Source: Bdellovibrio svalbardensis
GTDB taxonomy: Bacteria > Bdellovibrionota > Bdellovibrionia > Bdellovibrionales > Bdellovibrionaceae
DNA: 64,000 bases
Direction of reading: 5' to 3'
Assembly (NCBI RefSeq): GCF_029531655.1
Contig: NZ_JANRMI010000005.1
Span: 1 to 64,000 of the forward strand
In this document: positions 1 to 64,000 of the stretch, in pieces
Position numbering within the stretch: the first letter of the stretch is position 1
Layout of the letters: every line of letters begins with the position of its first letter
Notes under the pieces: model-generated
Database searches by the model: none
Seen by the model: the letters and a program-made list of their open reading frames with translations, nothing else
What the model was told of the DNA's origin: nothing
Made by a program: the position numbers and the translations under genes

Positions 1-33
1 CCCCTAGTAACTTAGCCAAAAATTTTACCAAAA

Positions 34-70
34 GGCGCTGACTTATAAAAATCAGCGCCATTTTTATTTT
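34..70 (+). terminator. Rho-independent terminator
   Basis: An 8-bp perfect stem, GGCGCTGA pairing with TCAGCGCC around a 10-nt loop, is followed by ATTTTTATTTT. It would end a plus-strand transcript entering from the left of the window. From here to about 205 I see no convincing gene. Confidence 0.8.
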
Positions 71-221
71 AACACCCCATCAACATTGGCACACATAGTG
101 CTATCTATGGGTTGAAGTATTTTTCTTCAAAGACCTTGTTTTTCAGGGAACAAATTAGCAACTTCCCGAATTAACTAAGAAAAGTCCGAAAGGGAAAACA
201 TCAACAACCAAGGGGGTACGT

Positions 222-378
222 ATGGACTTATTCAAATTTTTTGAATGCCTCAGCCACAAAGAGGCTGGCTTTTAGCATGATTCTGCAAGCAAGAGACATT
301 TTGCTTTTGGAGAATCTCAAGAAATATGGAGTACTCTCCACACCGCAAATACAACGACACCTCCACCGCGGCGGGTGA
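222..378 (+). pseudogene. Decayed 5' gene fragments (possible winged-helix, replication-relaxation-like remnant)
   Basis: Two short frames lie in tandem. The first (222-275, 17 aa, MDLFKFFECLSHKEAGF) has a very good ribosome binding site, AAGGGGG 5-6 nt before ATG. One base after its stop a second ATG (277-378) encodes 33 aa including RDILLLENLKKYGVLSTPQI, which looks like the first helices of a replication-relaxation-type winged-helix protein: a charged start, a leucine-rich helix, then 'gvLsTpQI'. That similarity is from memory and weak. The second frame is out of phase with the recombinase that follows, and its likeness to the family stops at about base 348, where serine-recombinase likeness begins in another frame. 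I read it as one side of a deletion or recombination junction. Confidence 0.4.
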
Positions 379-1792
379 ACTTGTCATGTATATGATGGCA
401 AATATCGCGGAGTTTGAAAGAAAGCAAACTGCCGAAAGGATTTCGCATTCGTTTTTAGCAAGAGCCAAACGTGGACTTTATAACGGCGGCTCGGTACCGA
501 TGGGCTATGAAATTGACCGAAACAAACCAGGAAGTCTTTCAATCATCCCCGAAGAAGCCGAGTTGGTGAAGTTGATGTTTGAAATCTTTTTGCAAGAAGA
601 AACTCTTGCGAGCACAGCCAAATATTTAAATGCCAAAGGTTACGCTCTTCCTAGAAAAGTTCGAGGCGGCGGCAGTGTTCGAGCCTCGGTATTTAAGATT
701 GATCAAGTTCACAAAGTACTTCGCAACAAGGCCTATATCGGCGTCCGAGTCTTTTCGACCAAGGGTGGCAACGAAGACGAAGTGAAGGCCGTCTGGCCCG
801 CGATCGTTGACGAAGAGACTTTCGACAGAGTGCAAGCATTACTGACGAAAAATCGTCATCGAAAAAGAACCCATCTTGATCAAAGGTATCCATTTACACT
901 TTCTGGAGTTTGTTTTTGCGCTACCTGCGGCGATCGCATGAGTGGCAAGTCTGCGCATGGAAGATCCATGAAGGTGCCTTACTATGAACACGCTTGGGCT
1001 ACAAAAAATCAGGCCTCGCTTTCCAAAAAAGTCCTGAAGTGCGAGCCTCATAGAATTTTGGCAGCCAAAATTGAGCCCATCGTGTGGCAGGAGGCAAAAT
1101 CGTTCTTAATGAGTTCCGAGACCGCCAAAGGCCTGCAAGAGGTCGCTGTTTCTTTACAACAGACTTCATCTGAAGCCCAAGAAGAGGACCATTTAAAACG
1201 GAGAATTCAAGCCCTGGGACTGCAAATCGAAACCCTCATCGAGCGAGTTTCAAGGCTACCAAAAGGAGTTAATGAAAAACCGTTTTTTGATCAGCTCGTA
1301 AAACTGCAACAAACAAAGGAAGTTGTTGAAGGTCAATTGATCCAAGAAAGTTCTAAAGTCCGATCTGATGAGGTCATATCCTATGAGGACTTTTCTAAAT
1401 TCACAGCCTCGTTAAAAGCCCTCGTCAAAAAAGCCGATGGGAATCCCGAAATCCAAAGTGAAATCATTCGAAAAATCACCCATAGAATTGAAGTCACACA
1501 GAATGGAATTAATATCAGCTTCCACGCTGGAAAATCACATTACCGAAAAGAACTGGGGTTTGTAAAAGAAGTGAAACTGCTTCAAATGGAGCGTGTCCGC
1601 TCACAAAGCCAGCCTTTACCGAAGTTTTCAGAGGAGAAGCAAGTTGCAAAGGAAGCTCTAAAAGAAAGTGGTTCGAAAAGATTGACAAATGGTGCAGTCG
1701 GCAGGACTCGAACCTGCAACCCCTTGGTTCGAAGCCAAGTGCTCTATCCATTGAACTACGACTGCAACGGAAGAACTAAACACTATCAATGA
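326..1792 (+). pseudogene. Large serine recombinase lacking its catalytic domain
   Basis: The product would be a site-specific recombinase of the large serine (resolvase/invertase) class. The frame opens at the last helix of the catalytic domain (DTSTAAGELV ... ANIAEFERKQTAERI). It continues with the 'Recombinase' domain (about residues 50-180, with GYEIDRN and NKAYIGVRVF), a zinc-ribbon region starting CFCATCGDRMSG (about 195-250) and a coiled coil (about 275-345). Roughly 110 N-terminal residues with the catalytic serine and arginines are absent, and they are not found in any frame of the 325 bases upstream. The ATG at 326 is therefore only the first Met after the break. The last 33 or so residues are translated from the antisense of a tRNA-Arg gene, so the natural C-terminus is set by the attachment site. 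Almost certainly inactive for recombination. Confidence 0.8.
1690..1765 (-). tRNA. tRNA-Arg (anticodon UCG)
   Basis: Read on the minus strand this is a full cloverleaf. A 7-bp acceptor (GCAGTCG/CGACTGC) carries discriminator A and an encoded CCA. The anticodon stem CTTGG/CCAAG holds loop CTTCGAA, giving anticodon UCG (reads CGA), and the T arm contains GGTTCGAGTCC. The recombinase reading frame runs through it on the other strand, and the tRNA 3' end faces the recombinase, the usual geometry of an element integrated at a tRNA 3' end. Confidence 0.95.
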
Positions 1793-1822
1793 CCGCCGAC
1801 AGAGGCAAGACTTAGGATTACG

Positions 1823-1870
1823 CGCCGAGCCTCAAAAGCCGTTAGAAACCCACCTTCGGTGGGATCGGCG
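1823..1870. repeat. Nested hairpin, possible terminator of the TPM gene
   Basis: An outer 6-bp helix (CGCCGA with TCGGCG) encloses an inner 6-bp hairpin CCCACC-TTC-GGTGGG. There is no clear T-run on either strand. It shares the string GAGCCTCAAAA and the ending CGTACCTT with the intergenic repeats at 22148 and 47592, so it may be a diverged member of that family. It sits just downstream of the TPM gene stop on the minus strand. Confidence 0.45.
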
Positions 1871-1874
1871 TACC

Positions 1875-2516
1875 TTAAGGACGAATCACCAGTTGGTTTT
1901 TGAGTTGGTTGTTCACTTCGGTGCGGGGGAAATGCGTCTTGAGATGGTGACCGCAGCTTTCGATGGCTTCCGTGAATCCGAAACTCCAATTGGCTTTACC
2001 TAGTTGCTCGCCGAGTTTACTGAGGACTTCGTTCCAGGTCTCTGGAGGAAGTTTGCTTGAGATGCCCTCATCGGCCAAGATCACTGCTTTTTTCTCCATG
2101 ACCGAGATAAAGATCAATATGCCAGTGCGGTCTTTGGTTTCATTCACCTTGTTGAGATAAAATTCAAGATGAGCGCGCTGATGCACCTGATCGACTTCGT
2201 CTCGCTCCGGAACCAAAACCTTTTGCACCCAATGCATTTTTGAAATGGCAAACGACAAATAATAAACGGCAACGATTAAAAAGGGCCACACATACACCCA
2301 TGGTTTCACCCAAAGCAGATCTGCATACGGAAGCTCGACGATCACAAGCATCAACAAAATGAGCAGAGTCAGAGTCAAAGGCACATGCCCCACAGTTGAG
2401 GAGCGCTGAACAATAACGGGAACGATCTCCCCGTCTGTTTTTTCCTCAGCACGGCTCACCGCCTCCGAGATCTTTTGAATGTCTTCGTCAGAAATATATC
2501 TGTGTATCCAAGCCAT
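1875..2516 (-). CDS. TPM-domain membrane protein
   Basis: A 213-residue membrane protein of the TPM (formerly DUF477, 'TPM_phosphatase') family. The N-terminal 30 residues match the family start (DEDIQKISEAVSRAEEKTDGEIVPVI). Two hydrophobic segments follow (about 45-62 and 72-92), and a soluble C-terminal half carries TKDRTGILIFISVMEKKAVILAD, typical of TPM. In the family this domain faces the periplasm or lumen; its reaction in bacteria is not settled. The start is supported by GGAGAACTT before ATG. It is the third gene of a lemA-TPM-TPM operon, 41 bp after the second TPM gene with a small hairpin between them. Confidence 0.85.
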   Translation of the reverse strand: MAWIHRYISDEDIQKISEAVSRAEEKTDGEIVPVIVQRSSTVGHVPLTLTLLILLMLVIVELPYADLLWVKPWVYVWPFLIVAVYYLSFAISKMHWVQKVLVPERDEVDQVHQRAHLEFYLNKVNETKDRTGILIFISVMEKKAVILADEGISSKLPPETWNEVLSKLGEQLGKANWSFGFTEAIESCGHHLKTHFPRTEVNNQLKNQLVIRP

Positions 2517-2526
2517 AAGTTCTCCT

Positions 2527-2545
2527 ACTCCGACGAAGTCGGAGT
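2527..2545. repeat. Dispersed hairpin ACTCCGAC-GAA-GTCGGAGT
   Basis: A perfect 8-bp stem with a GAA loop lies between the two TPM genes and is followed by GTAAG. Close relatives are at 39779-39797 (ACTCCGAC-TTT-GTCGGAGT) and 61563-61582 (ACTCCAAC-GCAA-GTTGGAGT, also followed by GTAAG). No T-run follows, so it is more likely a dispersed repeat or RNA processing/stability hairpin than a terminator. Confidence 0.6.
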
Positions 2546-2557
2546 GTAAGTCAGTCC

Positions 2558-3295
2558 CTACCAGTTGCCAGAAGCTCCGCCACCGCTAAAACCGCCGCCG
2601 CCGCCGGACCAACCTCCACCGCCGCCACTTCCGCCGAATCCTCCACCACCAAAGGTTCCGCCGCCAAAGCCACCGCCACCGCCATAAAAACGGCCGCGAC
2701 CGCCGCCGAAGCGACCCAAGATAGAAATGATGATGAGAACGAGGATGATCAACCAAGCCGGTATGCCACCGCCATCAGATTTTGAGGTACTTGCCGGCAA
2801 TTTTTCATCGGCAAATTCTTTGTCGGCCAAAGCCATGATTTCCGCAACACCGGTGTAAACACCGTCGGCAAATCTTTTTTGTCGGAACAATGGAATCACG
2901 CGATCACTGATGATGCGTTTGGCGTAGATATCAGGAATGGCACCTTCAAGGCCCTGCCCCACTTCGATGCGCATTGCACGCTCACTCATGGAGATCAAAA
3001 ACAAAATACCATTGTCTTTCTTCTTATCGCCCAATTGCCATTTATCAGTGATTTTAATTGATGCAGATTCAATGGGCTCCCCTTCGAGGGAGTTGATAAT
3101 CAAAACTTGAATTTGCGCCTTACCTCGACGATTGAAGTCAACCAGCAGTGAAGTCAAATCTTGACGAACAGAGCGAGGCAGAATTCCCACCTCGTCCATC
3201 ACAGGCCCCTCTAAGGAAGGCACCTTGAACTCTGCTTGAGCCTGAAAGCTCAAACAGAGAAATAAAGAAAGAAAGGACAGTGCAAAGTTTCGCAT
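2558..3295 (-). CDS. Secreted TPM-domain protein with Gly-rich tail (YgcG family)
   Basis: 245 residues: signal peptide (1-21, cleavage after AQA), a TPM domain (about 25-165; GILPRSVRQDLTSLLVDF, KDNGILFLISMSERAMRIEVGQGLEG), a transmembrane segment (IPAWLIILVLIIISILG, about 180-196), then about 45 residues almost entirely glycine with Phe/Trp/Ser. This is the standard YgcG-like layout: periplasmic TPM domain anchored by a C-terminal helix with a flexible glycine tail. Its ATG overlaps the lemA stop by one base (TAATG), indicating translational coupling. LemA and TPM proteins are very commonly neighbours; a joint envelope role is inferred from that linkage. Confidence 0.88.
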   Translation of the reverse strand: MRNFALSFLSLFLCLSFQAQAEFKVPSLEGPVMDEVGILPRSVRQDLTSLLVDFNRRGKAQIQVLIINSLEGEPIESASIKITDKWQLGDKKKDNGILFLISMSERAMRIEVGQGLEGAIPDIYAKRIISDRVIPLFRQKRFADGVYTGVAEIMALADKEFADEKLPASTSKSDGGGIPAWLIILVLIIISILGRFGGGRGRFYGGGGGFGGGTFGGGGFGGSGGGGGWSGGGGGFSGGGASGNW

Positions 3296-3888
3296 TAGAA
3301 TTTAACTTCTGGAGCTTTCTCTGCAGTTGCTTTTTCTTCCGGAGTCAAATCCCACTGAGGCATCTTTTCGAAATGATACATCACTGAATTTGTCCAGCTT
3401 GTCGGTGGAACCGTCACCAAGTTATTAAACTCTTTGATGGATTCAATGTATCTTTGACGAGCTACAGTGATGCGATTTTCTGTGCCTTCAAGCTGCGCCT
3501 GCAAATCACGGAAATTTTGATCCGCTTTCAAATCAGGATATTTTTCAGTAACCACCATCAAACGACCCAAAGCTTGTGACAAACCACTTTGCGCTTTTTG
3601 GTATTCTGCCAACTGCTGAGGCGTCACTTTCGAAGGATCGATATTCATTGCCGTAGCCTTCGCACGAGCTTCTGTCACTTGAGTCAAAGTGTCCTGCTCA
3701 TGTTTCGCATAGCCTTTGACCACGTTTACAAGATTTGGGATCAAGTCAGCTCGACGTTTGTATTGATTTGAGACTTCTGCAAGGGCCGCTTCTGTAGAGT
3801 TTTTAGTCTGAGGGATGGATTGAAATCCACAACCTGCCAAAAACGCCAAAGTAAGACCCACCAACATTGCTTTAGAAATGAGTTTCAT
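3295..3888 (-). CDS. lemA: LemA family lipoprotein
   Basis: A LemA-family protein of 197 residues. I start at the ATG at 3888 because GGAGGTTTTCTT lies directly before it and the result begins with a lipoprotein signal (MKLISKAMLVGLTLAFLAGC, lipobox LAGC). The frame itself could extend to 4041, but that extension has no family likeness and collides with the divergent gene. The body shows the LemA signature (NQYKRRADLIPNLVNVVKGYAKHE; GRLMVVTEKYPDLKADQNF; ITVARQRYIESIKEFNN), mostly long helices. Function is unknown in general. First gene of the lemA-TPM-TPM operon. Confidence 0.9.
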   Translation of the reverse strand: MKLISKAMLVGLTLAFLAGCGFQSIPQTKNSTEAALAEVSNQYKRRADLIPNLVNVVKGYAKHEQDTLTQVTEARAKATAMNIDPSKVTPQQLAEYQKAQSGLSQALGRLMVVTEKYPDLKADQNFRDLQAQLEGTENRITVARQRYIESIKEFNNLVTVPPTSWTNSVMYHFEKMPQWDLTPEEKATAEKAPEVKF

Positions 3889-3960
3889 AAGAAAACCTCC
3901 AGACATCTTTCTATCTAAACTCTGAGTGACGCTCAACGAAAACCGGTCTATATTAGTCGA

Positions 3961-5529
3961 ATGACACGGACAATTAAGCTTCGATACACCGAGACAGCCG
4001 GCTGCATCTTCGTTGACAAGATCGCAGGCCTCAACACGCACTCCCCAGAATATGGGCAGCGCGGCTGTGTTGAAATCTACGAAGATGAGTTGAACCGAAA
4101 GCTATTCACCGTGCATCGTCTGGATAAGGCCACTTCGGGAGCTTTAGTATTTGCCACCAGCTCTGAGTTGGCCGCTGAGTTGACCAAACTTTTTGAGCAA
4201 CATTTGGTTAACAAAAGATACCTCTTCCTTACCGATAGATCGACGAACTTGACTGAGTTCACCTATGAATCTTTTATTGAAAAAGAAAAGAATGTCTTCA
4301 TCAGTCGCAAAAACAAAGAACCTAATTCGAAGACGACATTTAAATGGATCAAATCACTAGGCCCCCATCAATTGTGGGAAGCGAATCCTCATACCGGAAA
4401 GCCGCATCAGATTCGCCTGCACGCAGAGGCCAATGGTATTCCTGTCCTCGGCGACAGCGAGCATGGTGGAAGCGACTACTTCCGTCTTTGCCTGCACTCC
4501 CTCTCTTTGAAATTCAATTTAAAGGGACAGGATATCTCTTTTGAAACAGAGGTCCCTGCGTGGGCTCGCGAATCAGATTTGAATGAGCACCCTGAAGATT
4601 TGATTCTTGCCGAGGCCTTTCATCGTCGTGAACGCATGTACAAGTTCTCTGAGCTTAAAGAGGAATCTTTGCGTTTAAGTCACCGGGAGCTCGACACTTA
4701 TCGCGTAGACCAATACGGCGAATATCTTTGGGTTTACTGGTACAAAGAATCAGACCCCACCGTGCAGGATCTTCTGCGCTTTGAGAAAGTTTCCAAAAAA
4801 TTAAATAAGAAAATTCTTATTCGTAAAATGCTCAATCGCGGCGAAGATCCGAATGCAGAAATACTTTGGAATATTGGCAACACCGCTCCTCGCTGGAACG
4901 CCAAAGAAAACGGCGTGATCTATGAGCTTCGCAGCGACACCGGCTTGTCTCCGGGTTTGTTTCTGGATCAACGTGAAAATCGTCTCTGGGTGCGAGAGCA
5001 TGCACAAGATCGTAGCGTTTTGAATCTTTTCTCTTACACGAGCGGATTCAGTGTGGTTTCAGCTTTGGCTGGCGCCCGTGAAGTTTGCACCGTCGATGTT
5101 TCGCAAAACTTTATCGACTGGAGCAAACACAATTTTGAACTGAATGGCTTAAACCCTGAAGACGAAAAATACGAGTTCTGGGTGAACGACTGCAATCTCT
5201 TCCTCAAAGGAACGATTCGCCGCAAAAGAAAGTTCGGTCTGATTATTTGTGATCCGCCTTCATTTGGCAGATCTAAAAACGGGGTCTTCTCGATCAGCAA
5301 AAACTTTGACGAGCTGATGATCAATATGATGTATTGCCTCGAGAAAAATGGCTTGCTTCTATTCTGTACGAATTATGAGAAATGGACAACCGGCGATCTT
5401 CACCTGCGCCTGGAAAAACTGAAAAGAGAATTCTCTTTCAAAATTTTGCCAGCGCCTTCACAAGGCTTGGACTTCGAGCTCCCCGACCAGGAGCCCCTTA
5501 TGAAATCCATTATCCTTCGAAAGAATTAA
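3961..5529 (+). CDS. RluA-type pseudouridine synthase fused to an RlmI-like SAM methyltransferase
   Basis: 522 residues with two RNA-modification enzymes in one chain. Residues 1-215 are an RluA-family pseudouridine synthase: HRLDKATSG (catalytic Asp about 55) and HTGKPHQIRLHAEANG (about 144-159). Residues 300-522 are a class I SAM methyltransferase related to RlmI/RlmK 23S rRNA cytosine or guanine methyltransferases: SDTGLSPGLFLDQREN, then LNLFSYTSGFSVVSALAGA (motif I) and CDPPSFG (motif IV, about 429-435). The middle part (about 220-300) resembles the linker domain found before RlmI-type methyltransferases. Likely substrate: rRNA or tRNA; which bases cannot be told. No good Shine-Dalgarno precedes the ATG. 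Divergent from lemA, with 72 bp between. Confidence 0.85.
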   Translation: MTRTIKLRYTETAGCIFVDKIAGLNTHSPEYGQRGCVEIYEDELNRKLFTVHRLDKATSGALVFATSSELAAELTKLFEQHLVNKRYLFLTDRSTNLTEFTYESFIEKEKNVFISRKNKEPNSKTTFKWIKSLGPHQLWEANPHTGKPHQIRLHAEANGIPVLGDSEHGGSDYFRLCLHSLSLKFNLKGQDISFETEVPAWARESDLNEHPEDLILAEAFHRRERMYKFSELKEESLRLSHRELDTYRVDQYGEYLWVYWYKESDPTVQDLLRFEKVSKKLNKKILIRKMLNRGEDPNAEILWNIGNTAPRWNAKENGVIYELRSDTGLSPGLFLDQRENRLWVREHAQDRSVLNLFSYTSGFSVVSALAGAREVCTVDVSQNFIDWSKHNFELNGLNPEDEKYEFWVNDCNLFLKGTIRRKRKFGLIICDPPSFGRSKNGVFSISKNFDELMINMMYCLEKNGLLLFCTNYEKWTTGDLHLRLEKLKREFSFKILPAPSQGLDFELPDQEPLMKSIILRKN

Positions 5530-5532
5530 TCC

Positions 5533-5988
5533 CTACGGATAGAAATCGTATTTTACGCGAACGCGGTTCTCACCCTGCAGTCCCATCTTAGAACCGCTAA
5601 GAAATGGTGGAACTTTTCTTTTGATTTTCTTGCGCCCCTGCGGGAAGCGCTTGTCGTTCACATAGCAATCAAAGCGTTCGTCTTTGCATAGCGCTGTGAA
5701 CTCGTCCTTTTGATTTTTAAAGACAAAGGCATCGACGGACTTCGACATGCGATTGCCCATCTCGATATCCGCGCTATCAACAACAATACCCGCCTCTTTA
5801 GCCGGAGCCGTCTTATCCCCAGAGGATTTTCCAGAATGTTCCGCGCTGCCAGCGCCAGAACCAGTGCTTCGGGCTTCTTTGTTCCCACCTTGCGAGCAAT
5901 CACAGAATGATTTCTTCAACGAAGCACAAGAAGACAACAGCAGCGAGGCCGCTAAGGCGAAAAAGATCTTGTTCATTTTCTGATTCAT
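5533..5988 (-). CDS. Small lipoprotein coupled to PTP-like phosphatase
   Basis: A 151-residue predicted lipoprotein (MNQKMNKIFFALAASLLLSSC, lipobox LSSC), not recognised as a known family. After a low-complexity Ser/Gly/Ala-rich stretch (about 30-60) comes a region with two Cys in ALCKDERFDCYVNDKRFPQG and a basic C-terminal third ending VRVKYDFYP. I start at 5988, where ATG overlaps the upstream phosphatase stop (ATGA) and GGGTGAG sits just before; an in-frame start at 6009 lies deeper inside that gene. The overlap implies co-translation with the phosphatase, so a joint role at the envelope is plausible. It converges on the RluA/methyltransferase gene with 3 bp between stops. Confidence 0.75.
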   Translation of the reverse strand: MNQKMNKIFFALAASLLLSSCASLKKSFCDCSQGGNKEARSTGSGAGSAEHSGKSSGDKTAPAKEAGIVVDSADIEMGNRMSKSVDAFVFKNQKDEFTALCKDERFDCYVNDKRFPQGRKKIKRKVPPFLSGSKMGLQGENRVRVKYDFYP

Positions 5989-6869
5989 TTTCTCACCCAT
6001 TCTGTCCAAAGCATTCCGTCCCCATTGGGATGGGCTTTGGCGTAATTATAGAATTCACGAATGAACTCTGCGCGTTCTTTTTGATAGATATATTTCCAGT
6101 TGTCTTGAGCAGGAATATCCAAGACATCGTAGTCGTTGCTCAATTCAGAATTACGTTTGACGATAGCGTCCAAAGACTCTGTTTTAGCATTGCGAAGCAT
6201 GTCGTACATGACCATAAAGGTGGTCGTACGTCCCTTCCCTGCACGGCAGTGAAAATGCACCCAGCTTTTTTCCGGTAAGGCGTGAACCGCTTCCAAAAAC
6301 CAGTCGGTCTCGCTGTCCGAAGGGCGAAGGTGATCTGTGACTGTCAGGCGAACGTATTCATAGCCACGGCTGCGCACGACACTCTCTTCGGTTTCGGTGC
6401 TTTGTACTGTCTTACCTGCGACTTTGGACCCCAGCTCGGTATCCAATAGCAACCGACGCTCTCTTTGCACGGCCTCGCCATGATTTAGATCTGCGTTGGC
6501 CCAGTCGTTGGGAGCCTGCCAAGTAACGGGTTTGTCGTTGATATAGCCATGGGATTCTTGGCGCAAATCAAACACAAACAATTTCACTTTTAATTTCTTC
6601 GCCGGCTTGGCAATTTCTTTTAAAGAATTCGGTATAAAACTCGCACTGCCCGACATATGGAGGCTGTCGTTTTTGCGATAGTTGACAGGCTTCACAGAGT
6701 CATACTTCTCATCAAATACCAGCTCTACGGGAGTCGTCGGCTGCGGCTTCGTCATAAAGAAAGCGGGCTTCGTTGAAGCATTCACTGGGTTTTCTTGAGC
6801 AGTTGGGTGGACATTTTTTTCTGCGCAGGCAATTATCAAAAGCGGCAATATCAGAATTGTTTTTTTCAT
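5985..6869 (-). CDS. PTP-like phytase / inositol phosphatase lipoprotein
   Basis: 294 residues. An N-terminal lipoprotein signal (MKKTILILPLLIIAC, Cys at 15) is followed by a cysteine-phosphatase fold. The active-site loop HCRAGKGRT fits C-x5-R (Cys near residue 207), and TVTDHLRPSD upstream (near 178) provides the general-acid Asp of the WPD-equivalent loop. These are hallmarks of protein-tyrosine-phosphatase-like phytases (PTPLP), which remove phosphates from inositol polyphosphates. A PTPLP from B. bacteriovorus has been characterised structurally, as I recall; this may be its orthologue. As a lipoprotein it would act in the periplasm or outer membrane. First gene of a two-gene unit. Confidence 0.85.
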   Translation of the reverse strand: MKKTILILPLLIIACAEKNVHPTAQENPVNASTKPAFFMTKPQPTTPVELVFDEKYDSVKPVNYRKNDSLHMSGSASFIPNSLKEIAKPAKKLKVKLFVFDLRQESHGYINDKPVTWQAPNDWANADLNHGEAVQRERRLLLDTELGSKVAGKTVQSTETEESVVRSRGYEYVRLTVTDHLRPSDSETDWFLEAVHALPEKSWVHFHCRAGKGRTTTFMVMYDMLRNAKTESLDAIVKRNSELSNDYDVLDIPAQDNWKYIYQKERAEFIREFYNYAKAHPNGDGMLWTEWVRK

Positions 6870-6942
6870 AGCAGAAACCTCTCAGAAAAGCCTAAGAGAT
6901 TTCATTCAGGAAATCTAGGATTATAATCGCGCGGACGTTTAA

Positions 6943-7018
6943 GCTAAAGCTCCGCTTGTCTAAGGCTCCGCTATGCTAAAGCTCCACTGCCTAAGGCTTC
7001 GCTATACTATAGCTCCGC
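6943..7018. repeat. Degenerate tandem repeat, 31-32 nt unit, about 2.4 copies
   Basis: GCTAAAGCTCCGCTTGTCTA at 6943 recurs as GCTAAAGCTCCACTGCCTA at about 6975, then partially as ACTATAGCTCCGC; the second part of each unit is AAGGCTYCGCTAT. The right end supplies the last codons and stop of trmH (minus strand). Apart from this, 6870-7001 holds no gene. Confidence 0.7.
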
Positions 7019-7715
7019 GATCGAACAGCTCTGTCAGCACCTTATAAGACGAATCTTGAGTGCGCATATAGTAATGAGCTCTTAGAATCGCTTGCTCTTC
7101 CTCGGTCAAAGAAGCATTTGTGCCCAAACGTTTGAGGCGGTCTTGCGAAATATGATAGAGCGCCAACGCGCCAGCCACCGAAATATTGAAGCTTTGTACG
7201 AAGCCCGACATCGGAATGATGATCGTCGCATCTGCCGCTTCGATCATTTCAGGACTGACTCCGTCTCTTTCATTGCCCAAAACCAAAGCGGTCTTTCCAC
7301 TGAAATCAATTTCGTGCAAGGGCTTTGAACGAGCATCCAAATGAGTTACAAAGATCTTATAGCCTTCGGCCTTCAAGGATTTTACGCAGTCCGTGGTCTT
7401 TTTCCACTTCTTGGTTTCCACCCACTTGTCAGCGCCCTGTGTGACCCGGTTCGATTCTTTAAATTTTTCAGAAGTTTCAATGACGTGAAAGTTGCCGAAG
7501 CCCAAGCCCTCGGCACTTCTCATAACCGCTGAGACATTCCCGCGATCATAGATACTTTCCAGAACCACAGCGGTGTCGAAATTTCTTTGCGCCACCACTT
7601 TGTCGATTTTTTGACGGCGTTCATCCGTCAACAACGGGCCGATCTTTTCTAAGACCACTTGATGATTCACCTGCAAGTGGGTGTTTACTTCAATATCAGA
7701 CCCGTATGGAAACAT
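7002..7715 (-). CDS. trmH: SpoU/TrmH family tRNA/rRNA 2'-O-methyltransferase
   Basis: 237 residues of the SPOUT class. The three family motifs are present: motif 1 ESIYDRGNVSAVMRSAEGLG (near 53-72), motif 2 TALVLGNERDGVSPEMIEAAD and motif 3 IPMSGFVQSFNISVAGALALY. The best match is TrmH, which methylates the 2'-O of G18 in tRNA using SAM, because of the C-terminal extension with EEEQAILRAHYYMRTQDS. Starts 5 bp after the acyl-CoA dehydrogenase stop, so co-transcribed with it. Its last residues (GAIV) are encoded by a tandem repeat, so the C-terminus may differ between strains. Confidence 0.9.
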   Translation of the reverse strand: MFPYGSDIEVNTHLQVNHQVVLEKIGPLLTDERRQKIDKVVAQRNFDTAVVLESIYDRGNVSAVMRSAEGLGFGNFHVIETSEKFKESNRVTQGADKWVETKKWKKTTDCVKSLKAEGYKIFVTHLDARSKPLHEIDFSGKTALVLGNERDGVSPEMIEAADATIIIPMSGFVQSFNISVAGALALYHISQDRLKRLGTNASLTEEEQAILRAHYYMRTQDSSYKVLTELFDRGAIV

Positions 7716-7720
7716 GATGC

Positions 7721-8929
7721 CTACTTATAAAGCGATTCAGGATTTTTTGCCAAATCGCGAGTGATATTTTTTTGATGTGCTTCCAATGTTCCGCCGCCGA
7801 TTTCCAGCAACTTCGCATCTCTCCACAATCTTTCAACCACGTACTCGCCCACATAGCCGTAACCACCCAATACTTGGATCGCGCGATCAGCGACGTTCTT
7901 TGCCATAGTGGTAGCCACAAGCTTCACACCGTCTGAATCCAGGCGATTGCCTTCTTTGTTGAGGTCCATACGACGAGCTGTTTCATAAACATAAGCGCGA
8001 GCCGCTTTGTATTCAGCATAGCTGTCTGCGATGTAGCGTTGCATTTGTCCGAAGTGATTCAAAGATTTTCCGAAAGCTTCACGCTCCGTTGCATAGCGAT
8101 TCATGATCTCGATAGAACGGCGTGCGATCCCCAAGCTCATTGCCGCCAAAGTGAGGCGTTCAATTTCCAGGTTGCGCATCATATGCAACATAGAGTCGCC
8201 TTCATGGCCGATCAATGCAGTTTCAGGTACATGGCAATCTTGGAACACAAGCTCTGCCGTGTTTGAAGCGCGCATACCCAATTTATCTTTGATCTTTTGG
8301 CCAACAGCATAGCCTTTGTGAGTTTTCTCTACCAAGAAAGTGGAGATCAAAGCACGTCCGTGTTTTTCACCGGTTTTTGCATAAACCAAAACCAAGTCAC
8401 AGGAAGTGTTGTTCTCGTCGATCGTGCCATTGGTGATCCACATCTTACGACCGTTGATCACATACTCGTTACCAGTTTTAACAGCTTTGGTTTGCATGCC
8501 CAAAACATCCGTACCAATTGCTGGTTCAGACATGGCCATAGCACCCACCCACTCCCCAGAGCAAAGCTTTGGTAAAACACGGTGACGTTGCTCATCGCTG
8601 CCATTGACGGCGATGTTGTTCACGCAAAGCATTGAATGCGCAAGGTAAGCCAAACAGAAACCCGGATCCGAAGCCGACATTTCTTCGTGAACGATCGCAG
8701 CAGCAGTCGCATCCATTCCGGCGCCACCAAACTGTTCAGGAACTGTGATTCCCAAAAGGCCCAACTCGCCGACTTTTTTGAAGAGTGAAAGATTGAATTT
8801 TTCAGAACGATCATGATCATGAGCCTGCGGCTCGATCTCAGCTTCAGTGAAGGCTTTCACAGTCTCGCGAAGCATTGCATGTTCAGGAGTAGGATTATAG
8901 AGGTCGAATTCTTTCCAATTGAAAGACAT
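7721..8929 (-). CDS. Acyl-CoA dehydrogenase
   Basis: 402-residue flavoenzyme of the acyl-CoA dehydrogenase family. N-terminal helical domain (TPEHAMLRETVKAFTEAEIEPQAHDHD), middle beta domain with the FAD/substrate signature AMAMSEPAIGTDVLGMQTKA and RKMWITNGT, and C-terminal helices (QRYIADSYAEYKAARAYVYE; IQVLGGYGYVGEYVVERLWRDAK). The layout is closest to short/branched-chain members such as isovaleryl-CoA dehydrogenase. It oxidises the alpha-beta bond of an acyl-CoA and passes electrons to ETF; chain-length preference is not readable here. ATG follows GGAG at good spacing. Leads the pair with trmH. Confidence 0.93.
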   Translation of the reverse strand: MSFNWKEFDLYNPTPEHAMLRETVKAFTEAEIEPQAHDHDRSEKFNLSLFKKVGELGLLGITVPEQFGGAGMDATAAAIVHEEMSASDPGFCLAYLAHSMLCVNNIAVNGSDEQRHRVLPKLCSGEWVGAMAMSEPAIGTDVLGMQTKAVKTGNEYVINGRKMWITNGTIDENNTSCDLVLVYAKTGEKHGRALISTFLVEKTHKGYAVGQKIKDKLGMRASNTAELVFQDCHVPETALIGHEGDSMLHMMRNLEIERLTLAAMSLGIARRSIEIMNRYATEREAFGKSLNHFGQMQRYIADSYAEYKAARAYVYETARRMDLNKEGNRLDSDGVKLVATTMAKNVADRAIQVLGGYGYVGEYVVERLWRDAKLLEIGGGTLEAHQKNITRDLAKNPESLYK

Positions 8930-8998
8930 GATAATGGCTCCTTTAGTAGAGCTGCGAATCTATGAACACCATGCAAAATGGGCAAGGTTTTGACCACA

Positions 8999-9027
8999 TT
9001 GACGCTATGCATTTTTACCAATATCTG
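8999..9027 (+). promoter_or_regulatory. Candidate sigma-70-type promoter for cinA
   Basis: TTGACG, a 17-bp spacer, then TATCTG, about 105 bp before the cinA start in the 203-bp gap between divergent genes. It is a match by eye only. Confidence 0.4.
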
Positions 9028-9132
9028 CCCGTATGCACAAGACCCCCCAAATCATTGGCTAGAACACTGGACGCTGAGCCTTCCGAGGTCTATTTTTGAG
9101 GTGCTCACTTAACAGCAGATAAGAGATTTCTC

Positions 9133-10230
9133 ATGAAAGCAACCGTCCTTGGTATTGGAACTGAACTGGTCGATGGCCAAATCGTTAACAAAAATGCCGC
9201 GTGGATTTCGGAAAAACTCAAAGAGTTGGGCCTCACCACAGCTCTGCATTTAGTCGTGCCTGATGATCGAAAATTGATGACAGAGGCTTTGGACTTCTGC
9301 GCTTCTCATGGCGATCTTCTTTTCATCACAGGAGGACTCGGGCCCACGACCGATGATTTTACCCGCGAAGTTGTCAGTGATTGGACAAAGCGCACCTTGA
9401 AATTTGATGAGGGCTCCTGGCAACACATCAAGGAGCGACTTGAACCGCGCGGCTACGTCGTTAAAGACATCCAACGTCAGCAATGCTTCTATCCAGAAGG
9501 TGCGACAGTTTTAAAAAATGCTGAAGGGACCGCAAACGCCTTTTTCCTAGAAGCCAACGGAAAGAAAATCTTTGTCCTGCCCGGCCCACCTCGTGAAATC
9601 GAAGCCATCTGGCACTCATCCATTGCGCAATGGCTGGATAAAAACACCACCGACATAGATCCTTATATCACTCGCTATTGGGACACCATCGGAATGGGAG
9701 AATCCGATGTCGCCACCATCGTCGAAGAAGCCTTAGCTGGTATAGAAGTTGAGAAAGGTTATCGCGTCCATCTTCCCTATGTGGAGGTGAAACTTTCATT
9801 CTTTAAGTCTGAAGAAAAAAAGTTCGCTCCCTACGTTGAAAAAGTGACAGCAGCATTGGCCCATTGTTTGATCACCCGAGACCAGCAAGACGTCCCTTTG
9901 CTTTTAAGCCGCGCTTTACAGAGCTATTCATCAGTCAGTGTTCAAGACTCTGCAACGGGTCAATTCCTGATGAATCGCCTCATGCCCGTGATGCGAGATT
10001 TTATGACGACGAAGTCCTGGAGTTTTTCAAACAACGCCATTGACGAAGAGGCTCAGGTCCGCCTCTCATTGGCTCCTCGTGATGAACACTCCTGCATCGT
10101 CCGTATCGAAAAAGGCGCGCAAAAGTTCACCGATATTTTAGAAGCTCCCTACAAATCAATGCAGATGAAGGAGCGACGTCATCAATACTTTGCTGAAATA
10201 GCGATGATTTTTTGGTTGAAACATCTTTAA
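9133..10230 (+). CDS. cinA: CinA-like protein with degenerate PncC half
   Basis: 365 residues. The first 240 or so are a good CinA N-terminal MoCF (MoaB/MogA-like) domain: LGIGTELVDGQIVNKNAAWI, FITGGLGPTTDDFTRE, GTANAFFLE and VLPGPPREIEAIW, which in the family hydrolyses ADP-ribose-type nucleotides. Residues about 250-365 occupy the place of the PncC (NMN deamidase) domain, but the usual AESCTGG region reads VQDSATGQ and little else of that domain is recognisable; the chain is also about 50 residues shorter than a normal CinA. NMN amidase activity is therefore doubtful. Single gene ending in a strong terminator. Confidence 0.85.
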   Translation: MKATVLGIGTELVDGQIVNKNAAWISEKLKELGLTTALHLVVPDDRKLMTEALDFCASHGDLLFITGGLGPTTDDFTREVVSDWTKRTLKFDEGSWQHIKERLEPRGYVVKDIQRQQCFYPEGATVLKNAEGTANAFFLEANGKKIFVLPGPPREIEAIWHSSIAQWLDKNTTDIDPYITRYWDTIGMGESDVATIVEEALAGIEVEKGYRVHLPYVEVKLSFFKSEEKKFAPYVEKVTAALAHCLITRDQQDVPLLLSRALQSYSSVSVQDSATGQFLMNRLMPVMRDFMTTKSWSFSNNAIDEEAQVRLSLAPRDEHSCIVRIEKGAQKFTDILEAPYKSMQMKERRHQYFAEIAMIFWLKHL

Positions 10231-10237
10231 ATTAACT

Positions 10238-10281
10238 AAAGACCTGCAGTCTATGGCTCTACTGCAGGTCTTTAATTTTTT
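10238..10281 (+). terminator. Terminator of cinA
   Basis: A 13-bp stem (AAAGACCTGCAGT pairing with ACTGCAGGTCTTT) is followed by AATTTTTT. Its end overlaps the stop of the convergent DUF4242 gene. Confidence 0.88.
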
Positions 10282-10612
10282 ATTGTCGCATGCTCTTGTC
10301 GAGCATCTGTTCCTTGGCCGCCACACGTGAGGCAATTGGCAGATCACCAGTTGCTGGATCCACCACAGTATCAACTTTAATGATTCGGTCCGCTGGGAAA
10401 CCAGCCAGCTGAGCATGCTTCCTGACTAATTCCTCATTGGGAGCCACATAAATACAGAATATAGCATCATCAGTGAAGAAGCTTTCGATCCAATGAACCT
10501 CTCCTCCGAGCTTTCTAAGAGCATCATTGGAAATCTGTGCCATCTTCTGGATCTGATCTTGGGTGCTAAGACCGACACCTGGAACTTTTCTTTCAATAAC
10601 ATACTTGGGCAT
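10280..10612 (-). CDS. DUF4242 (nickel-binding-like) small protein
   Basis: 110 residues: MPKYVIERKVPGVG at the start, HWIESFFTDDAIFCIYVAP in the middle and ELVRKHAQLAGFPADRIIKV near the end fit the DUF4242 family (SCO4226-type ferredoxin-like fold, one member a nickel-binding protein). Start chosen at 10612 because GGAGGAGAAT precedes that ATG; the frame could extend to 10708 but with no family likeness. Cytoplasmic, function unknown. It is a lone gene between two terminators. Confidence 0.8.
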   Translation of the reverse strand: MPKYVIERKVPGVGLSTQDQIQKMAQISNDALRKLGGEVHWIESFFTDDAIFCIYVAPNEELVRKHAQLAGFPADRIIKVDTVVDPATGDLPIASRVAAKEQMLDKSMRQ

Positions 10613-10720
10613 ATTCTCCTCCATGGTTAGACTACCGTTTTCGGTATTCTCAACGGAGCAGGTGATTTTAGGAATATGTCTTTCGTGGTTGTGTCTTTGC
10701 ACAAACAACTCAGATTAAAA

Positions 10721-10752
10721 AAGGCCCTACTTCTGTGACGAAGTAGGGCCTT
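10721..10752 (-). terminator. Terminator of the S1-domain gene
   Basis: A 13-bp stem (AAGGCCCTACTTC with GAAGTAGGGCCTT) around a 6-nt loop; on the minus strand it is followed by TTTTAATC. Lies 34 bp after the S1-domain gene stop. Confidence 0.85.
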
Positions 10753-10785
10753 CTAAGAACTTAGTAAAACTATTCTGTGACGAGT

Positions 10786-11991
10786 CTACTTTGGTTTGAT
10801 CGTAAAGCCTTTCAAAGCATCACCCAATGAAGCAAAACCGCCACTTGATGAAGTTTGAGAAGCTCTCCAGCTTTGATCATCTGACTCTCCAGGAACGCCC
10901 AAAGAAAGTTTTTTGTCTTCGAACATGATCTGATCGATTTGCACTGTGATCTCATCACCTTTTTTCTTATTCTCAAAGGTGTTCGCGTCCACAGAATCTC
11001 TCCATTTAGATTTTGGCAAAAGACCTGTCACGCCCGGAGCGATATTCACAAACAAACCATAAACTTCTTTTTTCTCAACAGTGCCTTTAACAACTGTGCC
11101 CACCGGGAATCTTTGCGGAACCGTTGTCCAAGGGCTGCCTTCGCCGTCAGCTTGTTTCAAAGACAATGAAATCTTCAACTTGCCACCGTCGACCTCTTCA
11201 ATTTTCAAAAGCTTCACTGACACCGCTTGCCCTGGCGAAACCACTTCTTTGGGATCATGAATACGCGACCAAGAAAGTTCAGACACGTGAATCAAACCCT
11301 CAACGCCGGCTTCCAATTCAACAAAGGCGCCAAATTTTTCAAGACGAGTGATTTTACCCTCAAGAACCGCTCCTGGCTGATGTTTCAACATGAAAGCACC
11401 TTCGTGCTCAGCCTTTTGCATCTCCAATAATTTACGGCGGGACACGACAATGTTGCGACCCTTTTTATCAAACTGAGTAATAAGGAATTCAAATTTACGA
11501 CCCACATATTCGGTCGCATCCTGAACAAATTTAGAATCAATTTGGCTGATAGGACAGAACGCCGTCTTACCTTGAATCGCCACACGCAATCCACCATTCA
11601 CAACTTCAGAAACACGCCCTTCAATAGGCAGTTCCATATCAAAAGCATCTTCCAAAGAATCCGTCGAAGCAGCCAAAGATCCTTTTTTGGCCAAACGAAC
11701 TTCGCCGCCCTTAATAGCCACAACCACACAATCAATAACTTCACCAACATGATATTTCACTTGTTTGTTCTCATCCAACAAATCACGAGTGAACATCATG
11801 CCATCCACAGGAGTCCCCGTAGAAACAAAGGTCTCTTCTTTCCCAATAGAAAGAATCTCCCCACGAACCTGATCCCCAACACTCAAACGAGTTTTAAGAC
11901 CTTGAGCTTCCGACTGAGCAAACATCTGCTCAAAATCCTCAAAGCTCTTACCTTCATTAACATCATCACCAAAAATATCTTTCTTAGACAT
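10786..11991 (-). CDS. S1 RNA-binding domain protein, four S1 repeats
   Basis: 401 residues with four S1 (OB-fold) domains: about 35-105 (GDQVRGEILSIGKEETFVST), 120-190 (ELPIEGRVSEVVNGGLRVAI), 205-280 (GAVLEGKITRLEKFGAFVEL, the most canonical copy, with GVEGLIHVSELSW) and 305-375 (GTVVKGTVEKKEVYGLFVNI). The first two are diverged. Four repeats are fewer than ribosomal protein S1 of E. coli (six), so this may be a short S1 homologue or a separate RNA-binding translation factor. The start at 11991 (MSKKDIFGDD) follows GAGGAATTGATT; the open frame extends further only into a GC-rich repeat. Strong terminator downstream. Confidence 0.87.
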   Translation of the reverse strand: MSKKDIFGDDVNEGKSFEDFEQMFAQSEAQGLKTRLSVGDQVRGEILSIGKEETFVSTGTPVDGMMFTRDLLDENKQVKYHVGEVIDCVVVAIKGGEVRLAKKGSLAASTDSLEDAFDMELPIEGRVSEVVNGGLRVAIQGKTAFCPISQIDSKFVQDATEYVGRKFEFLITQFDKKGRNIVVSRRKLLEMQKAEHEGAFMLKHQPGAVLEGKITRLEKFGAFVELEAGVEGLIHVSELSWSRIHDPKEVVSPGQAVSVKLLKIEEVDGGKLKISLSLKQADGEGSPWTTVPQRFPVGTVVKGTVEKKEVYGLFVNIAPGVTGLLPKSKWRDSVDANTFENKKKGDEITVQIDQIMFEDKKLSLGVPGESDDQSWRASQTSSSGGFASLGDALKGFTIKPK

Positions 11992-12010
11992 AATCAATTC
12001 CTCAAAACAA

Positions 12011-12054
12011 CGGCCGCGAAGCGCAGCCAACATGCGGCCGCGCCAGCGCAGCCA
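12011..12054. repeat. GC-rich direct repeat, two copies of about 19 nt
   Basis: CGGCCGCGAAGCGCAGCCA at 12011 is repeated as CGGCCGCGCCAGCGCAGCCA at 12035. Each contains a GCGGCCGC-like palindrome. It lies in the S1 gene leader and is richer in GC than its surroundings. Confidence 0.7.
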
Positions 12055-12076
12055 AAAAAAATAAACCCAAAACCAA

Positions 12077-12199
12077 GGCCGTTCAAAAAGGCCCATATGC
12101 AAGGCGGAGGGCTCTTCGAGAAACGCAGGCGTGGCAGCGCCACGTCGGAGTGAAGCGAAGAACCCGACAACGCAGTCAGATGGGTCTTTTTCAACGGCC
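12077..12199. repeat. About 123-bp imperfect palindromic interspersed repeat
   Basis: The two ends are inverted copies: GGCCGTTCAAAAAGGCCCAT on the left matches GGCCGTTGAAAAAGACCCAT read on the other strand from the right. The match continues inward with interruptions to a core GTGGCAGCGCCAC. It fills the gap between nrdJ and the S1 gene, ending 2 bp before the nrdJ stop. Very similar long palindromes recur in deltaproteobacterial genomes, as I recall, so it is probably a non-autonomous mobile repeat. Confidence 0.75.
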
Positions 12200-12201
12200 G
12201 G

Positions 12202-14520
12202 CTAAGAACAACCTACAGTGGTTCCGCAGTTGGGGCAACGATAGCAGCCACTTGTGAGCACTGTGTCGCTGCCACATTCCGGGCATTTCATAGTAAAATT
12301 GGGGACAATATCCACTTTAATTTCAGCTGGTTCCCCTTCAAGGGTCTCCCCTTTAATTTTCAAATTTAAAGGCTGACTCTGCTTACTGCCGTCGCGATAG
12401 ACCGCCACCGCTTTCAACCCCAGACGCCATGCCAGGAAGTAAACATCACTGATATCTTTTTCGGTGGCCGTCATTGGCAGATTCACGGTCTTAGAAATCG
12501 CGCCACTGATAAATGGCTGCACCGCAGCCATCATTTTCACATGGCTTTCTGGCGACAACACACGCCCTCCGGGACTGGCGTTGGCACAATCAAAAACAGC
12601 CAGATGCTCTGGGCGAATATCAGGGCACTTTTCCAATGAGTTGTTGTTTTCAACAAACCTTAAGATGTTGGAAATTTGCTGATCTGAATATTGCAAAACG
12701 CGAAGGGCCGACTCGACACCCTGATTCACAATTTGAATCTCTCCACCGCCGACGAGCTTTTTAAATTTTATCAATGAGAAGTCCGGCTCAATTCCTGTTG
12801 TATCACAATCCATCATCAGACCGATGGTGCCGGTTGGGGCAACCACTGTGGCTTGAGCATTGCGATATCCATGCTTGATGCCATTAAAAATAACCGCCTT
12901 CCAAAGATTCTTCACGGCCTTATCCAACCCCTGCGGCAGACGATCCCACGCGATTCCTTTGTTGGACTTTTCATGCATCTTCATCACTTTGAGCATAGCA
13001 GAGCGATTCATTCGATAGCCCGCAAAGGCACCTTTTGCACGGGCCATTTCTGCACTGGTCAGATACGCGACACCCGTAATCAAGGAGGTGATGGCTCCCG
13101 CCCAGGCTCTTCCGTTGTCACTGTCATAGGGAATACCTTTTCTCATAAGAAGGCTGCCTAAATTTGCAAATCCCAATCCGAGAGGGCGGTAATCATGAGA
13201 ATTTTGCGCGATCTTTCTTGTAGGATAACTGGAATAATCGACCAGTATTTCCTGAGCAACGAATAGAGTTCGCGCGGTGTGAATCAATGATTCAAAGTCA
13301 AAACTTCCATCGGGATTTAAGAATTTCACCAGATTGATTGAAGCCAAATTGCAGGCAGAATCATCCAGGAACATATATTCAGAGCAAGGATTGCTGGAAT
13401 TAATCGGCCCTGTCTTCGGACAGGTGTGCCACTTATTGATGGTATCATGAAACTGAATACCAGGGTCCGCACACACCCACGCGGCATGAGAAATCTTTTT
13501 CCACACGTCGGCGGCCGGAAGTTCCCGAAGCACTTTACCTGTCATCCGAGCTTTTAGCTTCCAAGGCTTTTCAGTTAAGATGGCCTTCATAAAGGCATCG
13601 GTGACACGAATCGAGTTGTTGGCATTTTGTCCTGAGACGGTTCGATAGGCTTCACCTTCAAAGTCAGAACTGAGCCCTGCTGCGATCAGCATATGCGCTT
13701 TGTGTTCTTCTTTCATTTTCCAATCAATGAAATCCAGAACTTCCGGATGATCAATGTCGACCACCACCATCTTCGCCGCTCGACGTGTTGTGCCGCCTGA
13801 CTTGATCGCACCCGCGCCCTTATCTAATACTTCGAGGAAAGAAATCAATCCGGAGCTGTGACCACCCGAACTGGTAGTTTCATATTTACTGCGAATTGTT
13901 GAAAAATTACTTCCTGTCCCGGAACCATATTTAAATAATTTTGCTTCCGTTTTTGCGAGCTCAAAAATCTTTTCAATTGAGTCTTCAACACTTTGAATAA
14001 AGCAAGCAGAACCCTGCGGACGCTCATAGGCATTTTTAGTTGGTTGAATCGATTTCTTAGCTTCATCCCAGGCAAAGTGTTCACTTGGCGAATTGATTTT
14101 ATAAGACTCCCACAAACCAGCATTAAACCATACCGGACTGTTGAAGGCTCCACGTTGCGACAATAAAATGTACTTGAGCTCCTTGGCAAAAGTGTCGGCA
14201 TCTTTCTTAGATGAAAAATATCCTTTTTGCTTCAGCCCTGAACCGACAATGGCATTCACGACTCGATCGACAAGTTGTCGGACCGATTTTTCTGATTTCG
14301 TTCTTGGGACTCCGATCTTTCGGAAGTACTTACTGGCTACAATTTCAACTGAAAGTTGCGACCATCCTTCTGGAGCCTCTACGCCTTTCATTTCGAAAAA
14401 GACTTCTCCTTTGCGATTCTTAATTTCGCAATCAACCTTTTTCCAATGAAAAAAGGACTCTGGATTTTTGCCAGCAGGAACGAAGTAGGACGGACTGTGT
14501 AAGCTTACTTTTTTTGCCAT
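12202..14520 (-). CDS. nrdJ: Vitamin B12-dependent (class II) ribonucleotide reductase
   Basis: 772 residues. Reduces ribonucleotides to deoxyribonucleotides with adenosylcobalamin. Recognisable parts: [30 protein letters not shown] with the first redox Cys, [36 protein letters not shown], the radical-site region [20 protein letters not shown], and [20 protein letters not shown]. The chain ends in a zinc-ribbon tail ([12 protein letters not shown] ... [13 protein letters not shown]), typical of the long NrdJ subclass. No nrd regulator or B12 riboswitch is seen nearby. Single gene; its stop abuts a palindromic repeat. Confidence 0.95.
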
Positions 14521-14706
14521 GAAAACAAGTGTAAATCGCTATGCAGACATGCTCAACCTCTAGCATTTGTTCGATCTAGTTTGAGACTTCGATTAAAGCT
14601 CTGCAATCTGATGCACTTACCCCAGGTATTCACTCTTTTGTTTACCCGAACCCTCCGTTAAGAAAGAAGAGTCATTTTTCTGAACTTTCATTGGCAAGGA
14701 CTTGAC

Positions 14707-16206
14707 GTGGAACAAGATTCTCAACAGCGAAGATCCATCCTGATTATCAAGTCGCACGTCCAAGGTCTAGGTCCCGCGGAAGGCTTTTTGAAGAACCGCG
14801 GATGGGATATCAAGGCTACAGCCAACCTCAAAGAAGCTTTAATCTACTTGGTTCAAAAGCAACCGCAATTTGTGATGATCAGCATTGATCATCCTAACCG
14901 CAAAGTTCGAAATCTTCCGAAAGTTTTAGCGCAGGCATTTCCCGTTTGCGTAATTGCCTTTTCAGAAACAGCGTCTGCCGCAAATATCAAAATCCTGACT
15001 GATAGCGCCGCACAGTACGCCATTTTTCCTCCGATCACCGGACCGGCCATCGAAAGAACAATCAACAAGTACTACAAGGACCAACAAATAAAATCCGGCC
15101 CCGGAGGAAGACACAAAGATTCCTCTTGGGAAAAGGGCCGCGATGATCAGCAAAGCTCTATGATTGCAATCAAAGGCCAAAACACGGTTTCTGCTGAGAC
15201 AGCCAGAAACTTCTTGGCGCAATTTTTAGGTGGCGACGGTGGTGAGACTATGACGGCCGTTGCAAGTCACCCTACTGGCGCGGATCTGAGTCATGGTTTA
15301 CCGGGAACCAATAACGGTGGAATGGCCTCTTCAAGTTCAACTGAAGGCAGTGGATACTATTCGAATCCCAACGTGGCCTCCGATGATGATCCCTTTGCGG
15401 AATATACGCCTCGAAAAAACAAATCCGACAGTCCTGGTTGGGCACCCATTGCACAAAAAGAAAAAGCCAAGGGCCGGCCCGGCTCTGAATTGGTCGACGG
15501 AGACGTGTCCTCCCTCAATTCAGATTCCCTGATTGCCAAAGGTGCCCATGAAGCACTGGAAAAATCATGCATCAATTTTCAAGATAAGGTCACTGAGCTG
15601 GAGAAAGCCACGAATGTTGTTTGCATCATGGTTGAATCCGCACGTTTTTCTGGATATCTGATCGCAGCCATGGCTAAAGACAAAACCATGGATTTAGTCT
15701 TTATTGAAAGAGTGCGCAGTCGCCTTTTCCGTTTTTTAAAAGACAATGGGGAAAAAGTCGAAGACAGCGAGAGCATGCCCGTGAAAGTTCGCGAAGTCCC
15801 TTTCGAAGATTGGGCCTTGGCACACGCCGAGTTCTTGCGCAAATCCGTTCACAACGGCGAAGAAATCGCGATGGCCTTTTTCCCGCGTAAGGATTTGAAG
15901 GCGAAACTGATTGAATGCGCCGACTCTGAAATGGCTGCTATTCACATTGACGAACTTGCCGCCGATGTTCGCGTCGAGTTCAATGTGTATATTCACCTTC
16001 CGCGCAACAATAAGTATCTTCTTTACACTCCGTCAGGCAGCACCTTTATGGGCACTCAAAAAGATCGCCTTGTGAATCAAGGAGTTTCTCATCTTCATAT
16101 TTTGCGCTTAGAGCAATCTGGCTTGGACAAATATCGCGCACAAAATTTCCTCAATGACAAAATCGAAGAGTTTGAAGCCAAAGACCCTAATAAAGTTATT
16201 GCCTAA
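14707..16206 (+). CDS. Receiver-like N-terminal domain protein of unknown function
   Basis: 499 residues, GTG start with AAGGA 8 bp upstream. Residues 1-125 read like a response-regulator receiver in secondary structure (ILIIKSHVQGLG; LVQKQPQFVMISIDHPN, Asp in the phosphoacceptor place), but the acidic pair after strand 1 is missing and the conserved Lys region reads YAIFPPITGP. A low-complexity linker (about 130-260) follows. The C-terminal 220 residues form an unrecognised domain with a repeated pattern (MDLVFIERVRSRLFRFLKDNG; VNQGVSHLHILRLEQSGLDK). The second half hints at a PilZ- or HD-associated signalling protein but I cannot assign it. Monocistronic, upstream of the cysteine desulfurase by 46 bp. 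Confidence 0.6.
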   Translation: MEQDSQQRRSILIIKSHVQGLGPAEGFLKNRGWDIKATANLKEALIYLVQKQPQFVMISIDHPNRKVRNLPKVLAQAFPVCVIAFSETASAANIKILTDSAAQYAIFPPITGPAIERTINKYYKDQQIKSGPGGRHKDSSWEKGRDDQQSSMIAIKGQNTVSAETARNFLAQFLGGDGGETMTAVASHPTGADLSHGLPGTNNGGMASSSSTEGSGYYSNPNVASDDDPFAEYTPRKNKSDSPGWAPIAQKEKAKGRPGSELVDGDVSSLNSDSLIAKGAHEALEKSCINFQDKVTELEKATNVVCIMVESARFSGYLIAAMAKDKTMDLVFIERVRSRLFRFLKDNGEKVEDSESMPVKVREVPFEDWALAHAEFLRKSVHNGEEIAMAFFPRKDLKAKLIECADSEMAAIHIDELAADVRVEFNVYIHLPRNNKYLLYTPSGSTFMGTQKDRLVNQGVSHLHILRLEQSGLDKYRAQNFLNDKIEEFEAKDPNKVIA

Positions 16207-16252
16207 TATCTTTATTCTTGACCGCCTCTGAAGGTCATGAGTAGCTCATGTC

Positions 16253-17458
16253 ATGGACACTTCCCTTTCCGCCCCTATGACGACAGAAAGCCCTACCAGC
16301 AAAGATTCTGGGATCTACCTTGATTACAATGCAACGACACCGGTCGACCCGGAAGTCTATGCTCGCATGGAGCCTTACTTTAAAGAGTACTTTGGCAATC
16401 CAGCAAGCGCGGGGCACCATTGGGGTTGGGCCGCAGACAATGCCGTTCAAAAAGCCCGGGGCCAAGTGGCTTCGTTAATTGGTGCGAAAGCGAATGAACT
16501 CATTTTCACAAGTGGTGCGACGGAAGCGAACAATTGGGTCATCTTTGGATTGATTTCAAAACTTCGAAATGAAAATCCTTATGAGCCGATTCATATGATC
16601 ACAAGCTGTGTTGAGCACAGCTCTACGATGAAAGCCATGGAAGCGGCCCAGAAGCTCAATGTTGAAGTGGATTTCTTGCCGGTAAATCTTTACGGACAAG
16701 TCGACCCTGAAGCGGTTCGCAAGGCCATCAAACCCCATACCAAACTGATGAGTTTTATTTGGGTGAACAACGAAATTGGTACGATCAATCCCATTTCAGA
16801 AATTGCCAAAATCGCCAAAGAAAACCAAATCTATCTGCACACTGATGCCACCCAGGCGGTTGGCAAAATTCCAATGAATGTGACTGAGCTAGGGATCGAT
16901 TTGATGTCTTTCTCCGGTCATAAAATTTACGGCCCCAAAGGTGTGGGCGCCCTTTTCATTCGCTCAAAAGATCCAAAAGTTCAGATCAATCCGCTTATTT
17001 ACGGCGGCGGTCAAGAACGAGGTCTGCGCTCTGGAACTTTGAATGTTCCCGCCATTGTCGGATTGGGATTTGCTGCAGAAATCTGCCAGCGTCACTTGTA
17101 TACTGAAGCGGCTCGCCTGCTTTCTTTACGACAACTCCTGTGGCAGAAGTTGCAAGTTGCTATTCCCGGCATTCGCATGAATGGCCATCCGACAGAACGC
17201 TCACCAAACAACCTCAGTGTCACCTTGCCGGTAAAAACCGACTCTCTTCTTTCGCATTTGCAAAAGCTTGGGGTCAGCACTGGCTCCGCGTGCAGCTCGG
17301 GAGCCATGACCGTCAGCCATGTTCTTCGCGGCATCGGCCTCAACTCGGACCAAGCTCAAAGCACTCTGCGTCTTAGCCTTGGTCGATGGACCACTGAGAA
17401 TGAGATTTTGCGGGCTGCCGACATCCTCCAGAACGCCATCCCAAAGAAAATTGTATAA
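16253..17458 (+). CDS. iscS: Cysteine desulfurase (NifS/IscS family)
   Basis: 401 residues. PLP enzyme that takes sulfur from cysteine as an enzyme persulfide for Fe-S clusters and other thio-cofactors. Motifs: IYLDYNATTPVDPEV at the N-terminus, FTSGATEANNWVI, SCVEHSS, HTDATQAVGK, the PLP lysine in SFSGHKIYGPKGVGAL, GGQERGLRSGT, and the catalytic cysteine loop STGSACSSGAMT. The loop length suits the NifS/IscS group rather than SufS. No clear ribosome binding site at the chosen ATG; about 20 residues precede the family start. An A-type carrier follows 132 bp later, but no scaffold, chaperone or IscR is present here. Confidence 0.93.
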   Translation: MDTSLSAPMTTESPTSKDSGIYLDYNATTPVDPEVYARMEPYFKEYFGNPASAGHHWGWAADNAVQKARGQVASLIGAKANELIFTSGATEANNWVIFGLISKLRNENPYEPIHMITSCVEHSSTMKAMEAAQKLNVEVDFLPVNLYGQVDPEAVRKAIKPHTKLMSFIWVNNEIGTINPISEIAKIAKENQIYLHTDATQAVGKIPMNVTELGIDLMSFSGHKIYGPKGVGALFIRSKDPKVQINPLIYGGGQERGLRSGTLNVPAIVGLGFAAEICQRHLYTEAARLLSLRQLLWQKLQVAIPGIRMNGHPTERSPNNLSVTLPVKTDSLLSHLQKLGVSTGSACSSGAMTVSHVLRGIGLNSDQAQSTLRLSLGRWTTENEILRAADILQNAIPKKIV

Positions 17459-17525
17459 TATTTTCAACATCTTAGAGTCACACCGCGGTCTCTAATTCGG
17501 CCTCTTCCTCTCAAGGGGCCCCCTG

Positions 17526-17534
17526 TGCTAGAAT
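17526..17534 (+). promoter_or_regulatory. Candidate extended -10 promoter before the A-type carrier
   Basis: TGCTAGAAT fits an extended -10 box (TGnTATAAT-like), about 57 bp before the carrier ATG. No good -35 is visible. Confidence 0.3.
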
Positions 17535-17590
17535 GGGGACACTCTGCACTTGGCTATTTCCTCGAGTGCGGACTGATGAAGGAGTTTTCT

Positions 17591-17917
17591 ATGATTAACA
17601 TTTCCCCTGAAGCGGCTCAAAAATTGGCTTCTCTTAAAAAAGATGAAGGCAAAGATGACAGCGCATTTCTTCGCGTGGAAGTCAAAAAGGGTGGCTGCTC
17701 TGGTTTGTCATACAAAATGGATTTCGATAATGCCTCTCGCGATGGCGACAAAACCTTCGAATCACACGGACAAAAAGTTGTCGTCGATCCTCAAAGCATG
17801 CTCTACATCTTGGGTATGACTCTTGAGTATTCTGGTGGCTTGAACGGCAAAGGATTTGTTTTCAACAATCCCAATGCTTCCAAAAATTGCGGCTGCGGCT
17901 CTAGCTTTAACGTTTAA
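17591..17917 (+). CDS. A-type Fe-S carrier (IscA/ErpA/SufA family)
   Basis: 108 residues. All three cluster-binding cysteines of A-type carriers are present: GGCSGLSYKMDF (about 35) and the paired NCGCGSSFNV at the C-terminus. Transfers Fe-S clusters from a scaffold to apoproteins. The start at 17591 follows AAGGAG-TTTTCT; the frame upstream to 17525 is unlikely to be translated. Probably functions with the desulfurase upstream; a promoter candidate between them suggests separate expression is also possible. Ends in a strong bidirectional terminator. Confidence 0.92.
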   Translation: MINISPEAAQKLASLKKDEGKDDSAFLRVEVKKGGCSGLSYKMDFDNASRDGDKTFESHGQKVVVDPQSMLYILGMTLEYSGGLNGKGFVFNNPNASKNCGCGSSFNV

Positions 17918-17940
17918 TTTTCAGCTTAATCTGGTTTCAA

Positions 17941-17972
17941 AAAAACCCACACCTCAGGATGTGGGTTTTTTT
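17941..17972. terminator. Bidirectional terminator
   Basis: AAAAACCCACAC, an 8-nt loop and GTGGGTTTTTTT. T-runs are present on both strands, and it separates convergent genes. Confidence 0.9.
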
Positions 17973-17976
17973 ATTT

Positions 17977-18792
17977 CTAACGGCATTGTACGGGACTGTT
18001 GGCAGCCAAATCCAACTTAAACTTCTTGTTCATCAACTGCAGAAGTTCTCTGGATAAGGGCGTATTACTTGTTCTTTGTAATTCAGAAATAACGCCACTC
18101 ACGTGAATAGAACAATAGTATTTCGGCGTAAGCATCTCCAAGAGCCCTTCAAATAACCCCTTCTTCACTCGATCATCTTCAATACGACTCAAACTGGTAG
18201 TCAGCCGAAAGAGACTGCTCGCCGCGAAATCCTGATATTCAAATCTATGCTTTGCGAGCCATTCCTTGATTTGAACCATATTGGTAAAGGACACGGCTTT
18301 GTTATTAATTCCGTAATCGATAAAATACCAGGGATTGGCGACTCTTGCGATATTGATCATTTCGATGAGCTTATCCGAATGCACATAGGTCGTATCATCC
18401 CATCCTGCTATGAATAAGTACTCATGAATAACAACCTTGTACAAATTGATATCCTCCCGAGACTCTTGCCAATAAGGACCATTGATTTGAATGAAGGGAG
18501 GCGAAGCCTGGGGATGATTGATAGCAAGAACCCTCTGCCCTTTCCAATAAAGCTCCTCTTCCAAGCGAAGTTCAGCATTCGCGACGGCAGAAGTCAGCTT
18601 ATCTTTAAGATTCGGATATCCACTCAAAACAAAATCCGGAATATTCATCGCCTGAATATAAAGATCATCGCGAACTTTCATAACTTCCGCAATAATTGGA
18701 GATCCCCCATGAGTATCCTGGCCGTCGTCATAAATCGCGGCACGCGCCTCAATGAAATTCAAAGAGAATAAGAGAACAACAAGCCATTTCAT
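17977..18792 (-). CDS. Secreted protein of unknown function
   Basis: 271 residues with a signal peptide (MKWLVVLLFSLNFIEARAAI). Not a family I can name. It contains VIHEYLFIAGWDDTTYVHS (near 125-143), a form with His-Glu and then Gly-x-Asp-Asp seen in other secreted proteins from this lineage; whether it binds metal is unknown. Two Cys (YYCSIHVSG, PVQCR) lie in the C-terminal half and could form a disulfide in the periplasm. Its ATG directly follows the stop of the TIGR02147-type regulator (TAA ATG), so the two are co-expressed and probably functionally paired. Confidence 0.7.
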   Translation of the reverse strand: MKWLVVLLFSLNFIEARAAIYDDGQDTHGGSPIIAEVMKVRDDLYIQAMNIPDFVLSGYPNLKDKLTSAVANAELRLEEELYWKGQRVLAINHPQASPPFIQINGPYWQESREDINLYKVVIHEYLFIAGWDDTTYVHSDKLIEMINIARVANPWYFIDYGINNKAVSFTNMVQIKEWLAKHRFEYQDFAASSLFRLTTSLSRIEDDRVKKGLFEGLLEMLTPKYYCSIHVSGVISELQRTSNTPLSRELLQLMNKKFKLDLAANSPVQCR

Positions 18793-19551
18793 TTAGGATT
18801 CCTTGATTTGGGTAATTGGATAAAGGGCCACTGACATATTATAAACTTGAGTAGGATCTTTCTTAGAACGCGAGCAGATTTGATTGATCTCTTTCCTGAA
18901 TTTAAGGATTTTCTCTCGAATCAAAGGAATGTCTTCCATCGAGACTGCCACGGTCAGCGTACTATTATGTCGCAAGCTTATGTCGACACTATAAAGATGC
19001 TCAATGGCTTTTTCGAGCATCTGCTTTTGAAGATCTTTAAGCTGAGTGCTGGTTTTAGTGACGGGAAAGGTTGTCAGAGATTGTTTCAAACATTCCAACT
19101 CATTCTTAGAATTCAATCTCAGAATACTATTTTTTATTAAAACATCGGCGATACGCCCGATCTCGAATGAACTCACACCAATTTTTTTTGCAACCTCTTC
19201 CGGAGTCCAACTCTTTTTTATCGAAAAAAGTTCGATGACTGCAAAATACATCCAGGAATTCAGTGTTTCGATTTCGGCTTCATCAAGGACATGATCATTC
19301 TTTTGCGCTGTTCGAGGAGGAGCAATCTGATTGAGCCATACGTCATATATATCCTCTGGGAATTTCAATCTGCTATGTAAATCCCAAAGAAGCTCTTTGG
19401 TAATGGTTCTTTTTCCCGCCAATATTTGGCTGAGTGTCCCGGGGTTGAGATCCAGAGCCTTCGCGTAAGCACGCAAAGAATAGCGTGGATTTTTTACTTT
19501 GCGGCGTTGAAAATCTTCATTCAAATATTGTGTCGGATTCAGATTATTCAT
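18793..19551 (-). CDS. TIGR02147-family transcriptional regulator
   Basis: 252 residues. The N-terminal 60 residues form a Cro/C1-type helix-turn-helix (YSLRAYAKALDLNPGTLSQILAGKRTITKELL). A winged-helix-like segment follows (SWTPEEVAKKIGVSSFEIGRIADVLIKNSILRL), then a C-terminal domain with RHNSTLTVAVSMEDIPLIREKILKFRKEI. This layout (HTH plus DUF4423) is the TIGR02147 family, expanded in Fibrobacter and Bdellovibrio. DNA-binding regulator; its likely target is its own operon with the secreted protein that starts immediately after it. Confidence 0.85.
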   Translation of the reverse strand: MNNLNPTQYLNEDFQRRKVKNPRYSLRAYAKALDLNPGTLSQILAGKRTITKELLWDLHSRLKFPEDIYDVWLNQIAPPRTAQKNDHVLDEAEIETLNSWMYFAVIELFSIKKSWTPEEVAKKIGVSSFEIGRIADVLIKNSILRLNSKNELECLKQSLTTFPVTKTSTQLKDLQKQMLEKAIEHLYSVDISLRHNSTLTVAVSMEDIPLIREKILKFRKEINQICSRSKKDPTQVYNMSVALYPITQIKES

Positions 19552-19603
19552 TTACTCATTTCAATACACAGTTATGGGGTACGTCAATTGCCTGTAAAGA
19601 ATG

Positions 19604-20365
19604 TTATTCGATCGCCCAGATGCTGGGATCAACTTTATATTTCTTCATGATGGCTCTGTATGTCCCGTCTTTTTTTAATTGATCCAAATACCCTTGCCAT
19701 TTCTTCAACTCCACCTCGGGGGTTTGCTTGTGAAAAGCAATGTTCACAGGAGACTCTTCAATAACGAAGGCTCTTTTAAAATGACCGGGGTTTACTTTGA
19801 TTCGATTGGCGGTGATTGCCAAATCAGTCTCGCTGCTCACCCACAATTCGATTCGACCACTGGCCAATTTTTTTAGATTTCGTGAGTTTGGCAGATCGCC
19901 GGTGATGCATTCAAGATTCCTAAATCCGGCTTTTTCCAGAATCTTTGTGCGAAAGTCACCTACATAGCAGCCAATCTTCTTTGCTTTTTTGGCATCTTCC
20001 AACTTACTAATTTTCAAGCGCGACTCGGCTCTTTGGTAGAAGACAACCCGGGTGTTATTAAGAGGTCCCACCCATTTAAATAAGTTCTCCCTTTCCCTCG
20101 TTCGGCAAGTTGCAAATACAGCGCTGCCTTTGACGTCTAAAGCTAATGTGTAACCTCGAACCCAAGGGACTAATTCAATTGAATTCCGACCGCCACTGCG
20201 TTTAATCATCTCCTGCACAATATCAACCGAAAAACCGTGCAGCTGATTTTGATCATCCATATAACTGGAAAGCCCCGCATCCTCAGTGTAAAACTTTACT
20301 TCTTCCATCGATGCATAAGCAAAAAAAGGAGTAAGCAAAAATATACAAACCCAACGCATAGACAT
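19604..20365 (-). CDS. Periplasmic solute-binding protein, family 3 (SBP_bac_3)
   Basis: 253 residues, signal peptide at 1-19. Matches the amino-acid type binding-protein fold: VKFYTEDAGLSSYMDDQNQLHGFSVDIVQEMIKRSG at the N-terminus, WVRGYTLALDVKGSAVFATCRTRERENLFKWVGPL, and the C-terminal YLDQLKKDGTYRAIMKKY. No permease or ATPase gene is adjacent, so it may be an orphan receptor or serve a distant transporter. A related orphan is at 40875. A 12-bp perfect palindrome upstream (20480) could be an operator. Confidence 0.85.
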   Translation of the reverse strand: MSMRWVCIFLLTPFFAYASMEEVKFYTEDAGLSSYMDDQNQLHGFSVDIVQEMIKRSGGRNSIELVPWVRGYTLALDVKGSAVFATCRTRERENLFKWVGPLNNTRVVFYQRAESRLKISKLEDAKKAKKIGCYVGDFRTKILEKAGFRNLECITGDLPNSRNLKKLASGRIELWVSSETDLAITANRIKVNPGHFKRAFVIEESPVNIAFHKQTPEVELKKWQGYLDQLKKDGTYRAIMKKYKVDPSIWAIE

Positions 20366-20479
20366 GCCTTTTTGGTATAGAACTACGCAAATAACCTAAA
20401 CCTCAGGTTACCACCAGCGTCCAAAGTTAAACCAATTCTGCCTTTTTAAATTCGCGCTAGCAATTCAATCAGAATTCCA

Positions 20480-20491
20480 AGGTGATCACCT
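20480..20491. promoter_or_regulatory. 12-bp palindrome, operator-like
   Basis: AGGTGATCACCT is perfectly self-complementary and lies in the 177-bp gap upstream of the solute-binding protein gene. A second inverted pair, GTTGCA with TGCAAC, lies at about 20510-20535. Function unproven. Confidence 0.3.
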
Positions 20492-20542
20492 GATACAAAG
20501 GTCAGTGTTGCAATACGCTTGGGTGGTGCAACGCCTGTTATT

Positions 20543-21352
20543 TTATGCTGCGATAGTTTCTTCGATGAGTTCGCGAATATATTGAGCGATTAGTTCCGGG
20601 CGAGATTTGATGGCCAGATGCCCCGCCCCTGTCAACGTGATGACATCGTCACAGCCGATATGCTTTGCAAATCTTTTGTAGGCTTCTTCATTAAAAAGAA
20701 GATCTTCAAGGTCATAGATCAAGCGACATTCGCCTCTATAGCTTAATAACTTTTTGTTCCACGCGGACCAATCTTCAGAACGTAAGATCCAAGCGAAGTG
20801 ATGAATCATATAGGCAACAAATTGCAATTTGCGACCTTGAAGATTCTCAACCGCTGTAGCTCCATCCGATCTTTCATCTCTAAATATCTGCGCTGATCTT
20901 TTTAAGAATGATTTCCCCATCGGCGTGGCCAGCATCACATAGATACTTTTAAGATTTATGGGGATCGTAAAAAAGAACCTCAACTCAATTGGCAAAAAAT
21001 GCTTAATAGGATCTGTTACCATGGGATTGATTAATGCGGTTGTCTTCACAAGATGCGGGTGCTGAGTTGCCAACCCCCAGGCCAATGCTCCGCCAAAGCT
21101 CAAACCTGCGACATGCACCTTCTCACCTGGGAAATGCTCCTCGATAAACTTCGCTAAAGCATCCACTTGTTGCGAGAAGCTCAGCTTATCCGTACTGAGA
21201 TACAGATGCCCCAGATTCGGGACGATGATGCGATATTGACCCTCAAGAGTCTCGGCAATGGTCTGCCAATGATGAACACTTCCTCCATAACCATGAAGAA
21301 GCAATAGCAACTGACCTTGACCCCGTTCCCGGTAGGTAATCTTTTGAGACAT
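20543..21352 (-). CDS. Alpha/beta hydrolase
   Basis: 269 residues. Alpha/beta-hydrolase fold: oxyanion-loop region LLLLHGYGGSVHHWQTIAETL, nucleophile elbow HVAGLSFGGALAWG (catalytic Ser near 96), catalytic His in TLTGAGHLAIKSRPE; the acid is probably in RLIYDLEDLLFNEEAYKRF. No signal peptide, so cytoplasmic. Substrate unknown; the family includes esterases and C-C bond hydrolases. It is 50 bp after the ferredoxin gene on the same strand and may be co-transcribed. Confidence 0.88.
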   Translation of the reverse strand: MSQKITYRERGQGQLLLLLHGYGGSVHHWQTIAETLEGQYRIIVPNLGHLYLSTDKLSFSQQVDALAKFIEEHFPGEKVHVAGLSFGGALAWGLATQHPHLVKTTALINPMVTDPIKHFLPIELRFFFTIPINLKSIYVMLATPMGKSFLKRSAQIFRDERSDGATAVENLQGRKLQFVAYMIHHFAWILRSEDWSAWNKKLLSYRGECRLIYDLEDLLFNEEAYKRFAKHIGCDDVITLTGAGHLAIKSRPELIAQYIRELIEETIAA

Positions 21353-21402
21353 TCAGAGGTCTTATCGGAAATTCACCAAAAGCAATGAACAGGACCTAAG
21401 GC

Positions 21403-22104
21403 TTACTTCTTAGGTCGCTGGCTGTTTTGTTGGGTATTTTGCTGTCCGCGGTTTTGTTGCTGACCTTGATTTTGCGGATTGCGCTGCTGCTGAGGCTTCC
21501 CCTGTTGAGGAGGTCTATTGCCTTGCTGCTGTTGACCTTTAGCCTGAGGTTGTTGAGGTTTCCCCTGCCCTTGCTGTTGAGGGCGTTGCTGCTGCTTGTT
21601 TTGCTGCTGAGGTTTATTCTGCTGCTGGGGGCGATTTTGCTGTTGAGGCTTTTGCTCTCTTGGTGGACGTGCCTCTTTGGTTTCACCAGGTTCCTGAGCT
21701 GAAGGCTCTTTGACTTCTTCTTTCTCATTCAAAAGCATCATGTCGTTCACAGCTTTTGATTCGACCTGCTTGCTAGAGCGGAAGCCTCTGATTTTTTTGG
21801 TTTGATTTTCCTGGCGCTCCACTTGTTCGGTCAGATCTACTGTCACATCACCGAAGCAATGCACTTGGCAACTCAAACGTCGACCGTCGATGAAATAGCT
21901 CGTACCAATCAGGCTCAATTCAGCTTTATTCGGAGGAAGAACATTGTTGTCTCCCTCTTTAATGACAACGCGGCATTCGGCGCACGAAGGCACACCTTTG
22001 CAAATCGAGCGAATCTCAAGATGATTTTCCGTAGCAATCTGCAAAAGACTCTTCTCAGAAGTGCCTTCAACTTCGATATTTTGCGGAAGAAATTTAATTT
22101 TCAT
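21403..22104 (-). CDS. [2Fe-2S] ferredoxin with Gln-rich low-complexity tail
   Basis: 233 residues. Residues 1-95 are a 2Fe-2S ferredoxin domain with cysteines C-x5-C-x2-C (ICKGVPSCAEC, 35/41/44) and the fourth at LSCQVHC (79 or 83), the adrenodoxin-like spacing. Residues 95-145 are a charged linker. Residues about 145-233 consist almost only of Gln, Pro, Asn, Gly, Lys and Arg (units such as PQQQNKPQQQ), a prion-like composition. The DNA there is a degenerate CTGCTG/TTGTTG-rich repeat (21403-21660). Start at 22104: AGGA lies 8 bp before the ATG. A long Q-rich tail on an electron-transfer protein is unusual; it could drive self-assembly or RNA/protein binding. Lies downstream of tyrS. Confidence 0.85.
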   Translation of the reverse strand: MKIKFLPQNIEVEGTSEKSLLQIATENHLEIRSICKGVPSCAECRVVIKEGDNNVLPPNKAELSLIGTSYFIDGRRLSCQVHCFGDVTVDLTEQVERQENQTKKIRGFRSSKQVESKAVNDMMLLNEKEEVKEPSAQEPGETKEARPPREQKPQQQNRPQQQNKPQQQNKQQQRPQQQGQGKPQQPQAKGQQQQGNRPPQQGKPQQQRNPQNQGQQQNRGQQNTQQNSQRPKK

Positions 22105-22147
22105 ACTCAAGATCCTTTATCTTTCAGCGACTAACGCTTCGAGCCTC

Positions 22148-22170
22148 AAAAAGGTACGGCGTACCTTTTT
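22148..22170. repeat. Palindromic intergenic repeat (GGTACGGCGTACC), likely bidirectional terminator
   Basis: Five A, GGTAC-GGC-GTACC, five T: a 10-bp stem with a 3-nt loop and T-runs both ways. Preceded by CGAGCCTC, the same context as the copy at 47592. It lies 9 bp after the tyrS stop. Confidence 0.75.
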
Positions 22171-22178
22171 CTGGAACG

Positions 22179-23414
22179 CTACTTTACGACGATTTTTGCG
22201 AATTTTGTTTTGCTGCCTTTGATGACTTTGTCAGCAAGGGCGGCTTCGGCAAATTTCGCTTTTGCGTCTGCGACTTTGGCTCCGTCAATTTGCACGGCGC
22301 CGCCTTGGACCATACGGGATGCTTCACTATTTGAAGCAGCAAATCCCAATTTGACCAAGAGTTGTGCGATCCCCAAGCCTTCGGCTGGGATATCGGCTTT
22401 GTTCAATTCAAATACCGGAATATTATCAGGCACACCCTTGTCGACGAAGATGCGGTTGAATTCATCTTCAGCGGCTTGTGCGGCTTCTGCATTATGAAAA
22501 CGTTTGATCAGGAATTTCGCCAAGTTGACTTTGACTTCACGAGGATGCTTTTTACCCCCAGCGACGTCTGTCTTAAGCTGTGCCAGCTCTGGCGCCGTGA
22601 TGTCAGTCAAAAGCTCATACCAACGATACATGAGTTCGTCAGAGATTCTCATGGTTTTACCGAACATATCTTTCGGTGTATCCACGACTGAAATATAGTT
22701 ATCCAAAGACTTCGACATCTTGTTAACGCCGTCGATACCCTCAAGAATTGGCATCGTCAAAACGCATTGAGGCTCTTGCCCGTAAGCCACTTGCATATCG
22801 CGACCAACAAGCAAATTAAACTTCTGATCCGTTCCACCCAACTCAACATCGGCTTTTAAAGCCACAGAGTCATAACCTTGAGTCAGAGGATACAAGAATT
22901 CATGAATCCCGATGGGTGAACCTGATTTATAGCGATTCGTAAAGTCATCACGCTCCAACATACGAGCCACGGTATACTTCGCCGTCATGGTGATGAAATC
23001 CTGGGGAGTCAATTTATTGATCCAAGAAGAGTTGTAAACGATCTCAGTTTTTTCCGGATCTAAAATCTTGAAGATCTGTTTCGCATAGGTCTTCCCGTTC
23101 TCTTCAATCTCTGCACGAGACAAAATCGGACGAGTTGAGCTTTTACCAGTGGGATCACCAATCGAAGCTGTGAAGTCACCGATCAAGAACAAAACCTTAT
23201 GTCCCAAATCCTGGAAGGTTTTTAATTTGTTCAACACCACTGTGTGACCAATATGAATATCCGGACGAGTTGGGTCCGCCCCTAATTTAATAATCAAAGG
23301 AGTATTCGTCTCAGCAGAGCGCTTGAGCTTTTTCAACATCTCTTGATCGTTGATAAACTCAGCCACACCAAACTTAATACGCTCTAACTGTTCTTTAGGA
23401 TCCAAAAAAGCCAT
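22179..23414 (-). CDS. tyrS: Tyrosyl-tRNA synthetase
   Basis: 411 residues, usual length for the TyrRS subgroup with short C-terminal S4 domain. Class I signature [17 protein letters not shown] (HIGH), KMSKS loop in [15 protein letters not shown], tyrosine-binding region [29 protein letters not shown], and an S4-like tail [29 protein letters not shown] that binds tRNA. Charges tRNA-Tyr with tyrosine. ATG follows AGGTAAGT. It is downstream of the RNase Y-like gene by 78 bp on the same strand. Confidence 0.96.
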
Positions 23415-23492
23415 ACTTACCTAACACATCCGTCTGCACTCCGGCTTCACCGGAATAGAATCTCAAATCTCTAATTTCCAATTTCCAATGCT

Positions 23493-25058
23493 CTAGCGGG
23501 CGTGTTCCACAGACCGTGTTTCACGAACCACAGTAACCTTAACCGCACCCGCTTGTGGTACTTCACGCTCAATCTTACGAGCGATATCGCGAGACAACAT
23601 CACAGCCTGGTCATCCGTCACTTTGCTGGACTCTACCAACACGCGAACATCTTTCCCCGCCTGCAACGCCAAAGTCTTAAGAACTCCGTCGAAGCTGTTG
23701 CCAATGCTTTCCAAATCTTCCAAACGGTGAATGAATGAATCCATTTGCGGACGACGTGCACCCGGGCGTGCCGTCGACAAAGTGAAGGCAGCATGGACAA
23801 TCCAAGCCAACAATGAATGAGGCTTTTCCTCTTCGTCATGAGCACGGATCGCGTGGCACACGTCTTCAGATTCATTGTATTTTTTCGCTGTCTCAGCGCC
23901 AACCAATGCATAACTTCCTTCAGAAGTATGATCGATAGCTTTCCCGATATTATGAAGAAGACCGGCTCTGCGTGCTTGTTTTACACTCACACCCAACTCA
24001 CCTGCCAGCAAGCCAGCGATTGTGGCCACTTCCAATGACTGGTTCAAGGCATTTTGGCCTTGGTATGAACGGTATTTCAAACCGCCCAGAATTTTAACAA
24101 GCTCTGGATGGATATTTGCAATACCCAATTCCATGACATGGCGTTCGCCTTCTTCCTTCATGGACTTCATCAATTCATTACGTTGTTTTTCAACGACTTC
24201 TTCGATACGCGCTGGATGCACGCGACCGTCTTCCATCAATTTCTCGATGGTTCTGCGCGCCAACTCACGACGAACTGGATCGAAGCCAGAGATCACCACC
24301 GCTTCCGGAGTATCATCGACGATCAAATCCACACCGCAATGGGCTTCCAATGTTCTGATATTACGTCCTTCACGACCGATGATCTTACCCTTCATCTCGT
24401 CGTTCGGAAGCGCCAACACACTGACTGTTCTTTCTGAAGTGTACTCAGAAGCGAAGCGAGACAATGCCACTGCCAAGATGCGTTTTGCTTTGGCTTCAGA
24501 TTCCTTTTGGGCAGCTTCTTCAATTTGTGTGATGCGTTTTGAAGCCTCTTGTTTCGCTTCATCTTCAATCGCGCTCAAAAGTTGACGTTTGGCTTCGTCC
24601 TGGCTCATCGCCGCGACAGATTCCAATTTATTTTTCAGCTCAACGATATGAGCTTCGCCTTTTTTCTCAAGATCTTTGATACGGTTTTCAGAGATCGCGA
24701 TTTTTTCTTCACGGTCCTTCAAAGTGCTCAAGTAACGTTCGTTCTCTTCCATTTTTTGCTTGAACTGAGCGTCGATTTCCTTCAAACGGCGATCCAACTG
24801 AGCTTCTTTATTTTTCAAAGTTGAATTTTGCTTGTGAATATCCGCTTCCACATTCTTGCGGGCGCGAGTTTCAAAATCCTTGGATTTTGTCTCAGCGTCC
24901 TTCTTCAATTTTGCAGCTTCAGAATTGGCTCTGTTGATGATGCGCTCTGCTTCGATACGTGCAGACTTCTTTTTGTTGTTATCTTGAATACGTTTGATAA
25001 CGAACACGATAACGGCGCCGAGGATTAAACCCAAGATGGCGGCAATGACTAACTCCAT
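23493..25058 (-). CDS. rny: RNase Y-like protein with HD metal ligands replaced
   Basis: 521 residues with full RNase Y architecture: N-terminal TM helix (1-20), long coiled coil (25-200), KH domain (IIGREGRNIRTLEAHCGVDL, about 220-285) and an HD-domain region (about 330-430) ending with the conserved RPGARR. However, each position that normally carries a metal or catalytic residue is altered: LQHS-type His reads LNQS (about 338), HD reads HN in LLHNIGKA (about 367), GSH reads GSY, AHHGD reads AHDEE, and the last Asp of AD-x-x-S reads F. I checked these codons on the DNA. Active RNase Y is a membrane-bound endonuclease starting mRNA decay; this copy is predicted to bind RNA and assemble but not cut. 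ATG follows TAGGAGTTAAA. Confidence 0.92.
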   Translation of the reverse strand: MELVIAAILGLILGAVIVFVIKRIQDNNKKKSARIEAERIINRANSEAAKLKKDAETKSKDFETRARKNVEADIHKQNSTLKNKEAQLDRRLKEIDAQFKQKMEENERYLSTLKDREEKIAISENRIKDLEKKGEAHIVELKNKLESVAAMSQDEAKRQLLSAIEDEAKQEASKRITQIEEAAQKESEAKAKRILAVALSRFASEYTSERTVSVLALPNDEMKGKIIGREGRNIRTLEAHCGVDLIVDDTPEAVVISGFDPVRRELARRTIEKLMEDGRVHPARIEEVVEKQRNELMKSMKEEGERHVMELGIANIHPELVKILGGLKYRSYQGQNALNQSLEVATIAGLLAGELGVSVKQARRAGLLHNIGKAIDHTSEGSYALVGAETAKKYNESEDVCHAIRAHDEEEKPHSLLAWIVHAAFTLSTARPGARRPQMDSFIHRLEDLESIGNSFDGVLKTLALQAGKDVRVLVESSKVTDDQAVMLSRDIARKIEREVPQAGAVKVTVVRETRSVEHAR

Positions 25059-25134
25059 TTTAACTCCTACAAACAGCCCGGTTCAATTCAACGGGGCTTC
25101 TTCCATGTTTCACGTTGATTAAACCAACGTGTTC

Positions 25135-25701
25135 CTACTTGCGACGGCAGTCGATGAGTCCCTGATCTGTTATGAGAAAATCCATTCTCACATCATGCTC
25201 TTCTACTGGCAGAACCTGCTCTGATATTTGAAACTCAAAACAGACTCCGACCTTCAATCCTGAAAAGTGTTGCAGGGCCTTATCATAGTACCCTTTACCC
25301 TTACCAAGACGATGGCCGTCTTTATTAAACGCAACTCCGGGAATCAGCAGCCCCTGAATGTGATGATGATCCACCACCGGGGAATTTGGGTCGGGCTCAA
25401 GAATCCCGAAAGACCCTTGAGAGAAATGAATGGCCCGACAAAACTCAAGGTGACTATCGTTTCCTTGGTCTTTGACCCGCGGAAACAACCAACTGATGTG
25501 CGAGATCTGAAAGACCTCGTCGACATTGGCTTCTTGAGTTAGAGCGCGATAAGCGCCCCATTCTCCGCTTTGCGTGGACATAAATTCCCGTAAATACGAA
25601 GACAGCTGCTTTTGGTTTTGAACAAGGCCTTGCGCGAACTCTTGGGCGCAAAGAGATTTAAAGTAGGAACGACATTCCTTTTTAGAGCTCCAAACAGACA
25701 T
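25135..25701 (-). CDS. 5-formyltetrahydrofolate cyclo-ligase
   Basis: 188 residues. Converts 5-formyl-THF to 5,10-methenyl-THF using ATP. Family motifs: LLIPGVAFNKDGHRLGKGKGYYDKAL (folate/ATP binding, near 120-145), KVGVCFEFQISEQVLPVEEHDVRMDFLITD. The N-terminus SKKECRSYFKSLCAQE fits the family start. I choose ATG at 25701, preceded by TTGGAG, over the GTG at 25707. Follows zapA closely, the widespread zapA-(6S)-fau order but with no room for a 6S RNA between. Two small inverted repeats lie between it and the RNase Y gene. Confidence 0.93.
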   Translation of the reverse strand: MSVWSSKKECRSYFKSLCAQEFAQGLVQNQKQLSSYLREFMSTQSGEWGAYRALTQEANVDEVFQISHISWLFPRVKDQGNDSHLEFCRAIHFSQGSFGILEPDPNSPVVDHHHIQGLLIPGVAFNKDGHRLGKGKGYYDKALQHFSGLKVGVCFEFQISEQVLPVEEHDVRMDFLITDQGLIDCRRK

Positions 25702-25728
25702 GGACACTCCAAGAGTTATAAGTCAGCC

Positions 25729-26037
25729 TTAGTTATTCAAAACCTTGCCGCTCTTGGAATTTTCTAGTTCTTGAGAAAGAGACAAAGCCTTCTCCTCGAG
25801 TTTTTCAAGCTCGCGAGCTGCTTTTCTTTTCAATAGGATAAGTTCTTCAGCAATGTTCATCGCTGTTAGGACAGCGGCATTTTGGAAGGAACCATTTTTA
25901 GTAACGCCCATAGCTTGATTCATTTTATTGTTAACGAAGTCGACCATTTCTTGAACGGTTGCATCGTCATGAGAGGTTTTCAATTTATACGGAACACCGG
26001 CAATGAGGAAATTGTAGTTCTTTTTCTCTGTCGTCAC
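25729..26037 (-). CDS. zapA: Cell division protein ZapA
   Basis: 102 residues. ZapA promotes FtsZ filament bundling at the division site. It has the N-terminal ZapA domain (YNFLIAGVPYKLKTSHDDATVQEMVDFVNNKMNQ) and a C-terminal coiled coil (NIAEELILLKRKAARELEKLEEKALSLSQELE). I choose GTG at 26037 because GGAG lies 6 bp before it; a TTG at 26049 is the other in-frame option. Probably co-transcribed with the cyclo-ligase 27 bp downstream. Confidence 0.88.
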   Translation of the reverse strand: MTTEKKNYNFLIAGVPYKLKTSHDDATVQEMVDFVNNKMNQAMGVTKNGSFQNAAVLTAMNIAEELILLKRKAARELEKLEEKALSLSQELENSKSGKVLNN

Positions 26038-26093
26038 CGTGCACTCCAAACCAAGCTGTTGATACTGTTTAAATCCTTTAAAACTCTAGAAAA

Positions 26094-26114
26094 TTCCTAG
26101 AACAACACTAGGAA
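26094..26114 (-). terminator. Weak terminator-like hairpin after the small secreted-protein gene
   Basis: On the minus strand TTCCTAG, a 7-nt loop, CTAGGAA, then TTTTCTAG. A 7-bp AT-rich stem, so a weak terminator or an operator-like repeat upstream of zapA. Confidence 0.4.
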
Positions 26115-26148
26115 AAGTATATAGCTAAAGAACCGATATTCAACAGAT

Positions 26149-26754
26149 TTATTTTTTAGAACACGTGCATATAATGCCGAGATCCTTCTGCTTTTCGCAG
26201 GAAATGGATCTGTGGTTGGGACGATCGTTCAGCTCGATCTCTTGGATGTCCTTAAAATTCCGGAGATAGGTCGAGACCACATCATTGAGCTTCGTGTCAA
26301 TATAGGAGTACTCGTCTGCTTTGATGGTCGTATTCAATAAAAAGTTATTGATAACGTCCTGTTTGGGATTGATGCGCTGATTCTCAGTGAGTTTGATATC
26401 GGTAATAACGCCTTTGGCGTCGATCTGTTGAAGAATAAGCTCGGACTCGACCTTCTTCTCCCCCTTAAAGGTATTGCGCAGAATCAAATTCATCAGCTGC
26501 TTTTCTGCGTCTTCATACTGGATCTTTCTTTGACGCAGTTGCGATTGAGAGGTCACGAACTTCTCGTCCATCACCTCTTTAAGGCGATTCAAATCAACTT
26601 TGAAGGACAAGCCCTCATCCTGAAGTTCAGGAAAACAGCGCATCAAATTTTCGTAGGAAACAGAGACTGGTTTTACTTTAGAAGCCAGCGCTGGGGATCC
26701 CACAATGCTGGCTGCTAAAATGACAGGCACAAGAATTTGCATTCTATTGAACAT
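26149..26754 (-). CDS. Secreted protein coupled to L,D-transpeptidase
   Basis: 201 residues, signal peptide (MFNRMQILVPVILAASIVGSPALA). No family recognised. Mostly helical with charged segments; three Cys at the end (SISCEKQKDLGIICTCSKK) and one near the start (MRCFPEL) suggest disulfides in the periplasm. Its first 11 bases overlap the end of the L,D-transpeptidase gene, and GAGGG sits inside that gene, so it is translationally coupled to it. A role as a partner, inhibitor or chaperone of the transpeptidase is a guess based on position only. Confidence 0.7.
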   Translation of the reverse strand: MFNRMQILVPVILAASIVGSPALASKVKPVSVSYENLMRCFPELQDEGLSFKVDLNRLKEVMDEKFVTSQSQLRQRKIQYEDAEKQLMNLILRNTFKGEKKVESELILQQIDAKGVITDIKLTENQRINPKQDVINNFLLNTTIKADEYSYIDTKLNDVVSTYLRNFKDIQEIELNDRPNHRSISCEKQKDLGIICTCSKK

Positions 26755-29191
26755 TACCGACCCTCAGGGAAACAGCAGTGGAACCCTTGCTGCCTTCAGC
26801 CTGAACTTTATATACTCCAGGGAAGACCGCTACGAAGTCATCCCCTGTCATAGGAGCTGATACCAGATAGCGAGGGTGCTTCGAGGATATCACATCTCCC
26901 GGGTAGGTCACCCACAATTCTTGCAGAGTCCCGTCGTTACCAAACTGATACAAAGGGTTTAGATCCGAAGGGGATCTGGCATTATTCCAAGCGGAACAAA
27001 CCTCTTTGGCTTCTGAAGAAACCTCACCATATGCATCCAATTTGGGACAGATTTCATAGGTAAAACGCTGAACAAAATCGCGTTCCCAACTGCCGGTCAA
27101 ATAAAGATCACCGAAATTTTCCTTCTCCAAACGATTGAAATGGCGGCCCATAGTAAACATCTCAAGAAGCATTTTCTGCTGCTCCGCTGACTGCGAGAAG
27201 TCGCGATAGATACGGATCTTCTGACCACGCACCGAAGACGGCACCGCGAGCTTTTCAAGATTCAATACCGTATTCTGACCTGCTTGCACATTCACAACAC
27301 CCGGATACATGGAGTTTTCAAAACCAACCAAATAGTCACCCGCTGGAATCGCCTGCGCTTTATTCAAATCCAAAGTCAGTGGAGCATCACAAGATCCACG
27401 TCGAGTCATATCACAACGAACAGCTCTCACCTTTTGGAAGATCTGAAACTTTCCAGGAGTCCCGTTTACCTGCAAATAGCCGGAGCTCGAAGTCACTGTT
27501 TTCGCACTTGGGTCTGCTTCCGCATCTTTTTTATTGGCCAAAGCCCTGCTCAAGCGAAGATCCTGACCATAAACATCGTCCACGAATCGAAGCGCACCAT
27601 TCTCTGATTTCTCGACGGTCAAATACATGAAGTAGACAGGCATCGGCTTGGTCAAATACACCTTGCGCTCCAACTCACGTGGCTTTTCACCCTTGTTCAT
27701 CGGAACAAAGTCTTTGATTGATTGCAGGCTCCACTCCGGCTGATCCTGCAACAAGTAAGCAGCCAGCTCCAGAGGTCTTTCCAAGCGTACACACCCCGAG
27801 CTGCGATGACGCTCATTTTCAGCAAACAAGTTTCTTTCATTCGTATCATGCATGTAAATCGCCCAAGGATTCTGCAACGGGAATTTCACCACTCCCAACG
27901 CGTTTTCCGGACCTGGGTTCTGACGAATATAATAAGAGAACATCTTCGGCGTCATACTGCGCCAGTCGATCATCGATGGATCCACACGCTCATCTGTATT
28001 GGCGTCATATAGATACATGTCGTGCTTTTCCAAGTAACGCGAATCTTCTCGAAGCTTCGGCAATTTATCTTTAATCGCAATACTGTGCGGAACAGTCCAT
28101 GTCGGATTTAAATTTACGAAGGTAATTTGATCTCTCATCGAAGGAGTGCGACGGAATGGCTGACCATTCACGGTGTTGAAATAGAAAACCTGTCCTGATT
28201 CATCTTGCAGACGGAATTCCGTGGTCGCCAAATTGACAAAGATATGACGTTGCTCGATATTCTTAGGCAGCCAACGAAGCTTTTCCATCGTCGCTTCAAC
28301 TTGGGCAATACGCTGGTTCACAGTGTAATTTAAACTGCGCAGAACTTCTGAGCGGGTACCGATCACACCGTCTGGTTTTAGGCCATTTTTTTCTTGATAC
28401 AGTTTCACGACAGTCTCGAACTCGGCATCAAAAGTATTGCCTCCGGCGTTTGAAACAGAATAGCCCAGTTGATTGAGACGATTGCGAATTTGTTGAATCA
28501 CCGGATTTGTGACTCCCCGTTTTAGCACAACGCCCGGAGAGCTGATGGTCACCCAACCGCCCGAAGCTTTTTGATTCTTCAACTGTGCAAGCGCGCCCAA
28601 CAAGTCGGTGTAACGGGAATGTGCCGGTGCCAAGCGATCCAAGCCGGCCATAAGCCCTTGAGGACCAGCAATCACAGCGTTTGCCAATTCGTAGTACTCA
28701 TTAAATTCTTTTTTCTTAAACTTGATATCGGTATCAACCTGCTCGGGATCAAAGCGCCCTGTTGAAAGGTGGGAGGCAAAGCGAATCATCGCTTCACTGG
28801 CAGCCAGCTCAAATGTGATCCAGTTATTTTGATTTGTATTTGCCGCATTATAAAGAGCCTCAACATCCGCATCCCAGTAATCACCCGGATTCAAACCATG
28901 TCGATCAGCCGCTGCCAATATGGATTTGAGCGACTCTGCCATCGCGTTGGGACGACCATCACTCCCCACCCAGATCGCCTGGTAAGAACGTGAAGAGTAG
29001 AGTTTATTTAAAGAATCCGTATGAAGGATAAAGCGTCCCCATGAGGGTTTAATGAGTGGCACCAGAGCCTGGCGCCCCACATAGGCTTGGATTGTTGATG
29101 CCTCACCGAAGGCCTGAGATAAGCTCGGTGCCAACAATGTGACACTCATACCGAAAATAAAGGACTTCTTAATAAGAGACTTCAACGTCAT
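26744..29191 (-). CDS. Large YcbB-like L,D-transpeptidase
   Basis: 815 residues from the ATG at 29191, chosen for GAGG-TTTAAT before it and a clean signal peptide (MTLKSLIKKSFIFGMSVTLLAPSLSQAF). Domains: helical N-terminal region (about 70-220, YcbB-like), a peptidoglycan-binding repeat (NRLNQLGYSVSNAGGNTFDAEFETVVKLYQEKNGLKPDGVIG, about 245-295), then the YkuD catalytic domain with YMHDTNERNLF and HRSSGCVRLERP (catalytic Cys about 465). About 330 residues after the catalytic domain have no clear family. Makes 3-3 cross-links or attaches groups to peptidoglycan in the periplasm; in Bdellovibrio such enzymes can also act on prey wall. Confidence 0.9.
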   Translation of the reverse strand: MTLKSLIKKSFIFGMSVTLLAPSLSQAFGEASTIQAYVGRQALVPLIKPSWGRFILHTDSLNKLYSSRSYQAIWVGSDGRPNAMAESLKSILAAADRHGLNPGDYWDADVEALYNAANTNQNNWITFELAASEAMIRFASHLSTGRFDPEQVDTDIKFKKKEFNEYYELANAVIAGPQGLMAGLDRLAPAHSRYTDLLGALAQLKNQKASGGWVTISSPGVVLKRGVTNPVIQQIRNRLNQLGYSVSNAGGNTFDAEFETVVKLYQEKNGLKPDGVIGTRSEVLRSLNYTVNQRIAQVEATMEKLRWLPKNIEQRHIFVNLATTEFRLQDESGQVFYFNTVNGQPFRRTPSMRDQITFVNLNPTWTVPHSIAIKDKLPKLREDSRYLEKHDMYLYDANTDERVDPSMIDWRSMTPKMFSYYIRQNPGPENALGVVKFPLQNPWAIYMHDTNERNLFAENERHRSSGCVRLERPLELAAYLLQDQPEWSLQSIKDFVPMNKGEKPRELERKVYLTKPMPVYFMYLTVEKSENGALRFVDDVYGQDLRLSRALANKKDAEADPSAKTVTSSSGYLQVNGTPGKFQIFQKVRAVRCDMTRRGSCDAPLTLDLNKAQAIPAGDYLVGFENSMYPGVVNVQAGQNTVLNLEKLAVPSSVRGQKIRIYRDFSQSAEQQKMLLEMFTMGRHFNRLEKENFGDLYLTGSWERDFVQRFTYEICPKLDAYGEVSSEAKEVCSAWNNARSPSDLNPLYQFGNDGTLQELWVTYPGDVISSKHPRYLVSAPMTGDDFVAVFPGVYKVQAEGSKGSTAVSLRVGNVQ

Positions 29192-29304
29192 ATTAAACCT
29201 CGTCGAAGTCATTATTATCAATAAAGGTGCCATGGCCTGAGATGTTTCCCTTGGTTGGGAAAGTTCAAAGTTTTGACAGGAGACTTTTTTGGGCATCACA
29301 CAAA

Positions 29305-29337
29305 AACAAGGCCGTCTCAAAATGAGACAGCCCTGTT
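29305..29337 (-). terminator. Terminator of the papain-fold-like protein gene
   Basis: On the minus strand AACAGGGCTGTCTC, loop ATTTT, GAGACGGCCTTGTT, then TTTTGTG: about 14 bp with two G-T pairs. It separates this gene from the L,D-transpeptidase gene on the same strand. Confidence 0.8.
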
Positions 29338-29364
29338 TCGCTTCATCATAATTTCAATTTTGCT

Positions 29365-31056
29365 CTATTGCTGAGAACTCAAAAACTTCACAATATCCAC
29401 GTTTGGCGGTGCTGCAATACCAGCACCTGGCTTAGGCCCATTCAGCTCCTCCAAAGAGAAATCCATGCGAGCGTCATAGCGGCGCTCATACTGATAGCGC
29501 AGCCATCTTTCCTGAGAATACCAGGCCTTCTTGTTTTCATTGTCAGGGCAAGACGCTATCTCTTGAGGACTCGTGCCTCCCCAACGAAGCTCTGCACAGT
29601 GGTAAGGGTCAAAGCTCATATCGAACAGCCGTTGGCGAGCCTGATCAAGATCCAAAGTCACTGGGCGACCGCTGGTATTCACGTAAGAGAACTGGCAGGC
29701 ACGCGCTTCGCTTTGATATGTTTTTAAAAGATCCTGCGCCAGATTTTTCCCACTGTAGACAATCGTCGGATCCCCCACTTTGTATCTTTGAATCAGATCG
29801 CGTGATTGTGAAACCAGTTCCATATAAGAAACTTTCAACCGTGCATCCCGGGCAGGGCTTGCATAGTTTTCCCATTCCCCGTCAGCACCATAAATATTTA
29901 ATGGCAAACGCAAAGGATGCTCTTTGTTTTGCACGCCAGATTTAAGAGCGGTGGCGACCGCGACCACCCGGTCCTTCAAGCTTCCACAAATATCTGCGAC
30001 GTTTTGGCGCATATCCAAAATAGGATCAATGCGCAAAGTTCCGCTGGCCATTTTTATGCGGAGATAATCATAATATGGCATCGGGTTTCCGTTATATAGA
30101 AACTGCCCCTTCTGCCAAACGCCTCCAGGATCAGGATTGTTGCCATAAAATTGCTCTAAGCTGTATGAGCGCAGTTGATTATTCTTGGCAGCGACAATCT
30201 TGCCACCCACATAGGCTCCATTCGAATCCTGTTTTGCATTCACCACAGCGATCGGACGGAAGTTTTTAAAGCCCGCACCTTGATAAGGATTACTGCGCTC
30301 AAACTTTTGATTGTACATTCCTGAAGTCAGCGTGTTGTCCGGATGAGCGTCAATATAGAAGATATGCCCGTCATCAGTGACTTTATAAATGATGGCCACA
30401 TGTCCGTTCGGATCATAGATCACAGTGCCGGGACGAATCCCATCGCGATCCAATTTCACCGGATAGAAATCAGTGAACAAGACTCCATCTTCAACACCCA
30501 TCATACGGAAGGTCGCAGAGTAAGTAACATCGGTGATAGTGCCATTCAAAAGACTGACGGCATTTGGATACTTGGTTTTTAAAATATCATTCCAGAAAGA
30601 ATCCCAGAATCGCCCTCTGCCTGCTGAATTGCGCGCCAAAATGTCAAACCGACTGGTCACATAGTTTCCAAATGGAGTGTAGCGAATGTCGCCAGAATTC
30701 CCCGGAACATTGCGCGGGCTGATTGAACTCACCACCGACATTGGCAGACCGTTCTTCCAGGCGAAGTAAGAACGCAGGTAATACGGAAGATCCGCACAAT
30801 CTGCATACAGTCTTAAACCTGATGGGTCAGTTCCCGCATAAGGGTTCGCACCACTGCGCAAGCAGGTATCCACCATCTCACACTCACGCCGTTCGACAGC
30901 GGCGCCCAGCCTGGCGACAAATTCGCCAAAATTTCTTTCATCTTGTTCTGTCCAAGTTGACTTCGTAATTCTCCACTCGGAACTCTGAATAAATTCCTGC
31001 TGCGCATATACCTGCGCGCCCAGAGATAAAAACACAAATCCCAAAAGCCATTTCAT
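29365..31056 (-). CDS. Large secreted protein with NlpC/P60- or transglutaminase-like triad
   Basis: 563 residues from the ATG at 31056, preceded by GGGAGGTTGC and giving a signal peptide (MKWLLGFVFLSLGAQVYAQQ). I do not recognise a named family. Residues about 90-260 resemble a papain-type fold: YADCADLPYYLRSYFAWKNG supplies a Cys at a helix start, PNGHVAIIYKV a His and FYIDAHPDN an Asp, in the Cys-His-Asp order of NlpC/P60, CHAP and transglutaminase-like enzymes. The C-terminal 230 residues are helical with paired Cys. Periplasmic or exported; peptidase, amidase or transferase activity is inference. Own terminator; long 329-bp upstream gap. Confidence 0.65.
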   Translation of the reverse strand: MKWLLGFVFLSLGAQVYAQQEFIQSSEWRITKSTWTEQDERNFGEFVARLGAAVERRECEMVDTCLRSGANPYAGTDPSGLRLYADCADLPYYLRSYFAWKNGLPMSVVSSISPRNVPGNSGDIRYTPFGNYVTSRFDILARNSAGRGRFWDSFWNDILKTKYPNAVSLLNGTITDVTYSATFRMMGVEDGVLFTDFYPVKLDRDGIRPGTVIYDPNGHVAIIYKVTDDGHIFYIDAHPDNTLTSGMYNQKFERSNPYQGAGFKNFRPIAVVNAKQDSNGAYVGGKIVAAKNNQLRSYSLEQFYGNNPDPGGVWQKGQFLYNGNPMPYYDYLRIKMASGTLRIDPILDMRQNVADICGSLKDRVVAVATALKSGVQNKEHPLRLPLNIYGADGEWENYASPARDARLKVSYMELVSQSRDLIQRYKVGDPTIVYSGKNLAQDLLKTYQSEARACQFSYVNTSGRPVTLDLDQARQRLFDMSFDPYHCAELRWGGTSPQEIASCPDNENKKAWYSQERWLRYQYERRYDARMDFSLEELNGPKPGAGIAAPPNVDIVKFLSSQQ

Positions 31057-31385
31057 GCAACCTCCCTGTTGACTGATAGTCCGTGCTGAATAACAACTAG
31101 TACGACTCTGATAATTGCCTCCATCCTTCGTAGAACTTTCGTCTATATCAGTCACGCAACTAGCTGAGGAAGTTTGCATCAATTTCCTAACTTTAATCTG
31201 AATAAAGAATTAAGAGATCTCGTTAGACTTGCGATTCACATTTGAGATGTTAAACACCACGAAATCAGTATCGACTTCGTGTCTCCAAAACATTTGCAAA
31301 AACCTACTCTAAAACACTTCCTCGTTGATACCGGACACTTCCTTGTCTAACATCACTTCGAGAAACCATTCGTAAAAGGAATGAA
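31057..31385. other. Intergenic region between divergent genes
   Basis: No gene seen. It must hold the divergent promoters of the secreted protein (minus) and the oxidoreductase (plus), but no strong -35/-10 pair stands out. One inverted pair, CACGAA with TTCGTG around a 12-nt loop, lies at about 31258-31281. Confidence 0.5.
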
Positions 31386-32069
31386 ATGATTTATCCCACT
31401 GATGTTTGCCTAGTTGGAGCCTCCGGCCTTGTTGGCCATGAACTTCTTTTGCTTCTTGCACACCTGGATCAAGTTCGTTCTGTGAGAGCTGTGACTCGTT
31501 CACCTTTAGGGCGCATTCCACCTAAAGCGGAGAATATCATCCTGGATTTCGCCAAAATGGAAGAGCACCTCGATATTTTCAAGGCTCCGATATTTATCTG
31601 CTGCCTTGGTTCAACAATAAAGAAAGCCGGAAGCCAGGAGGCCTTTAAAAAGGTGGATCTGGAGTATGTGCTTCATTTTGCCCGTCTTGCAGAGAAAGCA
31701 AAGGCACAAAAGTTTTTAGTGATCTCTGCCATGGGCGCCGACGCGAACTCCAAGGTGTTTTACAATCAAATCAAAGGTGAGATGGAGAAAGGTCTGCGCG
31801 GCTTGCAAATTCCCCAGGTGGAAATTTTTAGACCCTCTTTAATTTTGGGCGAGCGCAAAGAAAAGCGTACCGGTGAAGACCTGGCTAAGCGCTTCGCGCC
31901 CTTAATGAATAAACTCTTGGTCGGTCCCTTGAAGAAATACCGCCCCATTGAAGCCTCAGATATTGCAAAGGCCATGGCTATCGCCGTTCTCAATTTTCAT
32001 CCAGGGCATTTTATTTACGAATCAGACGAGATTCAAAGAATCGCTGACGGCACTTATCATCAACAATAA
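31386..32069 (+). CDS. NAD(P)-binding Rossmann-fold protein (NmrA/HTATIP2-like)
   Basis: 227 residues. N-terminal dinucleotide-binding motif VCLVGASGLVGHELLLLLAH (GxSGxxG), FICCLGSTIKKAGSQEAFKKVDLEYV, FLVISAMGADANSKVFYNQIKGEME (Ser, Tyr and Lys spaced as in extended/atypical SDRs) and VEIFRPSLILGERKEKRTGED. This is the pattern of the HTATIP2/YbjT-like atypical SDR group. Substrate unknown; may be a redox enzyme or a cofactor sensor. AAGGA precedes the ATG. Ends 1 bp before a very long hairpin. Confidence 0.82.
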   Translation: MIYPTDVCLVGASGLVGHELLLLLAHLDQVRSVRAVTRSPLGRIPPKAENIILDFAKMEEHLDIFKAPIFICCLGSTIKKAGSQEAFKKVDLEYVLHFARLAEKAKAQKFLVISAMGADANSKVFYNQIKGEMEKGLRGLQIPQVEIFRPSLILGERKEKRTGEDLAKRFAPLMNKLLVGPLKKYRPIEASDIAKAMAIAVLNFHPGHFIYESDEIQRIADGTYHQQ

Positions 32070-32070
32070 A

Positions 32071-32153
32071 AAAGGGTACGGACTTACTTTTGGTTGAGAA
32101 AACGCGGCACAAAGTGACGCGGTTGCGCTACCAAAAGTAAGTCCGTACCCTTT
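32071..32153. repeat. Long hairpin, 24-bp perfect stem, bidirectional terminator or small mobile repeat
   Basis: The left arm at 32071-32094 (AAAGGGTACGGACTTACTTT onward) pairs perfectly over 24 bp with the arm at 32130-32153. The 35-nt loop contains GCAC-AAA-GTG and two ACGCGG strings. It fills exactly the gap between convergent genes. As a terminator it would work both ways, but the stem is far longer than needed, so it could be an inserted palindromic element. GGGTACGG recalls the GGTACGGCGTACC family. Confidence 0.85.
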
Positions 32154-32156
32154 CCG

Positions 32157-33368
32157 TTAAGCTTGAAACAAAGAGTCCACGAACTCTTGGGCAGAGAACG
32201 AGCGCAAATCCTGAATACGCTCTCCAACACCAATAAGTTTGATTGGAATTTGCAGTTCTTGAGCAAGACCGACGGCCACGCCACCTTTGGCAGTTCCATC
32301 CATTTTTGTCAGAACCGCACCAGTTAGGCCCAAAGCATTGTGGAACTCCTTGGCTTGCATCAATGCATTTTGGCCAGAGTTTGCATCTAGCACGATCAAG
32401 GTTTCATGTGGAGCCTCAGGAATAACTTTGGACATCACACGCTTCATCTTCTTGATTTCTTCCATCAGATTCGCCTGCGTATGCAATCGTCCCGCGGTGT
32501 CCACGATCACCACATCGTACCCCTGCGCCTTGCCTTTAGCGACAGCCTCAAAAGCCACTCCACTGGGATCTGTAACACCTTCTGGTGAAAAGATTTCGAC
32601 CTTGGCACGATCTGTCCAAACTTTCAGTTGGCCGCCGGCAGCTGCGCGGAAGGTATCACCCGCGGCAACCAAAACTTTTTTACCCTGGCCGGCAAGTTGT
32701 GCTGCAATTTTACCAATCGAAGTTGTTTTTCCTGCGCCATTCACTCCAACGATCATCAGGATTGTTGGACCTGATTCCGCGAAATGAATCTTTTGAAGAA
32801 TGCCATCGCCCGGAGCCGCTGAATGCGAACCTGCAAAAATATGCTTGATCTCTTCCTTCAGGGTTTCGCGCACCAGCTCATAGTCGGCACGTTCTTTTTT
32901 TGAAAGCTTGTCTTCCAAGGCCTTCATCAGTCTTTGTACCGTAATTGGACCCAAATCGCTGGTATAAAGAATTTCCTCAATCTCATCGAGATGTTTGTTG
33001 TTCGATTCAGATTTGAAAAGATTGCGAATACGACCGAAAAGATTTTCTTCCGTTTTCTTTAGAGCCTCACGAAGATCGACCGCCAAGTCGACTTGTTCAA
33101 TGTCAGAAACTATTTGCCCCGTGGAATCAATATGGGCGAGAGGTTCCTCACCGCGATCTTCCGCCAGCTCATGCCCCGCAGGCTGCAATACTTTTTCCTG
33201 TTCTTGTTCCGGCAAGAGTTCACGCTTGGCTTGATACTCAAGTTCCTTCTTTTTTTCTTGGCGCATGGTTTTCCAGAAGCTGAGGAAAATTGCAGCCATG
33301 ATGATCGTCAAAAGAAGTGCCGCCGCACCAAAAAGAATTTCAATCTGTGTTTCGTGACCGGGTGACAT
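32157..33368 (-). CDS. ftsY: Signal recognition particle receptor FtsY
   Basis: 403 residues. GTPase docking SRP-ribosome complexes at the inner membrane. N-terminal TM helix (ILFGAAALLLTIIMAAIFLSFW, 8-30), acidic linker (35-100), then the NG domain: GVNGAGKTTSIGKIAAQLAG (P-loop, about 218-237), DTAGRLHTQANLM, TKMDGTAKGGVAVGLA and GVGERIQDLRSFSAQEFVDSL. Having a real TM anchor differs from E. coli FtsY, which has none, and is seen in several deltaproteobacterial-type FtsY proteins. ATG follows GGAGGGTTT. Lies 102 bp after the FHA protein gene on the same strand. Confidence 0.95.
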   Translation of the reverse strand: MSPGHETQIEILFGAAALLLTIIMAAIFLSFWKTMRQEKKKELEYQAKRELLPEQEQEKVLQPAGHELAEDRGEEPLAHIDSTGQIVSDIEQVDLAVDLREALKKTEENLFGRIRNLFKSESNNKHLDEIEEILYTSDLGPITVQRLMKALEDKLSKKERADYELVRETLKEEIKHIFAGSHSAAPGDGILQKIHFAESGPTILMIVGVNGAGKTTSIGKIAAQLAGQGKKVLVAAGDTFRAAAGGQLKVWTDRAKVEIFSPEGVTDPSGVAFEAVAKGKAQGYDVVIVDTAGRLHTQANLMEEIKKMKRVMSKVIPEAPHETLIVLDANSGQNALMQAKEFHNALGLTGAVLTKMDGTAKGGVAVGLAQELQIPIKLIGVGERIQDLRSFSAQEFVDSLFQA

Positions 33369-33470
33369 AAACCCTCCGTATAAGCGAAAGGTTTAGCTTA
33401 AAATCCGGGGGCTGTGAATGCAGAGGTTCTTTTATTCTGCGCGTTAGAGCTTAATGCTGCGCCACTCGCC

Positions 33471-35570
33471 TCAATGTTGCGCCATTCGGCGACGCTGGAC
33501 TTCCTCGCGATAGAAGTTTCGCTCAAAACGACGATAGGAATCCAGACGGACTTCCGACCCCAATAGGTCTTTCATGCGGGCCAAGGTCTGATTTTCAAAG
33601 ACTCGCATCTTTTCCAAGCCTTCCTTGATGAAATCTGGATGAATTTTCGACTTACGGTCGATCAGCTCCTTCACCAAAGCATTGGAAGCCGATAAAACCT
33701 GCAAAGAGCGCTCTTCATCAACTCTCCAAGTTTTTAACAGATAGTGGGCCGAGGCCTTATAAAGCTTCTGTTGAAACTCAGTGTCCAAATAGATCTCTGG
33801 ATAGTTGCGAGTGTAAATGACCGAGTCAGTATAGGTGTCCTTCAACTCCTCTGCTTGCGGAGGATTGAACTTGCGCTTCTCCAGATCATCCTGGCGCTTC
33901 TTTGCCTCTGCGGCGGCGATCGTTTTAAGCGGCGACTTGTCTTCGCCAATTTTCTCGACCGCAACCTGACTGATGAAGTAAACCAAAGCCCCCATCGCCA
34001 AACCCGCCGTTGCCCAGCGCATCTTTTCGGATTTGCGTTTCTTCATCAAATCTACAGGTTTTGCCGAAGTCATCGAAGATTGCGACAATGAAGCGACCCG
34101 ACCATCAACGGCTTCCAGAATTTGCTGTTCGACTTGGGCCGAGATCAAATTCCACTGCTGTGGCTCCATCAGCTTTACGATCTCGCGCTCTACCAGCGAG
34201 TGAATCTCTTTGACCATCTTTTCTTTTTTTCGAATCACATCGTCTAAGATGTCTTGTTCCATCTTTTGCAGACGTTTTGAATTTTCCAAACGCATTTCTT
34301 CAAGACGTTCTTCTTCCGTTCTGAGGATCTGAGATTTTTCTTTTTCCAACTTTTCATTTAAGAAGATTTTCTGGCCTTCATACTCTTTAAAGAGGTGATT
34401 TTTTTTAGTCTCCAGATCATGGACGTCCATGCTCAGGTGAGCTTGTTTTTCTTGAAGCTTTTTATATTCTTCTTCCAGCTTCTTTCGAGCTTCAGAAATC
34501 TGTTGATTGCTTTTGCTCACAGCCTCCAACTGTTCTGAGCCCGCTGCCAACTTCTTGCTAACTTCAGCCTCCTGAGCCTGGATCAACTGAAGAGCCTCTC
34601 GACCCTTCACCAATTCGTCATCAACTTTTTTCAAGGAATCTTCAAGCTGCAGCAAGGCCTCTTTGTCGCCTTTAATGCTTTCCTGAATTTCCACCACCTG
34701 CAGCTTTGAGGCCTCCACAATACGATCCGCCTCTTCCTGGGCCTTCTTAAGAAGCACCTCTATTTCCTGCTGACCATTGGCACGAGCCGTATCCAACGCC
34801 TCCACCTTCAATCGTTCAGCCTGCAGGGTCGCCTCGGAAATAATATTCTCGACATCACCGCGGGTTTTCTCTTTCAATGTCTGAACATAGACGTCAACTT
34901 CTTCACGTATTTCCTGAGCCATCGTGCGGGCCTCGTGAAGCAGGGTATGACCTTGGCGTTGAAAGTCCGCAAGAATTGCGTCGGCCTCTTTATGGGCCTC
35001 TGACATGCGGGTTTGATAGAATATTTCGCCTTGGGATTGAGCATCGCGGGCCTTTTGATAAATGACTTGCACCCGTTTCTCGGCCTGAGTCTCCCCTTCC
35101 AGGATAATCTGTGCGGCTTTACGTTTTGCTTCATGCAAGATCTTTTCAGCTTGAAAAGGCGCCAAAGAAGGCTGAGCAACTTCCACGTCAGCCTTAGGCT
35201 CTTCCAAGACCGGCTCTTTTTCCGGAGGAAGTTTTGGCAGCTCCATTTCTGGAGGGACTTCCTCGGTTTTAAGATCAATGGCAAGGATATATTCTGATTT
35301 ACCGAGCTGAATTCTGTCAGCGGTAACCACATTTACGGGAGTACTTTGCACAATCCGTGTTCCGTTAATGAACGTTCCATTGGAGGAGTTTTTATCCTCA
35401 ATCCAAATTTGATTCCAACGTCGACTCACGACCAAGTGAACACGACTGATCAAGGTTTCATTAATGGAGATATCGCAATCCAATGAACGACCAATGGTGA
35501 ACGAGTCCTTGTTCACCACTTTCGTAAGCACTTGATCTTTGCGATAGATTGTAACCGTAAACGTATTCAA
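33471..35570 (-). CDS. FHA domain - coiled coil - TM protein of a MotAB-like operon
   Basis: 699 residues. N-terminal FHA domain (about 5-90) with all phosphothreonine-binding elements: FTIGRSLDCDI, TLISRVHLVV and SSNGTFINGT. Residues about 125-500 are a very long coiled coil (EAKRKAAQIILEGETQAEKR and onward). One TM helix follows at about 515-535 (WATAGLAMGALVYFISQVAV), then a periplasmic C-terminal domain of about 165 residues ending in basic helices. I start at TTG 35570: GAGGAG lies 6 bp before, and it comes one base after the MotA-like stop; an in-frame ATG at 35612 lies within that gene. Third gene of the operon. It would sense a phosphorylated partner in the cytoplasm and reach into the periplasm. 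Confidence 0.82.
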   Translation of the reverse strand: MNTFTVTIYRKDQVLTKVVNKDSFTIGRSLDCDISINETLISRVHLVVSRRWNQIWIEDKNSSNGTFINGTRIVQSTPVNVVTADRIQLGKSEYILAIDLKTEEVPPEMELPKLPPEKEPVLEEPKADVEVAQPSLAPFQAEKILHEAKRKAAQIILEGETQAEKRVQVIYQKARDAQSQGEIFYQTRMSEAHKEADAILADFQRQGHTLLHEARTMAQEIREEVDVYVQTLKEKTRGDVENIISEATLQAERLKVEALDTARANGQQEIEVLLKKAQEEADRIVEASKLQVVEIQESIKGDKEALLQLEDSLKKVDDELVKGREALQLIQAQEAEVSKKLAAGSEQLEAVSKSNQQISEARKKLEEEYKKLQEKQAHLSMDVHDLETKKNHLFKEYEGQKIFLNEKLEKEKSQILRTEEERLEEMRLENSKRLQKMEQDILDDVIRKKEKMVKEIHSLVEREIVKLMEPQQWNLISAQVEQQILEAVDGRVASLSQSSMTSAKPVDLMKKRKSEKMRWATAGLAMGALVYFISQVAVEKIGEDKSPLKTIAAAEAKKRQDDLEKRKFNPPQAEELKDTYTDSVIYTRNYPEIYLDTEFQQKLYKASAHYLLKTWRVDEERSLQVLSASNALVKELIDRKSKIHPDFIKEGLEKMRVFENQTLARMKDLLGSEVRLDSYRRFERNFYREEVQRRRMAQH

Positions 35571-35571
35571 A

Positions 35572-36483
35572 CTAAGCTCCTCGAGCCACCGCTGCCGTCG
35601 TGGCTTTTCCAATTTCTTTATTTAAGGCATCCTCTGCCAAGGCCTCGACCGCATCACGATGCTCGTCAAAAGGTCTTTCATGCTCAGGATATTTGTTATT
35701 ATCACTTCTGTACCACAGAAGATCCAATGCACTTTCAAAACGATCTATCATCGAAACGTAAGATCTTTCCGGGCTAAAAATCACATTCGTGATATGAGCC
35801 AATAATGAAAAAATAATACCTGCGATCGAAGTTCCCATGGCATACGAGATCTCATGAAGGAAGCGATCCATCACATTTTTGGTGTTTTCCATATCCTGCA
35901 GGTTCATAGTGCCCAACTCTGATAAACCTCCGGCGATACCGATGAAGGTTCCCAAGATACCGGCTACCACAAAAAGACCTGGAAGAATGGAAATCAAATC
36001 ATTCAAACCGGTCATCGGCAGAATGCCGAACACACGATTAAAACAAGGATTGTGCTGGAAAGTGGCTTTCGTGATGTTAAGAAGCTTCGGATTGTTCTCA
36101 CTCCACTTCAGAAACTTCACTTGTTTCAAAATATCCTTCACCAGCCAAGCACAGCCTTGGCGCACCAAAAAGACCCTGTCACTGGCAGCCATAACAGCAT
36201 CTGGACGGCGTCGTTTCATGCGATCGCGAATCTCAAACACCTCGTAATAGGTGCGTTCTAGGGTCTTTTTCGCCAAAACATAAAAAGAAACATCATTCAC
36301 TTTGCCAGGGATTTCAGATTCAATAAAACGATTCACACGTTTTTCAAATTCTTTCGCAAACCATTCATGACGACGAACTGTGTAGTAAATCATCGCACGG
36401 AAAAATAAGCCTGCGACAAACACTGCTGCCATCGCATATGGCAGGATCAAGATAAAATATTCTGCTGCAATCTTCTTATTCAC
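35572..36483 (-). CDS. MotA/TolQ/ExbB-like proton channel protein
   Basis: 303 residues, GTG start with GGTGGG just upstream. One TM at the N-terminus (YFILILPYAMAAVFVAGLFF, about 8-28), a large cytoplasmic loop of about 130 residues, then two TMs at about 165-190 and 210-240 carrying the family signature (GLFVVAGILGTFIGIAGGL; ISYAMGTSIAGIIFSLLAHI). The C-terminal tail of about 55 residues is charged. This is the MotA/TolQ/ExbB layout with the conserved GTFIGI region that lines the ion path. It starts 13 bp after the MotB-like stop, so the two should form a stator-like complex in the inner membrane. Confidence 0.87.
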   Translation of the reverse strand: MNKKIAAEYFILILPYAMAAVFVAGLFFRAMIYYTVRRHEWFAKEFEKRVNRFIESEIPGKVNDVSFYVLAKKTLERTYYEVFEIRDRMKRRRPDAVMAASDRVFLVRQGCAWLVKDILKQVKFLKWSENNPKLLNITKATFQHNPCFNRVFGILPMTGLNDLISILPGLFVVAGILGTFIGIAGGLSELGTMNLQDMENTKNVMDRFLHEISYAMGTSIAGIIFSLLAHITNVIFSPERSYVSMIDRFESALDLLWYRSDNNKYPEHERPFDEHRDAVEALAEDALNKEIGKATTAAVARGA

Positions 36484-36496
36484 AACCCACCCACCT

Positions 36497-38137
36497 TTAT
36501 TTCTTTGTATCCATACTAAAACGAATAATAACTCTTTGTGCCTTCTTACAGTCGTTCTGCTTACAGAACTCAGCCGCCGTTGCGATGTTGCGATTCGGCA
36601 CCTTCATCACTTCCAAGAATGAACGTCCCGAGACCTTCATTCTTGCAAGCAATTCTCTTTGATGATCGAACTTCATATTTTGCTCATCGAGCATATAACT
36701 AAAGATGGAATTCGCACGGCGATAGCTCAAATCCATGTTGTACTTCAAAGCCTGCTTGTCTTCTGGCTTTGCACTTTGCGGATCAATGAAACGACCCTGA
36801 TAAGTTGGCGAAGCAAATCCGATAATTTCTACTGCGGAAATTTTATCTGACACTTTCGGATTGCCGAAAAGTGAACGGGAATAGATCGGCATCGCTTTTT
36901 CCAACACGCCTTTCATTTCCGATTTCAGGCGGTCTGAGTCACTTTCAAAATAAGCCTGGCCAAAATCTAAAACCACATCGCCAGTTTGCAAATCAATGTC
37001 CGCTTTAACCCCCGCTTTGGCGAAACCTTTTTGGATCTCTCCCGCTACTGACTTACGCGCTTCAATTTCTGCTTTGGCTTTTGCGAGCTGCCCCTGTGTG
37101 GCGTTCAATTGACCTTCCGTCGAATTCAATTTTCCAATAGTGGCATTCAACTGCCCCTTGGTGGCATCCAAAGCCCCGCGAGTTGAATTGAGCTGCCCCT
37201 CGGTGGATGCCAGCTTGCCTTGAGTTGCGGCCAACTGACCCTTGGCATTTGCCAACTGCCCTTGAGCGGCGCCCAACTGACCTTTCGCCTCACCCAGTTT
37301 TCCTTCAAGGCCACGCGCCTCGCCCTCTTTCTGAGCCAGCATACCCTGAGTCTTTTGCAACTCGCCTTGAGTTTGACCCAACTGTGCATTGGTTTGTTGA
37401 AGTTGTGCTTGATACTGAGCATTGGCATTTGAAAGAGCGGTCACCTTTTGGTGAGCATCACTTCTAACCTGGGCCATTCTTTTTTCGAAATGGGCCTTCG
37501 TCATTTTATTCATCTTGTAGGCTGCACGAATCTCATCAAGACGTTTTTGCAAAGCCTGTTGTGTCTCTTGAATCTGTTTTTCGCCTTGGGCAATCAGCTG
37601 TTTCTTGGTTTCAACATCTTTCTGCAAAGTCGTAATCTGACCTTCTTTGGTTTCGATTTCGACGTCTTGCTCTTTGATAAGATCATCACGATTCAGGATT
37701 TTTGATTTCGCCATCTTGTTCGAATTCAAAACATTGCGTACCATTTGTTGGTACTTATTAAGAGCTTTGACCTTTTTTTCGTTCTCCAAGGCTTCCTTCA
37801 CAAGACGATCTTTTTCTGTCTTGGTGTCCTCTTGAAGAAGAGTCAACTTATCCATAAGTTCCTGGTACTCCTGCACTTCGTCCTTCGGAGCCTGATTGGC
37901 TAAGTAGTCATTCTTGACTGACTCATACATCTTAAGCTGATGCTCCAACTCTTCGACTTGCATCGTGAGCTTCTGATTCTCAACCTGACTTCGCAAAGCG
38001 TCCGTTCCCGTCCTGAGACTTGAGACCACATATAAGAGCAAAAAAATCGTGCTCAGACCTAAGAAAAGGTCTGAATACGAGGTCCAAAAACTGTCCTGAG
38101 AATGACTTTCTTTGTGTTTTTCATAGTTAAACGCCAT
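36497..38137 (-). CDS. MotB-like protein with extended heptad-repeat coiled coil and OmpA-like end
   Basis: 546 residues. A short cytoplasmic start is followed by a single TM helix with the ion-carrying Asp expected of MotB/TolR/ExbD-type subunits (WTSYSDLFLGLSTIFLLLYV, Asp23). Residues 45-360 are coiled coil, including eleven consecutive seven-residue units of the type GQLxxTx (37071-37301 in DNA). The C-terminal 170 residues resemble an OmpA/MotB peptidoglycan-binding domain (DVVLDFGQAYFESDSDRLKS; LSYRRANSIFSYML), but the usual GHTD is GFASP, so the binding Asp is absent while the Arg is kept. ATG at 38137 preferred to the GTG at 38146. First gene of the operon. Confidence 0.85.
   Translation of the reverse strand: MAFNYEKHKESHSQDSFWTSYSDLFLGLSTIFLLLYVVSSLRTGTDALRSQVENQKLTMQVEELEHQLKMYESVKNDYLANQAPKDEVQEYQELMDKLTLLQEDTKTEKDRLVKEALENEKKVKALNKYQQMVRNVLNSNKMAKSKILNRDDLIKEQDVEIETKEGQITTLQKDVETKKQLIAQGEKQIQETQQALQKRLDEIRAAYKMNKMTKAHFEKRMAQVRSDAHQKVTALSNANAQYQAQLQQTNAQLGQTQGELQKTQGMLAQKEGEARGLEGKLGEAKGQLGAAQGQLANAKGQLAATQGKLASTEGQLNSTRGALDATKGQLNATIGKLNSTEGQLNATQGQLAKAKAEIEARKSVAGEIQKGFAKAGVKADIDLQTGDVVLDFGQAYFESDSDRLKSEMKGVLEKAMPIYSRSLFGNPKVSDKISAVEIIGFASPTYQGRFIDPQSAKPEDKQALKYNMDLSYRRANSIFSYMLDEQNMKFDHQRELLARMKVSGRSFLEVMKVPNRNIATAAEFCKQNDCKKAQRVIIRFSMDTKK
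37071..37301 (-). repeat. In-frame 21-bp tandem repeats (11 heptads)
   Basis: Eleven units of 7 codons, each close to G-[QK]-L-x-[AS]-[TA]-x, as in GQLNATQ, GKLNSTE and GQLAATQ, lie in the MotB-like gene. Unit boundaries are exact at 21 bp with base differences between copies, so this is an older array rather than a fresh slippage product. Confidence 0.85.
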
Positions 38138-38276
38138 AACAAACACACCCCACCTAAACTAAAGAATAGCAGGCTTGGAACCAATTCGTTCGTCCCAAAA
38201 ACAGAAACCTGTATGTTTCTTTTCGTCGGAATGGCGAATAACTTTACACACTACAAATGTTCGAAAGGAAGTGGAT

Positions 38277-38492
38277 TCATTTGTCCGTAGATTGTCTATC
38301 TTTTTTCCAAGGACAATGACGACAACCCGAATTACAACAGTGGCCTCTTTTCAAATGAAAGAGTTTTGTGAACACCAAATAGCCGGTTGCGGGGTCGAGG
38401 TAGGACTCTTGCCCCTGCTCACAGGCTTTATCATGAATTTCTAGAACGCGAGGATCGAGGTTTGCTTCAATAGCGTCGTTCGCATCATTCAT
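38277..38492 (-). CDS. DUF5522 small cysteine protein
   Basis: 71 residues. Central LDPATGYLVFTKLFHLKRGHCCNSGCRHCPW matches the short DUF5522 family, whose CC-x-x-GCRHCPW cluster looks like a metal site. No function known. Cytoplasmic. It lies 9 bp after the Rrf2 regulator gene on the same strand, so it may be under its control. Confidence 0.85.
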   Translation of the reverse strand: MNDANDAIEANLDPRVLEIHDKACEQGQESYLDPATGYLVFTKLFHLKRGHCCNSGCRHCPWKKDRQSTDK

Positions 38493-38501
38493 TGTTAGGA
38501 A

Positions 38502-38909
38502 TTAAACTTTTGCGGTGAGATCAGAAAGTTTGATCTTAGATAAATAGGTCATGGAGCTGTTCTCAAGGCCTTGAGCAACTTCGCTGAATATATTCTTCAT
38601 CGAACAGCTCACTGCACAGAGTTTTTGGGGTTCGCTTTCACGACAATTGATCAATGCCTTATTGGAAACGGCCTTATAGATATCTTTCAAAGATACTTCC
38701 TTGGGAGACTTCACCATGCGAACTCCCCCGGCCTTTCCCTTAAACGACTCTATAAGTCCCGCCTCAACCATCTTTGCCAAAAGACGACGTACCACCGTGG
38801 GGTTTGTACGAATGCTTTTTGCCAAATACTCAGACGTCATCAACTCCCCGGCATTGTATGCCAGGAGGGTCATTATATGGACTGAGGCGGCGAAACGTTG
38901 ATCTAACAT
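38502..38909 (-). CDS. Rrf2 family transcriptional regulator
   Basis: 135 residues from MLDQRFAASVHIMTLLAY; further upstream Met codons give an unlikely hydrophobic extension. Winged helix with STEYLAKSIRTNPTVVRRLLAKM-type recognition region (LMTSEYLAKSIRTNPTVVRR) and the wing FKGKAGGVRMVKSP. Three Cys in CRESEPQKLCAVSC are placed as in the cluster-binding Rrf2 members (IscR, NsrR, RsrR), so iron-sulfur or redox sensing is likely. Divergent from the nitroreductase 219 bp away, its probable target together with the DUF5522 gene. Confidence 0.88.
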   Translation of the reverse strand: MLDQRFAASVHIMTLLAYNAGELMTSEYLAKSIRTNPTVVRRLLAKMVEAGLIESFKGKAGGVRMVKSPKEVSLKDIYKAVSNKALINCRESEPQKLCAVSCSMKNIFSEVAQGLENSSMTYLSKIKLSDLTAKV

Positions 38910-39128
38910 GGGACAAAGTATAGCGCAGGAATCAAAAAGAAACAATATCAGGGACATAACAGCGCCCAATTGACTCCATTTCATGAGTTTTCCTTAATTG
39001 TAACTTTAACTGTTGCATTTAAAAGAAACCTCCTGCATATTGTGTTCATGTTAGGCACATTAAGCTATTTGACTATTAGTCCGCCTCAAAGGCAGCCCCA
39101 AGACATGCAAAGGAATAGGAGACCCTCA

Positions 39129-39770
39129 ATGACACATGCAAAAATCCAAGAAGCCCTCGAGTGGCGTTACGCTACGAAGAAATTTGATTCCACTAAAAAA
39201 ATATCAGCCCAAGATTGGAAGACTCTGACTGATTCTTTGACCCTGGCGCCTTCTTCGTATGGCATTCAGCCTTGGAAGTTCTTAGTTATCGAGAACCCTG
39301 CTGTGCGTGAGCAACTTAAGCCGGTCTCTTGGGGGCAAACCCAAGTCACAGATGCCAGCCACTATGTGGTGTTCCTCTATAAAGAAACTATGGATGAGGC
39401 TTTTGTTCAGAAGTATATCAATCGCATCGCAGAAGTCCGTGGAGCCCCTCTCGAGGCACTTGATGGATACAAAGAAATGATGGTGAACAATTTAGTGAAA
39501 GCTCCTGAAGAGAAGATCCGCGTGTGGTCGCAACGTCAGGCGTATATTGCCATGGGTTTCTTGTTAGAAACGGCAGCACTTTTAAAGATTGATGCAACTC
39601 CGATGGAGGGCTTCGATCCTGCTGCTTACGATAAAATCCTGGGCCTTGAAGGCACGGGATGGAAATCTGTCGCCACAGTCGCTTTGGGATATCGACATTC
39701 CGAAGATTCATACCAAAATCTCAAAAAAGTTCGTTTCGCCGATGAAGCTCTCATCGAGTATGTGAAGTAA
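39129..39770 (+). CDS. NAD(P)H-dependent nitroreductase (NfsB-like)
   Basis: 213 residues. FMN enzyme of the nitroreductase family: RYATKKFDSTKKISAQDW near the N-terminus, SLTLAPSSYGIQPWKFLVIE (FMN binding), QAYIAMGFLLETAALLKIDATPMEGFDP and VATVALGYRHSEDSYQ. Closest to NfsB/YfkO types that reduce nitroaromatics and quinones. Start at 39129 (GGAG 7 bp upstream); the open frame upstream to 38970 overlaps the Rrf2 promoter region and has no likeness. Followed by a repeat hairpin and a terminator. Confidence 0.92.
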   Translation: MTHAKIQEALEWRYATKKFDSTKKISAQDWKTLTDSLTLAPSSYGIQPWKFLVIENPAVREQLKPVSWGQTQVTDASHYVVFLYKETMDEAFVQKYINRIAEVRGAPLEALDGYKEMMVNNLVKAPEEKIRVWSQRQAYIAMGFLLETAALLKIDATPMEGFDPAAYDKILGLEGTGWKSVATVALGYRHSEDSYQNLKKVRFADEALIEYVK

Positions 39771-39778
39771 CCCTCCAT

Positions 39779-39797
39779 ACTCCGACTTTGTCGGAGT
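39779..39797. repeat. Dispersed hairpin ACTCCGAC-TTT-GTCGGAGT
   Basis: Perfect 8-bp stem, 8 bp after the nitroreductase stop, same stem as the repeat at 2527-2545. Confidence 0.65.
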
Positions 39798-39814
39798 AAC
39801 CCCTCCTCCAGTAG

Positions 39815-39849
39815 GCCCTGCGCGAGATTCCTCCCGCGCGGGGCTTTTT
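39815..39849 (+). terminator. Terminator of the nitroreductase gene
   Basis: GCCCTGCGCG and CGCGCGGGGC form a GC-rich stem (one mismatch) around a 10-nt loop, followed by TTTTT. Confidence 0.85.
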
Positions 39850-39901
39850 CTAAACTCAGCTCATATCTGCTCCACTTTTTTCCTTTTCTATTAAGATCTC
39901 A

Positions 39902-40267
39902 ATGGAAGAGTCCGAGAAGCCAGATATGCCAATGACTGTGTTCTTTATTGATGATGAATCCGTCCTGTGTGATTGCTTTGCTGATGAGTTCAGTGATCCT
40001 GGAATCACTGTCAAAACTTTCTCGGATCCCAAACTGGCCCTTGCCGAAATTCTGAAAAACCCACCAGACTTGATTTTTCTGGACTATCGCATGCCGGGAG
40101 TTACTGGCGAAGAATTGGCGACACAAATGCCCTCAGAAATTCCCAAATTTTTGGTCACTGGCGAGCTCAATATGAAAACAACATTCCCTTTCACTGCCAT
40201 ACTGAAAAAACCTTTTGAGTATGAGGCAATTCGAGCAATTCTGGATAAAAAGAAAAGTGCCGCTTAG
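39902..40267 (+). CDS. Single-domain response regulator
   Basis: 121 residues, a stand-alone receiver: FFIDDES (acidic pair), PDLIFLDYRMPGVTGEE (phosphoacceptor Asp), FLVTGELN and the Lys in ILKKPFEYEAI. Phosphorylated by a histidine kinase and acts by protein contact, as there is no output domain. The first 10 residues could be trimmed to MPMTVFF; no good ribosome binding site distinguishes the two. Probably belongs with the signalling cluster to 43.6 kb. Confidence 0.9.
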   Translation: MEESEKPDMPMTVFFIDDESVLCDCFADEFSDPGITVKTFSDPKLALAEILKNPPDLIFLDYRMPGVTGEELATQMPSEIPKFLVTGELNMKTTFPFTAILKKPFEYEAIRAILDKKKSAA

Positions 40268-40278
40268 TCTATATAAAC

Positions 40279-40857
40279 TCAGCGCCTTAAACTACTAAAG
40301 CGCTGCAAAGTCTCTTCGAATTTTACTACACGTTCCATTATTGTTTGAAAGGCTTCGTTTTCAGAAATATCAGGGAAAATTCTTTGCAGTTTTCGAAGCT
40401 TGCCGTCAATAACTGCAAGATCATTAACAAGTTCATGCTTAAAAAAGCCAATCTGCTCCTTCAGCACCTCAATCTCACTCCAACAAAGCAGATTCAACAA
40501 CCTCGCAACGATCACCGTATCCGGCACCAAGCTTAGAGATAGAACCTCACAACCCTCGAAGTCCATACCTCTCAATTTGTCTGCAGAAACACTTTCCTCT
40601 ACCAAATTTAAAATCGGCAATTTAAAAAGCTTTCGGTCACTCTTGCGGCGCTCAAAAACTCTTTCACAGCCCATTCCCTCCATGACCAGTAAATCCGGAA
40701 CGGTCAGTGCCATGGACGAAATAACGTCTTCCTGATCCGAGAAGGCTCGAACCCTTGCCTCATAGGCTAAAAACAACCCGGCAAGACGCAGTTGGAGATC
40801 CTTATTTTTAGATACAATAAAGATATCTTTACCTTTTAGCTTTCGATCTAAGTTCAT
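40279..40857 (-). CDS. Degenerate receiver-domain protein (Glu in place of phospho-Asp)
   Basis: 192 residues. Residues 1-115 follow the receiver fold (DIFIVSKNKDLQLRLAGLFLAYEARVRAFSDQED; ALTVPDLLVMEGMG; LPILNLVEES), but the acidic pair is replaced by SKNKD, the phosphoacceptor reads Glu and the conserved Lys is not found. A helical C-terminal part (IEVLKEQIGFFKHELVNDLAVIDGKLRKLQ) looks like a histidine-phosphotransfer or kinase-dimerisation helix with HE-L-N. It may be locked in an active-like state by the Glu. Start at 40857 (AAGG upstream) rather than 41034. Follows the solute-binding protein gene by 17 bp. Confidence 0.72.
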   Translation of the reverse strand: MNLDRKLKGKDIFIVSKNKDLQLRLAGLFLAYEARVRAFSDQEDVISSMALTVPDLLVMEGMGCERVFERRKSDRKLFKLPILNLVEESVSADKLRGMDFEGCEVLSLSLVPDTVIVARLLNLLCWSEIEVLKEQIGFFKHELVNDLAVIDGKLRKLQRIFPDISENEAFQTIMERVVKFEETLQRFSSLRR

Positions 40858-40874
40858 AGGACCTTCCACTGAAC

Positions 40875-41657
40875 CTAAGGTTTTTCCCTTGAAATTCCAT
40901 AACTTTGAAAAATGGCTTCGAGCTCTTTGGTTTTGCGCATTTTTCGAAGTCCCTCGGAAAATATTTTTGCATACTCTTTGGATTTTGGATTTCGAGGAGA
41001 AAAAGCAATATACATTGGGGCCGACGGCAAACATCCCGCCAGCTGCATTTTTATTCCCTGAAGATCCCTATTATTTTTTAAATTATAATCGACGACACTC
41101 TTGTCTTCCACGATCACATCGTTTCGCAAGTCTGCCATCTTTTTTAAAAGTTTCGCAGTCGTCCCCACCCCAGCCACAAAATCAATTCGTGCAGAGTCAT
41201 TTTTCTTTCGGGCGATATATGCATCCAGCGGCTCACCATAGGTGTAATCCTGGACCGCTCCCAACAGAACATTACTCAGTGAAGAGATGTCCTTATATCG
41301 CCACGCACTCCCCTTGCTAACATAGAAGCATGATTTCTGATCAATGAAAGATTCTTCCGGAAAAATAAAATCTGGAGCATCAAGCTTCAATGCACCAACG
41401 ATCGCAACAAACTTCCCATTTCTGGTGTCCGACACCGCCCTCGCCCAGTTTACTTTCTCATATGTGACCTGGTGACCATGAGCCGCAAAAACTTTTTTGG
41501 CGACATCAAGAAAAACGCCGGGTTTTTCATTCGTAGATTCACAAGAGAAAGGACACCAGGGATCGGCTGCAATTTTAATTTCGTCAGCAAATGAATGCTG
41601 CGAACAAAGAATCAGAGTAAATTTGAATATGACAGAAACAACCGGATGAATCCTCAC
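40875..41657 (-). CDS. Periplasmic solute-binding protein, family 3
   Basis: 260 residues, GTG start with GGAGGAGTT. Signal peptide to about residue 24 (CSQHSFA). SBP_bac_3-type fold: IKIAADPWCPFSCESTNEKPGVFLDVAKKVFAAHG, VNWARAVSDTRNGKFVAIVGA, YTYGEPLDAYI and KIFSEGLRKMRKTKELEAIFQSYG. Similar in length and style to the orphan at 19604. No transporter genes nearby; it is next to signalling genes and divergent from a histidine kinase with an extracytoplasmic domain, so it may act as the ligand-binding part of a sensor. Confidence 0.85.
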   Translation of the reverse strand: MRIHPVVSVIFKFTLILCSQHSFADEIKIAADPWCPFSCESTNEKPGVFLDVAKKVFAAHGHQVTYEKVNWARAVSDTRNGKFVAIVGALKLDAPDFIFPEESFIDQKSCFYVSKGSAWRYKDISSLSNVLLGAVQDYTYGEPLDAYIARKKNDSARIDFVAGVGTTAKLLKKMADLRNDVIVEDKSVVDYNLKNNRDLQGIKMQLAGCLPSAPMYIAFSPRNPKSKEYAKIFSEGLRKMRKTKELEAIFQSYGISREKP

Positions 41658-41719
41658 AACTCCTCCTGCGTGTTCATTTAGCGTAATGCTTTTTTGAATT
41701 TCTGTCGATAGCCACTAGG

Positions 41720-43195
41720 ATGAAACGATTTAATGGCCTCATTGACAACCTCGATCTCGCAACCAAACTTTTGGTCGTGGTTTTCATCGGGATCTTGGGT
41801 CCCATGGGAAGTCAGGCAATATTTGAGTACCAACGTCGCTGTAACGAAGTCGATGCCTCTTTTGATGCCACCGTGAATGAGACTCTGACGACTTTGACGA
41901 CAAGCTTGGAAGGACCTCTTTGGAACTTCTCCTCCGACGGGCAAATCTTGGTTGAACGACTAGTTTTTAATCCCATCGTCAAAGGTATAGTGGTCTACGA
42001 TTCGAATATGAAGATTTTCGCAAATTACTCATCTTCAAGTTGGAACATGAAAAAGGCCTCCGAAATTGAAACGCATGATTCAAAAGTAACTCACAACAAT
42101 CGCACCATCGGGTTTCTTTCCGTTCACTTCTCACTGGAGGAAAAGACCCGTCAAAAATATTTTATTGCCATGGAGGTCATGGCAACTTCCTTTCTCTCAA
42201 TTTGCGCCACCCTCTTCTTTGTCTTTCTTCTGATCCGATACGTCTTCCTTTCAAAAATCCTTCGCTTGCGCGGTGACGCTGAAAAATTGAGAAAACGCGA
42301 AATGAAAGACAGCTTTCACTGGCATTCCGGAGATGAGCTCAATGAAATTGGCATCATTCTCGACGAGGCGCGGGCAACACTCACCGGACTCTTTGACGAT
42401 ATTGATCGTCGCAATCATGAACTTTCAACTTTGAACACAGAGTTGGAAAAAAGAGTCGAGGAAAGATCGAAGCAAGCCGAGGAGGCTGCACGCCTTGCTT
42501 CACTGAGTGAAATGGCCTGTGGCATCGCCCACGAGATTAACAATCCCTTGGCGATCATCTCCGCCAAGTCCCGAAAAATCCGCAGGCTCTGTGACCAAGG
42601 CCACGCTGAGACGAATCAGTTGCAGCAGGAATTTGAGACCATTGACTCAACTATTTTAAGGATTTCAAAAATAATAAACGGCCTGCGCACTTTTTCCCGC
42701 AATGGCTCTACAGACCCGTTTGAAAACACAACGGTGAAGTCCATCCTCGACGATGCCTTGGCTCTCTGCCAGGTTCGCTTCCGCAGCCATGAGATAGATC
42801 TCAGGCTGAATGCCTTTGACTACCAAATGGCGATTGCCTGTCGACCGGTGCAACTGGGGCAAGTGGTACTGAACTTGCTCAACAACTCTTTTGATGCGAT
42901 TGAATCCCTGCCTAAAAAGTGGGTCGAACTGAATGTTCAGGATCTTGGAAGCGAGATTGAAATCTCGGTGAAAGACAGCGGTTCCGGAGTTCCTGAAGAG
43001 GTGTCACGAAAACTCATGGAGCCCTTTTTTACAACCAAGGCGGTGGGCAAAGGCACTGGCTTAGGTCTCAGCATAAGCAAAGGCATCATAGATGCGCACC
43101 ATGGAACCCTCTACTATGACAAGGATTCTGAAAACACCCGGTTCGTCATCCGACTGCCAAAAAGTCACTCGTTGGATGATTTCAGAGCTGCCTAA
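41720..43195 (+). CDS. Membrane histidine kinase
   Basis: 491 residues. TM1 at about 14-34, a periplasmic sensor region of about 105 residues, TM2 at about 155-178 and a HAMP-like linker with [20 protein letters not shown] coiled coil precedes a HisKA-type dimerisation domain with [19 protein letters not shown] (phosphoacceptor His near 270), then HATPase: N box [18 protein letters not shown]1 KDSGSGVP, F box PFFTT, G2 KGTGLGLSI. The sensor region with [22 protein letters not shown] recalls other kinases where it binds partners or small ligands. Convergent with a single-domain receiver, its likely substrate. Confidence 0.93.
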
Positions 43196-43211
43196 TTTTT
43201 TAAATGACAGA

Positions 43212-43613
43212 TCAAGAGACTCGACGGCGACGATGCAGAAAATGCTCTTGAACACTTTGAATCAGCACTTCCTCTTTAACTGGTTTCGCCAGGAATGATG
43301 CAATCTTATATTGATTAATAAGGTTTTGAAACACAGAGTAGTCCGCTCCTGACAGAAAAATAAATGGCAGATAGGCCCAGCGCGGATGCTTCTTAATGGC
43401 CGCCAAAAAATCAATCCCGTCAAAATCCTTCATCATCAGATCTGAAACAATACCTATAACAGGCGCATTGCTTTCAAAGAGAAAATCCAGAGCATCATCC
43501 CCTCGTTGAAACGCCACCACCTTCAATTTGGGAAAACCACGCTCCAGCATGTCAGAGATGATCTCTCTCGCACTCTTGTCATCTTCCAAAAGAACGATCG
43601 TACCTTCTTCCAT
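43212..43613 (-). CDS. Single-domain response regulator
   Basis: 133 residues. A complete receiver: VLLEDDKSARE (acidic pair), PVIGIVSDLMMKDFDGIDFL (phosphoacceptor), PFIFLSGADYS and FLAKPVKEE (Lys). The start at 43613 follows AAGGAG; the frame could begin at 43628. No output domain. Convergent with the kinase gene, 16 bp between stops, so pairing by position is reasonable. Confidence 0.9.
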   Translation of the reverse strand: MEEGTIVLLEDDKSAREIISDMLERGFPKLKVVAFQRGDDALDFLFESNAPVIGIVSDLMMKDFDGIDFLAAIKKHPRWAYLPFIFLSGADYSVFQNLINQYKIASFLAKPVKEEVLIQSVQEHFLHRRRRVS

Positions 43614-43704
43614 GGGATGCTCCTTCAAATTCAGGATATCCCAAGTACCGGGTCATTCCTAGCTCAGGCAAAGTCCAGTCTTCTGATCCATGTATGCTAA
43701 CAAG

Positions 43705-43737
43705 AAAAAACCCAGGTGTTTTGCACCTGGGTTTTTT
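43705..43737. terminator. Bidirectional terminator after smc
   Basis: AAAAAACCCAGGTG, loop TTTTG, CACCTGGGTTTTTT: a 14-bp stem with T-runs on both strands. It terminates smc on the minus strand. Confidence 0.9.
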
Positions 43738-43762
43738 GAATTTATTCATTTTCGATGTGGTC

Positions 43763-46700
43763 TTAGTGGATATCCTGCAATGAAACTGAAACCATTGTAG
43801 AAACACCGCGCTCTTGCATCGTCACACCGTAAAGTTTCTTCGCAACTTCCATCGTGTGTTTGTTATGCGTAACTACGATGATTTGCGAACGTTTTGCCAT
43901 CTCACGAACCAAGTCGTTGAAACGGAATACGTTGGCGTCATCAAGTGGAGCATCAACCTCATCCAGCAAACAGTATGGGGAAGGTTTTACCAGGAAGATC
44001 GAGAATACCAGCGCAACCGCAGTCAAAGCTTTCTCTCCACCTGACATCAAGGACACATTTTGTGTCTTTTTGCCTGGAGGGCGAGCGATGATTTCAATAC
44101 CCGCTTCAGTTTTCTCAGTTTCCTCAACAAGTTCCAACCACGCTTCACCACCACCGAAGAGGACTGGGAATACGCGAGTGAATCTGTCGTTCACCAGATC
44201 GAAAGTCTCTTTGAAACGCTTAGAACAGATTCTATTGATACGATCGATCACTTTACGAAGTTGATCTTTCGCTTCTGTCAAATCGGCATGTTGTTTCGTC
44301 AAGAATTCGTATCTTGTTGCTGTTTCTTCGTACTCTTCAATTGCAGAAAGATTTACTTCACCGATCTTCGCCAATTTTTCGCGAAGTTCTTTAAGTTGAG
44401 TGTCGGCTTCCAGGAAGTCACCTTCACGGTCAGCATATTTCTCAACCACATCAGGAAGATTCAACATGTAACGCTCACGAACTGAATCGATGAGGTACTG
44501 CTCTTTCATTTTAGCCTGTTCAAGCTTCAACTGAGAGTCGTTCATTTTGTGCTGTCTTTCATTGCGGGCACGTTGAGAAGACATTGCTTCATCTTCAATC
44601 GTGCGCACAGTTTCTGACATCACTTCGTATTCGTCTTTCGTGCGAGCCACTGCAAGTTTCATGGTCTCGACTTCGTCCAAAAGACGTTCAAATTCGATTT
44701 TCTTTTCTTCAAGAGTCAACTGGCTCTCAGTCATTTGAGAGTTATAACCTTGAGCTTCTTCTGACATTCTTGCCAATTGAGCATCAAGATCATTCAGTGA
44801 CTTCGTCACCATTTCCAATTGTCTCAAAACACCCGTGTACTCTTGAGTTTTAGAAGCTGACTTCACTTGAAGTTCAGTCACTTCCGCCTGAAGACCATCG
44901 AAGCCCATACGAGTTGAGTTCAACTCTGCATTCAAGCTTTCAACTTCTGTCTCAAGAAGAACTTTTTTCTCGCGAGCGTTCATCAAAGCTTCATTCAACT
45001 CTTCAAGTTTCGCCTCTTGCAGCTCAACTTGTTCAGTGATCTTTTTAAGTTCGCGTTCTTGGCGTTCAACCGCAGTTTGTGCGTTGACCAACTCATTTTC
45101 CGCGCGCTCCAAGTCTTTTCTCAACTCGGTAACTTTGATTTCCTGATCCATTTTACGTTTTTGAGCGCCTTCGAAGTCGTTCAAAACGTTATTCAATTGT
45201 TCTTCTGTCTTCTTCAAAGACAATTGAGCCAATTGCAATTTTCCAGCGAATTCGTCTTTCTTTTCTGACAATTCTTTGATCTCACGGCGACGTTTTAAAA
45301 CGCCAGAGTCCGCAGATTCAGAAGAACCACCTGTCAAAACACCGTCAGCTGTCAAAGTGTCGCCATCTTGAGTAACGAAAGTCCAACCTTCGTACTTAGG
45401 GCGAAGAGCCAAAGCGGTGCGGATTGAATCAACAATCGCCACACCGTCGAGCATGTATGCCACTGTGCCTTTGAACTTATCTGCGGCCTGAACAACATCT
45501 TTCAAAATCGCCTGAACACCGGCTTCGTTCAAAGGTGCTTGAGCACGATGGAATGAAACAGCGCTGTCAGAAGCAGACATGAAGCTTGAACGACCTGACT
45601 TGTTTTCTTTCAAGTGAGTCACAGCATCCATCGCGATGCCAGCATCAGAAGACAAAAGCATTTGCAGGCGTGAGCCCAAAGCCGCTTCCATTGCCACTTC
45701 GTATTCAGCTGGAACTTCCACAACTTCAGAAACCGGTTGGAAGTGAGTCACAACGGACCCGTCCGCCATCAATTCCTGAGTGCGAGTTTTCTGCCAAAGC
45801 ATGACTTGTTTTACGCCCTCTTGGAAACCTTCGAAGTTGTTTTGAAGGTTTTCAAGGCCGTACAAACGAGAAGCCACTTCATTCAAAGAATCTTTGAATG
45901 ATTCAACTTCAATTTTCTTAGTTGCCGCAGATTCCGCCAAGATTTTCTTGTTGGCTTCGAATGAATCCACGTCACTTGCCAAATCCAATTGCATTTGGCG
46001 TTCTTTATCCAATTCATTAAATACTTTTTTACGACGAGCTTCGAACTCAACTTGTTTTTCACGCAGTTCGTTCAAAACTTCCTGTTCGTTCGATTGACGC
46101 TCAGACAAATCAGAGATTTGCGCGTTCAATGAATTCACGCGAGCATCCAAAGAAGACTCAGACTGACCTACCGCGAACAACTCACGACGTTTCGTCGTCA
46201 ATTCTTCATCAACTTCCGTAATACGAGAGTTCGAATTTTGATAGATTTCGTTCTTTTCAGTGAATGAAGCGGTAAGAGTTTCCGCCTCTTCTTTAAGCTC
46301 AGCAACTTGAGAGTCCAATTGCGCCTTGTCTCGGCTCAATAGTTCCTGACGAGCTTGCTGTTCCTGAAGAATCGTCCCTGTCATCTGTTCATTACGACGA
46401 GCTTGTTCAATTTCAAAACGGAGTTCTTGAATCTCCATCTCTTTCTTTTGAACAGTGGACTGTTTTGCATAGAATTCGATTTGTTGTTCTTCAACTGCTT
46501 TTTCTTTTTCAAGAATTTGCAATTTCAAAACTTCCAGTTGGCCTTGAAGAGTTGAAAGGTTGGATTCCCCTTCCACTTCCATGCTTTGCGCTTCATTGAA
46601 GATCGCTTGAGCTTCATCAGCCGCGCGTTTCAATTCCATATATTGAGCTGAAGACAACCAAAGATCCAAATCTTCGATTTGGTTTTTGATATTGCGGTAA

Positions 46701-47350
46701 CGTTCAGCACGTTGTGCCTGTCTTTGCAAAGAATCGATTTGGCGTTTCAATTCGCCAATGATGTCCTGCAAACGCACGAGGTTTTGATCTGTAGAGATCA
46801 ACTTGCGTTGAGATTCTTTTTTACGAGCTTTGAACTTCGTAATACCGGCCGCTTCTTCGATAAGCATACGACGGTCTTCAGGTTTCGCAGTGATGATCTT
46901 ACCGATCATACCTTGAGCGATAATAGAGAAACCTTTGGAACCGGCACCCGTATCCATAAAGATCTCTTGCACGTCCTTCAAACGAGCAGGTTCTTTATTG
47001 AGGAAGTATTCGCCTTCACCGTTTCTATGCAGACGACGAGTCACCATGATCTCTGAGTGTTTGATGTACTTCGCCGGGAAAGCTCCGCCATCATTTTCCA
47101 GAGTCAAAGACACTTCACACATGCCCAGTGGCGCGTAACCTTCAGCACCGCCGAAGATAACGTCAGTCATCTGAGAACCACGAAGATCCTTTGCGGAGGT
47201 CGTACCCATAACCCACATTAAGGCATCTACGATGTTTGATTTACCGCAACCATTAGGTCCAACGATACCCGTAATACCGGAATCGAAATGGATCACAGTG
47301 CGATCTTTGAACGATTTGAAACCACATAGTTCAATTTTTTTAATTCTCAA
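43763..47350 (-). CDS. smc: Chromosome segregation protein SMC
   Basis: 1195 residues, typical bacterial SMC length. N-terminal ATPase half with IELCGFKSFKDRTVIHF and Walker A GIVGPNGCGKSNIVDALMWV (about 30-49); two long coiled-coil arms; hinge near 510-680 (VSEVVEVPAEYEVAMEAALGSRLQMLL; TFVTQDGDTLTADGVLTGGS). C-terminal half has the ABC signature VSLMSGGEKALTAVALVFSI and Walker B CLLDEVDAPLDDANV. Organises and compacts the origin region with ScpAB. The start is a TTG preceded by AGGGG at 8 bp, the only sensible start matching the family N-terminus. A strong terminator follows. Confidence 0.97.
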   Translation of the reverse strand: MRIKKIELCGFKSFKDRTVIHFDSGITGIVGPNGCGKSNIVDALMWVMGTTSAKDLRGSQMTDVIFGGAEGYAPLGMCEVSLTLENDGGAFPAKYIKHSEIMVTRRLHRNGEGEYFLNKEPARLKDVQEIFMDTGAGSKGFSIIAQGMIGKIITAKPEDRRMLIEEAAGITKFKARKKESQRKLISTDQNLVRLQDIIGELKRQIDSLQRQAQRAERYRNIKNQIEDLDLWLSSAQYMELKRAADEAQAIFNEAQSMEVEGESNLSTLQGQLEVLKLQILEKEKAVEEQQIEFYAKQSTVQKKEMEIQELRFEIEQARRNEQMTGTILQEQQARQELLSRDKAQLDSQVAELKEEAETLTASFTEKNEIYQNSNSRITEVDEELTTKRRELFAVGQSESSLDARVNSLNAQISDLSERQSNEQEVLNELREKQVEFEARRKKVFNELDKERQMQLDLASDVDSFEANKKILAESAATKKIEVESFKDSLNEVASRLYGLENLQNNFEGFQEGVKQVMLWQKTRTQELMADGSVVTHFQPVSEVVEVPAEYEVAMEAALGSRLQMLLSSDAGIAMDAVTHLKENKSGRSSFMSASDSAVSFHRAQAPLNEAGVQAILKDVVQAADKFKGTVAYMLDGVAIVDSIRTALALRPKYEGWTFVTQDGDTLTADGVLTGGSSESADSGVLKRRREIKELSEKKDEFAGKLQLAQLSLKKTEEQLNNVLNDFEGAQKRKMDQEIKVTELRKDLERAENELVNAQTAVERQERELKKITEQVELQEAKLEELNEALMNAREKKVLLETEVESLNAELNSTRMGFDGLQAEVTELQVKSASKTQEYTGVLRQLEMVTKSLNDLDAQLARMSEEAQGYNSQMTESQLTLEEKKIEFERLLDEVETMKLAVARTKDEYEVMSETVRTIEDEAMSSQRARNERQHKMNDSQLKLEQAKMKEQYLIDSVRERYMLNLPDVVEKYADREGDFLEADTQLKELREKLAKIGEVNLSAIEEYEETATRYEFLTKQHADLTEAKDQLRKVIDRINRICSKRFKETFDLVNDRFTRVFPVLFGGGEAWLELVEETEKTEAGIEIIARPPGKKTQNVSLMSGGEKALTAVALVFSIFLVKPSPYCLLDEVDAPLDDANVFRFNDLVREMAKRSQIIVVTHNKHTMEVAKKLYGVTMQERGVSTMVSVSLQDIH

Positions 47351-47738
47351 GGTCTATTCCCCTCTTGAGTTGCCCCTCAAATTGTAAGAAGTTGGTCCTT
47401 CTGACAAACCCTTTCACCCAGCTAAAAGTCTAGCTAGACCAAAGGCCATTTCAATCTCGCCACACTCCGCAACTATGTCAACCACAGGCTATTAAAAGTC
47501 CTTCAATCGCTGAAAAGTTAAGCAGAAATTCCCACCGACCGTATTTAGTGGCGCCATCGCGTCATACTCAATTTTTTACGCGGCGAGCCTCAAAAAGGTA
47601 CGGCGTACCTTCGGAACTCTGGCACTTCTTCTGCTCTATATAAATGGCAACACACTCAACGACTTCTCTCGTTCGAACCTATGAGAAGTTGCTGTCACAT
47701 CTTTGACAGGTGTAAAGCCAAAGAAGGAGTTTCTCAAA
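47351..47738. other. Intergenic region with palindromic repeat
   Basis: 388 bp between divergent genes, no gene seen. It contains the palindromic repeat at 47592 and, at about 47692-47707, an inverted pair CTGTCA/TGACAG just upstream of the lipoprotein start. Promoters are expected on both strands but none is convincing. Confidence 0.5.
47592..47611. repeat. Palindromic intergenic repeat (GGTACGGCGTACC)
   Basis: AAAAAGGTACGGCGTACCTT, preceded by CGAGCCTC as at 22148. Here it is not at the end of any plus-strand gene and the right-hand T-run is short, which argues that it is a dispersed element rather than only a terminator. Confidence 0.7.
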
Positions 47739-49451
47739 ATGAGACATGCGCATTTGCTATTTCTTGGAAGCATTCTGACGGCGGGAGCTCTGGCTTTAAC
47801 GGGCTGCAAAGAAGATACAGCGGCTGGCCGTCCTATTATCAAAAGAACTGCCGGTGGAACAGTCGATGCGAAGACTTCTGAAAAAATTGAAAGCAAAGGC
47901 TTTCAAAAGAAGACTGGCACCACTCTCGCTGACCAATGTTACAACGAGATCTGTAAGGACAATACTGTTCCTGAGATTCTGACTCTATTAAAAGACAAAG
48001 AAACTCCCGGCCCGGGAATGAAAGACTATTTCACGAAGAACTTACTTCCCCTGCTGACTGAAAAATCAAAAAATGCACAGAAGCTTGCCGAGGTGCGCTT
48101 AGCCCGCCTCGAAGCCACAGAGAAGAACTTCCAAAATGTCGTTTTAAATCCTGCTCAGGATCAAACCGTGAAGACCGTCATGCTTTTGGTAAAGCCAGAA
48201 ATGCTCGGACAAGATGTTTCGAAAGAGGCGATGAACCTTCTTCTGGCGACAGATTTCCAAAAAGCCAAGAATTCTTACACCGTAAAAAAAGGCGCTAGCT
48301 ATTTGCAGGCCCTCTATAAGGATAAGACCATTGAATCCGCTGCACTGTCAGAGGCCACTTATATCCAAACAGTTCAAGCCGAGCTTAACAAAGCCCTGGG
48401 CGGCTCCATTATGAATGTTGATAACATCAGTCTTCAAAAGGCGGTTCATCAGGAAGCACTGACCTCCGATGATCTCGAAGCGATCTCTGAATCCGGTTAT
48501 GGCATTCGCCTGTTCGAATTCTTTATCTCCGGCCCTGGCGCCAAGAGCCTCGCCCAGGTTCAATTGAAGTCTGAGGATCTCATAAAAATCTATCAAAATT
48601 CCACGGTGAAAGCGAACCTGCGCCAAAGAATGGGCTCGCAAGAGGCCGTCATTGCAAGTTGTGAAAAAAGCTATTACCAAACTTTGAATCTTTACCCTCA
48701 AGATTCACAGCTTCAAACATTCAAAGCAAAAATCGAACTGGTTCGCAAGGAAGCCGCTGCTTTGGTTGGGACTCAAGACCCGGCCTATAACAAAATTATG
48801 GCGGCGACTTTTGATCTTCCGAAAACTCCCACTGAAGTTACGAAATCCTGGGTCCATACTTTGAAATCTGACATGCTCTATGAACCCAACGAAGCTGCTC
48901 GCACATTGAACTACGATGATGCGACCATGTTTACTTTGGCGGTCATCACGTCATCGCTTCCACAGGATAACAACTATCTTTGCGGCAATATGATTGATCT
49001 GAATGTCTCTGACAAAACTCTTTCAACAGAAGCTTCCGTCAAAGTCAGCTGGCTCTCGGTTAGATACCCAGCAGTCGGCATGGCTATCGTGGCACATGAA
49101 CTGGGTCATATCGCCGATCAGTTCAGCACGGGTTTCGGCAACCAGCAAATATGTGTGAAAGACAAACAACCATCCTCAATCTATGCTGGAGAAGACTTTG
49201 CAGACTGGTTCTCTAGTAAAACCATGCTAGAGCTGGCTAAGAACGAACGCCTCAACACTGAAAACATGGGCTGTTTCTTCGCGGCTTCAAATCAAACTTT
49301 AAGCCTTAAGAACTCAGATAACAAAGACCCGCACTCCGCAGATCTCTATCGCGCCCTTCAGATTCACGCACAGCTCGGCAAGAAAGTTCCAGCGACCTGC
49401 GAAGCCCTGGCAAAACAAGAAAACCCAAAAGCCACAGAATCTTGCCAATAA
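47739..49451 (+). CDS. Lipoprotein with HELGH zinc-metallopeptidase motif
   Basis: 570 residues, start chosen at MRHAHLLFLGSILTAGALALTGC (AAGGAG upstream, lipobox LTGC). Not a named family I recognise. The C-terminal third carries VGMAIVAHELGHIADQFSTG (near 447-466), an HExxH zinc site, and 50 residues later AGEDFADWFSSKTMLEL, whose Glu would be the third ligand as in gluzincins. Cys pairs (CYNEIC, SCEKSYY) may form disulfides. The first 380 residues are helical and unrecognised. Expected on the periplasmic side or cell surface; a role in envelope or prey protein cleavage is speculative. Followed at once by a palindromic terminator. Confidence 0.72.
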   Translation: MRHAHLLFLGSILTAGALALTGCKEDTAAGRPIIKRTAGGTVDAKTSEKIESKGFQKKTGTTLADQCYNEICKDNTVPEILTLLKDKETPGPGMKDYFTKNLLPLLTEKSKNAQKLAEVRLARLEATEKNFQNVVLNPAQDQTVKTVMLLVKPEMLGQDVSKEAMNLLLATDFQKAKNSYTVKKGASYLQALYKDKTIESAALSEATYIQTVQAELNKALGGSIMNVDNISLQKAVHQEALTSDDLEAISESGYGIRLFEFFISGPGAKSLAQVQLKSEDLIKIYQNSTVKANLRQRMGSQEAVIASCEKSYYQTLNLYPQDSQLQTFKAKIELVRKEAAALVGTQDPAYNKIMAATFDLPKTPTEVTKSWVHTLKSDMLYEPNEAARTLNYDDATMFTLAVITSSLPQDNNYLCGNMIDLNVSDKTLSTEASVKVSWLSVRYPAVGMAIVAHELGHIADQFSTGFGNQQICVKDKQPSSIYAGEDFADWFSSKTMLELAKNERLNTENMGCFFAASNQTLSLKNSDNKDPHSADLYRALQIHAQLGKKVPATCEALAKQENPKATESCQ

Positions 49452-49470
49452 AGGTACGCCGTACCTTTTT
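49450..49470 (+). terminator. Palindromic repeat acting as terminator (GGTACGCCGTACC)
   Basis: AAAGGTACGCCGTACCTTTTT begins inside the lipoprotein stop codon; 8-bp stem or longer and a T-run. Third clear copy of this palindrome in the window. Confidence 0.75.
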
Positions 49471-49484
49471 GCCATGCTTTGCAC

Positions 49485-49513
49485 AAAAAAAGGGAGTCTT
49501 TCGACTCCCTTTT
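49485..49513. terminator. Bidirectional terminator for ppdK
   Basis: AAAAAAAGGGAGTC, loop TTTC, GACTCCCTTTT. On the minus strand the T-run has seven T, ending ppdK transcription. Confidence 0.88.
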
Positions 49514-49547
49514 CATTATAAAAATCTTCAAGCTTTGTGCGCCGACT

Positions 49548-52265
49548 TTAAGAGTGAAGCTTCTTCGTTAGAAGAGACGCTCTGGCTGCCGCCAATCTTG
49601 CGATTGGTACGCGGAATGGAGAGCATGAAACGTAATCAAGTCCTGCCTTGTGGAAGAACTCAATAGAATCCGGATCACCACCGTGCTCACCGCACACGCC
49701 GATCTTCAAGCTTGGTTTTGTGCGACGACCGAAGTCCACGCCCATTTTCACCAAAGCCCCCACGCCAACTTGATCGATCGACATGAATGGATCTTGCGCC
49801 AAGATGCCTTGAGAAACGTAAGACCCCAAGAAACGGCCCGAGTCGTCACGAGACAATCCCAAAGTCGTTTGCGTCAGGTCATTCGTTCCGAAGCTGAAGA
49901 AATCGGCATGTTCTGCGATTGCATCTGCTGTCAAAGCGGCGCGAGGAAGTTCAATCATCGTTCCGATATGGTATTCGAATTTGATGTTCTTCTCGACTTG
50001 AACCTTCTTAACTTCCTGCTCTGCTTGAGCACGAAGGATTTCAAGTTCTTTGTCCGTCGCCACCAATGGGATCATGATTTCAGGAGCTGAAAGCTTTTTA
50101 CCTTCCGCCATCATCATGCAAGCCGCTTCAGCGATTGCACGAACCTGCATGATATAGATCTCTGGGTAAGTGATCGCCAAACGGCAGCCACGATGACCCA
50201 ACATCGGATTGAACTCATGCAATGCTTTCACTTTAGAACGCAGACGTTCAAAGTCTGTGTTGATACGTACAGCAAGTTCTTTAGTCTCTTCATCTGTGTG
50301 AGGTACGAACTCATGAAGAGGTGGATCCAACAAACGAATTGTTACCGGAAGACCGTCCATGATTTTGAAGAGTTGATAGAAGTCATCACGCTGCATCGGC
50401 AATAATTTTGCCAAAGCTTTTTCGCGATCAATTTTATTATCAGCGATGATCATTTCACGAACAGAGTCGATACGATCCGCGCCGAAGAACATATGCTCAG
50501 TACGGCAAAGACCGATGCCTTCTGCTCCGAAGTTTTTCGCAGTTTGCGCGTCTTTCGGAGTGTCAGCATTTGTGCGAACTTTCAATTTACGGAACTGGTC
50601 GGCGATTTTCATCACACGCTCAAAGGTTCCGTCCAATTTAGGTTCGATCGTTTTCACTTCACCCAAATAAACTTCACCTGTTGAACCATCCAAAGTGATC
50701 ACATCGCCCTTTTTAAGAACGTAGCCTTTCACTTTCATGGTTTCAGTTCTGTAGTCGACATCGACTTCACCACAACCCGCCACGCAGCATTTACCCATAC
50801 CACGCGCAACAACCGCCGCATGCGACGTCATTCCTCCGCGAGTTGTGAAAATACCCTGAGCCGCAATCATGCCCGCGATGTCTTCCGGAGAAGTCTCGAC
50901 GCGAACCAAGATCACTTTTTTACCTTGTTCTTTCCAAAGAACCGCCTCTTCAGAGGTGAAAACGATTTGACCGTTCACACCGCCTGGAGATGCCGGCAAA
51001 CCTTTCGCCAACAAAGTTTTTTGCGCTTTTGGATCCAGAGTTGGATGCAGCAACTGATCCAATGCCTGTGGATCCAAGCGAAGAATTGCTTCCTCTTCTG
51101 TGATCAACTTTTCATCGATCATGTCACAAGCAATTTTCAAAGCCGCAGCTGCCGTGCGCTTCCCATTACGAGTTTGCAGCATCCACAATTTAGAACGCTC
51201 AATTGTAAACTCGATATCTTGCATATCACGGTAGTGAGTTTCCAATTTTTTATAAATATCAACAAGCTGGCCATAAGCCTCTGGAAGAGCCTCTTCCAAA
51301 GACAACATCCCGGAAGCCGCCGCCGCCACTTTGGTGATCGGCTGCGGAGTGCGAATACCCGCCACCACGTCTTCACCTTGAGCATTGATCAAGAACTCAC
51401 CGTAGAAAGCTTTTTCACCCGTTGAAGGATTACGTGTAAACGCAACCCCTGTCGCTGAGTCCTCACCCATATTTCCGAAAACCATGGACTGGATATTAAC
51501 TGCTGTTCCCCAGCTTACTGGAATACTGTGCAAGTCACGATAAGTGATCGCACGTGGCGTGTTCCAAGAGTGGAATACCGCTGTGATCGCGCCCCAGAGT
51601 TGTTCCCAAGGATCCGCAGGGAATGAGCGACCTGTCATCTGCAAAATCAATTCTTTGAACTTCTTCACAAGAAGTTTCAAATCATCGACGGTCATGTCGG
51701 TATCAAGCTTGTAGTGCTTTTCTTCTTTCAGGTCTTCCATCGTCACATCAAGAAGAGATGAATTTACGTTCATTACCACATCAGAGTACATCTGAATGAA
51801 ACGACGATACGAATCCCAAGCGAAACGTGGATTGTTTGAAGACTTCGCAAGGCCTTCCACAGTTTGGTCGTTCAAGCCAAGATTCAAAATAGTATCCATC
51901 ATGCCCGGCATAGAAGCGCGAGCACCCGAACGAACAGAAACCAACAAAGGATCGTTCGCATCGCCAAATTTTTTGCCGATTTTGGATTCTACTTTTGCCA
52001 TTGCGGCCGTCACATTCGGACGAACCCAGTCAGGCAACTTTCCGCCTTCTTCGTAGAAGTGCGTGCAGATCTCGGTTGAAATTGTGAAGCCCGGAGGAAC
52101 CGGAATTCCCAACGAAGTCATTTCCGCAAGATTCGCCCCTTTACCGCCAAGAATGTTCTTCATTCCCGCGTTGCCTTCAGATTCACCGGCTGCGAAGAAA
52201 TAGACAAATTTTTGTGGAATAGCTGACTTTGTCGTTGGTTTTTCAGATGCTTGGTTCTGGTGCAT
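49548..52265 (-). CDS. ppdK: Pyruvate, phosphate dikinase
   Basis: 905 residues, standard length. Interconverts pyruvate + ATP + Pi and PEP + AMP + PPi. N-terminal nucleotide-binding domain (GGKGANLAEMTSLGIPVPPGFTISTE; VSVRSGARASMPGMMDTILNLGLN), central swivelling domain with the phospho-His loop TTRGGMTSHAAVVARGMGKCCVAG, and C-terminal PEP/pyruvate barrel (GLCRTEHMFFG; SFGTNDLTQTTLG; IGVCGEHGGDP). A PPi-linked route to PEP suits an organism living on amino acids and in need of gluconeogenesis. ATG follows GGGAG. Monocistronic. Confidence 0.97.
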   Translation of the reverse strand: MHQNQASEKPTTKSAIPQKFVYFFAAGESEGNAGMKNILGGKGANLAEMTSLGIPVPPGFTISTEICTHFYEEGGKLPDWVRPNVTAAMAKVESKIGKKFGDANDPLLVSVRSGARASMPGMMDTILNLGLNDQTVEGLAKSSNNPRFAWDSYRRFIQMYSDVVMNVNSSLLDVTMEDLKEEKHYKLDTDMTVDDLKLLVKKFKELILQMTGRSFPADPWEQLWGAITAVFHSWNTPRAITYRDLHSIPVSWGTAVNIQSMVFGNMGEDSATGVAFTRNPSTGEKAFYGEFLINAQGEDVVAGIRTPQPITKVAAAASGMLSLEEALPEAYGQLVDIYKKLETHYRDMQDIEFTIERSKLWMLQTRNGKRTAAAALKIACDMIDEKLITEEEAILRLDPQALDQLLHPTLDPKAQKTLLAKGLPASPGGVNGQIVFTSEEAVLWKEQGKKVILVRVETSPEDIAGMIAAQGIFTTRGGMTSHAAVVARGMGKCCVAGCGEVDVDYRTETMKVKGYVLKKGDVITLDGSTGEVYLGEVKTIEPKLDGTFERVMKIADQFRKLKVRTNADTPKDAQTAKNFGAEGIGLCRTEHMFFGADRIDSVREMIIADNKIDREKALAKLLPMQRDDFYQLFKIMDGLPVTIRLLDPPLHEFVPHTDEETKELAVRINTDFERLRSKVKALHEFNPMLGHRGCRLAITYPEIYIMQVRAIAEAACMMMAEGKKLSAPEIMIPLVATDKELEILRAQAEQEVKKVQVEKNIKFEYHIGTMIELPRAALTADAIAEHADFFSFGTNDLTQTTLGLSRDDSGRFLGSYVSQGILAQDPFMSIDQVGVGALVKMGVDFGRRTKPSLKIGVCGEHGGDPDSIEFFHKAGLDYVSCSPFRVPIARLAAARASLLTKKLHS

Positions 52266-52384
52266 AAGTCTCCCTTTATTAGCCAGAATTTACGATGCGC
52301 TTTAGGGTATAAAACATGGCTAAGCCCTTAATATCAATGAAAAATTATCCAGACTTTTGCGTTGAGTTATTAGAGCTGACATTC

Positions 52385-52420
52385 CAGAACAGAACGAAAC
52401 CTGAAACATCCCAGAACAGG
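52385..52420. repeat. Pair of direct repeats CCAGAACAG, 27 bp apart
   Basis: CCAGAACAG at 52385 and 52412 in the 249-bp gap between ppdK and the small secreted protein gene. The context (CAT before each) is also partly shared. Possible binding sites for a regulator of either divergent gene. The rest of the gap shows no gene. Confidence 0.35.
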
Positions 52421-52514
52421 TGAAAAATTCACTACTTACAATCCTGACCGGATCTAAACAGACGCCCTGGAGCACATGTGCTAGACCTTGCTCACCACAA
52501 AACAGGAGGTTCCG

Positions 52515-52838
52515 ATGAAGTCATTAGTCCTTGGTTTGCTACTTTTTTCCGCTTCTTTTGCCCATGCCGAATGCGCTCAGCTCGAGGCCCAGGTGATTGC
52601 TCATGTTGGCAAGATCCTCGCTGAAAACGACACTACTTGCACTGTGACTCTGGATTTCTCAGCACCCCACTCAATGCTTAATTCGCACTATGCCTGCCCT
52701 CTCGATGTTGATGACATCAGCATGGGTGTCACTTTGCCAAAAAATAACGGCGCCTGCCCGGCACAACCCGGCAGTGTCCTGAGTGGAATTTTATATAAAG
52801 CCTTCAACGGCAGCGACACCAACGTCTATCTGGAGTAG
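52515..52838 (+). CDS. Small secreted protein
   Basis: 107 residues with signal peptide (MKSLVLGLLLFSASFAHA) and about 88 mature residues. Four Cys in the mature part (ECAQL, TTCTVTL, HYACPLD, GACPAQ) suggest two disulfides. No family recognised. A strong AGGAGG precedes the ATG; own terminator downstream. Function unknown. Confidence 0.78.
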   Translation: MKSLVLGLLLFSASFAHAECAQLEAQVIAHVGKILAENDTTCTVTLDFSAPHSMLNSHYACPLDVDDISMGVTLPKNNGACPAQPGSVLSGILYKAFNGSDTNVYLE

Positions 52839-52861
52839 TCTTCGCTCAGTCTCTTCAAAAT

Positions 52862-52894
52862 AAAAAAGGCTCTGTTCAACACAGAGCCTTTTTT
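52862..52894. terminator. Bidirectional terminator
   Basis: AAAAAAGGCTCTGT, a 5-nt loop, ACAGAGCCTTTTTT, between convergent genes. Confidence 0.9.
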
Positions 52895-52920
52895 TTATTT
52901 TTCGATTCTTATTCCGAGAA

Positions 52921-54255
52921 CTAGAACGACTTCATTTTCCCAGCGACATAAGCATTCAACTGAGACATTGGAATGCGCTCTTGAACCATCGTATCACGGT
53001 GACGAACTGTCACGGCCTGATCGTTGATAGTTTCGAAATCGACCGTCACGCAGAATGGAGTTCCTATCTCATCTTGACGACGGTAGCGTTTACCAATCGA
53101 AGCCGTTTCGTCATAAGTCACATCGAAATCTTCAGCAACTTGATTACGAAGCTTGTCGGCAATTGAAGTCAGCTCTTCTTTTTTAGACAAAGGCAAGATA
53201 GCAACTTTGTAAGGAGCAATTTCCGGGTGAAGACCCAAGACAATACGCACGTCCTCTTTACCCGCTTCATCTGTCGTAATTTCTTCGCGATAAGCATCAC
53301 ACAAGAACGCCAAGAACAGACGATCGCAACCCACCGCGGTTTCAATAACGTAAGGGATATACTTTTCCTTGTTCGCTTCATCGAAGTATTCAAGGCTCTT
53401 GCCAGAGAACTTCATATGTTGAGTCAAGTCGAAGTCTGAACGGTTATGAATACCTTCCAACTCAGAGAAGCCCATTGGGAACTTGTATTCGAAATCTGTC
53501 GCTGCACGAGCGTAATGCGCCAGTTTTTCATGATCGTGGAAGCGCAAGTTTTCTTTCTTGATGCCGTATTTGATATAGAAATTCCAACGCGTTTCTTTCC
53601 ACTGATTGAAGAAGCCTTCATCAGTCCCTGGTTTCACGAAATACTGCATTTCCATCTGTTCGAACTCACGTGTTCTAAAGATAAAGTTCCCTGGAGTGAT
53701 CTCATTGCGGAATGATTTACCAATCGCCGCGATACCAAATGGAATTTTATAACGAGAAGACTGTTGGCAGTTCAAGAAATTCACAAAGTGACCTTGTGCC
53801 GTTTCAGGACGCAAATAGACCACGCTCGCTGAATCCTCCAACGGGCCCATATGAGTTTTGAACATCAAATTGAAGTTTCTTTCTTCAGACAGGTTTTTGC
53901 TGCCGCAGTTAGGGCATTTCTTATGCTGAAGATAAGAGTCTGTGTTATCCGCACGGAAGCGAGTTTTACAGTCTTTACAGTCCACCAATGGATCCGAAAA
54001 ACCATCCACGTGACCCGAAGCTTTCCACACCGTTGGATGCATCAAAATTGCAGCATCCAGTCCCACAATGTCAGGTCTGCGGGTCATGGCATTCCACCAA
54101 GCGCGCTTCACATTCAATTTCATCAAAGAGCCCAAAGGACCGTAATCCCAGCAGCTACCAAGACCACCGTAGATCTCACTAGATTGGAATACAAAGCCAC
54201 GACGTTTACTGAGGCTGACAAGAGTATTGAGATCTTCACAATGCTTAATTTTCAT
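52921..54255 (-). CDS. glyS: Glycyl-tRNA synthetase, alpha2 type
   Basis: 444 residues. Single-chain class II GlyRS of the alpha2 (eukaryote/archaea/Firmicutes) type, not the alpha2-beta2 enzyme of most Proteobacteria. Motifs: [22 protein letters not shown] at the N-terminus, zinc-type pairs CKDCKTRF and CPNCGSKN, motif 2 [34 protein letters not shown], motif 3 [15 protein letters not shown], and an anticodon-binding domain with [13 protein letters not shown] follows GGAG at 7 bp. Confidence 0.96.
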
Positions 54256-54381
54256 TTACTGGCTCCATCTGTCTGAAAAACACTCTAGAAAATTACACTT
54301 CGGTCCAGATGCAGTCAAGATTTCCAGGGCTTCCGCATCTCGAGCTTGATCTCTGGCGAGGTGTCTAGGAAGCTAGTATTT

Positions 54382-54735
54382 ATGCAGCGCACTTTAAACG
54401 CAATTTCCCTCTGTATCAGCCTTCTTTTGATGACCACCTCCAGCGGGGCTGAGTCGGTCACCAAGTTCGTTACAAAAGAAGAAAAGATCCGCGAACAAAT
54501 GGTGACTATATCCCGGGAACTCGGGGTGACCTGCACCGCCTGCCATAATGTCCAAAATTTCGCGAGTGATGAGAAAAAGTCCTTCAAGGTTAGCCGGGAG
54601 CACTTAAAAATCACGCAAATGCTGAAAGATAACGGCTTCGACGGAAAAAAGGGGCCGGAAGCGACTTGCTACATGTGCCACCGAGGCAAGCTGACCCCTG
54701 AATACAAAGAGCCTGCGTCCAATAAGGCACACTAG
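54382..54735 (+). CDS. Secreted diheme cytochrome c
   Basis: 117 residues with signal peptide (MQRTLNAISLCISLLLMTTSSGAES) and two CxxCH heme sites, VTCTACHNVQNF and ATCYMCHRGK, 49 residues apart. The spacing and the pattern around them (LGVTCTACH ... FKVSREHLKITQMLKDNGF ... CYMCHRGKLTPE) recall the cytochrome subunit of photosynthetic reaction centres (CytoC_RC family), which also exists as short forms in non-phototrophs. Periplasmic electron carrier of unknown partners. No strong ribosome binding site near the chosen ATG. Ends in a strong terminator. Confidence 0.88.
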   Translation: MQRTLNAISLCISLLLMTTSSGAESVTKFVTKEEKIREQMVTISRELGVTCTACHNVQNFASDEKKSFKVSREHLKITQMLKDNGFDGKKGPEATCYMCHRGKLTPEYKEPASNKAH

Positions 54736-54760
54736 ACCCGGCATCCCTTTCAAAAACGCA

Positions 54761-54796
54761 AAAACCCACAGCTTTGAACTGTGGGTTTCTTTTTTT
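54761..54796. terminator. Terminator, bidirectional
   Basis: AAAACCCACAG, 7-nt loop, CTGTGGGTTT, then C and seven T. Separates the cytochrome from the convergent solute-binding protein gene. Confidence 0.9.
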
Positions 54797-54817
54797 GAGG
54801 GCGACTGTACGAGAATA

Positions 54818-55819
54818 CTACTGAAGCCCCGCATCCGTTGCGATTTCCAGAGCTTCTGCTTTCAATCCCGTGATGCGACTCAGATCAAAAGTGGTGTTTT
54901 CCTTAAAAGGCCCAAAAGTTTTCTGCAATGACGAAGAGATCACCTTTGGATTTGCCGGAAACTTGTCAGTGATTTGGCTTAAGGTTGCCTGAGCTTTCTC
55001 TGACAACAACCATTTAGCAAAAACCTGAGCTTGAGCCTGCTTGCCTGAAGACTTCAGGATTGTGATGCCGTCGACATTCACATGGGCGCCAATATCGTTT
55101 TGATTCGGCATAACTGCCACGATTTTTGTGTTAGGGACAGCCTTAAGATGTCTCATGAAGTAGTAAGTGTTAGCCACTCCCACCCAGCAGTTGCCGCTTT
55201 CAACAGTTTGAATAACTCCCTCAAGATCCTTTTCAATCAATGGGATTGTTTCGCTGTTAACAGCCCATGCATTCAACACGCGAGTTGTTTTCTCTACACC
55301 CCATGAACCTAATAGGAATGCATTAAAGCTCATAGTGTATTGAGCTTTCTTCTGACGAAGGCAAAGTTTGTCGATGAATTTCGCGTCACCAAGAGATTCA
55401 TAGGTCTGAACATCTGCCGCAGAAACATAATCTGAATTGTAATAGATGATACGGGCACGTTTTAAAAGGCCGGCCCATTGGTTGCTCGTATCGCGCAGAT
55501 GATTTGGAAGAATCGTCAAAGTGTCTGCATTCAGATCTGTCGTCAAACCCTTCACAGAAACAATGTTCAATAGATCTGCGTCCTTCAAATGAACCAAATC
55601 TGCCTTCTTGTTGTCGACACCCGCCAGAAGTTCATTCACGTCCGCATCCGATGAAGAATACTCGACCGTGAATCCCGCCTCTTGAGCGTACTCAGAGTTA
55701 AACAACTCAACCACCGGTTGCGCTTGTTCCTTAGGGAATTGACCTAGCCATTTAATGCTGTCAGCTTGAGCCGCCTGGAATGAAACAATCATCAAAGCGG
55801 TCAGAGTAAGTAATCTCAT
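54818..55819 (-). CDS. Extracellular solute-binding protein, iron (FbpA/FutA)-like
   Basis: 333 residues with signal peptide (MRLLTLTALMIVSFQAAQA). Family 1 binding-protein fold: VVELFNSEYAQEAGFTVEYSSSDADVNELLAGV, ADLVHLKDADLLNIVSVKGL, RARIIYYNSDYVSAADVQTYESLGDAKFIDKLCLR, and VGVANTYYFMRHLKAV with the paired Tyr that bind ferric iron in FbpA/FutA proteins. Two Cys (KLCLR, GNCWVG) could form a disulfide, also typical. Expected to deliver Fe3+ to an ABC transporter, but no permease or ATPase gene is in the neighbourhood. AGGAACTT before ATG. Confidence 0.85.
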   Translation of the reverse strand: MRLLTLTALMIVSFQAAQADSIKWLGQFPKEQAQPVVELFNSEYAQEAGFTVEYSSSDADVNELLAGVDNKKADLVHLKDADLLNIVSVKGLTTDLNADTLTILPNHLRDTSNQWAGLLKRARIIYYNSDYVSAADVQTYESLGDAKFIDKLCLRQKKAQYTMSFNAFLLGSWGVEKTTRVLNAWAVNSETIPLIEKDLEGVIQTVESGNCWVGVANTYYFMRHLKAVPNTKIVAVMPNQNDIGAHVNVDGITILKSSGKQAQAQVFAKWLLSEKAQATLSQITDKFPANPKVISSSLQKTFGPFKENTTFDLSRITGLKAEALEIATDAGLQ

Positions 55820-55946
55820 AAGTTCCTCTTTCGTTGGTTTAGAAGCGCCATGAATAAGACGCTCTTAAACAAACTTCAACTTATGAGTTTTAATGAAAAG
55901 CTACTGAAAGAACTTCTAACAAAAGGTAACAGAACCGCCGTAAAAA

Positions 55947-56438
55947 CTAGAGAGCACGGCGGCTGACACGAACGGCATGCTTAAGGCCGAACTCATAAAT
56001 CTGATCCGGTGATAAACCTGGATCATGGCGCTCGGCCCACTTCGGATAGTATTTCAAGTAATGAGTGCCTTCAAAACTCATTGGCTGTGGAGAAATATTC
56101 AACGCCTTCCCCACCAACTTTGAGCAATAAGTCTTGTTGTTGTCCCAGATAAAATTATAATCAAAAGGCAAACCCATCTGTGCTGCAAGAGCCTCTTCGT
56201 TTACCAAGGCATCTGGAATTTCAATGTTGATATCAGCGGGCCCATGAACATCCTGTCCCACTGGCAAGCGACGACCGCCTTCACGCGTATCGGCCTCATA
56301 CACAAAGGACTTGTATTCCAAGGTCACATGAAAAAGTGGCTGAGGCACTCGGGGGTTGCTGTAGAAGTGCAAAACCGCCGCATGACTTTGAAGGCCTAGG
56401 AACAAACTTAGAATGGTAAATACAAGGTTCTTTTTCAT
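55947..56438 (-). CDS. Secreted YiiX/permuted papain-like protein
   Basis: 163 residues with signal peptide (MKKNLVFTILSLFLGLQSHA). NKTYCSKLVGKAL (Cys near 105) resembles the Cys region of circularly permuted papain-like proteins (YiiX, NlpC/P60 group), and PLFHVTLEYKSFVYEAD upstream would hold the His. In this group His comes before Cys, as here. Possible peptidase or amidase of the periplasm; assignment is tentative. A GTG two codons upstream is the alternative start. Monocistronic. Confidence 0.6.
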   Translation of the reverse strand: MKKNLVFTILSLFLGLQSHAAVLHFYSNPRVPQPLFHVTLEYKSFVYEADTREGGRRLPVGQDVHGPADINIEIPDALVNEEALAAQMGLPFDYNFIWDNNKTYCSKLVGKALNISPQPMSFEGTHYLKYYPKWAERHDPGLSPDQIYEFGLKHAVRVSRRAL

Positions 56439-56650
56439 GCCCACTGGATATAAAGCTTGTGGCCATTTGGCAAGGACTCATCCTATGACTTGATTAGAGG
56501 GGGCAATATGACCAACTCTCATGGAATTTTTTCTCAATTAAGAGGATACTCATTTTCACTGGTTTTTCATACGTCACCTTCCACTAGTCTTTTCGAAAAA
56601 GGTCATTTCTAGAGTGTCTAATCCCACACACTCATGAGCTAATATTGCTT

Positions 56651-58060
56651 ATGAAAAAGCCAACTGCAAATCTGACTGAAAGTCCTTTTGATTTTAACGA
56701 ACTCTTCTTTTCGGTCACAGACAAACGCGGCGTTATCCGCTTCGGCAATGACGTGTTCGTGCGGGTCAGTGTCTATCCAAAAGAAACTCTTCTGAATGCC
56801 CCCCACAGCATTGTTCGCCACCCCGACATGCCAGCAAGTGTTTTCAAAATTTTCTGGGACACTCTGAAAAAAGACAAACCCATCTGCGCTTATGTGAAAA
56901 ACATGGCCGGTAATGGCAACTATTACTGGGTTTTTGCTTTGGCGTTTCCGTTAAATGATGGCTATCTATCAATACGTTTTAAACCCTCATCAGCTCTTTT
57001 CAAAAGCGTTCAAGATATCTACTCTGAAGTTTCAAATTTTGAGAAGACACAAGACGATCTGGAAACCTCTGAAAAACTTCTTATGAACCTGATTAGCAAA
57101 GCAGGCTTTTCAGACTATGAATCATTCATGATTCATGCAGCTGTGGAAGAATTGAACTCACGAGAAATCCAGGCCAAACAATTGCGGGCCCTTGCCGCCA
57201 ACACCTCCAGCCTGGCTGATCGCAGAGAGGGGCGCTCTGAACTTTCCCAGATCACACAGATTACCGATGCCGCCTCCGCACAACTGAATGACTTTTTCAT
57301 GCGGGTCAAAGGCTTTCAAAATTCCAATCGAACCTTTACTCAGACGATGGAGACTTTGGGCGATGGCTTCCATCAGCTCAAATTCATCTCTTTGAATATG
57401 ACCATTGCCGCGGCAAAATTTGGTGACGTTGCTTCCAGCTTGGGGGTCGTCTCCAAAGAGTTTTCCAGTGTATCAGACCAGATCGAAGATCACCTTAGTG
57501 GCTTGTCAGAATTCATCAAGACCCTGGCCCAGGCTATTCAGAAATGCACCTTACAGATTGCGGCTCTTAATGCGCAAATGCTGATGGTGGATTTCTTTGT
57601 CAAAGAGTCTATCGCCAAACTTCAAACATCTGAAAATGCTTTCGCCGAAATGGCGGAAAACCGCGAGAACTTTTCAAACCTTTTCCGCAAATACGCTTCA
57701 GATCTATCCAAGGAAGCCTCCTCATTGCTTGCAAGTCTTAGCGATATTTCTTACGAAGTTTCCGAAGTGCACAAATTCGTCACAGGCCTGGAAGTGGTTC
57801 GGCAAATCGGAGCCGTTGAGTCCGCACGGACGGATGAAATCAAAGGTGCCTTTATACACTACCTGGAAGCTATGAATAAATTCATCCAGCTCCTTCGCAA
57901 TTCCACCAGCACCATTCATCACGAAGTGGTCTCGTTGCAGGAAAATTCCGAAGTCATTGTGTCCTCGGTAAATACCCTATCCAGCAGCGTGGAAGCAATC
58001 TTCGGTCTCGCCTCCGCATTTGGACAGAAAGAAGAACTTCCGAAGGTTGCAAACAACTGA
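56651..58060 (+). CDS. Soluble Aer-like PAS protein with degenerate MCP signalling domain
   Basis: 469 residues, no TM segment. Residues about 15-125 are an Aer-type PAS domain: FFSVTDKRGVIRFGNDVF, NAPHSIVRHPDMPASVFKIF and VKNMAGNGNYYWVFALAFP, the form that binds FAD or heme and senses redox or oxygen. The rest is long helices. At about 245-280, FISLNMTIAAAKFGDVASSL then GVVSKEFSSVSDQI follows the pattern of the chemoreceptor tip (LALNAAIEAARAGE...GFAVVA.EVR.LA) but with key residues changed, so coupling to CheA/CheW is doubtful. ATG at 56651 preferred to TTG at 56645. Likely an energy or oxygen sensor. Confidence 0.82.
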   Translation: MKKPTANLTESPFDFNELFFSVTDKRGVIRFGNDVFVRVSVYPKETLLNAPHSIVRHPDMPASVFKIFWDTLKKDKPICAYVKNMAGNGNYYWVFALAFPLNDGYLSIRFKPSSALFKSVQDIYSEVSNFEKTQDDLETSEKLLMNLISKAGFSDYESFMIHAAVEELNSREIQAKQLRALAANTSSLADRREGRSELSQITQITDAASAQLNDFFMRVKGFQNSNRTFTQTMETLGDGFHQLKFISLNMTIAAAKFGDVASSLGVVSKEFSSVSDQIEDHLSGLSEFIKTLAQAIQKCTLQIAALNAQMLMVDFFVKESIAKLQTSENAFAEMAENRENFSNLFRKYASDLSKEASSLLASLSDISYEVSEVHKFVTGLEVVRQIGAVESARTDEIKGAFIHYLEAMNKFIQLLRNSTSTIHHEVVSLQENSEVIVSSVNTLSSSVEAIFGLASAFGQKEELPKVANN

Positions 58061-58192
58061 CCTTTTCCGTCAGCCCCCGGGGCCCTTGACGTTTCAGAGT
58101 GAGAATGACTCTCTCAGCTGCGTCTAAGGCCGGGTTTAAGATTTCTTCCTGCGCATAAAGTTTGCTTTGTACTTCTGCAGGAGAAGTCATCA

Positions 58193-58672
58193 ATGAAATT
58201 TTTCTTGGCCTGTCTCATTTTGACCTTTATCGCCTTGAAGTTCGAATTTAAAAATTCTGAATCTTCATTGGACCTCTCATCGCATGCTCCGACAACTTCC
58301 GCGGCCTCACGAGAAGGTAACTACTTCCTGGTGAATGGCACTCAAGGCTGCCCGACTTCAGTTATTTGGTTTGAACAATGTGCGGGCTTTGTTTTAAACC
58401 CTCGTACAGGCAGCAAAGAACTTCCAACTGAAAAGTTTTGTCATGTGAACCGCGGACTGCGTGTTGTAAGCGAGAGCGGTCTCAAGGTTATGACTCAAGT
58501 GGAAACCAAAGAGCGTTATGTGCGCAAATCCGAAACGTCGATTCAGAATGGTGTTAGCTCTTCGAATGAAGATACTTTGATCTTTGACGATACCAAGGAG
58601 CAATTTCTTTGGGAGCACAGTCAGAACCGCAATAGCCTGAACAGTGGATTTAGCTGCCTTTATTCAAAATAG
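58193..58672 (+). CDS. Membrane-anchored or secreted protein of unknown function
   Basis: 159 residues. The N-terminal MKFFLACLILTFIALKFEF is a signal or membrane anchor. The mature part has Cys in TQGCPTSV, EQCAGF, EKFCHVN and FSCLYS, probably two disulfides. No family recognised. GGAG precedes ATG by 9 bp. The last 23 bases overlap the end of the convergent gene on the other strand, so transcripts of the two form a short duplex. Confidence 0.72.
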   Translation: MKFFLACLILTFIALKFEFKNSESSLDLSSHAPTTSAASREGNYFLVNGTQGCPTSVIWFEQCAGFVLNPRTGSKELPTEKFCHVNRGLRVVSESGLKVMTQVETKERYVRKSETSIQNGVSSSNEDTLIFDDTKEQFLWEHSQNRNSLNSGFSCLYSK

Positions 58673-59090
58673 CCTTATAGGCCGTTTCTAAAAACTCCAC
58701 CGACTGCGTGTCACAACGACGAAGCGCCGTCTGATAGGCATCCGTAACCGTTTTGATAGAAGCCCCGGCAGGGACCCCCAGAACCTCATAGGCATCCCAA
58801 GAGTGTCCATTATAGATAAACATGACATTTAATGATTTTGCTTTTCGCCCCACCAAGTCAGGATGAACTATGGGCGCCGCTGGCGCTCGGTCCGCCTCAG
58901 ATTTCAACTCTGGTTTCGATTCTGGCGCAGAATCAAGAGCGGCTGTTTTCGTGATAAGCGGCGGTGCGCTATCCTTGGCATTCATATCGAGCCGCGTAGG
59001 GCGTTTACCGCCACCTCGAGCTAATACGTACCACAGGATGAAAGCCCCGGCTCCCACTACATTCACTGTCAATAATTCTTGGCTATTCAT
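58650..59090 (-). CDS. Membrane-anchored J-like domain protein without HPD
   Basis: 146 residues. An N-terminal TM helix (LTVNVVGAGAFILWYVLA), a Pro/Ala/Lys-rich linker and a C-terminal DnaJ-like domain: WDAYEVLGVPAGASIKTVTDAYQTALRRCDTQSVEFLETAYKAIL. The helix order fits a J domain (YEVLGVP..AS.. ..AY), but the HPD tripeptide needed to stimulate Hsp70 is replaced around RRCDTQS. It is therefore more likely a J-like adaptor than an active co-chaperone. Overlaps the neighbouring gene end by 23 bp. Confidence 0.75.
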   Translation of the reverse strand: MNSQELLTVNVVGAGAFILWYVLARGGGKRPTRLDMNAKDSAPPLITKTAALDSAPESKPELKSEADRAPAAPIVHPDLVGRKAKSLNVMFIYNGHSWDAYEVLGVPAGASIKTVTDAYQTALRRCDTQSVEFLETAYKAILNKGS

Positions 59091-59140
59091 CTAAGTTCTA
59101 TTATTCGTTGTCAGACGAAAATTAGCAAGGAGTCCTCTAT

Positions 59141-59935
59141 ATGGCAGCCCCAAATCCATTTGATAAACAGACCCCCATTCCCGGAGTGAAACATATTATT
59201 GCTGTAAGTTCGGGTAAAGGTGGCGTCGGCAAAAGCACCGTTGCCACAAATTTAGCCATGGCTTTGGGTCGCAAGGGCAAAGTCGGCCTTTTGGATGCCG
59301 ATATTTACGGCCCGAGTATTCCTCGCATGTTAGGTTCATTGTCTCAAAAACCACAAATCAATCCCGACACCAATCAATTAGAGCCGATTGTCCGCTATGG
59401 AATCAAACTGATGAGTATCGGTTTTTTGATTGAGGAAAACTCTGCTGTTGTTTGGCGCGGTCCGATGTTGTTCAAAGCGATGGATCAATTCCTTCGCGAT
59501 GTGAACTGGGGTGAATTGGACTATCTGGTTATCGACTTGCCTCCAGGCACTGGCGATATTCAGCTGACGCTTGCGCAAAAAGTTCCAGTCGCAGGAGCGG
59601 TACTTGTGTCGACTCCGCAAAACGTGGCTCTGGTTGACGTTAAGAAAGCGGTCGACATGTTCCATCGTGTGAGCGTGCCTTTGTTGGGCATGGTGGAAAA
59701 TATGGCTTACATGATCAACCCTGTGAACGGCGAAAAGATGCAACTTTTCCCTAAGGGGGAAATTGATTCTTATGCAGAATCTCAAGGCATCGCCAAATTG
59801 GGCGAAGTCCCCTTCAACCCTTCTGTCGGACTTGCTTGCGAAGCTGGAATTCCTATCGTCGAAGCCAACTCGAGCGGCGCTGAAGCGCAGGCATTCATGA
59901 AAATCGCTGATAAAATTCGCGAGATTCTTCCTTAA
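59141..59935 (+). CDS. mrp: Mrp/ApbC-type P-loop ATPase (Fe-S carrier family)
   Basis: 264 residues. Deviant Walker A SSGKGGVGKSTVATNLAMAL (about 25-44), DADIYGPSIPRMLG, VVWRGPMLFKAMDQFLRDVNWGELDYLVIDLPPGTGD and VSTPQNVALVDVKKAVDMF are classic Mrp motifs. Two differences from E. coli Mrp: no N-terminal MIP18/DUF59 domain, and the cluster-binding CxxC after VENMAYM is absent (MINPVNGEK), as in Firmicutes SalA. So nucleotide binding is sure, Fe-S carriage is not. AAGGAG before ATG; strong terminator after. Confidence 0.92.
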   Translation: MAAPNPFDKQTPIPGVKHIIAVSSGKGGVGKSTVATNLAMALGRKGKVGLLDADIYGPSIPRMLGSLSQKPQINPDTNQLEPIVRYGIKLMSIGFLIEENSAVVWRGPMLFKAMDQFLRDVNWGELDYLVIDLPPGTGDIQLTLAQKVPVAGAVLVSTPQNVALVDVKKAVDMFHRVSVPLLGMVENMAYMINPVNGEKMQLFPKGEIDSYAESQGIAKLGEVPFNPSVGLACEAGIPIVEANSSGAEAQAFMKIADKIREILP

Positions 59936-59958
59936 AAAAATCACAAATTAGTTTGTTT

Positions 59959-59993
59959 AAAAAAAGCCGAGTCTCAAGAACTCGGCTTTTTTT
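59959..59993. terminator. Bidirectional terminator after mrp
   Basis: AAAAAAAGCCGAGT, loop CTCAAGA, ACTCGGCTTTTTTT. Confidence 0.92.
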
Positions 59994-60147
59994 GTACCAT
60001 AAAGACTCGTGCGATACGTCTCAGATACAAAACTTCCGCACGAATTCGAACCAATCTGATCGCAAATCACCAAAATACTTCTGTTGAGTCACTTTCATTT
60101 TTTATCAGGCTATGCTTTGCAAAATTCAATTTTGAAAGAGGCACGTT

Positions 60148-60693
60148 ATGTTAAAGAATTCGAAAACCCCTATTATCATTGGGACTTCCATTCCACTCAC
60201 TGGCTACTTACTGTGGTTGGTATTCTTTACTCAGCAATATCATGGCCTTAAAGATCTTGCAGATAAGGATGCGATCTTAAACTTTGTTGTCGTCACGAGT
60301 GCGGTGATGGCCTGTTTCAGCCTGATTGTTCATATTGGATTTGCATTATTTTTCACAAATAAACTGGCCGACTCGCTGATAGAAATTCAAAATCTCAATG
60401 AGCGCATCCAAGGACTGACAGAAGATCTTTCTGAAATTGCCAACTACAACCAGAATCAAGTCAGTGAAGTGATCAGCAATATATCCATAGCTGATCCCAG
60501 AGCCGCCAAGGCCCATTCGAATTTAAATATTCTCAATGAGGCGGCAGAGGAAATGTCCATTCGTGCCGACAAAACAGCCTTCGAAATCCAACGTCTGGAC
60601 AATAGAATCAAGAGTTTCTTTGCTGAGGATGCAAACCCTAAAACTCGCGGCAAGTTAAGCCGCAAATGGGAATCTGCCTATTTCTTCAAATAG
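60148..60693 (+). CDS. Two-TM coiled-coil membrane protein
   Basis: 181 residues. TM helices at about 8-29 and 44-72, then helices with coiled-coil pattern (LADSLIEIQNLNERIQGLTEDLSEI) and a cytoplasmic tail. No family recognised. The two-TM plus amphipathic helix layout recalls the membrane part of chemoreceptor- or kinase-like proteins without their output. GAGG precedes ATG. Convergent with hlyIII, 15 bp between stops. Confidence 0.72.
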   Translation: MLKNSKTPIIIGTSIPLTGYLLWLVFFTQQYHGLKDLADKDAILNFVVVTSAVMACFSLIVHIGFALFFTNKLADSLIEIQNLNERIQGLTEDLSEIANYNQNQVSEVISNISIADPRAAKAHSNLNILNEAAEEMSIRADKTAFEIQRLDNRIKSFFAEDANPKTRGKLSRKWESAYFFK

Positions 60694-60708
60694 AAAATCA
60701 ACAACCTT

Positions 60709-61362
60709 TCATGAACGGACAAGGGCCGCTATCACCACAAAGTGAAGTGCGGCCGCTACTATCACTAAGACATGAAAGATCTCATGATAACCAAAATACT
60801 TGGGTGAAGGATCGGGCTTCTTTGTCGCATAGACCACGGCGCCCAGAGTGTAGATAATTCCTCCGACCAAAATCAACATCACGCTGGTCATACCCAAAGC
60901 ATTTTTCATCTCGGGCATATATGGCGCCGCCAACCAACCCATAATGATATACAAAATAGCTGCCAACCATTTTGGGGCTTTCACCCAAAACAAGGACTGC
61001 ATCACACCAATAGCTGCGGCAATCCAAATAATCGCCAGCAGCTTATTTCCACCCTCACTCGGAATAGCCAGCATACATATAGGAGTGCTCGTCCCCGCGA
61101 TTAAAATAAAAATCGCGGAGTGATCTAGCCTTCGCATCCACATGCGCGCATTGGGACTCCATTGCGGACGATGATAAAGAGCACTCACACCAAACAATCC
61201 ACACAAGCTCAACGAGTAAATCACGGTCGCAATCAGACTTTGCGAATTCGGGCTGAGTGAAATCAACATCGCGCATGCACCAACAGCAATAAAAAAAGCC
61301 GCTTGATGAAAATGTCCGCGTAAAAGTGGTTTATTCAATGGCGCAAGTTCGATTTTTTCCAT
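60709..61362 (-). CDS. Hemolysin III / PAQR family membrane protein
   Basis: 217 residues with seven TM segments. The zinc ligands of the family are present: SALYHRPQW (TM2 region), RLDHSAIFILIAGTSTP, and the C-terminal HEIFHVLVIVAAALHFVV. Members are called HlyIII/YqfA/TrhA; in E. coli TrhA affects membrane energetics and lipid metabolism; haemolysis is not established for most. I start at MEKIELAPL (61362); ATG at 61374 or the frame to 61521 are alternatives, but the long extension is basic and unlike the family. The non-coding riboswitch region begins just upstream in the opposite orientation. Confidence 0.88.
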   Translation of the reverse strand: MEKIELAPLNKPLLRGHFHQAAFFIAVGACAMLISLSPNSQSLIATVIYSLSLCGLFGVSALYHRPQWSPNARMWMRRLDHSAIFILIAGTSTPICMLAIPSEGGNKLLAIIWIAAAIGVMQSLFWVKAPKWLAAILYIIMGWLAAPYMPEMKNALGMTSVMLILVGGIIYTLGAVVYATKKPDPSPKYFGYHEIFHVLVIVAAALHFVVIAALVRS

Positions 61363-61805
61363 GAAAGAAACCATACGCCGCCACTTTCTGCGACTCAACT
61401 TAAAACAAATTTCACATGCTTTTCTGCGCTGGCATCGCCGATTTCTCAGGGCGAAACGCATTTTTGATATAAATTGAGAATCTTTAGTCGCCCCCTTGAA
61501 AATAAAACTTTGGTCGAGCATCCTAAAAGAGTTGAAACCACGATGGCTCGTGAGACCTACTTACTCCAACGCAAGTTGGAGTGTAAGCGGTGTAGGTGAA
61601 TGCTTTAGGGCCAGCTAAGGAGGACAGTGATGAAGAACCGTATCCACGACCATCATGATGAACCACCAAAGTGACGACGCGTCACCAGGATTACTACCAA
61701 GAGGCTTTGCGTCTGTGCCTCTCTAAAAATTTTCAGACAGGTTGGATCTGATTAGATAACTCAGAGGAGGTTCCTAGGGTTATACTCGTTAGGATTTAGA
61801 TCCTT

Positions 61806-61894
61806 CCTTTGCCTCAAGGCAAACCAGCAGAAATGTTGGGGCGCAAAACTACAGGGGCTTCGTCTTTATCGACATGCCAGCCAGTTGCCAAAGG
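61806..61894 (+). promoter_or_regulatory. GEMM-I (c-di-GMP-I) riboswitch aptamer
   Basis: Closing helix CCTTTG/CAAAGG. Conserved core GGCAAACC (61818-61825), then the hairpin CCAGCA-GAAA-TGTTGG, whose GNRA tetraloop docks in this class. GGCGCAAAACTACAGGGGCT matches the GGACGCAAAGCYACGGGGCC consensus, and a second hairpin ends in GCCAGCCAGTTGCC. By eye alignment with the V. cholerae Vc2 aptamer, the guanine-recognition G (G20) and C (C92, in AGC) both appear kept. That favours c-di-GMP over the cGAMP-selective subtype, which has A at position 20. Confidence 0.9.
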
Positions 61895-61904
61895 TCATGA
61901 GTCA

Positions 61905-62015
61905 CCTGAGGAATCAGAGGTGTGCATATGGAAGGTATCAATACATACAAGGATTGGTTTCATTCCCCTTAGCTTACGAGTTATCAATGATGATTCCTCG
62001 TAGGCACTTTTTTTT
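61905..62015 (+). terminator. Long-range terminator helix of the riboswitch RNA
   Basis: GAGGAATCA (61908-61916) pairs perfectly with TGATTCCTC (61991-61999), extended by CCT/AGG across a 2-nt bulge, and is followed by CAC and eight T. A competing local hairpin, CACCT-10 nt-AGGTG (61903-61922), would use the same 5' arm. The two forms exclude each other, as in a switching expression platform, but the aptamer helix itself is not visibly shared. Confidence 0.55.
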
Positions 62016-62130
62016 GCCCTCACGCCTGCTCTCATCATTTTTTCCATATCAGTCAATTTTTCTCCAGACAGTTGCTGCATTTTTCGGTACCCACAGCCAC
62101 CAGAGCGGTTTTAAACACTGCCACACATAG

Positions 62131-62150
62131 TCAATAACGATTACTATTGA
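62131..62150. promoter_or_regulatory. Operator-like inverted repeat
   Basis: TCAATA-8 nt-TATTGA, about 50 bp before the last gene. It could be a dimeric regulator site; the rest of 62016-62174 shows no gene. Confidence 0.35.
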
Positions 62151-62174
62151 TTCATCTTCATATCCCTTATTTAG

Positions 62175-62193
62175 TCCCCTTAACTAAAGGGGA
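62175..62193 (+). promoter_or_regulatory. Hairpin masking the ribosome binding site
   Basis: TCCCCTT, loop AACTA, AAGGGGA: a 7-bp stem whose 3' arm is the Shine-Dalgarno sequence (AAGGGGA, 6 bp before the ATG at 62200). When folded it would block initiation. Confidence 0.55.
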
Positions 62194-62199
62194 TCTTGA

Positions 62200-64000
62200 A
62201 TGAAACTTACGACTTCATTACTCGTTGTACTTTTTTTACAAAGCACGACTTCCTATGCAGGCATCCTGGGCTCTTCAGAAAAATGGAGTGCGAACGACGC
62301 TGAGGTCGTTTCGCGCCTGACTGAATCTTTTGGACCAGGATGCAGCCTCACCGGCGGCTCAGCTTCTGATGCCCTTTCGGTGGTACGCTCACTGGGTGAT
62401 GTGATGACAGCGGCATCGAATGCGCCCGAATGTCGCTCTTTAGTAGGTGTTGTTTCAACTCTTCAAGCATCGCACTTGCAAGCTTCCAGCATTTGGCCTG
62501 CGGGCAATGAAGACTCTTATAACGAGTCGATGAAAAATCTTTTGAAGTATAAAAAACAGAAGGAAGAGATTCTTCTGCTCTTGGCAACTGAGACAGATGC
62601 GGCGTCACGTGCGGATTTAAAATCCCAGCTTCAATCTATTCAAGTCGAATTGGCCGGAGCCGAAGGCGAAAAGCTGGCTTCTTTGGAACGTGATCGCACT
62701 TACCGCAAGAATGAAGCGATTCGCACCTTGGTCACGGCAACCAACTTGGCGCTGGAGCAAGCTCTGGCCAATCAAACTTGTTGGGGCAATAAGCCCGATC
62801 TACTGCAGCAGATCGTCGGCATGGGCAGTGCTGTTGGATATAGCGCCGCCATGGTTTCGCCGGCCTCAACAGTTGCCTTAGGCATGGGTGCGGGTTTGCA
62901 AATGATCGGCGGTGTTCTTGATTTCTTCAAACGCGCAGCAGACCGCAACAAAGTCAGCGCCTTCACACAAGCGATGAATCCCATCGCCTTGACGTGCGCC
63001 CTTGAAAAAATGAATCAAATTTATTGCGCAGCCAAAGACACACAAAATACTTTGGACGTGATTGCCAAAGCCGGCGCGACCTTGAAGCAGGATCAAGTTT
63101 GGGGCGGAATTCGCTTAGCTCGCCGGGAGCTGCCAACATTCATCGACTGGCTGGAGCGTTTGCGTTCTGGCGCTGGCAATGTCTCCAGCCCTGAAGATGC
63201 TGACAAAATTGAGCAGTTTGAAATAAAACGCCAGCTCTTGCAGCAAACTCCTCGCCGCCTGACGGGTTATCTGGGTAAATATCGTCCTTTGTTCTCGCAG
63301 GCTTCCTCAGTACCAGTTCGCTTCGGAATTCTTAAAGACTTCATCGCAGACCTCAGTTCCTCCTTCTGCTATGACAACCCCAATGCCCACAACTCAAATC
63401 CCTTGTGTGTGATTTATTCTCCGGACTATGTGCCCTTCTATTTATTGGGAATTGATCGCAGTCGTTATTTGCAATTAAGAAGCACTTACCAAGGCCTTAC
63501 CTTCTCCCAGATTGATCTTTCTTTATTGGAAAAAGAAGGTATCAATGTAGATATCAATATCGACAGCGTTCAGCCAAAATTCAACGCCTGGTACGATATC
63601 GCGAAACAACGTTTCGATACGGAAGCGGCCTCTGTCTTAGGTGAAGATTTGCGCCTGGTCTTCGAAGAGGCCCTTGCTAAAACTGGCGGCGACAAGCTTC
63701 GTCTTTCACCTTACACGGCTTTACAACGAATCATTGATTTCTTGCGCTTACCTTCAGTCATGAAATTCGCCCCGGATTTTAAAAATGAAATCGTGCAAGA
63801 ACTTTCCAGTGTTTTGGACAACATGAAGGCCGTCGAGCAAGGTCAACTGTCCCCGCAAGAGGCCCGTAATAATATCTTCACGAGCGCTCATTTGTCTTCA
63901 GGAACTCAGTATTTGCAAAATCGCGCGCAGTTCGCACTTCGCCAGCAGCTCGAAAATCTTTTGATGGAGCGTGGGGACTTGCCACTACAGGCCCTGGCAG
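62200..64000 (+). CDS. Large secreted protein of unknown function (3' end outside window)
   Basis: An open frame of at least 600 codons, no stop before the window ends. Signal peptide MKLTTSLLVVLFLQSTTSYA, mature start near GILGSSEKW. The chain is mainly helical: a coiled-coil-like stretch (KNLLKYKKQKEEILLLLATE and following), a Gly/Ala hydrophobic segment at about 205-235 (VGMGSAVGYSAAMVSPASTV, then LGMGAGLQMIGGVLDFF) and several Cys (CSL, CRS, TCW, TCALEKM, YCAAKD, FCYDN, LCVIY). No family recognised, although large secreted proteins with this head are common in Bdellovibrio-like genomes. AAGGGGA precedes ATG inside a hairpin. Possibly an exported or surface protein used on prey; that is a guess. 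Confidence 0.75.
   Translation, partial: MKLTTSLLVVLFLQSTTSYAGILGSSEKWSANDAEVVSRLTESFGPGCSLTGGSASDALSVVRSLGDVMTAASNAPECRSLVGVVSTLQASHLQASSIWPAGNEDSYNESMKNLLKYKKQKEEILLLLATETDAASRADLKSQLQSIQVELAGAEGEKLASLERDRTYRKNEAIRTLVTATNLALEQALANQTCWGNKPDLLQQIVGMGSAVGYSAAMVSPASTVALGMGAGLQMIGGVLDFFKRAADRNKVSAFTQAMNPIALTCALEKMNQIYCAAKDTQNTLDVIAKAGATLKQDQVWGGIRLARRELPTFIDWLERLRSGAGNVSSPEDADKIEQFEIKRQLLQQTPRRLTGYLGKYRPLFSQASSVPVRFGILKDFIADLSSSFCYDNPNAHNSNPLCVIYSPDYVPFYLLGIDRSRYLQLRSTYQGLTFSQIDLSLLEKEGINVDINIDSVQPKFNAWYDIAKQRFDTEAASVLGEDLRLVFEEALAKTGGDKLRLSPYTALQRIIDFLRLPSVMKFAPDFKNEIVQELSSVLDNMKAVEQGQLSPQEARNNIFTSAHLSSGTQYLQNRAQFALRQQLENLLMERGDLPLQALA

Follow-up and report, generated by a model that had tools for sequence, protein, structure and literature searches.

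Complementary losses in two RNase Y paralogues of Bdellovibrio and related families suggest an enzyme divided between two genes

Introduction

RNase Y initiates mRNA decay in many bacteria, and to our knowledge little has been established about how the work is divided between its RNA-binding and cutting domains. In B. subtilis, S. aureus and H. pylori, the enzyme is encoded by a single gene (rny) with functional KH and HD domains, and its parts follow the same order as in the protein described here: anchor, coil, KH domain, two-helix linker, HD domain and C-terminal region. The B. subtilis protein is a dimer held by its parallel coil and its C-terminal region, the latter being a proposed second dimer contact, and the nearest solved HD protein to the model of this enzyme is the HD-domain hydrolase 2PQ7 (PMC9775385). 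In H. pylori, mutation of a His in the HD motif of RNase Y has an effect like that of a knock-out (PMC11821409).

Paralogous ribonucleases of unequal activity are known from RNases J1 and J2 of Gram-positive bacteria, which are reported to form a heteromer (PMC4419217). The RNase Y pair described here would resemble J1 and J2 as two paralogous ribonucleases of unequal activity acting as a heteromer, but the fold is unrelated, and J2 is a weaker enzyme rather than one half of a reciprocal loss of RNA binding and catalysis. A search outside the subscription literature found no publication on RNase Y of Bdellovibrio or on a divided RNase Y, and the main text of a Tn-seq study (PMC6561027) says nothing about ribonucleases.

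The window analysed here is a stretch of 64,000 nucleotides from Bdellovibrio svalbardensis (positions 1 to 64,000 of contig NZ_JANRMI010000005.1). It contains one of two co-inherited RNase Y paralogues, both under purifying selection, whose losses at functional sites are complementary and conserved. In contrast to the single-gene enzymes, the KH and HD functions appear to be split over two genes.

Results and discussion

A full-length RNase Y homologue with a degenerate HD metal site

The gene at 23493-25058 on the minus strand translates into an uninterrupted frame of 521 amino acids, a full-length RNase Y homologue (RNase Y-A, hereafter A) that scores 595 bits against the NCBIfam model RNase_Y (TIGR03319), above the cut-off of 454, and contains the Pfam domains RNase_Y_N, KH_1 and HD. 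A named near relative, B. bacteriovorus strain kdesi, shows 89% identity. The gene and its parts are as follows.

23493..25058, minus strand: RNase Y-A, 521 aa, a homologue of RNase Y in which the KH domain is intact and the HD site degenerate (NCBIfam RNase_Y, Pfam)
24444..25058, minus strand: N-terminal membrane anchor and long coiled coil of A, residues 1-205 (Pfam RNase_Y_N, coil lengths, model)
24225..24443, minus strand: KH RNA-binding domain of A, residues 206-278 (KH_1, 34.9 bits)
24366..24377, minus strand: GxxG loop of A, GREG, residues 228-231 (alignment; unchanged in all A proteins and destroyed in paralogue B)
23745..24074, minus strand: HD domain of A, residues 329-438, with the fold kept and the metal site degenerate (Pfam, model, structure match)
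23496..23744, minus strand: C-terminal region of A, residues 439-521 (model)

The predicted structure (mean pLDDT 81) retains the KH and HD folds and has N-terminal helices at residues 2-149 and 153-206. Among solved HD structures, 2PQ7 also fits the HD part of this model best (121 columns, rmsd 2.8), with the difference that its metal site is intact and that of A is degenerate; a sequence search of the PDB with the A protein returned weak KH matches only and no solved catalytic part of an RNase Y. The KH domain is the slowest-evolving domain of A and its GxxG loop is intact, reading KGKIIGREGRNIR. The metal site of the HD domain carries the following replacements, all taken from the alignment.

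24039..24041, minus strand: first ligand His replaced by Gln340 (LNQS for LxHS)
23949..23954, minus strand: HD pair, with His369 retained and Asp replaced by Asn370 (LLHNIGK for LLHDIGK)
23910..23912, minus strand: His of the GSH motif replaced by Tyr383 (EGSY for EGSH)
23835..23840, minus strand: AHH motif, with His407 retained and the second His replaced by Asp408 (AHDEE for AHHxE)
23784..23786, minus strand: late ligand Asp replaced by Phe425 (AAFTLS for AADALS); absent in 72 of 72 A proteins

Five of the seven HD metal ligands are thus replaced in this gene, and among the core four (H...HD...D) His369 is present and H1, D2 and D3 are absent. Since the HD motifs of the window protein align without gaps to those of 168 homologues, no ligand has merely shifted, and a location of the ligands elsewhere in the chain was rejected. 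Across the genus (13 Bdellovibrio species tabulated), the common set of replacements is Q340, N370, Y383, D408 and F/Y425. Because the same set occurs genus-wide, the frame is full-length in 72 A proteins and dN/dS in the HD domain is 0.044, the replacements are not the product of chance, and both neutral decay and an error of sequencing confined to one genome were rejected as having a negligible probability. An earlier note on this DNA had read these residues as Gln, HN, GSY, AHDEE and Phe, and translation and alignment agree with it on each of them; its wording that every position, or all ligands, had been lost was overstated, as His369 and His407 are retained.

A second RNase Y homologue with the opposite loss

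The same note had suggested looking through the genome for a second, intact rny. The whole-genome search did find a second RNase Y homologue (B; C2:686188-687735, near 687 kb; L002:529-2112, minus strand), which is intact in its HD domain but not in its KH domain. Its HD motifs are complete (QNQYFHC, LHDIGK, GGHAVIG, AHHFDE and AADAISGARPGARR), and its KH loop reads KLFCDPAGNNIK in place of KIIGREGRNIR, so that the two proteins are damaged at opposite sites: A in the HD metal site and B in the KH loop. Pfam KH_1 is found in A but not in B of the same genome. Both proteins carry the membrane anchor and coil, with RNase_Y_N scores of 98.7 bits for A and 48 bits for B against a cut-off of 32. With 406 bits for TIGR03319, B falls below the cut-off of 454, and automatic annotation may therefore not name it RNase Y. 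As a consequence, a "ribonuclease Y" annotation in Bdellovibrio likely names the non-cutting protein, and the likely cutter scores under the family cut-off.

The reciprocal pattern was counted in the window protein and its 168 homologues (169 proteins, including 27 single-copy proteins, 72 A and 66 B). Single-copy relatives retain all seven ligands and both glycines of the loop in 27 of 27 cases. All 72 A proteins retain both loop glycines, and none has all seven ligands, the late Asp being lost in every one; six ligands remain in 28 of them, two in 27 (as in the window gene) and one in two. In B, all seven ligands are present in 66 of 66 proteins and both loop glycines in only four, with one or both missing in the other 62. 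These are two co-inherited paralogues with complementary functional sites, as a split RNase Y would have.

When the HD columns are left out of the tree, the A proteins require at least 9 changes at H1, at least 10 at D2, at least 12 at the GSH motif and at least 9 at the second His of AHH. The late Asp was lost first, and erosion of the other ligands of A followed repeatedly, in independent events. In some A proteins of the window's family (f1) and of a related family (f7), the late Asp is the sole ligand missing; the A proteins of f7 differ from intact RNase Y mainly in having Asn for Asp and might retain some weak activity. Such proteins, together with the retained His369 and His407, are what can be said for A still cutting RNA through its remaining His and further side chains, with a single metal or without any. 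With five of seven ligands gone in the window gene, ligands lost repeatedly across the clade and an intact HD domain available in B, we regard continued cutting by A as very improbable.

Selection on the two copies

Among 53 genomes carrying both A and B, mean protein divergence in A is 0.443 for the HD domain and 0.264 for the KH domain, and in B it is 0.270 and 0.585; single-copy relatives give 0.224 and 0.275. The ratio of HD to KH divergence is therefore inverted between the two copies (1.68 in A and 0.46 in B, with 0.81 in the single-copy proteins), and the value of A exceeds that of B in all 1377 genome pairs; the pairs have a common history and so are not independent observations. For the window's genus, dN/dS is 0.017 for the KH domain of A, 0.044 for the HD domain of A, 0.008 for the HD domain of B and 0.046 for the KH domain of B. 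As these values lie far below 1 in both damaged domains, neither decays freely, and each seems to retain a structural job. Purifying selection in all domains, a KH loop that does not vary among the 72 A proteins and the preserved predicted fold speak for the earlier proposal that the scaffold of A has been retained by selection for a non-cutting role.

Distribution of the pair

The class was surveyed in 144 genomes. Two copies are the usual state in families f1, f7 and f9, and a single copy is present in f2-f6, f10 and f11; f8 has one copy with an apparent frameshift that yields two overlapping frames with intact motifs. Of the 66 genomes of f1, A scores above the cut-off in 65, and B, or a piece of B at a contig end, is found in about 62. 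The A/B pair thus recurs, co-inherited, across three predator-related families. In G035, a 99%-complete metagenome assembly (locus L183), A is present and no B was found, nor was the OsmC gene that adjoins B in G002; the absence of B may be an assembly gap or a real loss. The A protein of G035 has lost the late Asp and retains the other six ligands. Four genera placed in f9, g39 (L038), g38 (L040), g56 (L044) and g54 (L049), have a single intact RNase Y and cluster apart from other f9, so that either f9 is mixed or the split was never present there.

Two RNase Y copies also occur in f22, a further family of the phylum, in G168 and G161 (loci L189/L190 and L192/L193), which are two of the eight genomes of that class. 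In copy 1, Asn stands in place of the late Asp, other HD positions have also been lost and the KH loop is undamaged, and copy 2 has an intact HD domain with the GxxG loop still present. The two copies may come from a duplication of their own, since a single clade comprising them (X+Y) was not rejected (p 0.48). Perhaps f22 represents an earlier stage of the same division.

A probable two-gene RNase Y

We consider it probable that an RNase Y was duplicated and then divided, that the window gene encodes one of its halves, and that A binds RNA and B cuts it, the two acting together, probably as a heteromer. RNase Y would have duplicated in an ancestor of f1, f7 and f9, the families that comprise Bdellovibrio and related bacteria. 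A, still at the original locus, would have kept the anchor, coil and KH domain and lost the HD metal site, beginning with the late Asp missing from every sampled A, and the copy elsewhere in the genome (B) would have kept the complete HD metal site and lost the GxxG loop. With both proteins anchored in the membrane and having coils of nearly equal length, A would grip single-stranded RNA and B would make the metal-dependent cut within a mixed dimer or larger cluster. Judged by their motifs, A is presumably unable to cut RNA and B presumably cuts it, and the opposite damage suggests that they work together as one enzyme. The broader reading, that RNase Y in the Bdellovibrio-like families is an obligate two-gene enzyme with capture and cutting on separate paralogues and f22 at an earlier stage, is one that we favour slightly.

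That A and B associate physically is likely, although the coils give a mixed picture. Between the end of the TM segment and the KH domain lie 184 residues in most A proteins (57 of 72), and 183 or 184 in 40 of the 66 B proteins. The coils of f1 carry a net positive charge in every A and a net negative charge in every B; in f7, B always lies below A and the two are mostly of opposite sign; and f9 is mixed. A register-based (g-e') charge score, which is a rough test, gave 2.47 for A:A, 0.25 for A:B and -1.25 for B:B, so that A:B was not favoured over the mean of the two homodimers and B:B was worst.

The charge test is one of several observations that would fit A as a pseudo-nuclease that acts apart from B, tethering RNA at the membrane or serving as a degradosome scaffold, with B a separate nuclease that has its own substrates. 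The anchor, coil and KH domain of A are under strong constraint, the RNase E/G of this genome could be its client, and residues conserved near the HD site of B (QNQYFHC, GGHAVIG and AHHYD) are absent from single-copy relatives; B may have changed substrate. This arrangement is possible, at perhaps a modest chance, but it leaves unexplained both the complementarity of the losses and the joint inheritance of the pair across three families.

Pseudoenzymes often regulate active relatives, and A could likewise be an inhibitory or allosteric regulator of B or of RNase E/G, occupying RNA or dimer positions. Consistent with such a role, the coils of A homodimers equal those of single-copy proteins in the g-e' test and B homodimers score poorly. 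The invariant GREG loop, however, points to RNA binding as the function retained in A, and the loss of the loop in B suggests dependence rather than inhibition, which makes regulation by A improbable. The earlier note's suggestion of a regulator of another nuclease was right in direction, but the partner is very probably the sister RNase Y with the opposite damage, and the window gene probably encodes one part of a two-gene enzyme and not a pseudoenzyme acting alone.

As RNA binding and cutting are here separated naturally, across many genera, the pair offers a ready genetic dissection in which each subunit can be removed or mutated singly. The RNase Y pair is not the sole candidate for initiating mRNA decay in this organism, since the genome (G000) carries RNase E/G at C1:280037. 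No RNase J was found above the cut-off in the same genome; RNase E/G and two RNase Y paralogues in the absence of RNase J form an unusual set.

Genomic locus and origin of the two copies

The following genes flank A.

22179..23414, minus strand: tyrS, downstream neighbour of A (conserved there and next to most single-copy rny genes of the class)
25135..25707, minus strand: 5-formyltetrahydrofolate cyclo-ligase-like gene, upstream of A (a conserved neighbour, shared with single-copy rny loci)
25729..26049, minus strand: zapA-like gene, conserved upstream neighbour (locus comparison)

A has its cyclo-ligase, tyrS, ferredoxin and zapA-like neighbours in common with the majority of single-copy rny loci in the class and thus occupies the ancestral locus, with B located elsewhere. 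The A proteins form one clade (SH-aLRT 97) nested among single-copy proteins, and the B proteins form one clade (SH-aLRT 100) on a long branch placed outside the single-copy proteins of the class. An arrangement of A and B as sister clades was unsupported and marginally rejected (p-AU 0.046), a result that may reflect long-branch attraction, or B may be older or acquired rather than a local duplicate; the question of its origin leaves the functional reading unchanged. Finally, the 2Fe-2S ferredoxin-like protein downstream of tyrS (21403-22110 of the window, minus strand), a conserved neighbour, has a long low-complexity tail rich in Gln and Pro.
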